IMG/VR virus record: IMGVR_UViG_3300009033_000001
Span: 1-41,432 of that record
Source: a virus
Length of the DNA: 41,432 bases
Strand: one strand, 5' to 3'
Under the pieces are notes generated by a model. That model ran no database searches. It saw nothing but the letters and a program-made list of their open reading frames with translations, and was not told the origin of the DNA. Shown here one piece after another: positions 1-41,432 of the stretch (the first letter of the stretch is position 1; each line of letters starts with the position of its first letter). A program made the translations under genes and the position numbers.

Positions 1-237
1 GCGACACTTGTAACCCAACCATTGTCTAACAAGCAAGTTTAATGCCAAACAAACCAGACGCCAAATGTCCGAAAACTCGATACACGTCGTTTTAAACTTT
101 GTCAATAGTTATAGCTCAACTCTTTGCGGACGTTTAAATTTGACTATGTTTTGCGTGGTTTAGCGGCATGTCATGTTGTTGACGGTGTGATTGATTGGCA
201 TAAGTTTTGCTTTGGGGAGTATTGTCGATAGAATAAG
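1..237. other. Left-end non-coding stretch
   Basis: No reading frame with a ribosome-binding site was found on either strand. It probably continues the non-coding region at the far right of the window if the genome is circularly permuted. No copy of the right-end iteron core (GAAATCATT) was seen here. No direct terminal repeat with the right end was noticed. Confidence 0.5.
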
Positions 238-273
238 AAAGCCCCAGTTAACTTGAGTGTTAACTGGGGCTTT
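238..273 (-). terminator. Rho-independent terminator after the 334-516 gene
   Basis: There is a perfect 15-bp inverted repeat. The arms are 238-252 and 259-273, reading AAAGCCCCAGTTAAC and its complement, with a 6-base loop. The outer A/T tracts flank a GC-rich stem, so it could work in both directions. It lies 60 bases beyond the stop of the small leftward gene, which fits its being that gene's terminator. The terminator at 35468-35500 shares the GCCCC stem and A/T flanks. Confidence 0.85.
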
Positions 274-333
274 GGTCGAAGTTACGTTGTTAAGTTGCGA
301 TTGCTTGTTAAGTTAGTCCTCGTCCTGTCTCCT

Positions 334-516
334 TTATTTAATATACGTGTTTGCTATTCGCATTGCTTTCGTGTAAACAGCGTTATAAATGGCGCGCTTA
401 TTACCTTCATAAAATTTAGTATACGCAATAAGGTCTAACACTTCTTTCTCGCTATCTGGGACAGATCTTATAATACTTCCGATCTTTTTAAGAAATTGTT
501 TTTGATTGTAAATCAT
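334..516 (-). CDS. Small unknown basic protein (60 aa)
   Basis: Not recognised. I chose the ATG at 516 because AAGGAG sits 8 bases upstream. A longer frame reaching 579 would start without a ribosome-binding site. The product is short, basic and helical-looking, with no membrane segment and no cysteines. The gene is monocistronic: a sigma70-like promoter lies at 567-594 and a strong terminator at 238-273. Its 5' leader shares a 19-base block (529-547) with the leader of the right-hand leftward operon. A small early host-takeover protein would fit this arrangement, but that is inference only. Confidence 0.7.
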   Translation of the reverse strand: MIYNQKQFLKKIGSIIRSVPDSEKEVLDLIAYTKFYEGNKRAIYNAVYTKAMRIANTYIK

Positions 517-528
517 AATATTGTCTCC

Positions 529-547
529 TTTGTTTAAGTTATCGTTT
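529..547 (-). promoter_or_regulatory. 19-base leader element, copy 1
   Basis: The block TTTGTTTAAGTTATCGTTT (plus strand) is identical to 40472-40490. Both copies lie inside the predicted 5' leader of a leftward transcript, downstream of the proposed -10 box and just before the first gene. This suggests a shared regulatory or translational element rather than the promoter itself. Confidence 0.5.
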
Positions 548-566
548 CTCTTAACTCTTAAGACCC

Positions 567-594
567 ATTCTACAGACATCTACAGATAAGTCAA
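567..594 (-). promoter_or_regulatory. Leftward sigma70-type promoter of the 334-516 gene
   Basis: On the minus strand there is a -35 box TTGACT (589-594), a 16-base spacer and a -10 box TAGAAT (567-572). The predicted start is near 560, giving a leader of about 44 bases. Confidence 0.55.
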
Positions 595-998
595 GCATTA
601 ATTTATTTTTATTTGTCGTCGATGGTTTGGTGATAAGTGTCGCAGTAAACTGGGGAACGATGCGTGGTACGGTTACGATTGATATGTGTTAGTGACGCCT
701 GGTTACGTAACTTTTGATGACAATGGCAGGGACAGATGAAAACGGATGCTGGACACAGGAGAAGCGACCCCCATACCCCGCTATGTGTGGGAAAATAAAT
801 AATAATTAAAGTGGGTCCCACGACACCCGCCAGCTGCCACCGAGTTAGGTGAACCTAACAATCCACACTTCGCCCAAGAACCTTTATACATCAACGTTTC
901 ACGGTGTTCCACGGCCACCAAACGGCCCTAAAAATACGTAGCCTACGATACCGATCATCGAACAACTAATTTTATTCCAAAAACCCCGTATAATTTAC
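595..998. other. Non-coding stretch with short symmetrical elements
   Basis: No gene supported by a ribosome-binding site was found. The stretch contains two dyads: the odd palindrome GTGGGTCCCAC at 811-821, and the two arms GTTAGGT / ACCTAAC at 844-859 around a 2-base centre. They lie between a leftward promoter and the rightward late promoter. Operators or part of a packaging site are possible, but neither is proved. Confidence 0.45.
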
Positions 999-1028
999 TT
1001 GACAGATGTTGTAAACCCTTTGTATACT
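999..1028 (+). promoter_or_regulatory. Rightward promoter for the packaging/structural block
   Basis: It has a consensus -35 box TTGACA (999-1004), an 18-base spacer and a -10 box TATACT (1023-1028). It is the strongest rightward promoter-like site upstream of the late block and lies about 125 bases before the small terminase start. The transcript would begin near 1035 and carry the large inverted repeat at 1068-1122 in its leader. Confidence 0.65.
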
Positions 1029-1067
1029 ACAGTCAAGGAGCCGTGTGCCTTACATGTCCTTGTCGCC

Positions 1068-1122
1068 GTGCCAGGGGCCAACCTCCCAGAGCCAGGTGAA
1101 ACTTTTAAATGGCCCCTGGCAC
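1068..1122. repeat. Perfect 13-bp inverted repeat in the late leader
   Basis: The arms GTGCCAGGGGCCA (1068-1080) and its exact complement (1110-1122) are separated by 29 bases. The stem is GC-rich and is not followed by a T-run, so it is not a standard terminator. It lies between the late promoter and the small terminase gene. That is a usual place for a packaging (pac/cos) site, and also for an RNA leader element. Confidence 0.8.
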
Positions 1123-1153
1123 ATAACTTGCAATCCTTATTATATAGGCTAAA

Positions 1154-1699
1154 ATGGAATACTCTAAGTTCGACCAACTAATTTACTGGGTTAAGGAAGC
1201 AAACTTACCTGAAGAGGAACAACTAAAGAAAGCCAAAGAGTTGTTTCCCTTGTTTGACACGACACAGAAAAACACGTACAACGACAGGTACCTTACGCCT
1301 TATGATATCGAATGCTTTGCGTACAACCGTTCTTTGGGATTGCCCGTTATTGAAGTCGCAAACTCTATCAGAAAAAGCGCCACATTGTTTAACCGGCTGT
1401 TCCAAGGGGAAGGCTTGTCCTTGGAAACACTTGTTAACTTGTGCGAAGCTGAAGTTTTTGCTGAGGCTGAACTTAAAGCCTCCCATATGAAAGACTTGGA
1501 AAAAACCAAGGGACACGGAGCAAACGTCACTTTCTTAGAGAAGGCGTTTGCTAAACAATATGGCGACAGGAAGCAAATTGACATTAACACTGGTTTTGGT
1601 GCGAAGGACGACGAGGACAACAGTTGGAAAGTAGAGATTGTCCATGTTAAAACCCAACCTAAAATGCGTACAGAAGACAAAGAAGCCTTGGAAAGTTAA
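1154..1699 (+). CDS. terS: Terminase small subunit
   Basis: Probable DNA-recognition subunit of the packaging motor (181 aa). It directly precedes the large terminase. Its C-terminal half, with residues around FLEKAFAKQYGDRKQ, matches the pattern I know from phage small terminases, where a helix-rich core is followed by a tail that contacts the large subunit. The N-terminal part is acidic and helical. The ribosome-binding site before the ATG at 1154 is weak (TAGG). No DNA-binding motif is clear enough to name, so the call rests on position and the C-terminal pattern. The inverted repeat at 1068-1122 is a candidate target. Confidence 0.75.
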   Translation: MEYSKFDQLIYWVKEANLPEEEQLKKAKELFPLFDTTQKNTYNDRYLTPYDIECFAYNRSLGLPVIEVANSIRKSATLFNRLFQGEGLSLETLVNLCEAEVFAEAELKASHMKDLEKTKGHGANVTFLEKAFAKQYGDRKQIDINTGFGAKDDEDNSWKVEIVHVKTQPKMRTEDKEALES

Positions 1700-1702
1700 T
1701 TG

Positions 1703-3166
1703 ATGCCCAAACTTACTTTAACAGATAAACTTGCTCCGTTTTTGACTAAACACAAACGTGTAAAAATAGCGTTTGGTGGTCGTGGAGGAACTAAGTCTGT
1801 TACTATCGCTGATGTTTTGTTGCATCTTGCTTTTCAACAACAATACAAGGTTGGTTGTTTTAGAGAGCACCAAAATACGATTGAAGATTCCGTCCATGCT
1901 TTGTTGGATGAAGAGATTCAGCGCTTGAACATACCTGGTTTCGTCGTCAACGACAAAGAGATTAAACATATCGATGGCGGAAAGTTTAAGTTTAGAGGTT
2001 TAGCAAGGCATATCGGCGGTATTAAATCGTTTCACGGTTTTAAAGTTTTTTGGATTGAAGAAGGACAGTTTTTAAGCGAAACAAGTTTACAGCTTTTGTT
2101 GCCGACACTGCGTGAAAAAGGTTCCGAGCTTTGGGTTACAATGAACCCCTTGTTTGAAGAGGACGCTATTTATGATCGTTACATACTGCCGCACTTAAAT
2201 GAACTCGTGACTGATGGTGTTTACGAAGACGACGAGTGTTACATTGTCTGGACTAACTTTGACGAAAACCCGTGGTTCCCTGAAGTGTTAGAAAAACAGC
2301 GCAAAGCAGATTATGAAAGACTGTCCCGTACGGATTACGATCATATATGGTTAGGTTACTGTGCGAATAAAGTTGACAACGCCCTTATACAACGTGAATG
2401 GTTTGATGCTTGTATTGACGCCCACATTAAACTTGGTTTTGAACCGCGAGGCGTTAAAATACTTGCGCATGACCCTGCTGATATTGGTCCTGACGCTAAT
2501 GCGTTAGCTTACAGACACGGTAGTGTTGTACTGGACCTGGACCAAGATTATGATATTGATATTAATGAAGGTGGTAGTTGGGCCGCTACAAGGGCAATTG
2601 AGTATCAAGTTGACGAATTTGTTTGGGATTGTGATGGTTTAGGTGTTGGTCTTAATGGTCAGTATGAGATGGACTTCAAAAGTAAACGTTGTGTATTGAC
2701 AAACTTTAAAGGCTCCAAAACACCGGACTATCCCGAAGCGAGGTTTGAAGGTGATCTTCATTATGAACAAGGTTTAGTTGAGAAAGTCGAAATTAAGCAG
2801 CGTAAAACTAACAAAGAAGCGCTCAAAAACACCCGCGCGCAGTATTATCTCATGTTGCGAAATCGTATTTACCGAACGTATAGAGCAGTTGTTCATGGGG
2901 AGTACTACGATCCTGATTTATTGTTGTCTTTTTCAAGTAACATGAGGTATATACAACAACTTCGTTTGGAACTAACTCGGATGCCGATTAAACCAAACAA
3001 CAATGGTTTATTTGAGTTGTATACTAAAAAAGAAATGCAGTCAAAGTTTAAGTTTAACTCACCAAATTTATCTGATTCGGTTATGATGAGTTTAAGAACT
3101 GCTCCGTTGGAAATGCAGTACACGTATGTTCCTCGGTCTGTACCGCAGTTAGGTATAAGGAGATAA
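1703..3166 (+). CDS. terL: Terminase large subunit
   Basis: ATPase and nuclease of the DNA-packaging motor (487 aa; P22 gp2 is about 500). The Walker A-like segment is GGRGGTKS near residue 26. A Walker B-like segment, FWIEEGQ, and a coupling segment, VTMNP, follow. An acidic residue in LAHDPADIG begins the RNase H-like nuclease half. The pattern resembles the PBSX/Terminase_3 group. I chose the ATG at 1703, four bases past the terS stop. A TTG one codon earlier is also open. It is probably translationally coupled to terS. Confidence 0.93.
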   Translation: MPKLTLTDKLAPFLTKHKRVKIAFGGRGGTKSVTIADVLLHLAFQQQYKVGCFREHQNTIEDSVHALLDEEIQRLNIPGFVVNDKEIKHIDGGKFKFRGLARHIGGIKSFHGFKVFWIEEGQFLSETSLQLLLPTLREKGSELWVTMNPLFEEDAIYDRYILPHLNELVTDGVYEDDECYIVWTNFDENPWFPEVLEKQRKADYERLSRTDYDHIWLGYCANKVDNALIQREWFDACIDAHIKLGFEPRGVKILAHDPADIGPDANALAYRHGSVVLDLDQDYDIDINEGGSWAATRAIEYQVDEFVWDCDGLGVGLNGQYEMDFKSKRCVLTNFKGSKTPDYPEARFEGDLHYEQGLVEKVEIKQRKTNKEALKNTRAQYYLMLRNRIYRTYRAVVHGEYYDPDLLLSFSSNMRYIQQLRLELTRMPIKPNNNGLFELYTKKEMQSKFKFNSPNLSDSVMMSLRTAPLEMQYTYVPRSVPQLGIRR

Positions 3167-3168
3167 TA

Positions 3169-3534
3169 ATGGGTCTTTCAGATAAACAATGGCAATTTTT
3201 ACAGGATATTGCTAAGTTAATTGTTTTTGCTGATAAAAACGGCTATAAGTTAACTGCCGGACAGTTTTGGCGGCCTGATGAGTTACAGGAGTATTACTTT
3301 AAACAAGGTTTGAGTAAGACTAAAACTAATCGTCATGGACAACGTTTAGCCGCAGACTTAAACGTGTTTTTTGAGGGTAAATACTTATCTAACGACAGAG
3401 AAAAGATAAAACCGTTAGGTGTGTATTGGGAATCGTTGAATACTCACAACCGCTGGGGAGGATCTTGGCGCGGTTTGGTAGAAGCAGGTAAATCAAGTTT
3501 TATTGATTCTAACCATTTTGAGCGAGTATCTTAG
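3169..3534 (+). CDS. M15-family peptidoglycan endopeptidase (endolysin)
   Basis: Zinc peptidase of the M15/VanY type, like phage T5 endolysin, predicted to cut the peptide stems of peptidoglycan at lysis. Visible ligands are H56 and D63 in HGQRLAADL and H116 in DSNHFE, with D113 in the catalytic-acid position. The segment NRWGGSW is also typical of the family. At 121 aa it is a bare catalytic domain with no signal peptide or wall-binding module, so it needs the holin at 20540-20989 to reach the wall. The ribosome-binding site is strong (AAGGAG). It sits right after terL, far from the holin. Confidence 0.85.
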   Translation: MGLSDKQWQFLQDIAKLIVFADKNGYKLTAGQFWRPDELQEYYFKQGLSKTKTNRHGQRLAADLNVFFEGKYLSNDREKIKPLGVYWESLNTHNRWGGSWRGLVEAGKSSFIDSNHFERVS

Positions 3535-3560
3535 ATAATGTTTATGAGGGAAAATGTTGA

Positions 3561-3707
3561 ATGACTAAAATATTAAAAAAGAAGATAAAACCATCAGATC
3601 TGAAAGAGAAGAAGGTCAAAAAAGCCGATAAATTTTCACCGAAATCTGCTGAAGAAGCTGACGAAATAACAGTCTATGAGTATACTGAACGGATTAAGCT
3701 GAAATGA
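3561..3707 (+). CDS. Small lysine-rich unknown protein (48 aa)
   Basis: Not recognised. The product is very basic in its first half (runs of Lys) and more acidic near the end. It has no cysteines and no membrane segment. The stop overlaps the next start in an ATGA junction at 3704-3707, which supports translation as part of the late block. There is only a weak ribosome-binding site (GAGGG, about 11 bases before the ATG), so confidence is moderate. A small head-associated protein is possible from position alone. Confidence 0.55.
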   Translation: MTKILKKKIKPSDLKEKKVKKADKFSPKSAEEADEITVYEYTERIKLK

Positions 3708-3952
3708 TTCGGGTAACAATAGAAATATCTGAAGCAGAACGAGCTAATCCTGCTAATCATCTGTCTTGCCAAGTCTATGATCTTAGTGGGCGCCATATAG
3801 TAGGTGCAAAATTTGATGGTGGAGTTGATGAAAATTCGATTCCGTATTCAAATCTTATGTTCGGCGGCGATTTCGGCTCTATAGATGAAGTCAATATCAC
3901 TATACAATCTGTTAGACTGATTGATTATAACAGAATTGTGGAGTCTATTTAA
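3704..3952 (+). CDS. Unknown protein of the structural block (82 aa)
   Basis: Not recognised. It is a predicted beta-rich soluble protein with alternating hydrophobic strands near the C-terminus (VNITIQSVRLI). It overlaps the genes on both sides: ATGA with the 48-aa gene, and one base with the next gene. It is therefore co-translated within a cassette of small putative virion genes between endolysin and portal. Confidence 0.65.
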   Translation: MIRVTIEISEAERANPANHLSCQVYDLSGRHIVGAKFDGGVDENSIPYSNLMFGGDFGSIDEVNITIQSVRLIDYNRIVESI

Positions 3953-4653
3953 TGTCCGCAGGCATCATACAAAATAAAATAAGTCCTGCGAGTGGAACGG
4001 AGCTTAATATAACCTTTGACTCAGATGTTGTTGCCGGAAGTGCGTTAGGTGTTGCAATAACACAAAGCGTTTCGGACTCAAGGACTTTCAGCGTATCCGA
4101 TGACGTCAATGGTGCATGGACTGAGATCGAGCAGTTACAGGGTCGCGGCTCCGCCATTTTTGGTATTGTCGGCGTCTCGTCCGGGACAACAACTGTAACA
4201 ATTTCTGTTAATTTTTCAACAAGTTTTTATGTACAAATCTTTGAGATGGGCGGAGTTGATACTATTGGCAGCCACGGAAACATAATAGAATCTTCCAATG
4301 TCACTTCGCACCCCTGTACTGATTCCCCTATTAACACAAACGCAGAAGCCGTGATATTAGCAGCATGCTCATGTATTAGTCTGTATGGTACGGCTACTGC
4401 TGCGAGTGGGTTTACATTAGGTGTTGACTCTGGAACAACTGTTACGCAACACCGCGTTTCATCATCAGCGTTGACGAATCAGGACGCGGCATGGACAAGC
4501 GCAACGGCAAGGGCATATAAAGGCTGCATTGCTGAATTCTATGAGTCTGGTGGGGGTGGTTCAACAATATTGCCTATAAGCGGTAATTTAAGTTTTACAG
4601 GTTCCTTGACACGAAAAGTTAGTTACCATAGAACATTGGAAGGAGTTCTATAA
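3952..4653 (+). CDS. Beta-rich putative virion protein with C-terminal FTGSL repeat
   Basis: A 233-aa protein rich in Ser, Thr, Gly and Val, typical of phage surface beta-structures. The last 25 residues carry a repeat unit, SGNLSFTGSLTRKVSYHR, that recurs in the protein encoded at 5415-5765. A Gly-rich linker (GGGGS, about residues 201-205) separates a larger N-terminal domain from this repeat tail. The ribosome-binding site GGAG lies before the ATG. It is likely a decoration or tail-associated protein. The repeat tail ends abruptly and seems to resume two genes later. Confidence 0.7.
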   Translation: MSAGIIQNKISPASGTELNITFDSDVVAGSALGVAITQSVSDSRTFSVSDDVNGAWTEIEQLQGRGSAIFGIVGVSSGTTTVTISVNFSTSFYVQIFEMGGVDTIGSHGNIIESSNVTSHPCTDSPINTNAEAVILAACSCISLYGTATAASGFTLGVDSGTTVTQHRVSSSALTNQDAAWTSATARAYKGCIAEFYESGGGGSTILPISGNLSFTGSLTRKVSYHRTLEGVL

Positions 4654-4654
4654 T

Positions 4655-4882
4655 ATGTTAGACTTTATAAAAAAGGTATTATTTTACTTTTACAACCCTA
4701 AAGTTCTAACTATACGTGATTCAAAAGGTAAAATAATAGACGACGTTAGACGAAAACGACATATTAAACACATAACTAAAAAGATTGAAAACAAAGAAAT
4801 TAAATTAGAGGGGAGTTCTCCAAGATGTTACAAAATACTCGCGAAAGGAAAAGTAGTGCTGAAGGGATCAGGAAACAAGTAA
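4655..4882 (+). CDS. Small basic unknown protein (75 aa)
   Basis: Not recognised. The N-terminus is hydrophobic and aromatic (FIKKVLFYFYN) and is followed by a highly basic stretch. AAGGAG precedes the ATG by about 10 bases. Its last 58 bases overlap the start of the next gene in another frame. With that neighbour it separates two genes that share the FTGSL repeat. Confidence 0.6.
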   Translation: MLDFIKKVLFYFYNPKVLTIRDSKGKIIDDVRRKRHIKHITKKIENKEIKLEGSSPRCYKILAKGKVVLKGSGNK

Positions 4883-5409
4883 CAAATGGCGTTATTCCTT
4901 TTGGTTTAAGTCTTTCAGAAATTATAGATGGACTAAAGCGCACTAAAGCACCTAACATTCTTGAAGCTTTTGGGTTTCTCAGTATAAAGCATTTTAGAAA
5001 GGGGAAACTTTTAAAAGATTACGGTTTAGTTTCGTGCAGGCTTGTTACACAAGCATTCACACAGTACCTTGTGGACAGTTTACAAGACTCCACAACGTAT
5101 CCGATGGACGCTTTTAAATACCACGGAAGTGGAACGGATAACACAGCCGAAGCTAATTCGCAAACAGCGCTGGGCACAGAAGTAGAGTCAAGACAAGCTG
5201 GAACACAAGTCGAGGGTGCAACCGCCAATATATACAAGTCTGTTGCAACTATTACGTATACAGCGTCTCGTTCTATTGTAGAACATGGGTTGTTTTCCGC
5301 CGCTACAAATGGAACAATGATGGACAGGTCAGTTTTTACAGCGGTTCCTGTTGAAAACACAGACACAATAGAGTTTACATATCAACTAACTGCAGCTGCG
5401 GAAACTTAA
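4825..5409 (+). CDS. Putative virion protein (194 aa)
   Basis: The central and C-terminal parts (YHGSGTDNTAEANSQTALGT and a Thr/Val-rich beta stretch such as ATITYTASRSIVEHGLFSA) follow a pattern I know from phage structural proteins encoded near head genes. I cannot name a function. The start at 4825 is supported by a strong GAGGGGAG site even though it creates a 58-base overlap with the preceding gene. A minor head or decoration protein is the best guess. Confidence 0.65.
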   Translation: MLQNTRERKSSAEGIRKQVTNGVIPFGLSLSEIIDGLKRTKAPNILEAFGFLSIKHFRKGKLLKDYGLVSCRLVTQAFTQYLVDSLQDSTTYPMDAFKYHGSGTDNTAEANSQTALGTEVESRQAGTQVEGATANIYKSVATITYTASRSIVEHGLFSAATNGTMMDRSVFTAVPVENTDTIEFTYQLTAAAET

Positions 5410-5414
5410 ACAAG

Positions 5415-5765
5415 ATGGCACTTTCAGGAAGTTTGGATAAAAAAGTCAGTTACCACAGGGAAGCAGCTGGGTCTGTTAGTTTCATTGGAGGCGTAACTAC
5501 GCCTTCACTATTACAACAGGCTGTTGGCGGTATACTGTCGTTTACTGGCAGTGTTTCAAGAAAAGTAGATAGATTTAGAAGTGTATCAGGGGTGTTATCG
5601 TTCACTGGTTTTATTGGTGCTGCGGTTTCGGCTGTGCGGCTTGCTGGAACGTTAACGTTTACTGGAACATTGACATACACAAGTGACGTAATCGAAAACA
5701 CTAAAAGTTTTATTTCGTTGACTACGAAACGTGCAGTTAAACTCGTAAGGGATATTTTTATATGA
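5415..5765 (+). CDS. FTGSL-repeat structural protein (116 aa)
   Basis: Built almost wholly from imperfect repeats of about 20-25 residues with the core GxLSFTGxxxRKV: LSGSLDKKVSYHR, SVSFIGGV, GILSFTGSVSRKVDRFR, GVLSFTGF and GTLTFTGTLTY. The tail end is basic. The first unit is nearly the same as the last unit of the 3952-4653 product. Such alternating Ser/Thr/Phe repeats are known in phage tail or decoration proteins. The ribosome-binding site is weak. The gene may depend on coupling to the gene ending six bases upstream. It overlaps the next gene by four bases. Confidence 0.7.
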   Translation: MALSGSLDKKVSYHREAAGSVSFIGGVTTPSLLQQAVGGILSFTGSVSRKVDRFRSVSGVLSFTGFIGAAVSAVRLAGTLTFTGTLTYTSDVIENTKSFISLTTKRAVKLVRDIFI

Positions 5766-6049
5766 TTATAAAACCAAAAAAAGTAGCATTGAACTCTTCT
5801 ACGTATACTGCAATTACTTTTGAGACGAGACCAAAGGTTTCTAATACACACTTTCCAATTTCTGTTTATACGTCAGACAACTCCAAATGGTGGTTGTCTA
5901 CTGATGATACCGGATATGACGCGGTTCCTGTACTTCAAAATCAGTCGTATAACAATGGAAAAGTTGCAGTTCCTGAAGATGGCGTCATATTTTATGCTAA
6001 AGCTGAGGTTGGAACACCGGATTTAGTAGTTCATATTGGGAGAAGTTAA
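5762..6049 (+). CDS. Unknown beta-rich protein (95 aa)
   Basis: Not recognised. It has alternating polar and hydrophobic strands, Trp-Trp near the middle and no cysteines. It starts inside the last codons of the repeat protein gene (4-base overlap) and is the last of the small genes before the portal. A minor virion component is likely from context only. Confidence 0.6.
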   Translation: MIIKPKKVALNSSTYTAITFETRPKVSNTHFPISVYTSDNSKWWLSTDDTGYDAVPVLQNQSYNNGKVAVPEDGVIFYAKAEVGTPDLVVHIGRS

Positions 6050-6107
6050 CAGGTAATGATTATTGGTGCCATTGACACTAAATACTCACAATACGACAGG
6101 TAATTAA

Positions 6108-8273
6108 ATGAGTTTAACTTTAGAAGATATAAAAAAGATGCACGACGCCGCTTTCACTTCAGGAAGCGACAATCGTGAACGTGCCGCTACGGAGATGAGC
6201 TTTTATTACGTTACGCAATGGGATGATACTCAGTTGCAAAACTCTCAAATATCTTTTAAAGGCGAGTTCGACCTGCTTCGTAAAGCAGGTCGTGACATTC
6301 TATCAGACTTGACTATGAACAGAGTTCAAATTGATTTTGAACCTGAAGGAGATACACCGGAGCAGTCTATTGAAGCATTGGACGGTATTTATCGAAAACG
6401 CGACTTAGATAATCTATCTGTTGAAGCTTACGAAGTTGGCCAGGTTGAAACAGTTATTTGTGGTGCTGGTGCTTGGGAGTTATACACGGAATATCAGGAC
6501 TACCGAGGATTAAACACTAACCAAATTATACGCAGAAGACCTCTTCACGAGGCAAATAACACTGTGTATTGGGACCCAGGAGCGCGTAGACTGGATAAGT
6601 CTGACGCTAAGTATTGCTCTATTTTGGAGCCTTACTCTGAAGACGGTTACAGAGACCTTGTTCATGAATTAACAGGTCAGGATAAAGAAGAAATTAATCT
6701 TGAGTCTTTTTCCACGCCTGAGGACAGTTATCAGTTTATTTGGAGATCCCCGGGTGATAAGTTGGTTTACGTTGTAAACTTTTACCATTCCGAACAAATC
6801 AATGATAAAATTTTGGGTTTTGAGGATGACTTTGGTCGTAGCATTGAGGTCTACCAGTCGCAAATAAAAGAGGTTGAAGATGAATTAATTGACGCCGGCT
6901 TTCGTTTAACAGTAAGTAAGTCTATTAAAAATATTAAAGTTACAAAGTATATTGCTTCTGGTACAGAGATACTCAGCGAACAACGAATTGCTGGTAGATA
7001 TATACCTGTTGTACCTATGTACGGCGAACGTGCTTTTATAAACGGTTCAGAGTACTATGAAGGTATGGTAAGAATTGCTAAAGATCCGCAGCAGTTAAGA
7101 AATTTTCAAATGTCGTATCTTGCGGATATAGTTGCGCAAGGTCCTAGAGAAAAACCTATATTCTTTCCTGAACAAATAAAAGGTTTTGAATATATGTACG
7201 AGCTTAATGGTGTTGACAACCGTTACGCTTATCTGCTGCAAAACTTTAAGTCTCCTGGTGGAGAACCCTTGCCTGTCGGACCTGTTGGCGTACTGCCTGA
7301 CACAAAGATTCCTGAGGCACTGTCAGTGTCTATCGAGTTGACAGAACGTGCTGTTGAAGCCGTGGCAAACCCAGGTTTACCACAAGATATATCAGATCCT
7401 GATGTGTCGGGTAAAGCTGTTCTGGCGTTACAAGCTAAATTAGATAAGCAATCGATGGTATATCAGTCACACTTTAAACATGCTAAACGAAGAGATGCTG
7501 AAATCTTTGCGAGTATGAGTTCAGAAGTATACGATTCTTATCGCTCGGAGTCTATTCTTTTGCCCGATGGTAGAAAAAAGAAAATTCAGTTAATGGATAG
7601 TGTTATTGATAGACAAACTGGTCAATTAGTAATCATTAACAATTTATCACAAGCATTGTTTAACGTAACCATTAAAACTGGAAAAGACTATCAGAGTCAA
7701 AAGGAACAAATACTCGATAGAATCCAGTTGTTGATACCTACACTTGACCCTAATGACCCAATAAAGAAAGCGTTACAGTTAAAGCTGTTGATGTTGACAG
7801 AAGGCTCCGAGATGGAGGATATTAGACAGTACGCTAATATACAATTGGTTCTTGCTGGTGTTAAAAAACCAGAGACTCCCGAAGAAGAACAAGTTTTACA
7901 ACAGGCACAAAATACTCCAAAAGAACCGAGTCCTGAAATGGTGTTAGCTAAAGCAGAAGAGTTAAAAGGTAAAGCGGATATACTTCAAGAAAAACGTGAA
8001 GGTGTTCAAATGCAGTTAAACCATGAAAAGGATAAACAAAAAATAGAGGTGGATATGTATAACGCTATTACTAAGCGTTTAGACATGGAAGCAAGAGCAA
8101 GGAAGGACAGCACTGAAGTAACAAATCAAGATATTAATAAGGCAACTGTTCAATTAAAAGATCAAACTAAAATTGTTGAGCAAGCTACATCAAAAGAAGT
8201 TACTCAAGAGATTAACGCGGCTGAGGATATGTCGTCTAAATCAACTGAGGAATTATACGCAATGTTAACTTAA
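6108..8273 (+). CDS. Portal protein, P22 gp1-like
   Basis: Forms the dodecameric ring through which DNA enters and leaves the head. At 721 aa it is close to P22 portal (725). The N-terminal region (DNRERAATEMSFYYVTQWDD) is typical of P22-type portals. The C-terminal quarter is charged, Gln-rich and helical, as expected for the barrel and core-facing part. It is followed by scaffold and coat genes in P22 order. The ribosome-binding site is modest (AGG, 9 bases before the ATG). Confidence 0.93.
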   Translation: MSLTLEDIKKMHDAAFTSGSDNRERAATEMSFYYVTQWDDTQLQNSQISFKGEFDLLRKAGRDILSDLTMNRVQIDFEPEGDTPEQSIEALDGIYRKRDLDNLSVEAYEVGQVETVICGAGAWELYTEYQDYRGLNTNQIIRRRPLHEANNTVYWDPGARRLDKSDAKYCSILEPYSEDGYRDLVHELTGQDKEEINLESFSTPEDSYQFIWRSPGDKLVYVVNFYHSEQINDKILGFEDDFGRSIEVYQSQIKEVEDELIDAGFRLTVSKSIKNIKVTKYIASGTEILSEQRIAGRYIPVVPMYGERAFINGSEYYEGMVRIAKDPQQLRNFQMSYLADIVAQGPREKPIFFPEQIKGFEYMYELNGVDNRYAYLLQNFKSPGGEPLPVGPVGVLPDTKIPEALSVSIELTERAVEAVANPGLPQDISDPDVSGKAVLALQAKLDKQSMVYQSHFKHAKRRDAEIFASMSSEVYDSYRSESILLPDGRKKKIQLMDSVIDRQTGQLVIINNLSQALFNVTIKTGKDYQSQKEQILDRIQLLIPTLDPNDPIKKALQLKLLMLTEGSEMEDIRQYANIQLVLAGVKKPETPEEEQVLQQAQNTPKEPSPEMVLAKAEELKGKADILQEKREGVQMQLNHEKDKQKIEVDMYNAITKRLDMEARARKDSTEVTNQDINKATVQLKDQTKIVEQATSKEVTQEINAAEDMSSKSTEELYAMLT

Positions 8274-8377
8274 ACTGTACTTGTGCAATCACAAGGTTTA
8301 CCTTTTGGCGTAGGGTTTACGTCAAACGTTACTGATACGTTTTATCAGGTTTACCTAACTACAAGGGGAAATGTAGA
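8274..8377. other. Portal-scaffold spacer
   Basis: A 104-base gap holding the GGGG ribosome-binding site of the scaffold gene. I see no clear promoter or terminator in it. Confidence 0.4.
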
Positions 8378-9328
8378 ATGACAAAAACTTTGGAAGAAAC
8401 TAAAAAAACTGAGGAAGAAAGTACGGAATCTGTTGAAGAAGAACACGAGGATATTCTTGACGGAATAGATCTTGAGGATATCGATATCGGTACTAACGAT
8501 GACAATGAAGACGATTCTGATGACGCTGACGACGAAGATCCTTTTAGTTTAAAAGAAAAACAGGACGCTGTTCCTTTGGCCAAACATATTGACCTACGTA
8601 ACACATTGAAAGGTAAGTTGAATAAGGCTGAAGAAGAAAATAAGCGTCTGCGGGAACAACTTGCAGCTAAACCGGAGCCAAAGGAACTTAAAAGACCAAA
8701 GCGTTCTGCATTCGAGTCAGATGAAGCATACGAATCGGCACTTGATAAGTACGAAAATGACCTTATTGATGATCGTTTTCAACGTTTATCATTAAAAGAT
8801 CGTCAAAGTCGTCAGGTTCAAGAACAACAGCGGAAAGTCACTGAAAATGTTGATGCGCACTACAGTAGGGCGGCTAATTTAGTCGATAAGTCGGGCATTA
8901 AACCTGAACTGTATAAAAACGCTGACACGACTGTTCGTCAGGCATTGGATGAAGTTTACCCAGGACAAGGTGACGAGTATACTGACCGTTTGATATCCTT
9001 CATGGGAGAAGGGTCTGAGAAAGTTATGTACCATTTAGGGGTAACACCCGACGCGGTTGCAAAGCTTAAGACGCTTCTTGTGCAGGATTCGTCAGGATTG
9101 TCCGCCGCAGTTTTTTTAGGACAAGCCAAAGAAAAATTAGTAAACCCAAAGAAAACACGATCAAACGCACCAGCACCAGCACCAACAGCTAAAGGAAACA
9201 TCGGTGCGTCAGGCGTTGCCAAGGCTAAAAAAGCTTACGACGCAGCGCATAAAAAAGGTAATGGTCAACTTGCCTTTGACATTAAGTATAAGGCTAAAAA
9301 AGCTGGTGTTGATACGTCAAAATGGTAA
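8378..9328 (+). CDS. Capsid scaffolding protein
   Basis: Internal scaffold that guides coat assembly and then leaves the procapsid. The 316-aa product is very acidic over the first 65 residues and then has a coiled-coil stretch. The end is basic, with a Lys-rich helical C-terminus after a Pro/Ala linker. That matches P22 scaffold (303 aa), whose basic C-terminal hairpin binds coat. It sits between portal and coat. The call rests on composition, size and position. Confidence 0.85.
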   Translation: MTKTLEETKKTEEESTESVEEEHEDILDGIDLEDIDIGTNDDNEDDSDDADDEDPFSLKEKQDAVPLAKHIDLRNTLKGKLNKAEEENKRLREQLAAKPEPKELKRPKRSAFESDEAYESALDKYENDLIDDRFQRLSLKDRQSRQVQEQQRKVTENVDAHYSRAANLVDKSGIKPELYKNADTTVRQALDEVYPGQGDEYTDRLISFMGEGSEKVMYHLGVTPDAVAKLKTLLVQDSSGLSAAVFLGQAKEKLVNPKKTRSNAPAPAPTAKGNIGASGVAKAKKAYDAAHKKGNGQLAFDIKYKAKKAGVDTSKW

Positions 9329-9340
9329 AGGAGTTTAAAA

Positions 9341-10636
9341 ATGGCTGAATCGTTAACTACAGGTAAAGTCGTCGAGGCGATGTTTGAAAAAGCTGTAGAA
9401 ACTTATGAACAACAGGACAGTATGCTTCCGCTGGTGGAATTCAAAGAACCCGATGGCGGTGCAATGCAGAACGCCGGAAATGTTATTTGGACCCCCGTAC
9501 AACAGCATGCACCCATCATTGAAGGTTGGGATCTTACGGATGAAGAAACAGGTATCATTGAAGAAACTTACCCGAGTATCCTTGGAACACCGAAAAATGA
9601 CCTGATCGAACAACGCGCCGATAACATGCGTACACTGAGATTTTGGGAACGTCGTGGGGAGCAATCTGCACGTAAACAGGTTTCCGAACAAAATAAATCC
9701 ATTGCTGCTGCAATCGCAACGCAGGGATCGCTGTTTTACCGGTCTTCTGTAACGTCTGGTTACGACTTTATTGCTGAAGCACAAGCAATGATGAATGAAC
9801 GGCAATTGTACCAATCTGAGCGGTTCTTTCTGCTTAATGACCGTGATAACTTGAAGTTCTCCAAAGACCTTGCTTCGAGGGAAACGATCAAAGGTCGTCC
9901 AGAGTATACTTGGAAAACAGGAATGGTCGGAATGGACGTTGCGGGATTTGCAGGTGTATACGCAGGGTCTTATCTGCCCAACCTTACTGGTGGCGCAAGC
10001 CCTGACACCACCGTTACAGGAGACCACACGTTTTCTCCTGAAGCTGGCTCAGTAAACACGTCAACTGGTGTTGTTACAAATGTAGACTACCGTTTGGCTT
10101 CTATTGTTGTTGCAGCCTCGGCAGACTATAACGTCGGGGATAAAGTAGTATTTACGAATACCGCTACTACTGTAACTGCACTTGCTCTCGCTGATAAAAT
10201 TGACACTGGTCAGGATATGACCTTCACTGTTGTCGGTAAACCTGACGCAACGCATATTCAGATTTATCCGAAACCAATTGCGTTGGACGACACCGGAAAT
10301 CTGGATACGCTTGAGCTTGCCTACGCAAATATTGATACGCAGATTCTGGACGCCGCAACGGTTGAACGCCAGAATACGGACGCCTCTGCAAAGACAAACA
10401 TATTTTGGGACAAATCCGCTGTTGAAGTTCTTGGTGGAACCATACCGGTCAACCTTTTCAAACAGTTCGCCGGTTTTAAGGCGCTGTCCAGGAAAATGCC
10501 CAACGGTCAAACTATGTACATGGTTTACGACGGTGATATTATCACGATGACTTTCAGGTATCGTATTTTTACATGGTACGGTATTACAATTCCGGTTCCG
10601 GCAAACTGCGGCGTAGCAGTTGCGTACTCCGCGTAG
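9341..10636 (+). CDS. Major capsid protein, P22 gp5-like
   Basis: Coat protein of the icosahedral head (431 aa; P22 coat is 430). The N-terminus (LTTGKVVEAMFEKAVETYEQQ) and the segment EQRADNMRTLRFWERRGEQS fit the P22 coat family. A long beta-rich middle section around residues 220-340 corresponds to the inserted domain of P22 coat. The ribosome-binding site is strong (AAGGAG), and a perfect 36-base palindrome terminator follows the gene, as expected for a very highly expressed product. Confidence 0.93.
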   Translation: MAESLTTGKVVEAMFEKAVETYEQQDSMLPLVEFKEPDGGAMQNAGNVIWTPVQQHAPIIEGWDLTDEETGIIEETYPSILGTPKNDLIEQRADNMRTLRFWERRGEQSARKQVSEQNKSIAAAIATQGSLFYRSSVTSGYDFIAEAQAMMNERQLYQSERFFLLNDRDNLKFSKDLASRETIKGRPEYTWKTGMVGMDVAGFAGVYAGSYLPNLTGGASPDTTVTGDHTFSPEAGSVNTSTGVVTNVDYRLASIVVAASADYNVGDKVVFTNTATTVTALALADKIDTGQDMTFTVVGKPDATHIQIYPKPIALDDTGNLDTLELAYANIDTQILDAATVERQNTDASAKTNIFWDKSAVEVLGGTIPVNLFKQFAGFKALSRKMPNGQTMYMVYDGDIITMTFRYRIFTWYGITIPVPANCGVAVAYSA

Positions 10637-10647
10637 ACCGTTAATCG

Positions 10648-10683
10648 AAAATTAGTACCTCTTAATTAAGAGGTACTAATTTT
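10648..10683 (+). terminator. Perfect 36-base palindrome after the coat gene
   Basis: The arm AAAATTAGTACCTCTTAA (10648-10665) is followed at once by its exact complement, ending in TTTT. It should act as a partial Rho-independent terminator, since the downstream head genes must still be reached by read-through. Confidence 0.85.
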
Positions 10684-10700
10684 AATAAAGGAGAGTTAAA

Positions 10701-10931
10701 ATGTCTGTTGTGCTTTATACAAAAGGTGATTCTTGCGAAATAGACGGAGTTAAATGCAACAAAGAAATCGTAGCCCCTGAGTCAGTCGCTACGTATTTGG
10801 CGCGGGGTTACGTAACAAACCCAAAAGAGTTAAAAAAGAAAGAATCCAAATCTGCTGCGGCTAAAGACGACACTAAAGAAGCCAATCCTGCGGTGGCTAA
10901 AGACAACACTAAAGCATCAACAAAATTTTAA
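10701..10931 (+). CDS. Small head-region protein (76 aa)
   Basis: Function unknown. The N-terminal part (residues 1-45) looks folded and ends in GYVTNPKELKKKE. The rest is a low-complexity Lys/Ala/Asp tail with two similar units, AAKDDTKEA and VAKDNTKAS. The ribosome-binding site is AAGGAGAG. It lies between coat and the gp4-like gene. Small proteins in this place often assist head completion, but nothing in the sequence proves it. Confidence 0.65.
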   Translation: MSVVLYTKGDSCEIDGVKCNKEIVAPESVATYLARGYVTNPKELKKKESKSAAAKDDTKEANPAVAKDNTKASTKF

Positions 10932-10943
10932 GGATTTTGTAAA

Positions 10944-11687
10944 ATGAGTATCACTAAAGGAGAAATTGTAACTGCGGCGTTGAAACTTTTGCGAATCTCA
11001 GGTTTGACTCGGCTACCTCAAGGTTTTGACTTAGACGCAGGAAAGTCTGTGTTAGAGTCAACAATGGGCGAGCTTTACGAAACAAACACTGACGTTAATT
11101 TCTCCTTTAGTGACAGTCCTTCTACAAATCAAGATTCTGGAATAGCGCGGTCAGATTTATTTGCTGTCTCTTGCGTACTTGCTGAAAGAATAGCGTTGAT
11201 CTACGGAAAGAAGGTTTTAGATGATCCAACTTTCATGGTTAACGTTGCGCGTGCGCATTCCTACTTGGCGAGTAAAAGTGCTATAACACGACAAGTCCAA
11301 ATGCCCAGGTCTATGCCTGTTGGGTCAGGTAATCGACCGTATGCGTACAATCGAAATTATTTTGATCCTGCTACACAAGTGCCGTTATCCGCAAAGTCAA
11401 ATGTACTTCGTAAGTATGAAGTTGAGGAATTTATAGAAGACTTTGACAGTAAGTTAGCTAACACAGAAGATATTTCTTCTTTCACAATAGAGGCGTCAAC
11501 GGGTTTGACTGTTGTCTCGTCGGCGAAGTCTTCCTCTAATAAATCTGTTGAGTACACAGTGAGAGCCGATGGCTTTAGCTACGACAACAACGAAGCTTTA
11601 GTTATTAAGATTGTTGTTACGACGACTGAGTCAAACAAGATTGTTAAACCTGTATACTTTCAAATTTTACCCGAGGTTACTGTCTGA
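10944..11687 (+). CDS. Head completion / tail accessory protein, P22 gp4-like
   Basis: Predicted first factor to bind the portal after packaging, sealing the head and forming the platform for gp10. Residues 1-135 (KGEIVTAALKLLRISGLTR through RAHSYLASKSAITRQVQMPR) match the gp4 pattern. P22 gp4 is 166 aa, while this protein has 247. The extra C-terminal 85 residues or so form a separate beta-rich, Ig-like-looking domain (SSFTIEASTGLTVVSSAKSS onward). The stop overlaps the next start (TGATG). Confidence 0.85.
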   Translation: MSITKGEIVTAALKLLRISGLTRLPQGFDLDAGKSVLESTMGELYETNTDVNFSFSDSPSTNQDSGIARSDLFAVSCVLAERIALIYGKKVLDDPTFMVNVARAHSYLASKSAITRQVQMPRSMPVGSGNRPYAYNRNYFDPATQVPLSAKSNVLRKYEVEEFIEDFDSKLANTEDISSFTIEASTGLTVVSSAKSSSNKSVEYTVRADGFSYDNNEALVIKIVVTTTESNKIVKPVYFQILPEVTV

Positions 11688-13105
11688 TGAAACTTACTTT
11701 AATAAAAGGCGATAAGTTAGGCTCAGACACAGATTACAGGGACGCGTTACCCGAAAACATGTACGCGGTCAAAAAGGAAATATTGGGTGCCGCTGGCTAC
11801 TTACTAAACTACGACGGCTTAACACAGATCGCAACTGGATTTGGTATAGATCGCGGGGGCTTTTACAATGAAAATTTCGAGGAACAATACCGAGTTTCTG
11901 GTACAAAGTTTATATCAATAGACGACGAGTTTAACGTTACTGAGATTGGCGACGTAGCGGGGTCTGATCAAGCTATACTTGAGGATTTATACAGTCCAAA
12001 TACGCAAGGTATTATAGCAAATAACCGTTTTTATTTGTACAACGGAGTAAGCACATTCACAGAAGTAACTGACCCTGATCTTGGGGACCCTATTGATGGT
12101 GTATGGATTAATGGTGTGTACTTTTTAACAGATGGTACCTATGTATATCATACTGACGTTGGGGACGAAACATCGATAGACCCGTTAAAATACTCTACTG
12201 CTGATTTTATGCCAGATCCCGTAAAAGGCGTCGCTAAAACACAGGATAACAAAGTAATTGTTTTTGGTAGATTTTCGTTAGAGTTTTTTGTGTATGACGC
12301 GACATCGGATTTTTCTTTTACTAGAATAGAGACCCGCGCACAAAAGATAGGCATTGTGTCAACACACGGTAAGTGCGAGACCCGTGAAAATTTCTACATT
12401 CTTGGTGGGCGTAGACGTGAAGCAATAGGCGTACACGCGATAGGATTAGGAACAACAACGAAAGTTTCAAACCGAGAAATCGACAAAATAATCGCGGAGT
12501 ACCCTGAAGATCGTTTATTTGACGCAAAGTTGGAAAGTCGTGTGCAAAATGACACTGTTTTTGTTCTTTTACATCTACCTGACTACGTTCTTTGTTTTAA
12601 CGAGACAATCGCAAGTACGCTTGGAAAAGATTTTGCTTGGTCTTTATTAAAATCAAAAGAAGAGACCTCACCCTACGATGATATGGTTTACCGTGCGGTA
12701 AACGGTGTTTATGACCCAAGGAGCAACGCATGGGTTTACGGGGATAAAAACGGTACACGAATTGGAAAATTAGACAGTTCTGTTTCTACGCAATACGGTG
12801 AGTTAGTTGAGTGGGTACTTTATACGCCGTTAGTATTGATGGAGTCCTTATCTATTGACGAAATTGAGCTTAAAACTATTCCTGGACACACGACTGAAGC
12901 GGTTACAACCCTTGCCGTGTCTTTGACTTACGACGGTGTTATTTTTGGTTCCGAAATTTGGCTAGACTACGGTGAAAAGTACAACTACAACAAACGACTT
13001 ATAGCCGGTCCGTTTGGTTACTGCAATGAAAAGGTCGGTTTTAAGTTTAGAGGGCTTTCTTTAGGACGTGTTGCTTTTGGACTTTTAAATTTAAAGGTGA
13101 GTTAA
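11687..13105 (+). CDS. Packaged-DNA stabilization / tail hub protein, P22 gp10-like
   Basis: At 472 aa it has the length I recall for P22 gp10, which forms the tail hub below gp4. It directly follows the gp4-like gene, as in P22. It is a beta-rich protein with propeller-like repeats (for example GVWINGVYFLTDGTYVYHTD). The pair gp4-gp10 overlaps by TGATG, which suggests coupled translation in matched amounts. Confidence 0.88.
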   Translation: MKLTLIKGDKLGSDTDYRDALPENMYAVKKEILGAAGYLLNYDGLTQIATGFGIDRGGFYNENFEEQYRVSGTKFISIDDEFNVTEIGDVAGSDQAILEDLYSPNTQGIIANNRFYLYNGVSTFTEVTDPDLGDPIDGVWINGVYFLTDGTYVYHTDVGDETSIDPLKYSTADFMPDPVKGVAKTQDNKVIVFGRFSLEFFVYDATSDFSFTRIETRAQKIGIVSTHGKCETRENFYILGGRRREAIGVHAIGLGTTTKVSNREIDKIIAEYPEDRLFDAKLESRVQNDTVFVLLHLPDYVLCFNETIASTLGKDFAWSLLKSKEETSPYDDMVYRAVNGVYDPRSNAWVYGDKNGTRIGKLDSSVSTQYGELVEWVLYTPLVLMESLSIDEIELKTIPGHTTEAVTTLAVSLTYDGVIFGSEIWLDYGEKYNYNKRLIAGPFGYCNEKVGFKFRGLSLGRVAFGLLNLKVS

Positions 13106-13281
13106 TGACAACACTTTTAGAGCAGTTGAAGCGTTTGGATTTTAGTCCGCAAGAAGTCAAAAAACTTTCCGATTGGCCTCCGTCTCTCGTGGAGGATTAT
13201 CTAAACATTGCTGATAATCTTAAAACTATAGCGGAATTTGTTGACGCTCTTGAAGAGCGCATAACGGCGCTGGAACCATGA
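13105..13281 (+). CDS. Small helical protein in the tail-needle position (58 aa)
   Basis: Not identified. It starts at ATG 13105, inside the TAA of the gp10-like gene, with AGGTGA as ribosome-binding site. It ends in an ATGA overlap with the next gene. The segment DFSPQEVKKLSDWPPSLVED is followed by a helix that looks able to form a coiled coil (LKTIAEFVDALEERITALE). In P22 the next gene is the 233-aa tail needle gp26. This product is far too short to be that needle. Confidence 0.65.
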   Translation: MTTLLEQLKRLDFSPQEVKKLSDWPPSLVEDYLNIADNLKTIAEFVDALEERITALEP

Positions 13282-13619
13282 GACATAACTTTTTATATTG
13301 GACAGGGGATACTTTTGGGCTTCCCACTGACAGTAACCATTTAAATTTTTTATGGTTGGAGAAGGGAACAAGAGTATTATTTTCTGTTGCGCGACAGGGT
13401 AACGGGGCGTCTTGTCACTTTTCTTCCGATAGAAATGGTTTAGTAAAAATAGACCGTGCTATAGAAGAGTTCATAGCGTTTGTTTTTGACGTATTTGACT
13501 GGTGCGAAATGATACTTGCCAAAGTAAAACTTAAATCTGTTATGCGTATAGTGGAACAACATTGTTTTAAAAAAGTTCACGAAAGTTCTTTTGGCGCAGT
13601 TTACGTAAGGAGAAAATAA
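13278..13619 (+). CDS. Unknown protein in the gp14 position (113 aa)
   Basis: No confident assignment. It has a compact alpha/beta composition with several Cys and aromatic residues. The end (residues from WCEMILAKVKLKSVMRIVEQ) has a faint resemblance to the C-terminal part of GNAT-like phage proteins such as T7 internal virion protein gp13. By gene order it sits where P22 encodes gp14, an assembly factor for ejection proteins. Confidence 0.6.
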   Translation: MRHNFLYWTGDTFGLPTDSNHLNFLWLEKGTRVLFSVARQGNGASCHFSSDRNGLVKIDRAIEEFIAFVFDVFDWCEMILAKVKLKSVMRIVEQHCFKKVHESSFGAVYVRRK

Positions 13620-13621
13620 AT

Positions 13622-14452
13622 ATGGGTTTTATCGGGGACTTATTCGGTTCGAATGACGCTGGTGAAGCTGCTGCGGATGCATCGATACAGGCTTCTAAGC
13701 TTCAAGCAGACTACATGCAAAATGCGTTGGATTACTTAAAAGAACGTGAAGCACTTCCAACAAAGTACAGAGAAGGAGCACTACAGCAACTTGCGGGTCT
13801 TAGTGGTGTTGACGGAGGTTATGGAAATCAACAAGAAATGATTGATCGTGCATTAAAGTCGCCGCTGTATGGTGCAATTATGGGTGGTCAAAAGGCGGGC
13901 GAAGAGGCCATTTTACGCAATGCTGCTGCCACGGGAGGCTTACGTTCAGGTGATATACAAAGCAATCTTTATGACTATAACACGCAGTTGAAAAATCAAG
14001 CTCTGCTCGAAGCTTATAACCAACAAGTTGAAGGCTTGACCGGTCTTGCTGGACTTCCAAGCAATGCCAACCAAATTGCTGCACAAACTTCGTCTATAGG
14101 CCAGACTTTAGGTCAAGGGCAGATTGCAGCAGCACAAGCACGGCAGACCGCTAATCAGCAAGGAACGAATAATCTGTTCGGTTTGGCTAATACCGCTCTC
14201 CTTGGCTACATGGCTTTTGGCGGCGGCGAGGCTTTTTGTGACAGGCGGTTGAAAACGGATATTCGGCGTGTTGGTACAATGAAAGGGTTTCCTTGGTATA
14301 CTTGGCGCTGGAACACTGTCGCTAATAAAATGGGAATGGAAGGAACTTGTCAGGGTATAATGGCAGATGAAGTATACGCCGTTTGTCCAGAGGCTGTTTT
14401 CATTGAAGACATGTTCATGATGGTAAATTATAAAAGGATAGGTATTTTGTAA
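13622..14452 (+). CDS. Ejection (DNA-transfer) protein with C-terminal S74-like domain
   Basis: Likely gp7-type ejection protein by place and character (276 aa). It has an N-terminal GFIGDLFGS motif, a long Ala/Gln-rich helical body and a hydrophobic stretch (LFGLANTALLGYMAFGGG, about residues 185-202). The last 70 residues or so fit a short peptidase S74-type intramolecular chaperone: CDRRLKTDI (206-214), GIMADEV, PEAV and VNYKRIGIL. The usual nucleophile Ser before DRRLK is Cys206 here. Such C-terminal domains are seen on phage virion proteins besides fibers. The ribosome-binding site is strong. Confidence 0.78.
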   Translation: MGFIGDLFGSNDAGEAAADASIQASKLQADYMQNALDYLKEREALPTKYREGALQQLAGLSGVDGGYGNQQEMIDRALKSPLYGAIMGGQKAGEEAILRNAAATGGLRSGDIQSNLYDYNTQLKNQALLEAYNQQVEGLTGLAGLPSNANQIAAQTSSIGQTLGQGQIAAAQARQTANQQGTNNLFGLANTALLGYMAFGGGEAFCDRRLKTDIRRVGTMKGFPWYTWRWNTVANKMGMEGTCQGIMADEVYAVCPEAVFIEDMFMMVNYKRIGIL

Positions 14453-14736
14453 TGTATAAAGTTTATCCGAGTCAAATGCCATTAAGCGGTTTGGACTACT
14501 CAGGTTTATCGCAACCTAATCAAAGTAACCAGCAACAAAGTAATTTTGGCGGTTTGCAGTCATCTTTGTTAAGTATGGTTGGTAATAAGGATTCATCTGT
14601 ACCAGTAGACGGACCTGGTAATGCTGCTAATTTTAGCCCTTGGGATTTATTAGCTGCTATTATTTATAATGGTAGCGCGGTTAAAAACAGCCCAACATAC
14701 AATGAAAGAACGCCAAAATTACAAGGTTTATTTTAA
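14452..14736 (+). CDS. Unknown Gln/Asn/Ser-rich protein (94 aa)
   Basis: Not recognised. It is of low complexity, rich in Ser, Asn, Gln and Gly, with no charged clusters. The start shares the last base of the previous stop (TAATG). It lies inside the ejection-protein cluster, so a minor internal virion component is plausible. Confidence 0.6.
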   Translation: MYKVYPSQMPLSGLDYSGLSQPNQSNQQQSNFGGLQSSLLSMVGNKDSSVPVDGPGNAANFSPWDLLAAIIYNGSAVKNSPTYNERTPKLQGLF

Positions 14737-14753
14737 CTAAAGGACACCTTTGC

Positions 14754-15101
14754 ATGCTTCCGAGCAAAACAACTGAATTGATTAGTTTATTTGGGTTCGT
14801 TATTTCTTTTTTGGTGTACATAATTACAATTGTTAAGTTCTATACTTCTCTTAATGACAGTGTTAAATTGTTGAAAGGTGTTGTGTTTAAAAACAACGGA
14901 GAGCTTAACGTTATGACATCTGAAAAATGCAACGAACGACAAAAAAATATTATACTTGAACAAAACAAAACCACTGTGCTATTGGAAACTTTAGCGAAAG
15001 AACTTAAGGAAGTGTCAGACAACGTTTTGATCTTGATTGTACACTCGGACATAGATGTTAGTAAAATTAAAGGAATAAAGGAGCGTATAAATGAACGGTA
15101 A
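14754..15101 (+). CDS. Single-pass membrane protein with coiled coil (115 aa)
   Basis: One strong transmembrane segment lies at about residues 8-28 (LISLFGFVISFLVYIITIV). A mainly charged helical region follows (about 70-110). This layout is like i-spanin or accessory lysis proteins and also like small ejection-cluster membrane proteins. I cannot decide between them. No partner lipoprotein (o-spanin) was found embedded or downstream. It overlaps the next gene by 11 bases. Confidence 0.65.
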   Translation: MLPSKTTELISLFGFVISFLVYIITIVKFYTSLNDSVKLLKGVVFKNNGELNVMTSEKCNERQKNIILEQNKTTVLLETLAKELKEVSDNVLILIVHSDIDVSKIKGIKERINER

Positions 15102-16569
15102 TCCTTTTTACGTAAAACCTGGCGGTGACGCAACACAAGGATTGACAGGATTAAGCTCCGTACTTGGTGTAATTGCAGAACAAAAGCAAGCCTCCGACGT
15201 TCGCCAAGAACAGTACGACAGGGAAGATAAACTGAGACAAGATGCTATTGATCGTGCTGAAAAAATACGTCAAGGAGCTAAAACAGCATACGAATCAGGT
15301 AACGTTGATACAATGATAAGTTACGCTGTAGCTCACCCAGAAATGTCGCAAGCACTGAAAATGGCGACTAAATTTAAAAATGACGCAACAGAGCAGAATT
15401 ACAAAGAGTCTTCTTTTGAGTTTATGTTGAATCCTACGGAAGAGAATGCGCAGGACTTAGTTACTAAGCGTAAAGCGTTATTGCAAACGCATGGAGCCGA
15501 CGATACTGCTTTAACAGACTCATTTATGGATAAGTTTAATGCTGACCCTAAGTCCGCTGTAAAAGATGTAAGGAGCACGTTATCTTTTATGTTTCCTAAA
15601 GAAATGAAAGAATACCGTGACGCGCAACTTAGCAGTGCAGGAAACAGTGCTTTGCTTCGAGAATACGGTGCTTGGAAACAGGAAGGCAACGAAGGTGGTA
15701 TACTTGATTTTGTAAAGAAAAAGAAAGAAGCTGAAACGTTGTCAGACCCCTGGAAAAATGTGACTGGCGCGTATAAGAATTTTCTTATATCAAACCAAAT
15801 GGAGCCTTCCAAAGAAGCGTACAGCGATTGGCAAGAGAACACACAAAAAGCCAAAAGGGAACTTACAAGTAAAACATACCCCTATTTAGCCGATCTTATG
15901 TCTGAAGGTTGGGTTCCGTCTACGAGAATAACAAAACCTATGATGGAAGCTTACGAATCAGCAGCAGCAAGAGCAGCCGAAAAAGGATCTCCTTTAAAAC
16001 CACAAGATCTCTATGATATGGAGTTTAACGCAGTTAAGAACAGGGCTACTGGGAGGTCCGCAGGTAGTCGTTTAGTGCTTCAGCGTAAGCAGAACATTGA
16101 GTCTGCCAAGGGTTTGCTCGAAGATATGCGCAAAACATCTAAAAAGTTAAATTATCCTGATGTTAATTTTTTAGGCGTTATTGAAAAGTGGAAAAACGGT
16201 CAATTAAACGATCCAATTTTTACGGAGTATATGACGCAACGTTCAGACGCTTTATTTGTACTTGGCAACGCTTTGAAACAAAACGGCTTAACTGACAAGT
16301 CGATAGAAGTTGAAGAAGAAGCCGCGAGACCAACTATGTCGCCGGGAGCGTTTAAAGCTTGGTACAATACGCAGCTTCGCGCTCTTAATCGAGCCACAGA
16401 AGAACTAAACGAGGACTATAAGTATGGAATAGACCAAGTTGACACTGTGGAAGCTGGACAAGGTGGAGTTGGCAAACCTACTAAACCAGGGTACAGAGAA
16501 GGACAAACAGCAACTGGTCCTAATGGTGAAAAAATAATTTTTAAAAACGGTAGTTGGGAGCCTATGTAA
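15091..16569 (+). CDS. Ejection protein, gp20 position
   Basis: A 492-aa helical, charged protein. In P22 the ejection protein gp20 (about 471 aa) occupies this place between gp7 and gp16. The N-terminus (GLTGLSSVLGVIAEQKQA then charged Arg/Lys/Asp helices) is typical of internal virion proteins that leave the head with DNA. There are no catalytic motifs. The ribosome-binding site is AAGGAG. The stop overlaps the next ATG (TAATG). Confidence 0.75.
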   Translation: MNGNPFYVKPGGDATQGLTGLSSVLGVIAEQKQASDVRQEQYDREDKLRQDAIDRAEKIRQGAKTAYESGNVDTMISYAVAHPEMSQALKMATKFKNDATEQNYKESSFEFMLNPTEENAQDLVTKRKALLQTHGADDTALTDSFMDKFNADPKSAVKDVRSTLSFMFPKEMKEYRDAQLSSAGNSALLREYGAWKQEGNEGGILDFVKKKKEAETLSDPWKNVTGAYKNFLISNQMEPSKEAYSDWQENTQKAKRELTSKTYPYLADLMSEGWVPSTRITKPMMEAYESAAARAAEKGSPLKPQDLYDMEFNAVKNRATGRSAGSRLVLQRKQNIESAKGLLEDMRKTSKKLNYPDVNFLGVIEKWKNGQLNDPIFTEYMTQRSDALFVLGNALKQNGLTDKSIEVEEEAARPTMSPGAFKAWYNTQLRALNRATEELNEDYKYGIDQVDTVEAGQGGVGKPTKPGYREGQTATGPNGEKIIFKNGSWEPM

Positions 16570-18320
16570 TGGGAAAAGACTTGCCAAAAGGTTTTGTTTT
16601 AGACGATACAGGGATTAGTGCTGATTTACCTACAGGTTTTACGATTGACCCTGAGGTTGAAACTGCCTCTGAACAAGATCTTGTGCAAGGTCCTGTTAAG
16701 GAAGATTTTTCAGCTAAAGACGCTATAAAAAACTCTGCGGAACAGTTCTTAAAAACGTCTGCACAAATAGGCAAAGGATATCCACTACTTGAAACTGCGC
16801 TCGGCTCGTTAACAGCCTTGTATGGAAGACCCTTATCAGGGTTAGCCGGGTTAGCCGGTACAGTTAAAGATGTAGACACCGGTGACAAATGGCGACAAGC
16901 AGTCGAGAATTTACTTGTTTACAAGCCCCAAACACAAGAAGGTAAATCTTTTGCGAGTATGTTATCGCAACCTTTTGCAAAGTGGGAAGAGGCAGGCTCT
17001 AAACTCGGTGACGCCGTTATGGAAACCACAAACAGTCCTGCTGCTGCTACTATAGCTTCTACTTGGTTTAAAGCTTTACCAGAAGTTATTGGATACGCAG
17101 CAATGCATCCTGACTTTTCGTTTAAAGTTAATCGTACACCTGAGATTGAAGCCGCCGTAAAAAAAGGTGTTATGCAGGGAGTTAAACCAAAAGTATCCGG
17201 AAAAGTTAACGCTAAAGCAAACGCAAAGTACTTAGCAGAAGCCGAAGAAGGTATACTCGACATTGCTGAAAACGCTAATAAGATTGTGTTGAAAGACGAA
17301 GCGGGTTACGTTAAAGATGTTGGTATACCAGAAACGATGGAAGAGTTCAGTTCGGCTATTGAGCAGCGTAAGCGCCCAATATATGAAGAGTACACAAATC
17401 TTTTAGAAGAAGCTACAAACAAACCTAAAAGACGTTCTTTAGCGTATCCTTTACGTGAAGGTGAAAAAGTAATATTTGATGAACAAGGTAAAGGCGTTGC
17501 TATTGAGGGAGCCGCTCAAGATGTAGCACAAATCATAGACTACACAAAAATTGCTGACGAACTTTTAAAAGTAGAAAAGGATAGGGCGCTTAACACACAT
17601 TTTAAAGCTGTACCTAAATTTGCAAAAGCACGTATTACGCAGCTTGTTGGTGAAGACGCTTTTGATTACTTAAAAAGTAATAATTTAAGCTCGTTCAAAA
17701 AAGTACCTAAGCAGTTAATAGAGTCGCCAAAGTTGTATCCTTTGGATATTCAAAACGCAATTAAAGACTTTAATTTTGCTCAGCAACGTTTTAAAAATAA
17801 ACCATCAAACTTTACTCATGGGCAAGCTAAAATAGATGCGCTTATTGCGAATAATTATCGTAAAAATCTCAATGATTTTATCTTAGACCAAACAGGCGAA
17901 AGTTACCAAGGGTTGAAAAACAAGTATCGAAGTTTATTAACACTTGAAGAAGACGTAGCTAAAGCTGCCTTTAGGGAAGCTAAGAAGGTCGATCCTACAA
18001 TGCTGAATTTTTCTGATGTATTTACAGGTTATCATGTGTTAGAAGGTCTTGCAACAATGAGTCCAACAAAAGTTGGTGCAAGCATGTCTGCGAGAGTGTT
18101 GTCTGCTATCGCTAGGAAAAGAGCTAACGCCAACAACATTGTAAAAAAGATGTTCAAAGATGTCAAAACGCAAGTTGAAAAACAGAAGTTAGACAATTTT
18201 AAAGCGACTCAAAAAAGTCGTGTTAAAGACTATATCCTTGATAAAGCAGTTACTGGAACACTAACAGCGGAACAAGTTAAAGCTTACCAGGAACTTAAAA
18301 GAAGGGGAGAATTAGAGTAA
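16569..18320 (+). CDS. Ejection protein, gp16 position
   Basis: A 583-aa protein in the place of P22 gp16 (609 aa). The N-terminus carries two copies of the LPxGFxxD-type motif (DLPKGFVLDDTG and DLPTGFTIDPE), which I know from other podovirus internal proteins. A Gly/Ala/Leu-rich stretch around residues 74-100 may interact with membrane. The remainder is helical and basic. I chose ATG 16569, with GGGAG 8 bases upstream, over a TTG at 16554. Confidence 0.75.
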   Translation: MGKDLPKGFVLDDTGISADLPTGFTIDPEVETASEQDLVQGPVKEDFSAKDAIKNSAEQFLKTSAQIGKGYPLLETALGSLTALYGRPLSGLAGLAGTVKDVDTGDKWRQAVENLLVYKPQTQEGKSFASMLSQPFAKWEEAGSKLGDAVMETTNSPAAATIASTWFKALPEVIGYAAMHPDFSFKVNRTPEIEAAVKKGVMQGVKPKVSGKVNAKANAKYLAEAEEGILDIAENANKIVLKDEAGYVKDVGIPETMEEFSSAIEQRKRPIYEEYTNLLEEATNKPKRRSLAYPLREGEKVIFDEQGKGVAIEGAAQDVAQIIDYTKIADELLKVEKDRALNTHFKAVPKFAKARITQLVGEDAFDYLKSNNLSSFKKVPKQLIESPKLYPLDIQNAIKDFNFAQQRFKNKPSNFTHGQAKIDALIANNYRKNLNDFILDQTGESYQGLKNKYRSLLTLEEDVAKAAFREAKKVDPTMLNFSDVFTGYHVLEGLATMSPTKVGASMSARVLSAIARKRANANNIVKKMFKDVKTQVEKQKLDNFKATQKSRVKDYILDKAVTGTLTAEQVKAYQELKRRGELE

Positions 18321-19417
18321 TGACTTATGAAGCAGTTAAACTTGGTCCAGCCTTTTTTCCAAGTCCCAGTTTAAGCAGAGCACTGGCCGGAGGTTATTTT
18401 TATATTGGTGAACCTGACACTGATCCTACTGTAGCTGGAAATCAAAAAACAGTCAGTGTTCTTCAAGAAAACGGAACAATAACGCCAATATCGCAACCTG
18501 TTGATTTGGGTCAAGGCGGAGTTCCGTTGTATAACAGCAGCTATGTAACTATTCTTGTTGAAGGTAGTTACTCACTCGCGGCTTTCGACTCTGAAGATAC
18601 GCAAGTATACTATGTACCAGATTCATATGATATCATTGAGCAGAGCACGGAGTACAGTGACGCAAGTTTTCGCGTATACAATAGCACAGACAACACTAAA
18701 AAGCTTGATTTTGACTTAAGTAACATAACAACCGCTACAAAACGTACTATGGTATTGCCCGACGCTAATGTAGACTTTACAGATCAAGTACTCTACAGCG
18801 ACTTGGATACTAACGGACATATGATACAAAACTCCAAAGGTTCCGACGTTGCCAGCTCAGCGACACTGAACTTTGGGTTAACCGGGAACTATTTCGACGT
18901 TACCGGAACAACTACGATTAGCGCGTTTAGGTCTGTTGATCGTGCTGGTGTGCTGGTGTGCTTGCACTTTGATGATATTGTTACTCTTGAGCATTCATCC
19001 GATCTGGTTATGCCCTACGGTGCGGACTATACAACGTACGCAGGTGAAGAACTACTTTTTGTTTCTTATGCTGCGGATCAATGGCGCTGTGTTACAATAC
19101 CAGCAAGAAGAAACGTTGTTGCGCTTGGGTCTATTTCAGGCGCAGTAGATATTGATTGCAGTAAAGGTGAAGTGTTCAGCATGACTATTGGCGGCAACAC
19201 TACGCTGACTTTCATTAATAAAAAACCATCCGGACAAGAGACATCTATACAACTTATCACTGAAAATGCCGGGGATTACACTTTTTCTATCTCGGGAACG
19301 ATTAATTGGGATGTTGGTGTTACACCAACATTTACGTCGAGTGGAAGAGACAGAATTGTGTTGTCTTCAATTGATGGAAGTACTTTTGATGCAGCACAAG
19401 TTTGGAGAGAGTCCTGA
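18320..19417 (+). CDS. Tailspike-like protein with P22 head-binding domain
   Basis: Residues 1-110 match the N-terminal head-binding domain of P22-type tailspikes (SLSRALAGGYFYIGEPDTDP, VLQENGTITPISQPVDLGQG, SYVTILVEGSYSLAAFDSED), which docks the spike on the tail hub. The rest (365 aa in all) is beta-rich and ends in a small domain of about 100 residues common at the ends of phage tail proteins. There is no long right-handed beta-helix with a glycan-cleaving centre, so it may be an adaptor. The start is coupled to the previous stop (TAATG). Confidence 0.85.
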   Translation: MTYEAVKLGPAFFPSPSLSRALAGGYFYIGEPDTDPTVAGNQKTVSVLQENGTITPISQPVDLGQGGVPLYNSSYVTILVEGSYSLAAFDSEDTQVYYVPDSYDIIEQSTEYSDASFRVYNSTDNTKKLDFDLSNITTATKRTMVLPDANVDFTDQVLYSDLDTNGHMIQNSKGSDVASSATLNFGLTGNYFDVTGTTTISAFRSVDRAGVLVCLHFDDIVTLEHSSDLVMPYGADYTTYAGEELLFVSYAADQWRCVTIPARRNVVALGSISGAVDIDCSKGEVFSMTIGGNTTLTFINKKPSGQETSIQLITENAGDYTFSISGTINWDVGVTPTFTSSGRDRIVLSSIDGSTFDAAQVWRES

Positions 19418-20085
19418 TGAGACCAAATGTTGCGCAATTGTTTGGAAATAAAACGGAAAGTTTCCTGTGTTCATTTGATCATGGATTAAAGGACGATCTC
19501 GGTGTTCACGCCGTAACACAGAACGGGAGTTTAGTAGGAACGCCGTCACCTAAAACGGGATCGCACTGTTATTCTAATACAGGTATAGACACGGTATACA
19601 ACATTAACGTATCCTCAGTTAGTGACTTTACGCTTGACGCTTGGTTTTACGTTACCCACTCGTCAGACAGTAGCTCTTTTGTAAGCCTTGGCGATTTTAA
19701 TTCCGATACTCACTACGTATTCCTACAAGGAGGCGGCAACATTATCGCTGGCGGACCGTATATCACGGCAGGTATTTTTGCGTCCGGCTCGTCCGTGGTT
19801 ATTGCTGACTTTGTTCCTTCATCAATAAACACTTGGCACCACGCAGCAGTGGTTAAAGTCGGATCAGCAGTTTATTTGTTTAGAAACGGAAGTCTGGTAA
19901 CCTCTGGTACTGTATCAGGAACAATACAGGACACTCCAAGCCTTAAAATGGGGAAAAGCTCTATTGTAACATATAATGAGTACATAGACCACTTAAGACT
20001 TATTAAAGGAAAAGCTATTCTAAACCCTGCCGGGTTCAGTCTTAACGATGCAGAATTAGTTTATCCACCAGGAACACTTAACTAA
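19417..20085 (+). CDS. LamG / concanavalin-like lectin tail protein
   Basis: A 222-aa protein with the LamG_3-type jelly-roll pattern: DFTLDAWFYV, NTWHHAAVVKVGSAVYLFRN and EYIDHLRLIKGKA. These domains bind glycans. Here it is a free-standing gene next to the head-binding spike protein, so it probably forms the receptor-binding part of a two-component adhesin. I chose ATG 19417, which overlaps the previous TGA and has GGAGAG in front. Confidence 0.82.
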   Translation: MRPNVAQLFGNKTESFLCSFDHGLKDDLGVHAVTQNGSLVGTPSPKTGSHCYSNTGIDTVYNINVSSVSDFTLDAWFYVTHSSDSSSFVSLGDFNSDTHYVFLQGGGNIIAGGPYITAGIFASGSSVVIADFVPSSINTWHHAAVVKVGSAVYLFRNGSLVTSGTVSGTIQDTPSLKMGKSSIVTYNEYIDHLRLIKGKAILNPAGFSLNDAELVYPPGTLN

Positions 20086-20095
20086 GGAAACGACT

Positions 20096-20530
20096 ATGGA
20101 TGTTTATAAACTTATAAAAAAGGGTGTTATACAAATTGACACTGTTTCTGCTGGCTCCTCTACACAACTAAAGGATAAGTTAGTGTCCTTTGGTAAAAAC
20201 ACAACAGAAGAAGAGTTTAATAAACACGACTTCTATAAAATTCTTAAAGAGCTTCCAGTGTTAAAGGATACACAAAAAGCAGAGTTGTTTGCGGAGACCT
20301 TTGACGGAAAAAACGTTGTACAAAAGTATATAGCCGTGGAGTTATCCGACGAAGAAAAAGAGCAAAAGACAACTCGTAAGGCGATGGTTGAAGAACTTAA
20401 AGTTAATCCAATTGCGAAGCTTCTCATTGACGAGGTTGACCAGTACGTGGAAAACAATAAAAGCAGTTTAGAACAAGTGTTGAAGGATCTTATAAAACTT
20501 GTTCTAATCAAGAATAAAAACTTGTTTTAA
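20096..20530 (+). CDS. Unknown protein between adhesin and holin (144 aa)
   Basis: Not recognised. It is soluble and helical, and Lys/Glu-rich in the second half (ELSDEEKEQKTTRKAMVEEL onward). The position after receptor-binding genes would suit a tail-fiber chaperone or a lysis accessory, but no motif supports either. The ribosome-binding site AAGGAAA is good. Confidence 0.65.
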   Translation: MDVYKLIKKGVIQIDTVSAGSSTQLKDKLVSFGKNTTEEEFNKHDFYKILKELPVLKDTQKAELFAETFDGKNVVQKYIAVELSDEEKEQKTTRKAMVEELKVNPIAKLLIDEVDQYVENNKSSLEQVLKDLIKLVLIKNKNLF

Positions 20531-20539
20531 GGGGGTCTT

Positions 20540-20989
20540 ATGGATATAACAGGTTTAGGCTCTGTCGCGGATTTTGCAAGCGGAATAATGGATCGTTTTT
20601 GGCCTAAAAAAATGACAGATGAGGAACGTGCTACGCTTCAAACTAACCTCGCAAATGCTATCGAAGAACGCGACATGAAAAGGGACGTTGTTAAAGCTGA
20701 GGTTATGAAAGCTGAGTTATCTCAGGGCGATGCCTACACAAAAAGAGCACGGCCTACTGTTGTATACATGGGCTTATTGTTTATCTTTTTGGTGCATGTA
20801 CTGTTTCCGATGATTACGTTCTTTACAGGCGTAGCGTCGGAAAAACCTATTGTATTTCCGACGCTTACACTACCGTCTGAGTTTTGGTATACCTGGGGAG
20901 GCGTTTGTTCCGTTTGGATGATCGGGAGAACTATGGAAAGAAGAGGTGCGGCAAACAGTATTGTAAAAACAATAACTGGAATTAAATAA
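20540..20989 (+). CDS. Holin, 3TM family
   Basis: Likely inner-membrane hole-former for lysis (149 aa). The pattern fits the Holin_3TMs family: an N-terminal soluble part with FWPKKMTDEERA and AEVMKAELSQGDAYTKRARP. Hydrophobic segments follow at about 75-98 (VVYMGLLFIFLVHVLFPMIT) and about 112-130 (FWYTWGGVCSVWMIG). GGGGG forms the ribosome-binding site. It is the last gene of the rightward block. Its stop abuts the stop of the leftward polymerase gene with no spacer. Confidence 0.85.
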   Translation: MDITGLGSVADFASGIMDRFWPKKMTDEERATLQTNLANAIEERDMKRDVVKAEVMKAELSQGDAYTKRARPTVVYMGLLFIFLVHVLFPMITFFTGVASEKPIVFPTLTLPSEFWYTWGGVCSVWMIGRTMERRGAANSIVKTITGIK

Positions 20990-22852
20990 TCAATCTGCCT
21001 CTGCCCAGTTGTCTCCTGTGTGGCAGTCTACGAGAATTGGCACGTCAAGCTTGACTGTATTTTCAAGTGTGTGTGTCAATTCTCGTAAGGCTTCATTTCC
21101 AGCTTTGTTGTCTCTAAACGATGTATCTAACTCATCGTGTACAGTTAAGTGTAATACAAGCTCTTCAAACAAACCTTTGTTGTAAGCATCGAGCATTCCT
21201 TTTTTCATTATATCCGCCGCAGATCCTTGGATCAGTCTATTAAATAAGCTATGCAGTTTCCTTGAAATATGAACCCTTGCTCGTCTTTTGAGCAATGTCA
21301 TAATGTACCCACGTTGTGCAGCAACGTCTAAAACTCTACGTCGTGTTGTACGTATGTAAGGCGCAGCTTTATGGTACGCAGCTAAAAAAGTTTCGGCGTC
21401 GTCAATAGACCACCCAAATAGTTTAGACGCCGTTGCAACTCCAATACCGTAAAGACCACCAAAGTTAACGCGTTTAGCGTCCCTTCTGGAAAATCCTGTC
21501 ATGTCCACAATAATTTGGTGGAAGTCAGTCTTCGGGTCTTTGTTATACGCGGCTTTAACCTTGTCTATTACTTGTTTTACGCTACCTGTACCAGTTGCGT
21601 AGTGCATAAGAACTCTGTACTCGATTTGAGAGTAGTCATTCTTAGCCCACTTGTGCCCGTCTTCAGGGATAAATAAGCGCCTAACTATTTTACCTTGCAG
21701 CGAACCTAACTGCGCGTCATCTTGGTCCTCTTCCTTTGCTGAAACTTGTTGTAAGTTAGGTTTGGAGCTTGAGAATCTTCCCGACACTGTGCCGTAATCG
21801 TCAGTTCTTAATGGATGAAACGAACAGTAAAGTCTGTCGTTGCAGATAAAGTTCGCGTACTTTGACAAGAATAAATTTATAAGCGTTGTGTAATGTTTAT
21901 AGTCGAGTATTGTTTTGCACTCGGGGTACTTCGAGGACAATCTTGTCAAAGTCATCTTGTCAATTTTTGGGTTTCCTTGCTTAATACCTCTGTCACGCAT
22001 TTTAGATGTCAAAGGGTGTCTTGGATAAGGTATCCCGTAATGGTCAAACACTTCGGCTAACTGTGTTGATGAGTTAGGGTTCAATGAACGTCCAGCCCAT
22101 TTATACAACTTTTCTTTTAAATCAAACTGTACTTGGGCCGCTTCCATTGACACTTTCTTAAGATACGGAACGTCTATTCTAACGCCATTTTTACGCATTA
22201 GCTGTAGTACAGGAATTAAGTCGCACTCTAAGCGATAAAGATCGAAAAGACCCTGTTGTTCAAGAGCTATCTTTTGTTTGGCAAAGATCTGTAATGGGAG
22301 TTCTGCGTCAACTAAAGCATACGCCCTTGCGACTTTTTCCGGCATACGCCAAATATGTTTTATAGCTTTGCCTTTCCACCCCATAACGTTAGCATAATCT
22401 TCGAGAATATTTGTTTGCTTGTCTTTAAGCCGGTATGTTTTAGCCAGCGAACTCAACGAGTAGGACCGTTTATACTCGTCAAGAAGCGGTTCCGCATATT
22501 GGACATCATTTTTTGGTCCATTTACTGGTGTACCGGTGTGCTCCAACCATTCAATATCGTAGCTTATATTCGCACCTATCTTTGCGTTGTTTTTCGCGCA
22601 AATATCTTTTACGATTTTTTTATTGCGCTGTGTTTGTTCCTGCGGAGTATCGTAGTGCGAAAAAGAAAAATAGTGTTTTACTATATCAGGGCCATTAAGC
22701 GCGGCCATTGACACGCCGCAAATATGCCCATCACCTCTGTGTGTCCCGGGTCCTTGATCTACGAGTAACGGATCTTTTGTTTCGATGTCTAAAGACAATA
22801 GTTCAGCATTTTTAAAAACGTCTATTTGTCTGTCTGAGGCTACAAAGGTCAT
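20990..22852 (-). CDS. polA: Family A DNA polymerase with 3'-5' exonuclease
   Basis: Replicative polymerase (620 aa). Exonuclease motifs: SLDIET (D22, E24), SYDIEW (D99) and YALVD (D182). Polymerase motifs: T-region YGTVSGRFSSSKPNLQ (353-368), motif A DYSQIEYR (406-413), O-helix R456-x3-K460-x3-F464 ending LYG, and motif C HDEL (572-575). There is no 5'-3' exonuclease domain. The O-helix residue equivalent to E. coli Pol I 762 is Phe464. The ribosome-binding site AAGGAG lies in the end of the helicase gene four bases upstream, so the two are co-translated. Confidence 0.95.
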   Translation of the reverse strand: MTFVASDRQIDVFKNAELLSLDIETKDPLLVDQGPGTHRGDGHICGVSMAALNGPDIVKHYFSFSHYDTPQEQTQRNKKIVKDICAKNNAKIGANISYDIEWLEHTGTPVNGPKNDVQYAEPLLDEYKRSYSLSSLAKTYRLKDKQTNILEDYANVMGWKGKAIKHIWRMPEKVARAYALVDAELPLQIFAKQKIALEQQGLFDLYRLECDLIPVLQLMRKNGVRIDVPYLKKVSMEAAQVQFDLKEKLYKWAGRSLNPNSSTQLAEVFDHYGIPYPRHPLTSKMRDRGIKQGNPKIDKMTLTRLSSKYPECKTILDYKHYTTLINLFLSKYANFICNDRLYCSFHPLRTDDYGTVSGRFSSSKPNLQQVSAKEEDQDDAQLGSLQGKIVRRLFIPEDGHKWAKNDYSQIEYRVLMHYATGTGSVKQVIDKVKAAYNKDPKTDFHQIIVDMTGFSRRDAKRVNFGGLYGIGVATASKLFGWSIDDAETFLAAYHKAAPYIRTTRRRVLDVAAQRGYIMTLLKRRARVHISRKLHSLFNRLIQGSAADIMKKGMLDAYNKGLFEELVLHLTVHDELDTSFRDNKAGNEALRELTHTLENTVKLDVPILVDCHTGDNWAEAD

Positions 22853-22856
22853 TTAG

Positions 22857-24230
22857 TTACTCCTTAAAATATTTAGTTGGGTAAAAGTACTTAGAGTTTG
22901 GTAATATTAATGTTAAGTCGCTTTTTGTTCTCGTCATACCAACATACAAACACCGTAACTCTGCGTCGTAGCGTTTAAACATGTTGTCGTGAACACGTTT
23001 ACTTATCTCAGGTAACAGTATAACATGCTCATTTTCGCTACCTTTACAACTATGGTAGGTTTCAAGCACAACGGGTTTCGTATCTTCTTTGACTCCGATA
23101 TAGTTCCTGTAAAACGACAGCATTAAAGGTGTAAGTTTTATAGTCTTTTGCCACGGTTGCTTGTCAAGTTTGTCAAAGTATACGGAAAACTTTTTTAAGC
23201 TGTCTAAAGGAATTTTTCCTTTTTCATAATCAATGTGCGCTTTAATCGCTTTTACCGTTATTTTGTCAACGGCCTTTCTACCTTTAAACTCACAAGGAAC
23301 GCCTTTTTGAAGTAGTTTTTGCGACAAGTCTTTAAGCAACCAGTTTGTCCTTGCTAAGACGAGTTCACCACCTTTAAAAGACAACTGCTCTATACTTCTT
23401 GCAAAAGATAACTTACCCTTTGCGTCTTTAGCTTTAAACTTTTTTACTTGCCTTCGTTTGATGTCAGAAGTTATTTTATTTGCAAGTTTAAGCACATTTT
23501 TTGGAAGCCGGTAGCTCTGATTTAGAATCAGCTTATCTCTTGAAAAGCTTAGAAACTCAGAAACATTAGCCCCCGACCACTCGTAAACTGCTTGGTCGTC
23601 GTCACCTGCAACGTATACTACTTGAGCGTTTGCGAAGAGCTTTTTAACTACTTTCCATTGTAACGGAGTCAAGTCTTGACCTTCATCTACAAAAGCAACA
23701 TCTATGTCTAAAGGTTTGCCTGTTTCTAAGTATTGTATAAGTAAATCGTCGAAGTCTAATAGACCAAGTTGTTTTTTCATATGGTTATACTGGAACTCGA
23801 CATACTTAAAAATACGAAAGTTAAGGTCTTTTTTAAGCGTGGCAGCATACTTTGGATTGTGCTTTTCCATTGCCAAAATATGTAAATAAACGTCGTTGGT
23901 TGAAGAAAAATCTTCCGTGTAAAAACCTGTGAAGTTAATTCCTGTCTTGTCAGACAGCAACTTGTAGTGCGGCTTTCCGACCATAAAAGCACGTTTAGCA
24001 CCAACTGCGGAGAAGCAAAGAGAATGTATTGTTCTAAAATAAACTGTGTCTGCTTTAGACAGCTTGAACTTTTTAATAGCTCTATGAACACCTTCGTAAG
24101 TTCCTTGTTTAGTAAAAGACACGAAAGAAATCCTATTCGCAGGTGTCGAAGTCAGTTCAGCTTCAAGAAGTTTCATAAGATACGTTGTCTTACCTGTTCC
24201 AGGTGGACCAAAGATAACTTTTTTCTTCAT
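22857..24230 (-). CDS. SF1 helicase, UvrD/PcrA-like
   Basis: A 457-aa ATP-driven DNA helicase. Motifs: Walker A GPPGTGKT (8-15), motif II DEGQD (182-186), motif III GDDDQAVYEWSG (209-220), motif IV NQSYRL, motif V TYHSCKGSE and motif VI YVGMTRTKSDL. It is shorter than UvrD, so the accessory subdomains are reduced. Gene order next to polymerase and the absence of a ring helicase suggest it may serve at the replication fork. The ribosome-binding site is AAGGA. Confidence 0.92.
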   Translation of the reverse strand: MKKKVIFGPPGTGKTTYLMKLLEAELTSTPANRISFVSFTKQGTYEGVHRAIKKFKLSKADTVYFRTIHSLCFSAVGAKRAFMVGKPHYKLLSDKTGINFTGFYTEDFSSTNDVYLHILAMEKHNPKYAATLKKDLNFRIFKYVEFQYNHMKKQLGLLDFDDLLIQYLETGKPLDIDVAFVDEGQDLTPLQWKVVKKLFANAQVVYVAGDDDQAVYEWSGANVSEFLSFSRDKLILNQSYRLPKNVLKLANKITSDIKRRQVKKFKAKDAKGKLSFARSIEQLSFKGGELVLARTNWLLKDLSQKLLQKGVPCEFKGRKAVDKITVKAIKAHIDYEKGKIPLDSLKKFSVYFDKLDKQPWQKTIKLTPLMLSFYRNYIGVKEDTKPVVLETYHSCKGSENEHVILLPEISKRVHDNMFKRYDAELRCLYVGMTRTKSDLTLILPNSKYFYPTKYFKE

Positions 24231-24293
24231 GGTGTTCCTTTTATATTTATGAAAACCGGTTTAGAAGATGTATTATTTAATGTACTTTACGTG

Positions 24294-24659
24294 TCACAAG
24301 CTTTTCTTAGAATGGATACCGTCATCCTGTGCGTGCCAATGAAAGTTTGGGTGTGATTCATCGACAAATTCAACCATGCATAAATTGGCAATATCTACCA
24401 GATGTTCAGCATTACCGTTAGCCTCGTATAGATCGAGTCTTTGCCTGATTGACGTTAGTCTGTCATACTTTGGTTTGTCTTTTCGCCTCAAGGCGCCATA
24501 CCGCATACATCCCATGATAAGCCGGTTCCGCATAAACTTTTCAAACTCCGAAGACCACTCGGTTGTCTTCAATTCTTCCAGGGACGGTATAGGTTCCGGT
24601 TTGATTATTCCGGCTTGTTGTAATAAATGGTTTCGGATTTGGTCATGAACGAACGGCAT
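24294..24659 (-). CDS. Conserved phage protein, possible all-alpha NTP pyrophosphatase
   Basis: A 121-aa helical protein. I recognise the pattern RYGALRRKDKPKYDRL, GNAEHLVDIANLCMVEF and HPNFHWHAQDDGIH from many phages. The E-x3-D in EHLVD and the surrounding helices recall the metal site of MazG/dUTPase-type folds, which cleave NTPs to NMP and pyrophosphate. That function is a guess. The gene is 2 bases from thyX, and its ribosome-binding site GAGGGA is inside the thyX end. This supports a role in nucleotide pools. Confidence 0.6.
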   Translation of the reverse strand: MPFVHDQIRNHLLQQAGIIKPEPIPSLEELKTTEWSSEFEKFMRNRLIMGCMRYGALRRKDKPKYDRLTSIRQRLDLYEANGNAEHLVDIANLCMVEFVDESHPNFHWHAQDDGIHSKKSL

Positions 24660-24661
24660 AA

Positions 24662-25267
24662 TTATCCCTCAATGTCGTCAAAGACGACCGGTAATTTTGA
24701 TTTTAATTCTTCCAGTAAAGGCCGCATTAAAGCACGCATTTGCGGATGGGCTGTCTTTGCACAGCGCAATGAGAAAATGTGCCGCCATTCGCGTATATTG
24801 GCTTTCCAGACAATTTCAGTTTTCAGAGAATTAGGCAACACTTCTCGCGCTTGCTCGGGTCGCCATCCAGACAGTAAAAGATCATGATACCAAGTCTCTG
24901 CGTCTTCCATTGCTTTGAACCAAGAGCCTTGCTGTTCTGGCGTGCTATCCTCAAACCAGACAGGCTTAATAACTTCCATCAGGCCATCATATCGAACGTA
25001 TCTGGTTGATTCTTGGGCAAAAGAACTAAGGCGATGCCGTACAATTTCATGCGTGACACCCCGGTTGGTAATGAACTTAACTATGATATCACCAAATTCA
25101 ATCATGGCGTGGTGTCCTCTATCACGGAGCATTCCGACAAACTTAGGCGCGGATTCAGGCGTGATTTTGTCTTCAGATTTGTAGCAGGTCCGCCCGGCTT
25201 TTTCGAGCGTTTCAAGTAGGTTTTCAGGTAAGCTTAAAATCTCATAACTTTGTTCAATAATTTTCAT
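24662..25267 (-). CDS. thyX: Flavin-dependent thymidylate synthase ThyX
   Basis: Makes dTMP from dUMP using FAD, methylenetetrahydrofolate and NADPH. The 201-aa sequence has the ThyX signature RHR-x7-S at 77-87 (RHRLSSFAQES), followed by TR. Substrate-binding segments around VWKANIREWRHIFSLRC and AHPQMRALM also fit. It frees the phage from host thymidylate supply. It has a good ribosome-binding site (AAGGAG) and is followed at once by the putative NTP pyrophosphatase gene. Confidence 0.95.
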   Translation of the reverse strand: MKIIEQSYEILSLPENLLETLEKAGRTCYKSEDKITPESAPKFVGMLRDRGHHAMIEFGDIIVKFITNRGVTHEIVRHRLSSFAQESTRYVRYDGLMEVIKPVWFEDSTPEQQGSWFKAMEDAETWYHDLLLSGWRPEQAREVLPNSLKTEIVWKANIREWRHIFSLRCAKTAHPQMRALMRPLLEELKSKLPVVFDDIEG

Positions 25268-25319
25268 TTGTTATTACTCCTTTGATCATTTGGGCGTTAA
25301 ATATAACGCTAAAATTAAA

Positions 25320-26900
25320 TTAAAACTCTGAATCTTCCTCAAAGTCTATTGGTGCAAAAGACAAGTCTTCCTCACTAAACTTGTCAACAGCTATAGTCAG
25401 CAAGTAACCAGACTTTTGAGCCGCTGGTAAATTCAAACTCCATGACCGTACAATTGCCCCGTTACCTGCGTTAAGCCTATCTTGTTTTGCTCCGAGTTTT
25501 TTTAGAAGTTCCCGGTGCTTAGTTGACGACATACTCTTGAACATGGAACTTTGTTCAAGAAACTCAAGCAGTAACGCGCCCTTAAAATGTAAATATTTCT
25601 TTTTTGCATCGTACCAAATTAAACCGTCTTCGATTTGTTTTGGGTTTATTGCTATTTGTCTTGATAAGAACTCCGTAACTTTACCGATCCATAACGAATC
25701 AACGGAGATGTCATCCACTTCGTCAACTTCTTCTATAACAATACCGTCTAACGCTCTGTTTAATATTGCTATCCAAGCGTTATCAGTCAATCTTTTTGGT
25801 ACAAGGTGAAGCTGGCGCAAACAAAGCTCTCTAAACTTATTCTGGTTCATCAACTCCGTTTCGTTGTAAAAGTGCATTTCAACACCGTTAACTGTCCAAA
25901 TATAATATGGCTCGGCGCTTTTTACTTGTGTGAGCTTCTCGTAAGACAAGTTGCTAATGTTGTCTGATGTTATACCATACTTACGATTGCCACATATTTC
26001 TTTGTCACAGTAACCAGAAAGAATGCCGTTTTTACACTGATATGTGTAATCCCTTTTTCTATGCGATTGAACAACAGTTTTGTCTAACTCTTCAACGTTT
26101 AATGGGTTTGTTATGTGTTCATTCAGCAAGTATAGACTTTCTTGAAAATCTTCCCCAAACCTTGCTTTCAAGTACACAGCGCAATTAAACAGGAATATAT
26201 TACGCTCGTTCTCTAACTCGGCACCAGAAAGATAAATAGTCTGTAAACAAGGTGGCGCTTGTGCTAAAGGTAACTCGCTTAAAATTTCAATTAAGTTAGT
26301 TAGTGTTACACGTGAGTTGTAACAAAGATTTATACCTGCCTCTAAATCAAGTTTGTTCCCTTCGTAGTCATAAGCGTATCTTGCTGTTTTACTGACGTTG
26401 AAGTAAGGTATATTTATAAAGTTTCCGGTTGACGTACCGACAACTCTTGATTGCTTTGGAAATATTTCGGTGTCTTTAGGTAATGCTAAAAGTTGTCTTA
26501 TAGTGTTTAGGTAAGGTAAAACTTTATTTGCTGCGGTATCTTCAGAAAAGAACAAGTAAAGATGTAACCCGCCGCTTTTTGATCTAAAACCAACTAAAGG
26601 CAGACCTGCCCTTTTTAATAAATTTAAATACAGCGTTGGATTTAAAGGGTAAACATCGACATCTATTGCAGCAAAGCGTATATTACCTGACGAGTTTACA
26701 GGAATTATACCTATTGACTGCTTACCGTGAAGATGTTGTAAGTAAAGATCTTGTGTTACTTCGCTGTGTTCTGTCCAAGACTTACCTTTTGCTTTCTCGC
26801 CTTCTTTCGGGTTCTTCTCCGGTATATGTACGCCGTAGTGCTCTTTATTACCGCTGAAAAGCTCTGCGAACTTTTCAAGGTACTGCATGACAAATTGCAT
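25320..26900 (-). CDS. Archaeo-eukaryotic-type primase (AEP)
   Basis: Primase of the AEP superfamily (526 aa). The catalytic acidic pair is D80-x-D82 in AAIDVDVYP. The second motif is SKSGGLHLYLFF (107-118) with H113. Then come EIFPKQSRVVG (145-155) and GNFINIPYFN. The middle region resembles PriCT-type modules: PPCLQ (C218), RNIFLFN, and a Cys cluster C289, C298 and C303 ending RKYG. It replaces a DnaG-type primase. The start has a poor ribosome-binding site, and a second ATG lies 12 bases downstream. Confidence 0.85.
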   Translation of the reverse strand: MQFVMQYLEKFAELFSGNKEHYGVHIPEKNPKEGEKAKGKSWTEHSEVTQDLYLQHLHGKQSIGIIPVNSSGNIRFAAIDVDVYPLNPTLYLNLLKRAGLPLVGFRSKSGGLHLYLFFSEDTAANKVLPYLNTIRQLLALPKDTEIFPKQSRVVGTSTGNFINIPYFNVSKTARYAYDYEGNKLDLEAGINLCYNSRVTLTNLIEILSELPLAQAPPCLQTIYLSGAELENERNIFLFNCAVYLKARFGEDFQESLYLLNEHITNPLNVEELDKTVVQSHRKRDYTYQCKNGILSGYCDKEICGNRKYGITSDNISNLSYEKLTQVKSAEPYYIWTVNGVEMHFYNETELMNQNKFRELCLRQLHLVPKRLTDNAWIAILNRALDGIVIEEVDEVDDISVDSLWIGKVTEFLSRQIAINPKQIEDGLIWYDAKKKYLHFKGALLLEFLEQSSMFKSMSSTKHRELLKKLGAKQDRLNAGNGAIVRSWSLNLPAAQKSGYLLTIAVDKFSEEDLSFAPIDFEEDSEF

Positions 26901-26918
26901 ATTACCCGCGCCTATGAA

Positions 26919-27566
26919 TTAGTTTTTAGAGAAAGTAAAGTAGTAATCGTCCCAAAGATCCATAGTGCGTATTCCTTCAAACAGCGCACATACTTTTTTG
27001 TCCAGTTCTTTTAAAAGGTGTTCTTTTCCAGGCGACGTATAGTCTATTTCGTACACAGACGCTATTTTTATGTAGCTGTCGTCTTCCCACTCAACAACAA
27101 CGTATTTGAAATACTTTTTTCCGTTAAGAGCCAAGTAAAACTTATGCTGACTTTTGTTTAAGTACTTGTCTTCGCCCTTATACAGCGGCGTTGTTTTTAA
27201 GTCAATTGTTGTATAAGGTTTCTCAACATCTGAGCGTCCATAAAAACAAACATCCTGGTCATCTATTCTTCTTACCGCTTTTAAGACTTGTTGAAACTTA
27301 CCACCGTGACATATGCTGACGACCTTCTTGAAATTGTCACTTCCGTTACGTAACGCTTGTTCTTTGGTACTGTACGGGTTGCACACAGACTGGACGCAAC
27401 TTTCAAAGTCGTTTCCTGCTTGTACCCATTTTGGGTAATCCACAGGCTCCCGTTTTATTTGCGATATAAAGCTTGCCTCGGCTCTTGATTTCCAAGTTGC
27501 CGGTGCGTTTTTATAAAAGTCAAATGAGTCCAGTAAAGAAGGTGTCACTAATAATTGATTGAACAT
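26919..27566 (-). CDS. PD-(D/E)XK nuclease, RecB/Cas4-like
   Basis: A 215-aa protein with the order expected for RecB-type exonucleases: VTPSLLDSF near the N-terminus, GRSDVE with D113, IDLKTT with D122 and K124, and SQHKFY with Q140. A role in end-processing or recombination during replication is likely. It starts inside the previous nuclease gene (47-base overlap), with AGGAG six bases before its ATG. Confidence 0.8.
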   Translation of the reverse strand: MFNQLLVTPSLLDSFDFYKNAPATWKSRAEASFISQIKREPVDYPKWVQAGNDFESCVQSVCNPYSTKEQALRNGSDNFKKVVSICHGGKFQQVLKAVRRIDDQDVCFYGRSDVEKPYTTIDLKTTPLYKGEDKYLNKSQHKFYLALNGKKYFKYVVVEWEDDSYIKIASVYEIDYTSPGKEHLLKELDKKVCALFEGIRTMDLWDDYYFTFSKN

Positions 27567-27939
27567 TGTTGTCTCCTATAAAGGCGATATTATTTTTGTA
27601 AACTACTGAAAGAACATAGTTTTGTTTTTGTTTCAATGCAGAGCAAGCAAAACCAATTTGCCCAAACTGCCATACTAAATCATCTTCAAGCAGTTTTAGG
27701 CTTTTTTTCTTGAGCCTTTTAACTTCGATTAAACAGTAAGCTTGCTCTTTGACAATAAGAATGTCAGGAAAACCTATTTGATTAGTCGTATCGATACGGT
27801 TAAACGACCACCCAGCTTTATTGGTTTTCTTTTTTATAAAATTGTAGCTGTCTTCTTCAAGGTCAAACCAAGTGCTCACTTTCATTGACCGACAAGTGAG
27901 CACTTGGTTGAAAAAGTTATAGGTTTTTTTGAAAGGCAT
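27520..27939 (-). CDS. VRR-NUC-type PD-(D/E)XK nuclease
   Basis: Small structure-specific nuclease (139 aa) of the VRR-NUC/Holliday-junction-resolvase type. Motif residues are D59 in GFPDIL, E72 and K74 in CLIEVKRLK, and Q91 in WQFGQIG. It probably resolves branched DNA before packaging. The start is uncertain. The ATG at 27939 overlaps the previous stop (TGATG) but has no clear ribosome-binding site. A second ATG at 27885 lies in the loop of a perfect 16-bp inverted repeat (27866-27909). Confidence 0.82.
   Translation of the reverse strand: MPFKKTYNFFNQVLTCRSMKVSTWFDLEEDSYNFIKKKTNKAGWSFNRIDTTNQIGFPDILIVKEQAYCLIEVKRLKKKSLKLLEDDLVWQFGQIGFACSALKQKQNYVLSVVYKNNIAFIGDNNVQSIISDTFFTGLI
27866..27909. 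repeat. Perfect 16-bp inverted repeat inside the VRR-NUC gene
   Basis: The arm AACCAAGTGCTCACTT (27866-27881) and its exact complement (27894-27909) flank a 12-base loop. On the coding strand the loop contains ATG 27885, an in-frame start candidate. Such a stem in mRNA could control initiation. Confidence 0.85.
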
Positions 27940-28706
27940 CAATACTTTACGTCAGATGTGTCCTGTTCTTTTGCCGATGATGATGTTTCTTCAAGCTGGG
28001 CGTAATCAACTTGTTTGTTCGGGATAGCTTTTCGTTCAGCCATTACACTTTCAAGAAGATCTGGTGTAACGAACTCTTTAAATGTAAACTTCGGTCCAAA
28101 CCAGGAGTGTTCCCCTTTGGTCATCTCAACCGTGTCAAGCTCCCAAACCATCATATGCGGCGCTGCTTTCTGACTTGTTCCGGGAATATATGTTGTCATT
28201 AGCATTCGATTTAACCGCCGGGCTTCTTTAAGAAACGTTGAAGCTAAAGCAATAATGCAAATCTCATCAGACAAGTAGTCCGGCAGCATAACATAGTACA
28301 TGTACGTGTCAAAAAGCTGGTTTTTTGAATCCTTGTCAATAAGATCCATCGAACCTTTATCGTTAAGAATGTTAACGTACTGCGGGTTGTTTTCAACTTC
28401 CTCCGGTGCGTGTGCTGCTACATAGCCACCGCGATTTGGCTTCCACTCGATGAAAAGCCGTTCAAATTTTCCAATTACAACGCGCAATGGTCTTGTGTAC
28501 AGTGTTCCGTTAATGCTGTTGCAGATGTCCCCTTCGTCTGCTTCGGCGATGTACTCCGCTTTGCTTTTCTTAAGCTGCGGCGATAACGATTGCAAAATAC
28601 GGATAAAAGGAATCGCCATCGTGTTCATGTTAATTCCTTCGTAACCTTCAACGTCATTCGCGAACTGTTTAAGGTGGTCATAGGACGGTGTTTCTTTTTT
28701 AGCCAT
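27939..28706 (-). CDS. Conserved phage protein, candidate ssDNA-binding protein
   Basis: A 255-aa protein. The pattern PFIRILQSLSPQLKKSKAEY, EADEGDICNSINGTLYTRPL and EWKPNRGGYVAAH is one I know from many phage replication modules. Its members are usually left unnamed or called ssDNA-binding. The last 30 residues are acidic and disordered-looking, as in SSB tails, though without a classical tip. No other SSB is visible in the genome. The ribosome-binding site is AAGGAGAT. Confidence 0.6.
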   Translation of the reverse strand: MAKKETPSYDHLKQFANDVEGYEGINMNTMAIPFIRILQSLSPQLKKSKAEYIAEADEGDICNSINGTLYTRPLRVVIGKFERLFIEWKPNRGGYVAAHAPEEVENNPQYVNILNDKGSMDLIDKDSKNQLFDTYMYYVMLPDYLSDEICIIALASTFLKEARRLNRMLMTTYIPGTSQKAAPHMMVWELDTVEMTKGEHSWFGPKFTFKEFVTPDLLESVMAERKAIPNKQVDYAQLEETSSSAKEQDTSDVKY

Positions 28707-28717
28707 GTCTATCTCCT

Positions 28718-29278
28718 TTATTTTATCTTGGTTTTAAAGTATGTGAAGATGTTCACCATATCTTTGTCTATTTCAGCAACGGTCATTTTTGCAACAGAAC
28801 CTTTTTTCAAGCCGCAAAGCTCTTTAAAGTACGCCCCAAGCGTTTTGTGATGCACGGACTCTTTGACCTCCGGCACAAGGCCGTAGTTTTCTTCAAAGTC
28901 TCGCATGATCCTGTGCAAAATGTTCTGCGGGATCTTTCCAAGCTCAAGCGTAGTTTTTATCAAGGCGTCATCACCACGGGACTCTAAAAACTTGGTCAGT
29001 TTACCCTGGTCTTTTATTGACGCATTTAGCTCTTCACTGTAGCTGACTTCTTCCCCATTGTCCAGCTTAAAAGAAGTCATCCCAACAGACGTCATAGCGT
29101 CAGGAATAAGCTCCATTGAAACTTTGTTAAATTGTTTCTTTAACTCTTTTGCTTCTTTCTCAGCTTCTTTGTACGCTTTTTCTTTTTCTTTGTACAATTC
29201 AGCCAAACCACGAAGTTTTGTTAAAGAGTCCTCTTGCGGTAGGTCTTCGTTGTTCAGTAAGTGGTCGTAGTTTTCCAT
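28718..29278 (-). CDS. Conserved phage replication-module protein with coiled coil (186 aa)
   Basis: The N-terminal half is a strongly charged coiled coil (ELYKEKEKAYKEAEKEAKEL, about residues 28-52). The C-terminal half (LELGKIPQNILHRIMRDFEE, then VHHKTLGAYFKELCG) is a pattern seen in phages next to the gene described at 27939-28706. The exact role is unknown. A partner or loader for the DNA-binding protein is a reasonable guess from the constant pairing. Confidence 0.65.
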   Translation of the reverse strand: MENYDHLLNNEDLPQEDSLTKLRGLAELYKEKEKAYKEAEKEAKELKKQFNKVSMELIPDAMTSVGMTSFKLDNGEEVSYSEELNASIKDQGKLTKFLESRGDDALIKTTLELGKIPQNILHRIMRDFEENYGLVPEVKESVHHKTLGAYFKELCGLKKGSVAKMTVAEIDKDMVNIFTYFKTKIK

Positions 29279-29298
29279 TACCTTATCCTTTGTTTGGG

Positions 29299-30921
29299 TT
29301 AATTAATCTTAAAAAGTTCTTCCGGGCTTTTGCTTATAAAGATGTCGTTAATCTTTTGCTCTCCTTTAAGTGTTTTATAGACGTCTTGTTCTATCTTGCA
29401 GTTGTATAAAAGATCTTTAATTATTGGTGATTCCACCGTACCTATTCTATAATTCCGGTCTTCTGCTTGTATGCGAAGCTCTGTACGGTAGTTACGAGAA
29501 TACCAGTACTGCGCGCTTGCGTTTTGAAAGTTGTAGCCAAACGCGCCAACTTGTATTTGCGATACAAGATGCTGTACTCTTCCGGATTTAAAGTCTTCGA
29601 CAACTTGTACTCTGTCGTCATCCTTAACACTACCGTTTAACTTGCCGACGGAAAACTGTTTACTTAGTGTTTCTACAAGGAGGTCAACTTCAGGCGTGTA
29701 AACCGCCCAAATTATACTTTGTTGCGTCCCTATTTCTTCAATCTCTCTTTTAAGAAAATCAAGTTTTGCGTTTTTACCGTCTATCTTTACAAAGTCGAAC
29801 TCACCCTCTATATCTGTGTTATACGAAAAGTGTCCTCCACAAATTTGAAGTACACGCATTGACAAAAGAGCTTTCATTTCTATAGTTAGCAGTTTATCAC
29901 CGTAAAGCGCCACAGAGTTTTTTATCAAACTCTTAATTAGTTTCTTTTGTTGCGAGCTAAGTTCAAATATTTTAGTTTCATAAACCTTCGGCGGGAGTTC
30001 AAGACAGTCTTTTTTGCTGACGCTGAAGGTAATAGGTGCAATTTTTTCCAGCAACTGGGGAATGTTCTTATACTTGCTGAATTGTTCAGAATTTTTAATG
30101 TGATAAAATGTCCCAGTACCTATGCCAAATTTGTCTTTAATTACTTCAATTGTGTACTCGTCCAAAGGCCCGTTTTTCTCGTTAAGGGCAATGTTAGCTT
30201 TTACTTTGTTGAAAATATCTTCAGTTAAATCGTTTTCAATTCGCGTTAGCCTGTTTTTTATACGTAACATACGTTGAAAAGTATAAGTGTGCCGTTTTTT
30301 GAATGCAATATAGGAGCAACCCATATAATTAGGCTTAAGAAAATCATAAACGCTCCAAGTATTTACAGGACCCTTTGCCGCAGGTGTGCCGGTGATTGTT
30401 ATTCTAAAAGAATCAGGGTACTGCGCTCTTAGCTTTTTTATATTCTTTACTGTTTTAATATCAGGTGTTTTAATGATCGATGCTTCGTCAATGATTAAAC
30501 CAACACCGAGTTTTGCGCCATTAAGAAACATTTTAGCCAACTGTAGACCTTGTTCTTTGGCAAATGCCTCAACGTTCATTGAGAAAACAAACAAACCGTC
30601 GATTTGTTTTCGTGAAAACATAAACGTGTCTATATTTCTCAAATTGCCAAGTGTTTTACTCGAAGAGTACACAAGCGTCTTATACAGTTCTGTTGAACAA
30701 TGGGAAGGATACTGTTCGTTTAGCCACTGTGCGTGTACACCGGACGGAGCAACAATGAGAACTGTGTCAAGTAAGCCATTGTCATGTTTATAATCAAAGA
30801 TGTCGATGGCTATTTTAGACTTACCAACGCCCATATCGGAATTAAGCGCAACAATTTGATTATCCTTAAACCTGTTAAAGGCCTCTTCCTGGTGCGGCAG
30901 CGATTTTGTTTTTATTTTCAC
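29299..30921 (-). CDS. SF2 helicase, SNF2-like
   Basis: A 540-aa DEAD/DEAH-type ATPase. Motif I is NSDMGVGKS (28-35), motif II IDEAS (144-148) and motif III TGTPAAKG (177-184). The C-terminal RecA-like half carries SIIWAVYTPEVD, a motif V-like segment QVGAFGYNFQNAS and motif VI QAEDRNYRIGT. Phage SNF2-like proteins act in replication or recombination. The start is GTG 30921 with AAAGG seven bases upstream. Confidence 0.9.
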   Translation of the reverse strand: MKIKTKSLPHQEEAFNRFKDNQIVALNSDMGVGKSKIAIDIFDYKHDNGLLDTVLIVAPSGVHAQWLNEQYPSHCSTELYKTLVYSSSKTLGNLRNIDTFMFSRKQIDGLFVFSMNVEAFAKEQGLQLAKMFLNGAKLGVGLIIDEASIIKTPDIKTVKNIKKLRAQYPDSFRITITGTPAAKGPVNTWSVYDFLKPNYMGCSYIAFKKRHTYTFQRMLRIKNRLTRIENDLTEDIFNKVKANIALNEKNGPLDEYTIEVIKDKFGIGTGTFYHIKNSEQFSKYKNIPQLLEKIAPITFSVSKKDCLELPPKVYETKIFELSSQQKKLIKSLIKNSVALYGDKLLTIEMKALLSMRVLQICGGHFSYNTDIEGEFDFVKIDGKNAKLDFLKREIEEIGTQQSIIWAVYTPEVDLLVETLSKQFSVGKLNGSVKDDDRVQVVEDFKSGRVQHLVSQIQVGAFGYNFQNASAQYWYSRNYRTELRIQAEDRNYRIGTVESPIIKDLLYNCKIEQDVYKTLKGEQKINDIFISKSPEELFKIN

Positions 30922-30951
30922 TTATTAACCTTTATAATATGTGGTTTATGA

Positions 30952-31290
30952 TTAGTGGCGCAGATCTTCGCCACAACAGCAACACGTTTTATCCCCATTG
31001 TCCGCTTGCCAATTATGACTCATTTCAACACTGCGAGCGTCCGGTCTATTAACTTTATTAGACGCTCCCACAATTCCAGGTGCTGGCGGTAAAGGCGCCC
31101 AATGTGTTGGTGGACTTCCACTATCGGTAATCCTATCATTAGCGTGATTTACCCAACCATCTCTGTAGCCTTCTATCCAACAGCCCACCATAATTCTATG
31201 TGGTGTGGTAGTGTAACCGCTATCGCCTAATAACAGAATATAAGTGCCGTTTTTAGGCGCCGTTTTTATATCTTGCCAGTTTATTTCCAT
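30952..31290 (-). CDS. DUF551-like protein with C-terminal cysteine motif
   Basis: The N-terminal pattern (WQDIKTAPKNGTYILLLGDS and PTHWAPLPPAP) is that of the small DUF551-type proteins common in phages and prophages, of unknown function. The end adds CCCCGEDL, a possible metal-binding tail. I chose ATG 31290 with GGA seven bases upstream, which gives the usual MxxxW start. ATG 31302 and 31353 are also open, but they lack a ribosome-binding site. Confidence 0.65.
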   Translation of the reverse strand: MEINWQDIKTAPKNGTYILLLGDSGYTTTPHRIMVGCWIEGYRDGWVNHANDRITDSGSPPTHWAPLPPAPGIVGASNKVNRPDARSVEMSHNWQADNGDKTCCCCGEDLRH

Positions 31291-31472
31291 AATTTCATCC
31301 ATGTTAAGCTGATGACTTGTAATCAGCGGCAAGCGAAGCGCTGACCGGTGCATTTGTTTATTAATAAAAATGCGTTGTTAGGATGCGCACCCCCCAACTA
31401 AATGTTAACGGGGAAACGTTGTCACCGAACATGATACCACCCCCTTTCAGCATTTTTGTTAATGACGGGGGA
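31291..31472. other. Short non-coding gap
   Basis: No convincing gene. Frames that cross it on both strands lack ribosome-binding sites and overlap the gene at 31473-31739. Confidence 0.4.
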
Positions 31473-31739
31473 TCAGCGGCAGCCGACCCGACCGCAACCT
31501 TCACAAGGGTGTGTGATATGGTTACAGCATCCAGGATGACTACATGGTTCCCCAGGTTTAAGGCTGTCCACGTGCATTCGAGTATTGGACGGCTGGTTGA
31601 GGATTTCAAGGGCCAGGCTTAACCCATCGTAATATCCGTTTGCATAATGCGTTGCGTCTCGACTCTTTCGGCCCTTCGCAATTTTATACCGGGCCTTCCA
31701 ATCATTTCGACTCTTTTTTAAGAATTCAATTTTATCCAT
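31473..31739 (-). CDS. Small protein with Cys/His-rich C-terminus (88 aa)
   Basis: Function unknown. The N-terminal half is helical and basic (EFLKKSRNDWKARYKIAKGR). The last 22 residues contain six Cys and two or three His (CSHPGCCNHI and CEGCGRVGCR), suggesting a zinc-binding knuckle. I chose ATG 31739 with AGAGGA in front. A TTG at 31751 is also open. Confidence 0.6.
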   Translation of the reverse strand: MDKIEFLKKSRNDWKARYKIAKGRKSRDATHYANGYYDGLSLALEILNQPSNTRMHVDSLKPGEPCSHPGCCNHITHPCEGCGRVGCR

Positions 31740-31840
31740 AAGTCCTCTCAATAAGTAGTTATACAGATCTGTACATCACGACATTTGTTGTGATATCCAG
31801 GTAGTACACTGCAAGGTTTAGTGACATTCACATTATTTTT

Positions 31841-32026
31841 CTATTTAAAAATTGCATAGATAATCCATGCAACCATTGATATAAAAGATGCCGGTGCTAA
31901 TAGCATAAGGTTGCCAATGCCTGAAAAGTACCCAGGACCGTCGTCGTGAATAAAAAGAGCATAGATAAAACAGAATACTGTAATGACTGTCGGGATTGCC
32001 CAAGTGGGTATTGACAATATTAACAT
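31841..32026 (-). CDS. Small two-helix membrane protein (61 aa)
   Basis: Two hydrophobic segments lie at about residues 2-24 (LILSIPTWAIPTVITVFCFI) and about 39-60 (NLMLLAPASFISMVAWIIYA), joined by a short polar loop. The ribosome-binding site is near perfect (AGGAGG, 5 bases from the ATG). Its place among early accessory genes, not lysis genes, suggests a membrane-acting host-modification or superinfection-exclusion peptide, but this is inference. Confidence 0.7.
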   Translation of the reverse strand: MLILSIPTWAIPTVITVFCFIYALFIHDDGPGYFSGIGNLMLLAPASFISMVAWIIYAIFK

Positions 32027-32086
32027 AGTTTCCTCCTGATAAAAGAAAGAGAGCGCGCCAATCTGAACATCACTTATCCTATGCCT

Positions 32087-32152
32087 CTAACGTCTCGCTA
32101 ACGACATAAGCTGCTTTAAATCGTTTTCAGTTAAATTTATGTCTATTAACAT
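32087..32152 (-). CDS. Candidate 21-residue peptide gene
   Basis: ATG 32152 shares its first base with the TGA of the preceding gene (TGATG), and GGAGG lies 8 bases upstream inside that gene. The product is MLIDINLTENDLKQLMSLAR plus a final Arg, an amphipathic helix. The coupling and ribosome-binding site are as good as for the larger genes nearby. It could also be the remnant of a longer gene. Confidence 0.4.
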   Translation of the reverse strand: MLIDINLTENDLKQLMSLARR

Positions 32153-32400
32153 CACTTAGCCTCCAACCGTTTGACACGCTCTTCTAAAGATTCAATGTCT
32201 TTTTTAAACGTGTTGATTATCAGGGTATCTTTAGTAAAAGGATACTCGTTCAATTCTTCCCTAAGTACCATCCATTTACCTTTTATCTTTTCCGCGCGCA
32301 GTTTGCGGTACTTGTTACCTCTTGTTATCAACATATAAATATGATTAGGTAATCGATTAGTTAAACGGGCGAACTCTTTTACAGGTATAAATTTTTTCAT
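32152..32400 (-). CDS. Small HTH-like DNA-binding protein (82 aa)
   Basis: The N-terminal part (FIPVKEFARLTNRLPNHIYM, then GKWMVLREELNEYPF) has the layout of an excisionase/MerR-type winged helix: helix, turn, helix and a wing. The last 25 residues form a coiled coil (FKKDIESLEERVKRLEAK), probably for dimerisation. It is the best candidate transcription regulator in the window. The start has no strong ribosome-binding site. The stop overlaps a 21-residue frame. Confidence 0.6.
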   Translation of the reverse strand: MKKFIPVKEFARLTNRLPNHIYMLITRGNKYRKLRAEKIKGKWMVLREELNEYPFTKDTLIINTFKKDIESLEERVKRLEAK

Positions 32401-32418
32401 TGTTTACATTTCCGGTGT

Positions 32419-32628
32419 TTAGTCCTGTTTAACGGCTTGCTCTATAACCTCCATACCCGCTTTTAACGCTTTGATTTTTAAATCTTTCTCATCCAAGACA
32501 AGTCTTACAAGCGCGGCTGGTGGCGTACCAAGGGGACCATGTTTTTCTATAGCGGACTCAGATAAGTCTAATTCATTAATTACATCTTCAAGCATATTTT
32601 CTAATTCTTCTTTACTCCAACAACTCAT
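32419..32628 (-). CDS. Small unknown helical protein (69 aa)
   Basis: Not recognised by name. It is an acidic, helical protein with PPAALVRLVLDEKDLKIKAL in the middle. GGAGAG lies 10 bases before the ATG, inside the end of the upstream HNH frame once that frame is restored. Early accessory gene of unknown role. Confidence 0.6.
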   Translation of the reverse strand: MSCWSKEELENMLEDVINELDLSESAIEKHGPLGTPPAALVRLVLDEKDLKIKALKAGMEVIEQAVKQD

Positions 32629-32635
32629 GATATTA

Positions 32636-32916
32636 TTACTCTCCGTGGTATTCCCACAATACAGCGTTACAATAACTGTGTACTGCTCCGATGGTTAGGC
32701 CCGTTTCATGACTGTGATGTAGGTGAACCGGCCATTTGAAAAATTTAGGCGGGAACAACTTTTTGTCAACAGCATATCCATAATTTGTTTGTCAGGTTTA
32801 CCAGACAGTGGTTGACTGCAATGGAAACACTGTCCGCGTTGCAATCTAATGTATTCTTCACGAACATAACGTCGTTCGATATAATTAAGTTCGTTGTAAT
32901 TTACTGGTAGTTTCAT
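32636..32916 (-). pseudogene. HNH endonuclease gene broken by a one-base frameshift
   Basis: As read, the frame from 32916 stops at 32695 (73 aa). The first 52 residues (NYIERRYVREEYIRLQRGQC, FHCSQPLSGKP) match a known phage HNH family. The shifted frame from the A5 run at 32760-32764 (minus strand) then continues the family exactly: KLFPPKFFKWPVHLHHSHET followed by GLTIGAVHSYCNAVLWEYHG and stop TAA at 32636-32638. Adding one A would restore about 93 aa with the His-His and Asn residues of the nuclease centre. It is a real mutation, an assembly error in a homopolymer, or -1 ribosomal slippage. Confidence 0.8.
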
Positions 32917-32919
32917 TGC

Positions 32920-33123
32920 TTACATTTTCGCAGTGAAAGGAACAAACACGGACGTTTGACGATACTCATCTTGCCACATTCCGTCAATAGACTGCACGCT
33001 TGCTTCTTCATAAAAGTTATAAATCCAGCCGCCAGGAACACGTAAAATATCTATGTCTTTACCGTTTGAGCTATTTGAAATTGTTACCACGTCATGCAGT
33101 TCCATGTTTAAAAGATTTCTCAC
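32920..33123 (-). CDS. Unknown protein (67 aa)
   Basis: Not recognised. It is a small beta-type protein (VVTISNSSNGKDIDILRVPG, GWIYNFYEEA). It starts at GTG 33123, seven bases after GGAGGA, which lies in the end of the upstream gene. An internal ATG at 33105 has no ribosome-binding site. Confidence 0.6.
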   Translation of the reverse strand: MRNLLNMELHDVVTISNSSNGKDIDILRVPGGWIYNFYEEASVQSIDGMWQDEYRQTSVFVPFTAKM

Positions 33124-33126
33124 TTC

Positions 33127-33345
33127 TTAATCCTCCACCCAATCGTTGCTGATTATTCCGCACTGGTGACACTTAGCGCCTAACCTTGTTAAAAAGAACA
33201 CAACGCTACCACAATTACACCGCCAAGCTTCTTCCCCGTCTTCTAAGACGTCGTTTTCGTCGACTGTGTCAATATTGTACTCAACGTATTTTGTATCGTC
33301 AGTACGTTGTTTGTTATTTGGGAATTTTATAATGTTCTTGTTCAT
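33127..33345 (-). CDS. Small zinc-ribbon protein (72 aa)
   Basis: The C-terminal half has two Cys pairs, CNC and CHQC, separated by about 16 residues (WRCNCGSVVFFLTRLGAKCH). This is a minimal zinc ribbon. The N-terminal half is acidic and disordered-looking. The ATG at 33345 has AAGGA six bases upstream. Its N-terminal codons overlap the next upstream gene by 32 bases. Confidence 0.6.
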   Translation of the reverse strand: MNKNIIKFPNNKQRTDDTKYVEYNIDTVDENDVLEDGEEAWRCNCGSVVFFLTRLGAKCHQCGIISNDWVED

Positions 33346-33511
33346 CACAGTTCCTTAAAATAATAATACAAGGCTTGCAATACTTATAAAGCTGGCCTCT
33401 TCCATTAAAGTTGCTGTGCAACTTGTGTATTTTTCGGCACAACGGACACTTAGCTTTGCGCAGTCTTGTCTTAACATTGTCAGATGATTTTGACTGGTAA
33501 TTATTTCCCAT
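33314..33511 (-). CDS. Small zinc-ribbon protein (65 aa)
   Basis: Two Cys pairs, CPLC and CKPC, lie about 22 residues apart (KCPLCRKIHKL ... YKYCKPCIII), consistent with a zinc ribbon or finger. The product is basic overall, so nucleic-acid binding is possible. The start is uncertain. ATG 33511 follows the ligase stop closely, while a TTG at 33520 overlaps that stop (TTGA) and has a better-placed GAGA. Confidence 0.6.
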   Translation of the reverse strand: MGNNYQSKSSDNVKTRLRKAKCPLCRKIHKLHSNFNGRGQLYKYCKPCIIILRNCDEQEHYKIPK

Positions 33512-33516
33512 GCTAA

Positions 33517-34800
33517 TCAAAATTTCTCTTCGTCTATGAAGCCAAAGTCATACACACAGTCAAGTTTAGATTTTTCTTCTCTAAAACCTCTTTTCCAGTC
33601 AACAACAGCGTGCATAATAAGCTTATTGCGTCCGCTTAACTCTTGACCATCGATAGTAAGAACTTTACCGAGACACTGTGTTTGCCCGTTTGAGATGTAC
33701 TCCCGAGTAGCTTCGGGCATTGCGCTAACTGTTGCAATGTGTCTTACCTCTGACCTTGTATCGTCCGTATACACGCCGAGCTTTATGCTTCCGATTAAAC
33801 CTTTCTTGCACCATTCTTCCGTGTCTTCGTAATCGATTATAAAGGCGTCCAAATCGTCTCCAATTTCTCCTGACATGGTGCGCTTGACCTTAATACAAAG
33901 TTCCTTCTTTCTTGAACCAGGAACATAAAACCCGTCTTCATGCTTTAGCACTGCTCCTTCTTCTCCTGACGACCAAACATCTTTTAAAAACTTTTTCTTC
34001 CCCGCCTTAAAACAAGAAACGTAGTGTAAGTTGACAAAACCGTAGTCCAGAAGTTCCGCTATCTTTGACTTTAGGTCAGCTTTGCGTTTGGAAAGTGGCG
34101 CGTCTTTTATTCCGTTATAGAACGTTGAATAGCCCCGGTTAAATTCAATCAAGTCAAATACGTGGAAAGTAACAACGTGGTTTTCTACTTCTTGCAAATG
34201 CACTGCGCGTTGCTTGTCGCTGCCCAAAATAGCTTTGATTGAGTCCAGCGTATTTGTTGAAGTGTATCCGTCTAACATTTCCACTGTATCATAACATAGC
34301 GCCTCAGTATCAAGTATAAAGGGGCGCGGGAACAGATACTTGCAGTCACTGTCCTTTGGATGCAGTTTAACTGACTCAACACCTGCTGTCTTGTATACTT
34401 TCAAAAGTCTAACGTGGTCAGTATAGTCCACGGGCAAACAAGTAACATCACTTAAATTGCCGCCCCAAACTCTAAAACCTGACTCAGGGACATACGTAAT
34501 CAAAACACGCCAACCGTTAAATTTCTGTTCTTCCAACCAACCGTTGTGGTCTTCAAAAATTTCATCTTTAATTGTGTCACTTAGTTTGTTGAAGCGGTAA
34601 GCTTTCATTGGTTCTACCAACCGGCGCATGTGTAAATGAATAACATCATCCGGCTTTGTGTACATTTTAGGATAGTTATAATCGCCAATGGCTCTATAAA
34701 GATCCTTAGCTAAAACTTGACCACTTCTGCCGCTGCCATGTTCCGGTAGACCGATACCTTTGGACTTCATTTTATCTAAGAGCGTGTTTATTTTGAGCAC
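33517..34800 (-). CDS. ATP-dependent DNA ligase
   Basis: Seals nicks using ATP (427 aa). Nucleotidyltransferase motifs: motif I EQKFNGWR with the AMP-accepting K93, motif III FILDTEAL with E166, motif IIIa FHVFDLIEF (212-220), motif IV EGAVLKHEDG (281-290) and motif V CIKVKR (302-307). An OB-fold follows. The first 85 residues or so are an N-terminal extension. The start is GTG 34800 with GGAGG nine bases upstream. It overlaps the preceding small gene by 13 bases. Confidence 0.92.
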   Translation of the reverse strand: MLKINTLLDKMKSKGIGLPEHGSGRSGQVLAKDLYRAIGDYNYPKMYTKPDDVIHLHMRRLVEPMKAYRFNKLSDTIKDEIFEDHNGWLEEQKFNGWRVLITYVPESGFRVWGGNLSDVTCLPVDYTDHVRLLKVYKTAGVESVKLHPKDSDCKYLFPRPFILDTEALCYDTVEMLDGYTSTNTLDSIKAILGSDKQRAVHLQEVENHVVTFHVFDLIEFNRGYSTFYNGIKDAPLSKRKADLKSKIAELLDYGFVNLHYVSCFKAGKKKFLKDVWSSGEEGAVLKHEDGFYVPGSRKKELCIKVKRTMSGEIGDDLDAFIIDYEDTEEWCKKGLIGSIKLGVYTDDTRSEVRHIATVSAMPEATREYISNGQTQCLGKVLTIDGQELSGRNKLIMHAVVDWKRGFREEKSKLDCVYDFGFIDEEKF

Positions 34801-35000
34801 GATTGTTTACCTCCAAAAATTAAAGGGTGCCTATCTTGTCGCATTTGTTGTACACGCTCCCAGGAATAGTCATCTTTGTGCATTGGTTTAGCTCTAAAAG
34901 GAAGTCCTGTCACGGTTATACTTGACTGTAGTTGTGATAGGGCTTGTTCTAATGTTTTAACTTCTCTTACGTATGTGCTGAAGTGTTTTGTTATTGTCAT
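34788..35000 (-). CDS. First gene of the replication operon, unknown (70 aa)
   Basis: Not recognised. It is small and basic with a helical N-terminal part (YVREVKTLEQALSQLQSSIT). AAAGGA precedes the ATG. It is the promoter-proximal gene of the leftward replication block and overlaps the ligase start. Confidence 0.6.
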   Translation of the reverse strand: MTITKHFSTYVREVKTLEQALSQLQSSITVTGLPFRAKPMHKDDYSWERVQQMRQDRHPLIFGGKQSCSK

Positions 35001-35017
35001 AGTTTAGTGTCCTTTGT

Positions 35018-35066
35018 CGCTGTGTGCTGGTCCCTGGTTTAAATGATTCGCCTCACCAGCACAGCG
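35018..35066. repeat. Inverted repeat in the replication-operon leader
   Basis: CGCTGTGTGCTGGT (35018-35031) pairs with ACCAGCACAGCG (35055-35066) apart from a 2-base bulge, around a 23-base loop. It lies between the proposed promoter and the first gene, so it would form in the mRNA leader. Confidence 0.6.
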
Positions 35067-35088
35067 TGATTTTATCAACGTCTAAACC

Positions 35089-35117
35089 AAAGTAGCACAA
35101 TCAGGAAGGTAAGTCAA
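35089..35117 (-). promoter_or_regulatory. Leftward promoter of the replication operon
   Basis: On the minus strand there is a -35 box TTGACT (35112-35117), a 17-base spacer and a -10 box TACTTT (35089-35094). A very A/T-rich tract (35119-35180) lies just upstream and may act as an UP element or as an easily melted DNA segment. Confidence 0.5.
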
Positions 35118-35467
35118 GGCATTTATTATTTTTTTATAACTAACTGATTTTATTATATTTATTTTGTATAAAAGAGTAAGTCGTTTAAATACAACTACTT
35201 CCAGGAGCCGGAGTAAAACACCACATTGTGGGTGCAAATAGGCCAAATATAAGTACCTGTTTTTATTAGATAAATTTTTCGTGTCTTGTTTAAGTGGGTA
35301 AATTTGCGTTTTAATAGGGGTAAATTTTGTTGGGCCTGTACTATTGAAAATTTCTAAAAATCAATTGTGCGGGAATCTGTGAGACCACTTTTTGAGGTTT
35401 AAGCGATGAAATTTGATAAGTTTTAGTTACGATCTGTTTTATCGTTTCGTCTTAAGCTGCGCATAGA
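35118..35467. other. A/T-rich non-coding stretch upstream of the replication operon
   Basis: No gene with a ribosome-binding site was found. It includes a long A/T tract at 35119-35180. Further A/T-rich sequence runs up to the terminator. It separates the accessory operon from the replication operon. Confidence 0.5.
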
Positions 35468-35500
35468 AAAAGCCCCGTAACACAGTGTTACGGGGCTTTT
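35468..35500 (-). terminator. Strong Rho-independent terminator of the accessory operon
   Basis: The arms AAAAGCCCCGTAACAC (35468-35483) and its exact complement (35485-35500) form a GC-rich stem with A and T tracts outside, usable in both directions. It lies 27 bases after the stop of the 35527-36018 gene. Confidence 0.9.
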
Positions 35501-35526
35501 AAGAAGGTTAATAGTTTGTTGTAGGG

Positions 35527-36018
35527 CTATCCACGTGTTACTGGAAGATCGGCTTTTGTCCAGTGTTCAGGAGCGTCAGGACCAACAGCGTCCAGCACCC
35601 AGGCTTCTTTGTCTTCGTAAAATTTGATCCACATCTTTTCTGCGGGCGCTGCTTTCTTGAGCGCGTAATGAACTTTTTTCCGCATCTCCGCACGTCCGAT
35701 ACGTTCGGCCTTGAACAGTTCAAATTCGTCCACTTCGGTGCCAACTTCAGGGAACAGACCGGACAGAAAACCAGCCATGGTGTTTTTTCCTACCTTGGTG
35801 GCGGCTTTCTTTGCAAGACGTTTAATGGCTTCCTGAACATCTTCGGTCAGGTCTTTGAAAGAATCAGTGCTAATAAAGTTAAAAAGGGTTGTTTTTGCCT
35901 TGTTCAGGCTCTCCCGCATGGCTTTAGCTTCGGCGGCTTTCTTCTCTTTCTGCGCCTGTTCAGGGGTCACTTCAGACGGTGCTTGCTCATTTTCGTTTGC
36001 TGCATTTTTCTTGGCCAT
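35527..36018 (-). CDS. Abundant-looking charged unknown protein (163 aa)
   Basis: Not recognised. The first 45 residues are Ala/Glu/Lys-rich and likely a flexible or coiled region. A helical middle (LTEDVQEAIKRLAKKAATKV) and a compact C-terminal part with several Trp follow (WIKFYEDKEAWVLDAVGPDA). A strong ribosome-binding site (AGGAG) and a strong terminator directly after the gene suggest high expression. Its codons look more G/C-rich than those of neighbours. Confidence 0.7.
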   Translation of the reverse strand: MAKKNAANENEQAPSEVTPEQAQKEKKAAEAKAMRESLNKAKTTLFNFISTDSFKDLTEDVQEAIKRLAKKAATKVGKNTMAGFLSGLFPEVGTEVDEFELFKAERIGRAEMRKKVHYALKKAAPAEKMWIKFYEDKEAWVLDAVGPDAPEHWTKADLPVTRG

Positions 36019-36066
36019 TTTTAAATCTCCTGTGTTAAATTTATAAAGTATAAAGAGGTAAACAAC

Positions 36067-36480
36067 TTACCTATGACGTTTACTACCGTAGCAATTTTTA
36101 TTGTGATTGTCAATAGTTATTTTACGCACTAACCATTTTCTTACTTCGTAAAGAAAAACCAGCATATAGTTTGCTGCTGTCCTTATATGAAACGTCTGTA
36201 CAGAATAATTCGGGAAATAAACTTCACACCAGTCTTGATGCCGTGGTACAAAATAAAACGGAAAAGAAGTTTCGCACCACTCGAAATACGGTGTTCCGTG
36301 ACAGCCGTATACCCCTGTGTATTCCCTTATAGTACAACCGACGCAGTTCAGTTTTAAAAATTGTCCACATAAAGGACAATCGTCAGACCCGTGGTCTATT
36401 TTACCCCGGTATACAATCCCTTGCCACTTTCTAATTGAAGCATCTAAAAGTTTTAAGTCGTCAACCGTGAATGTTTTCAT
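36067..36480 (-). CDS. Cysteine-rich conserved phage protein (137 aa)
   Basis: The pattern is IRKWQGIVYRGKIDHGSDDC followed by CPLCGQF, NCVGCTI, YGCHGTPYFEW. It fits a family of small phage proteins of unknown function with a zinc-binding CPLC...C..C core. The second half has aromatic segments. The ribosome-binding site GGGGAG lies at the end of the upstream gene, four bases away, so translation is coupled. Confidence 0.7.
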   Translation of the reverse strand: MKTFTVDDLKLLDASIRKWQGIVYRGKIDHGSDDCPLCGQFLKLNCVGCTIREYTGVYGCHGTPYFEWCETSFPFYFVPRHQDWCEVYFPNYSVQTFHIRTAANYMLVFLYEVRKWLVRKITIDNHNKNCYGSKRHR

Positions 36481-36483
36481 AAG

Positions 36484-37020
36484 TTACTCCCCTTCAAAAT
36501 TGCGTCTAATTTGTTCTACAATATAGACAAGTTTTAAAATACCTTCGTCTGCCGAGTAGTCAACATTTCCGTTTTTGTATTCTTGCACAATACGTAAGTC
36601 AAACGGCTCTTTAAAGTAAGACAAGTGTCCTTTTACTTTGACGATAACGCTGTCCTTTTTAACATCCGCTGACGATATAACATAGTACAAAGGAATGTTA
36701 TTTCTTACCTTGTACCACCATTCATAACGCGGGGCAGGTTCACTGCCAAAATCTGTTCTTAACCTATTTAATGACAGCGAAACACCTGTTAATTCACGAA
36801 AACAGATCATAACGCCGTAATCATACGACACGCGAATAGGTATCTTGTGTTGTTTAGCAAACTCTTTTATTTGCTCAGCCCTGTAGTCACATTCCGCAAT
36901 GGCTTGCTGCAATAAAGCGTTAAGTTCTTCTGTCGTTTTCTTTGATAACTCTAAAAGCTTATAAAGCATTCTCGAATGCTCGTTGTGCTTGTCCTCTGCT
37001 ATTTGAATGTTGCTTTTCAT
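36484..37020 (-). CDS. Unknown protein (178 aa)
   Basis: Not recognised. The N-terminal 60 residues are a helix likely to form a coiled coil (LYKLLELSKKTTEELNALLQ). The rest is alpha/beta (YEWWYKVRNNIPLYYVISSA). It has no cysteine cluster and no catalytic motif. AAGGAG precedes the ATG. Confidence 0.7.
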   Translation of the reverse strand: MKSNIQIAEDKHNEHSRMLYKLLELSKKTTEELNALLQQAIAECDYRAEQIKEFAKQHKIPIRVSYDYGVMICFRELTGVSLSLNRLRTDFGSEPAPRYEWWYKVRNNIPLYYVISSADVKKDSVIVKVKGHLSYFKEPFDLRIVQEYKNGNVDYSADEGILKLVYIVEQIRRNFEGE

Positions 37021-37044
37021 GTCTTTGTTCTCCTTTTCGGAATG

Positions 37045-37203
37045 TTATTCTGCAAGTAAAGGCCAATTACGTTCAAGATACGTTTCAAGGTCTTCATTAT
37101 CCAAGTCAAAACTTTCCTCTGACTCAAGCAAATTCTGGAATGATTGTGTATCTAACGAATGGACAAAATAATCAACGTTGAACTCTTCTCTATTTGTACG
37201 CAC
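37045..37203 (-). CDS. Small acidic protein, GTG start (52 aa)
   Basis: An easily missed gene filling the gap between two others. GTG 37203 has AAGGAG eight bases upstream. The product begins MRTNREEFNVDYFVHSLDTQ and ends in WPLLAE, rich in Asp and Glu. Its start overlaps the end of the upstream gene by 14 bases. The acidic composition and size resemble DNA-mimic or inhibitor peptides of phages, but that is only a guess. Confidence 0.6.
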   Translation of the reverse strand: MRTNREEFNVDYFVHSLDTQSFQNLLESEESFDLDNEDLETYLERNWPLLAE

Positions 37204-37381
37204 GGTAAAAGCTCCTTATGTTTTGTTTATAAGATTTGTGGACGATTTTATGCCAGAACATAAAAGGACAATCATCATAATTACAACGCGCCCGGTGCAA
37301 GATATTACAGTAACCTTTGGCGTTTCGTGAAAAATATCCTGGGCATGTCTCCCTGTTTTCTTCGTATGTTTCTTTAGTCAT
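37190..37381 (-). CDS. Small Cys/His protein (63 aa)
   Basis: Not recognised. It has four cysteines in two groups (C13, C25, C33 and C38: ETCPGY, YCNILH, RCNYDDCPF), followed by a His and a basic tail. This is consistent with one zinc site. AAGGA lies about 10 bases before the ATG. Confidence 0.6.
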   Translation of the reverse strand: MTKETYEENRETCPGYFSRNAKGYCNILHRARCNYDDCPFMFWHKIVHKSYKQNIRSFYRAYK

Positions 37382-37388
37382 TGTCTTT

Positions 37389-37958
37389 TTATCCTTTTAC
37401 AAGGGCTAATACCTCTGCAATCCAATCGTGGTACTCGTGGACAGAACCATACTTTTCGGTAACGGCGTCTTGGAACTCTTTTAATGTTCCATTGAAATAA
37501 CCGCAGACTAATTGGAGCGTGTCGGTATCGCCTGACAGCCAGTAAGCACAGGTGTTTTCGTGACCCCCGCCCAAACCTTGTTTTCCGTATCTGTTTGGAT
37601 TGTTCTTTAAGTCGCGGCAGTCGCGGCAATACCCACAACCGACGCAAGACCGGCAGTCGACGCAAGACCGGCAGTCGCGGCAAGCCAGACAACCGACGCA
37701 GTCGCGGCAGTCGCGGCAAGACCGGCAGTCGCGGCAATACCGGCAATACCCACAACCGACGCAGTAGTGGCAATACCCACAACCGACGCAAGCGCGGCAA
37801 GCGCGGCAAGCGCGGCAATCGCGGCAATCGACGCAATCGACGCAGGCTACTAACGTTGCGCTTGCCTCTGTTGCTTCTTCGAGCGTATATTTTTCAGCAC
37901 TCCATGAGTTATTGTTTTCATCAAAGTAGTAGCCATTTTTCAAAGTTAATTTTGACAT
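37389..37958 (-). CDS. Cys-x-x repeat protein (26 repeats)
   Basis: A 189-aa protein. Residues 39-116 are 26 uninterrupted Cys-x-x triplets (CVD, CRD, CRA, CVG, CGY and so on). The N-terminal 36 residues (NGYYFDENNNSWSAEKYTLE) and the C-terminal region (VCGYFNGTLKEFQDAVTEKY) are non-repetitive and follow patterns I know from other phage Cys-repeat proteins. The function is unknown. A Cys every third residue could bind metals in a row or build a solenoid. GGAGC precedes the ATG. Confidence 0.8.
   Translation of the reverse strand: MSKLTLKNGYYFDENNNSWSAEKYTLEEATEASATLVACVDCVDCRDCRACRACRACVGCGYCHYCVGCGYCRYCRDCRSCRDCRDCVGCLACRDCRSCVDCRSCVGCGYCRDCRDLKNNPNRYGKQGLGGGHENTCAYWLSGDTDTLQLVCGYFNGTLKEFQDAVTEKYGSVHEYHDWIAEVLALVKG
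37611..37844 (-). repeat. Tandem 9-base coding repeat
   Basis: Imperfect tandem units based on GACTGCCGC, coding for Asp-Cys-Arg, with longer blocks repeated. The block is much richer in G/C than its surroundings and is prone to slippage, so copy number may vary between isolates and assemblies. Confidence 0.85.
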
Positions 37959-37961
37959 GGG

Positions 37962-38165
37962 TTATGCTCCTTGTTTACTATTAAAGTTTTTCATCTTAAA
38001 ACACTCACGTTTACAATCACATTTTATACAGGCATACGCACCGCGATAAACAGGTTCGTACATAAGCGGCGTAAAGGGCACAGCGATCGACTTTCCTTTA
38101 GGACAACGTACAGCTTGTGCGCTGTAAACTGTTGCTGTTTTAACAGCAGGTTTAAGGTGTTTCAT
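37962..38165 (-). CDS. Small cysteine-containing protein (67 aa)
   Basis: Unknown function. A Cys cluster lies near the end (YACIKCDCKRECFKMKNF). It starts with an ATGA overlap to the upstream gene and has AGGAAAAG as ribosome-binding site. It is directly upstream of the Cys-x-x repeat gene, so the two are made together. Confidence 0.6.
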   Translation of the reverse strand: MKHLKPAVKTATVYSAQAVRCPKGKSIAVPFTPLMYEPVYRGAYACIKCDCKRECFKMKNFNSKQGA

Positions 38166-38380
38166 CGTCTTTTCCTACAACTCCCTGTGTAAGCTGCATA
38201 ATAGACGAATCTGCCGTTATGACAATTTACGCTAAGTCGGTTCAAGTCGCTAACAAACTCTAACAATCCCCTTATCGTGTAGTTGTGACCGCTGCGCTTG
38301 GAATAAACATCCTTAAAACGTTTTTCAGTCCTTTGCCCTGTGTTATGGTCGTACATAAAGTAAACATCGTTAAAATACAT
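38162..38380 (-). CDS. Unknown basic protein (72 aa)
   Basis: Not recognised. It is rich in Tyr, Arg and Asn (MYFNDVYFMYDHNTGQRTEK). I chose ATG 38380 because it lies just past the stop of the upstream gene. An open frame reaching 38518 would overlap that gene by over 120 bases and lacks a ribosome-binding site. Its own site is weak (GAGAC). Confidence 0.5.
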   Translation of the reverse strand: MYFNDVYFMYDHNTGQRTEKRFKDVYSKRSGHNYTIRGLLEFVSDLNRLSVNCHNGRFVYYAAYTGSCRKRR

Positions 38381-38390
38381 TGTTTTAGTC

Positions 38391-38735
38391 TCATGTGTTG
38401 ATGTTAAAATACGCTTCAATACGCTTTTTACAGTCCTTACAACGTTCGCGCAAGTCAAGCATAGATTGTGTTTGATTGACGTATACAACGGGGTAAGAAC
38501 TAACATCAGGTTGCACATAAGGGCTTTTATGGTTCATACCGCGCAGTCTCATTTCAACCGATAACACGTCATGACGTTTCTTCATCGATTGCGGTTCAAT
38601 CTGTACAACGGGGCTTATACGTCCCGCAATGCTGTGGCCTTTAACAAAATTATGCCGGTGTTTGTGTATCTCTCCATGTTCGCCTAACAAATGCTTATCA
38701 CAAAGCAATCCCGGCGGTATCATCCACATGCGCAT
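38391..38735 (-). CDS. Pyrimidine-dimer glycosylase (T4 endonuclease V)-like protein
   Basis: A 114-aa protein. CDKHLLGEHGEIHK aligns by eye with ADQHLMAEYRELPR of T4 DenV, including the catalytic Glu (E23 in DenV). KKRHDVLSVEMRLRGMN aligns with RKRQIELIAECLKRGFN. In DenV the attacking group is the amino group of Thr2, but here residue 2 is Arg (MRMWM). So the fold is likely but the glycosylase activity is doubtful. The last 20 residues hold CKDC. The ribosome-binding site is AGGGGA. Confidence 0.7.
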   Translation of the reverse strand: MRMWMIPPGLLCDKHLLGEHGEIHKHRHNFVKGHSIAGRISPVVQIEPQSMKKRHDVLSVEMRLRGMNHKSPYVQPDVSSYPVVYVNQTQSMLDLRERCKDCKKRIEAYFNINT

Positions 38736-38770
38736 TGTTTTAATCCCCTTTTATAACTGGCCCTAAAGCC

Positions 38771-38814
38771 AGGACAACCTTAATAACTGTTACTACGGTT
38801 ATTAAGGTTGTCCT
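38771..38814. repeat. Perfect 17-bp inverted repeat
   Basis: The arms AGGACAACCTTAATAAC (38771-38787) and its exact complement (38798-38814) flank a 10-base loop. The right arm contains the stop codon of the 38802-39296 gene. No T-run follows on the minus strand, so it is not a classical terminator. It may be a processing or mRNA-stability hairpin. Confidence 0.8.
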
Positions 38815-39296
38815 GCCGTCACCTCTCGTTTTGCTCGTTCGATATAATCAATTGTATCTTCCATGTTGTATGACTGAAAGACTATTCCTCCACCATATTG
38901 TTTGTTATGGAATTTTCTTCCACCTATGGTGTTCATGAGCTTGACAACGCGAGCGTATCTTTCGGGCAAGGTAATGCTATAGTCCTTCCATACGTATGGT
39001 TCGCATTTAAGAAAATGGAGAACGTAGCGCGGATTGCCGTTAACGTCGCTATTCACACGTGTATACTCATATTCGGACCGATCATAATGACATAATTGTT
39101 TGAGTTCTGTCTCATCGAACTTTGCAAAGTCGCGTAAACCATGTTTAACCCTGACTTCAACACGCTCCGGATCGCGCTTCCATGTTTTAACGCTGGTTAC
39201 TTTGGCGCGCATGGCTGTGCCATCGGCATTGGTTTTGTATGCATGGTAGATTGTCTGGCCTTGTTTTAGTGCTTTGGCTTCCTTTAATGTTATCAT
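38802..39296 (-). CDS. Unknown protein (164 aa)
   Basis: Not recognised. The N-terminus (TLKEAKALKQGQTIYHAYKT, then RAKVTSVKTWKRDP) looks like a small SH3-like barrel often seen in phage proteins. The C-terminal half is alpha/beta and basic. AAGGAA precedes the ATG. The stop codon is inside a 17-bp inverted repeat. Confidence 0.65.
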   Translation of the reverse strand: MITLKEAKALKQGQTIYHAYKTNADGTAMRAKVTSVKTWKRDPERVEVRVKHGLRDFAKFDETELKQLCHYDRSEYEYTRVNSDVNGNPRYVLHFLKCEPYVWKDYSITLPERYARVVKLMNTIGGRKFHNKQYGGGIVFQSYNMEDTIDYIERAKREVTAGQP

Positions 39297-39310
39297 TGTC
39301 GTTTCCTTCC

Positions 39311-39613
39311 TTAATTTAAGTTCGTGAGTAAGTATGTGCCGTCGTCAATTTTCTGCTGTGTTTCTTTCTTGGACTCCCCCAAGAATTGCTTGCGGTATTT
39401 TCCTGTTGTCTTGCTGTAGTCCCAGTATTCCCTGTCAAGACAAATCTTAGTACCATAAGTATGGTACACTTTTTTAACAATAACCGAATCGTAAGATTGG
39501 AAATATTCAACCGTCACATTTTGCTTAGTTGAAACTTCAAAAATATCGTCTACAATAACAAACTGGTTTGGCACTGCGCGTCCTGTGTTGCTTTTCATGT
39601 TACGTACTTTCAT
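39311..39613 (-). CDS. Conserved phage protein (100 aa)
   Basis: The pattern NQFVIV, EYFQSYDSVIVKK, EYWDYSKTTGKYRKQFLGES and ETQQKIDDGTY is widespread in tailed phages as a small early protein. The function is unknown to me. It has no metal site and no membrane segment. GGGAG precedes the ATG. Confidence 0.7.
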   Translation of the reverse strand: MKVRNMKSNTGRAVPNQFVIVDDIFEVSTKQNVTVEYFQSYDSVIVKKVYHTYGTKICLDREYWDYSKTTGKYRKQFLGESKKETQQKIDDGTYLLTNLN

Positions 39614-39632
39614 TGTTTGTGTCTCCCTTATA

Positions 39633-39947
39633 TTAATATCGTTTGGTTACTTTCGGCATGATCCTACGTAAAGCTGTTTCGATATGATCGTCGTTTAAGT
39701 ACTGGTACAACTCCGATTTAAATTCGCTGTCTGTTCCGTAGGCAAAAAAGTCAAAACAAAATCTTGTTTGCAGATCCTTCACTTTATCGGCTCTTGGGAT
39801 GCGTCCAGTTTCGTAGAAGTCAATAACATTGCCGTAAGGATTTTCTGGACTCGGTTCTTTCGGGTTTCTTAATGCTGCATCAATTTCTCCAAGTTTAACC
39901 TTCATCAGACTATCTAATTTATTGTAATGCTCTGGTGTGATTTTCAT
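39633..39947 (-). CDS. Unknown helical protein (104 aa)
   Basis: Not recognised. It is predicted helical, with NKLDSLMKVKLGEIDAALRN at the N-terminus and DHIETALRRIMPKVTKRY at the end. The ribosome-binding site is AAGGAAA. Second gene of the accessory operon. Confidence 0.65.
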   Translation of the reverse strand: MKITPEHYNKLDSLMKVKLGEIDAALRNPKEPSPENPYGNVIDFYETGRIPRADKVKDLQTRFCFDFFAYGTDSEFKSELYQYLNDDHIETALRRIMPKVTKRY

Positions 39948-39995
39948 GTCGTTTCCTTTCGGGCAGTTTAACGACGTGCCCAGGTCCGGTTGTGA

Positions 39996-40457
39996 TTATC
40001 GCAGTAAATCCCGTACCATGTTAAATTTGCGCGCGTCAGCGTTCAGCCGTTCGGAGCGTTCGGTATGATACTTCAATTCTAATTCAAGCGATTTAATCCG
40101 TTCGGTTTTTACGGCGTTATCTCTTTCAAGCGCGCTCATGTTCTCTTCACGCCGTTCGATATCCTGCATCCGTTCGGCGTGCTCAGTTGCGAGCCGTGTT
40201 TCTTCTTCAACTATTATAGACTGCCAGACACATTTTTTAATGATATCAAGGAATGTGCCTTTACTAAGGCAATGACAGGAAACCCAAAGGAAGTTGCCAC
40301 GCTCGTTTTTATTCATCACATGAACTGCATCAAATATTTGATCCATTGTTGAATGCCCGATAATGTCTTGGTATTCTAACATTTCATTTGCTCCGTGAGC
40401 TATCCCGTTTTTAACGAAGTATTCAACTGCTTCTTGTATCGTTGTGAACTTAGTCAT
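39996..40457 (-). CDS. First gene of the accessory operon, coiled-coil protein (153 aa)
   Basis: Not recognised. Residues 1-80 form a folded domain (FTTIQEAVEYFVKNGIAHGA). The rest is a long charged coiled coil (EREENMSALERDNAVKTERI is typical). I chose ATG 40457 with GGGGG eight bases upstream. An ATG at 40472 is in frame but has no ribosome-binding site. As promoter-proximal gene it is probably expressed immediately after infection. Confidence 0.65.
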   Translation of the reverse strand: MTKFTTIQEAVEYFVKNGIAHGANEMLEYQDIIGHSTMDQIFDAVHVMNKNERGNFLWVSCHCLSKGTFLDIIKKCVWQSIIVEEETRLATEHAERMQDIERREENMSALERDNAVKTERIKSLELELKYHTERSERLNADARKFNMVRDLLR

Positions 40458-40471
40458 GTGTCTTGCCCCCA

Positions 40472-40490
40472 TTTGTTTAAGTTATCGTTT
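40472..40490 (-). promoter_or_regulatory. 19-base leader element, copy 2
   Basis: Identical to 529-547 in the same orientation relative to its operon. It lies between the predicted transcription start (about 40500) and the first gene. Confidence 0.5.
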
Positions 40491-40506
40491 GTCAACTTCA
40501 TAACTC

Positions 40507-40535
40507 AAGCTATCAAGGCTTTTAAGGTTTGTCAA
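40507..40535 (-). promoter_or_regulatory. Leftward promoter of the accessory operon
   Basis: On the minus strand there is a consensus -35 box TTGACA (40530-40535), a 17-base spacer and an extended -10, TGATAGCTT, with the hexamer at 40507-40512. A second TTGACA lies at 40490-40495 but has no good -10 partner. Confidence 0.55.
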
Positions 40536-40718
40536 CAATTATTTTCAACGTTATGTGATTTATTTTAACGTAGGTTGGACGCGGGATTCGTCAACGCCTT
40601 ATTGACAAGCGTTAACGAAGTTATGTGTTGTTTGAGCTTTTTGTGGGCAATAGAGACGCACGCGATTGTGCGTTAAGTGATAGGGTGTGCTTTGTCTTTG
40701 ATTGTCTAAAAATACCGT
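40536..40718. other. Non-coding stretch between promoter and repeat array
   Basis: No gene seen. It contains a 6-bp stem hairpin, ACGCAC / GTGCGT (40656-40673), and A/T-rich sequence. Confidence 0.4.
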
Positions 40719-41277
40719 AAGTCAATAGAATCATTGGATAACTGGTGTATTTTCTTGTAAGTTGTTGAAATCATTGAGGAATAAATGGTATATACGGAGA
40801 ACATTCGTGAACATTTTCAAGTTGCTGAAATCATTAGATAATCAGAGTTTAGCTATAATGTAGCTGCATACAAAAATGTAATTTGTTGAAAAATATAATA
40901 ATTTCAATATGTTATAATTTACGTAAGCGTTGTCAAAGGTTACGACTAAAAAAGTTAAGTTGTTGAAATCATTGGGTTTAGAACACGTGAACAAACGTAA
41001 AAACCCTGATGTTCATGGTTAAGTTATTGATATTATTGGATATATTTAAAAATAGAACACTTACAAGGATTTTTGAGATTTGGTGAAGGTTGGGGGAAAA
41101 TTGTACCGCGCCATGAAACAGCGTCACATAATGTGTGACAACTTTTTTGCCTATTTTTTGAAACGAATGTAAGTGTGTTCATCGTGTTCTAAACCTAATG
41201 ATTTCAAGCACTTAGCTGTGAACATTCTTGTTTTTGTGAATGTTCATGTGTTCTAAATGTAATGATTTCAACGAGTT
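40719..41277. repeat. Iteron-like repeat array, direct then inverted
   Basis: The core consensus is AAGTTGTTGAAATCATTGG. Plus-orientation copies: 40719-40737 (diverged), 40759-40777, 40819-40837, 40880-40899 (partial), 40957-40976 and 41021-41040 (diverged). Minus-orientation copies: 40899-40914 (partial), 41194-41213 and 41258-41277. Spacing is mostly 40-64 bases. Some copies are followed by a second conserved element (GTTTAGAACAC or its complement). No gene overlaps. The layout fits a replication origin, partition site or operator array. Confidence 0.75.
41123..41139. repeat. Hairpin at the centre of the repeat array
   Basis: The arms GTCACA and TGTGAC enclose five bases. A run of six T follows at 41143-41148, so it resembles a weak rightward terminator. 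It lies between the plus- and minus-oriented iterons. Confidence 0.5.
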
Positions 41278-41432
41278 ACCTTTTTAGTGTTACAAGTGTT
41301 GGCGATGCGTTTTGAGACGCATCCAATTTGTTTTGCGTATACGCATAACATTGTCAGGCCCTTATAGGACAACTGTGAAAAGAGCGGCAGCGCCTTATAG
41401 GTTGTTAACGGTTCCATCGATAGTTGCCGCGC
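41278..41432. other. Right-end non-coding stretch with hairpins
   Basis: It holds a 7-bp stem, GATGCGT / ACGCATC (41304-41323), the palindrome TGCGTATACGCA (41334-41345), and two direct copies of CCTTATAGG (41360-41368 and 41393-41401). No gene seen. Confidence 0.5.

Follow-up and report, generated by a model that had tools for sequence, protein, structure and literature searches.

The gap between the divergent early and late gene sets of this 41.4 kb phage is occupied by an array of repeats that, judging from their sequence, setting and distribution, are probably sites for host IHF or for a DNABII relative of the same specificity. The array motif, GTAASYNNTTGAWATCATTGGATA, occurs as eight sites plus one degenerate copy at 40717-41279, where the chance expectation is none; the full motif used to place the sites is 24 bp long. 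The motif including its TCATT extension is written TAASYNNTTGAWATCATT. The window, meaning the whole stretch of DNA analysed, is the entire virus record of 41,432 bp, with a terminase of the Sf6/P22 type. Late genes run rightward from 1154 and early and replication genes run leftward, ending at 40472; no ORF of at least 60 aa is found across 40473-41432. Flanking genes and sites are as follows, WWTCARNNNNTTR being a pattern taken from the in vivo IHF consensus.

1154..1699, + strand: first late gene, a putative small terminase by position only
1700..3166, + strand: large terminase (TerL), Sf6/P22-like
39996..40472, - strand: first early gene on the left side of the array, 158 aa, without a family assignment
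40717..40740, + strand: degenerate motif copy GTAAGTCAATAGAATCATTGGATA, no fit to WWTCARNNNNTTR
40757..40780, + strand: IHF-type site 1, reverse complement includes TTTCAACAACTTA
40817..40840, + strand: IHF-type site 2 (TTTCAGCAACTTG)
40877..40900, + strand: IHF-type site 3 (TTTCAACAAATTA), overlapping site 4
40892..40915, - strand: IHF-type site 4 (TTTCAATATGTTA), with similar copies in the relatives L006 (2520) and L053 (661)
40955..40978, + strand: IHF-type site 5 (TTTCAACAACTTA)
41019..41042, + strand: IHF-type site 6 (TATCAATAACTTA), a strict WATCARNNNNTTR match
41192..41215, - strand: IHF-type site 7 (TTTCAAGCACTTA)
41256..41279, - strand: IHF-type site 8 (TTTCAACGAGTTA)

The original prediction, which described repeats in a gene-free region that run direct on its left side and inverted on its right, is borne out as to the array itself: its 19-mer, AAGTTGTTGAAATCATTGG, gives five copies with three or fewer mismatches, all within 40759-41213, versus 0 in 100 dinucleotide shuffles. 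The repeat unit exceeds that 19-mer, with conserved GTAA before it and GGATA after it. The layout holds overall, sites left of 41100 being direct and the two right of it inverted, except that the overlapping site at 40892 lies in opposite orientation among the direct copies. Same-strand neighbors are spaced 40-78 bp apart, several near 60-64, and a stretch of 77-78% A/T at 40840-40940 lies within the array.

Relatives were found via TerL. In L006, whose TerL is 53% identical, a comparable array occupies the corresponding interval between the early genes and terS: six sites lie within 2188-2543 and a further one is at 2899, the orientations running two plus and then four minus. A single clear copy, GTAACCTATTGAAATTATT, occupies the same gap in G002 (61%), whose terminal overlap of 127 bp indicates that it is circularly closed. 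In L009 (49%), gene order is the same and the gap holds unrelated repeats (at 8725-8940, a 47-bp pair, three 25-bp units and an inverted copy). The single copy in G002, a close relative, and the different repeats of L009 weigh against the IHF reading. A BLAST search with the region found no homologous array in phage records. The original prediction made conservation in relatives and a frequency above that of shuffled sequence its tests, and the motif is both conserved and commoner than in shuffles.

A second element follows the site in both the window and L006 (TAGAACACGATGAACAC vs TAGGAGACACGATGACAC). The second boxes and other elements within the array are these.

40909..40936, - strand: sigma-70-like promoter match directed toward the early genes, weak, from a consensus scan only
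40981..40993, + strand: second box GAACACGTGAACA, adjoining site 5
41055..41060, + strand: partial second box GAACAC, adjoining site 6 at a distance greater by about one helical turn
41123..41139, + strand: short terminator-like hairpin
41176..41189, - strand: second box GAACACGATGAACA, adjoining site 7, with ACACGATGA common to L006
41241..41253, - strand: second box GAACACATGAACA, adjoining site 8

The hairpin, which had been given a central place in the array, is present but unremarkable, folding no better than shuffles (z -0.45); it is flagged among terminator-like matches, of which the array region has three against 0.8 expected. Because GGATA/GGAGA follows the motif in L006, the repeats were also weighed as promoters used by a single-subunit RNA polymerase of phage type; this was rejected, as no such polymerase was seen among the scanned proteins and the sites converge.

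In vivo, the E. coli IHF consensus is WWTCARSnnnTTA and TAAnnnnTTGATW (PMC8407004). The reverse complement of the array motif, AATGATWTCAANNNSTTA, includes WWTCAANNNNTTA, and the window array conforms to the in vivo form WWTCARnnnnTTR / TAAnnnnTTGATW. There are eight matches to WWTCARNNNNTTR in 601 bp of array versus 0.40 expected, a count reached in 0 of 1000 shuffles; L006 has six versus 0.15 expected, likewise not reached in 1000 shuffles. The strict form WATCARNNNNTTR is matched by one of the eight window sites and by four L006 sites. The array shares with known E. coli and lambda sites (attP H1/H2/H', oriC IBS, Rac attL) the same YAA-N4-TTGA core and spacing in an asymmetric site, likewise placed at control, origin and att regions. 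It differs from them in an extra conserved TCATT, which lies outside the IHF consensus, in having W at consensus position 2, and in that the left-side A-tract typical of strong IHF sites is missing from most window copies. TCATT is the main doubt about the IHF reading, against which the missing A-tract and the single strict match in the window also weigh. The A-tract is a non-obligatory enhancer of affinity (PMC8421141). Many other viral sites have T-runs at the appropriate distance.

With a matrix derived from the window, L006 and L053 sites, the Rac-prophage attL/ttcA site, which is bound by IHF in vivo (PMC8407004), comes first of 3956 positions with a lead of more than 11 bits, and lambda H1 comes ninth of 96,958. 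For six known IHF sites in exact register (lambda H1, H2, H', Mu, Rac and oriC), none of 1000 column-permuted matrices did as well, while under a lenient null allowing permuted matrices any offset within 10 bp, 51 of 1000 did. A looser matrix test, confined to lambda attP, did not reach significance (337/1000), so that the exact-register result is the one relied on here; M13 showed no agreement.

The unit had been taken for an unfamiliar phage motif; rather than a phage iteron of unknown kind, it is a site of wide distribution that agrees with the IHF consensus and follows the occurrence of IHF in hosts. At least 119 IMG/VR contigs, versus 18 for the reversed control, have a spaced pair of TTGAWATCATT cores (separation 40-70 bp), and the spacing of such pairs is helically phased (period 10.5-11, p about 3e-5). 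The contigs look diverse, some loci lying beside T4-like clamp-loader genes and some having phage capsid gene clusters; no gene family is common to more than six array-bearing loci, which points to a host protein. Among 204 distinct viral sites, selected by the TTGAWATCATT 11-mer core only, TAA stands exactly four bases upstream in 130, with 0-4 at each other offset, and so rebuilds TAAnnnnTTGAwW. Neither the window nor most array-bearing records encode a DNABII gene, so that a phage-encoded binder of that family was rejected and a host protein would be needed. One contig with its own DNABII gene, L128 (IMGVR_UViG_3300033146_002252), is AT-rich, has two motif arrays beside WG-repeat-like genes, and may be non-viral.

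In bacterial genomes, the single motif has 53 matches versus 3 for the reversed control in 299 Pseudomonadota (about 18-fold enrichment), and 22 versus 18, or no enrichment, in 296 Bacteroidota. Of 21 Pseudomonadota sampled, 13 had IHF-alpha above its cut-off, each with 110 bits or more, against 0 of 21 Bacteroidota. At the level of phyla, the motif is enriched only where IHF-alpha is present. Chromosomal matches are intergenic in 23 of 29 cases; one adjoins an integrase-like gene. Two spaced copies occur in each of three alphaproteobacterial contigs, adjoining genes that, from sequence features, we take to encode replication ATPases. In four of the 29 chromosomal matches (L328, L337, L343 and L345, at 1501-1518) the motif lies flush with the 3' end of a tRNA gene (two Arg, one Gly, one Thr), in the same register, probably reflecting the att-site architecture of integrated elements; IHF assists integrases at tRNA 3' ends. 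Elsewhere, four Pseudomonadota genomes (L332-L335, around 1501) have in common AACGCC(A/G)GC(T/C)TAACYCTTTGAAATCATT, a conserved chromosomal site that in three of the four immediately precedes small ORFs, resembling one another, of secreted-protein-like type, and one genome (G077, seven contigs) has identical TAACAGGTTGAAACTATT at seven places, probably a mobile repeat.

A fairly unlikely alternative is that some other conserved proteobacterial DNA-binding protein, with the site TAASYCATTGAWATCATTGR, is exploited by phages, prophages and islands. TCATT is conserved, and the enrichment in genomes depends on it (permuting it left 8 independent matches, plus seven copies of one repeat, instead of 53), positions beyond the IHF consensus are informative in the 204 viral sites, and lambda H' and H2, which do not have TCATT, score poorly with the matrix. 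Against such a protein are the exact YAA-N4-TTGA geometry of IHF, the first rank of a site occupied by IHF in vivo, the tRNA-abutting positions next to integrases, and the correlation with IHF-alpha; we know of no candidate protein with this motif. Either TCATT is a specific left half that replaces the A-tract in strong natural sites, or another protein is involved. The left arm of an IHF site is the first to be bound (PMC8421141). The motif suggests that the natural IHF recognition sequence is longer than the textbook consensus. A broader proposal, which we regard as doubtful though a little less so, is that TAASYCATTGAWATCATTGR is a 20-bp bipartite site read by another widespread proteobacterial protein or by an extended mode of IHF, and that many unrelated phages and mobile elements array it at their control regions.

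If the repeats are IHF sites, IHF dimers would bind at sites spaced roughly whole helical turns apart, and sharp bending at each would compact about 550 bp into a folded nucleoprotein complex. Folding would align the adjacent GAACAC-n-TGAACA boxes in register, these presumably being bound by a phage protein or a second host protein, and the folded region would switch on early transcription, open a replication origin, or both. The likeliest picture is of host IHF bending up to eight phased sites and placing a second factor on these boxes, which would control the early promoter and perhaps an origin too. Multiple IHF sites in a DNA molecule lead to its bridging and condensation (PMC8421141). Caulobacter GTA promoters are co-bound and activated by IHF together with GafY, according to ChIP-seq and mutation (PMC11150451). 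IHF is there joined by another specific protein, at a promoter of phage type, which makes it a direct precedent for the proposed mechanism; the window, analysed by its sequence, has many more sites.

Several IHF sites within one short control region are also found in phages at lambda pL and attP and in the f1 replication enhancer. The window resembles these, but has eight sites, a direct and inverted arrangement, a lytic podovirus-type genome and a second repeated box. If the favored reading is right, a host architectural protein would be a common key to the control regions of many phages that are unrelated and mostly uncultured, and searches for phased IHF-type arrays could point to promoters or origins in phages.

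A conventional iteron origin, in which an initiator encoded by the phage would attach to the repeats and melt adjacent A/T-rich DNA, is distinctly unlikely. Like the iterons of lambda O and Rep plasmids, the repeats are asymmetric, non-coding and near replication genes; relatives have repeats in the same gap, the alphaproteobacterial copies adjoin the presumed replication ATPase genes, and the array contains the A/T-rich stretch. The 40-78 bp spacing and mixed orientation, however, are unlike tandem iterons, the motif is also present in unrelated phages and bacterial genomes, no gene family is common to more than six of its array-bearing loci, the array region has no DnaA box, and no dedicated initiator was found among about 30 scanned proteins, several early-region proteins being without a family match. 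The sign of GC skew switches at the early/late divergence, at the gene-free array gap, which is a point in favor of an origin, and again at the convergence near 21 kb; because both switches match transcription direction, skew alone is no proof of an origin.

As in the original prediction, no integrase, repressor or ParAB gene was recognised, Rfam, tRNA and Pfam/PHROGs searches giving none among about 30 scanned proteins. Of the proposed origin, regulatory or centromere-like site, the part with support is a candidate regulatory or origin region that binds protein: it lies in the gap of divergent transcription, at the skew switch, a relative keeps the position, and arrays in other contigs are helically phased. 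A centromere-like or packaging (pac) site is highly improbable: the repeats are in non-coding DNA and, on a circular genome, would be some 1.9 kb upstream of terL, but ParA/ParB were not seen among the scanned proteins, the motif occurs in many contigs without such genes, and pac in Sf6/P22-type phages lies in or near terS.

A literature text search returned no relevant paper on the motif. Some early-gene products of the window (38391-38735, 38802-39296 and 27939-29278) resemble pyrimidine-dimer glycosylase, Staphylococcus phage TreK and cyanophage Pam3 gp33/gp34. A leader, TTTGTTTAAGTTATCGTTT, at 40472-40489, upstream of the early gene at 40472, is repeated at 529-546 at the opposite end of the record, upstream of a possible small minus-strand gene (about 334-517/579). 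Directly after the small minus-strand ORF, at 241-273, lies a strong, intrinsic-terminator-like hairpin, GCCCCAGTTAACTTGAGTGTTAACTGGGGCTTT.
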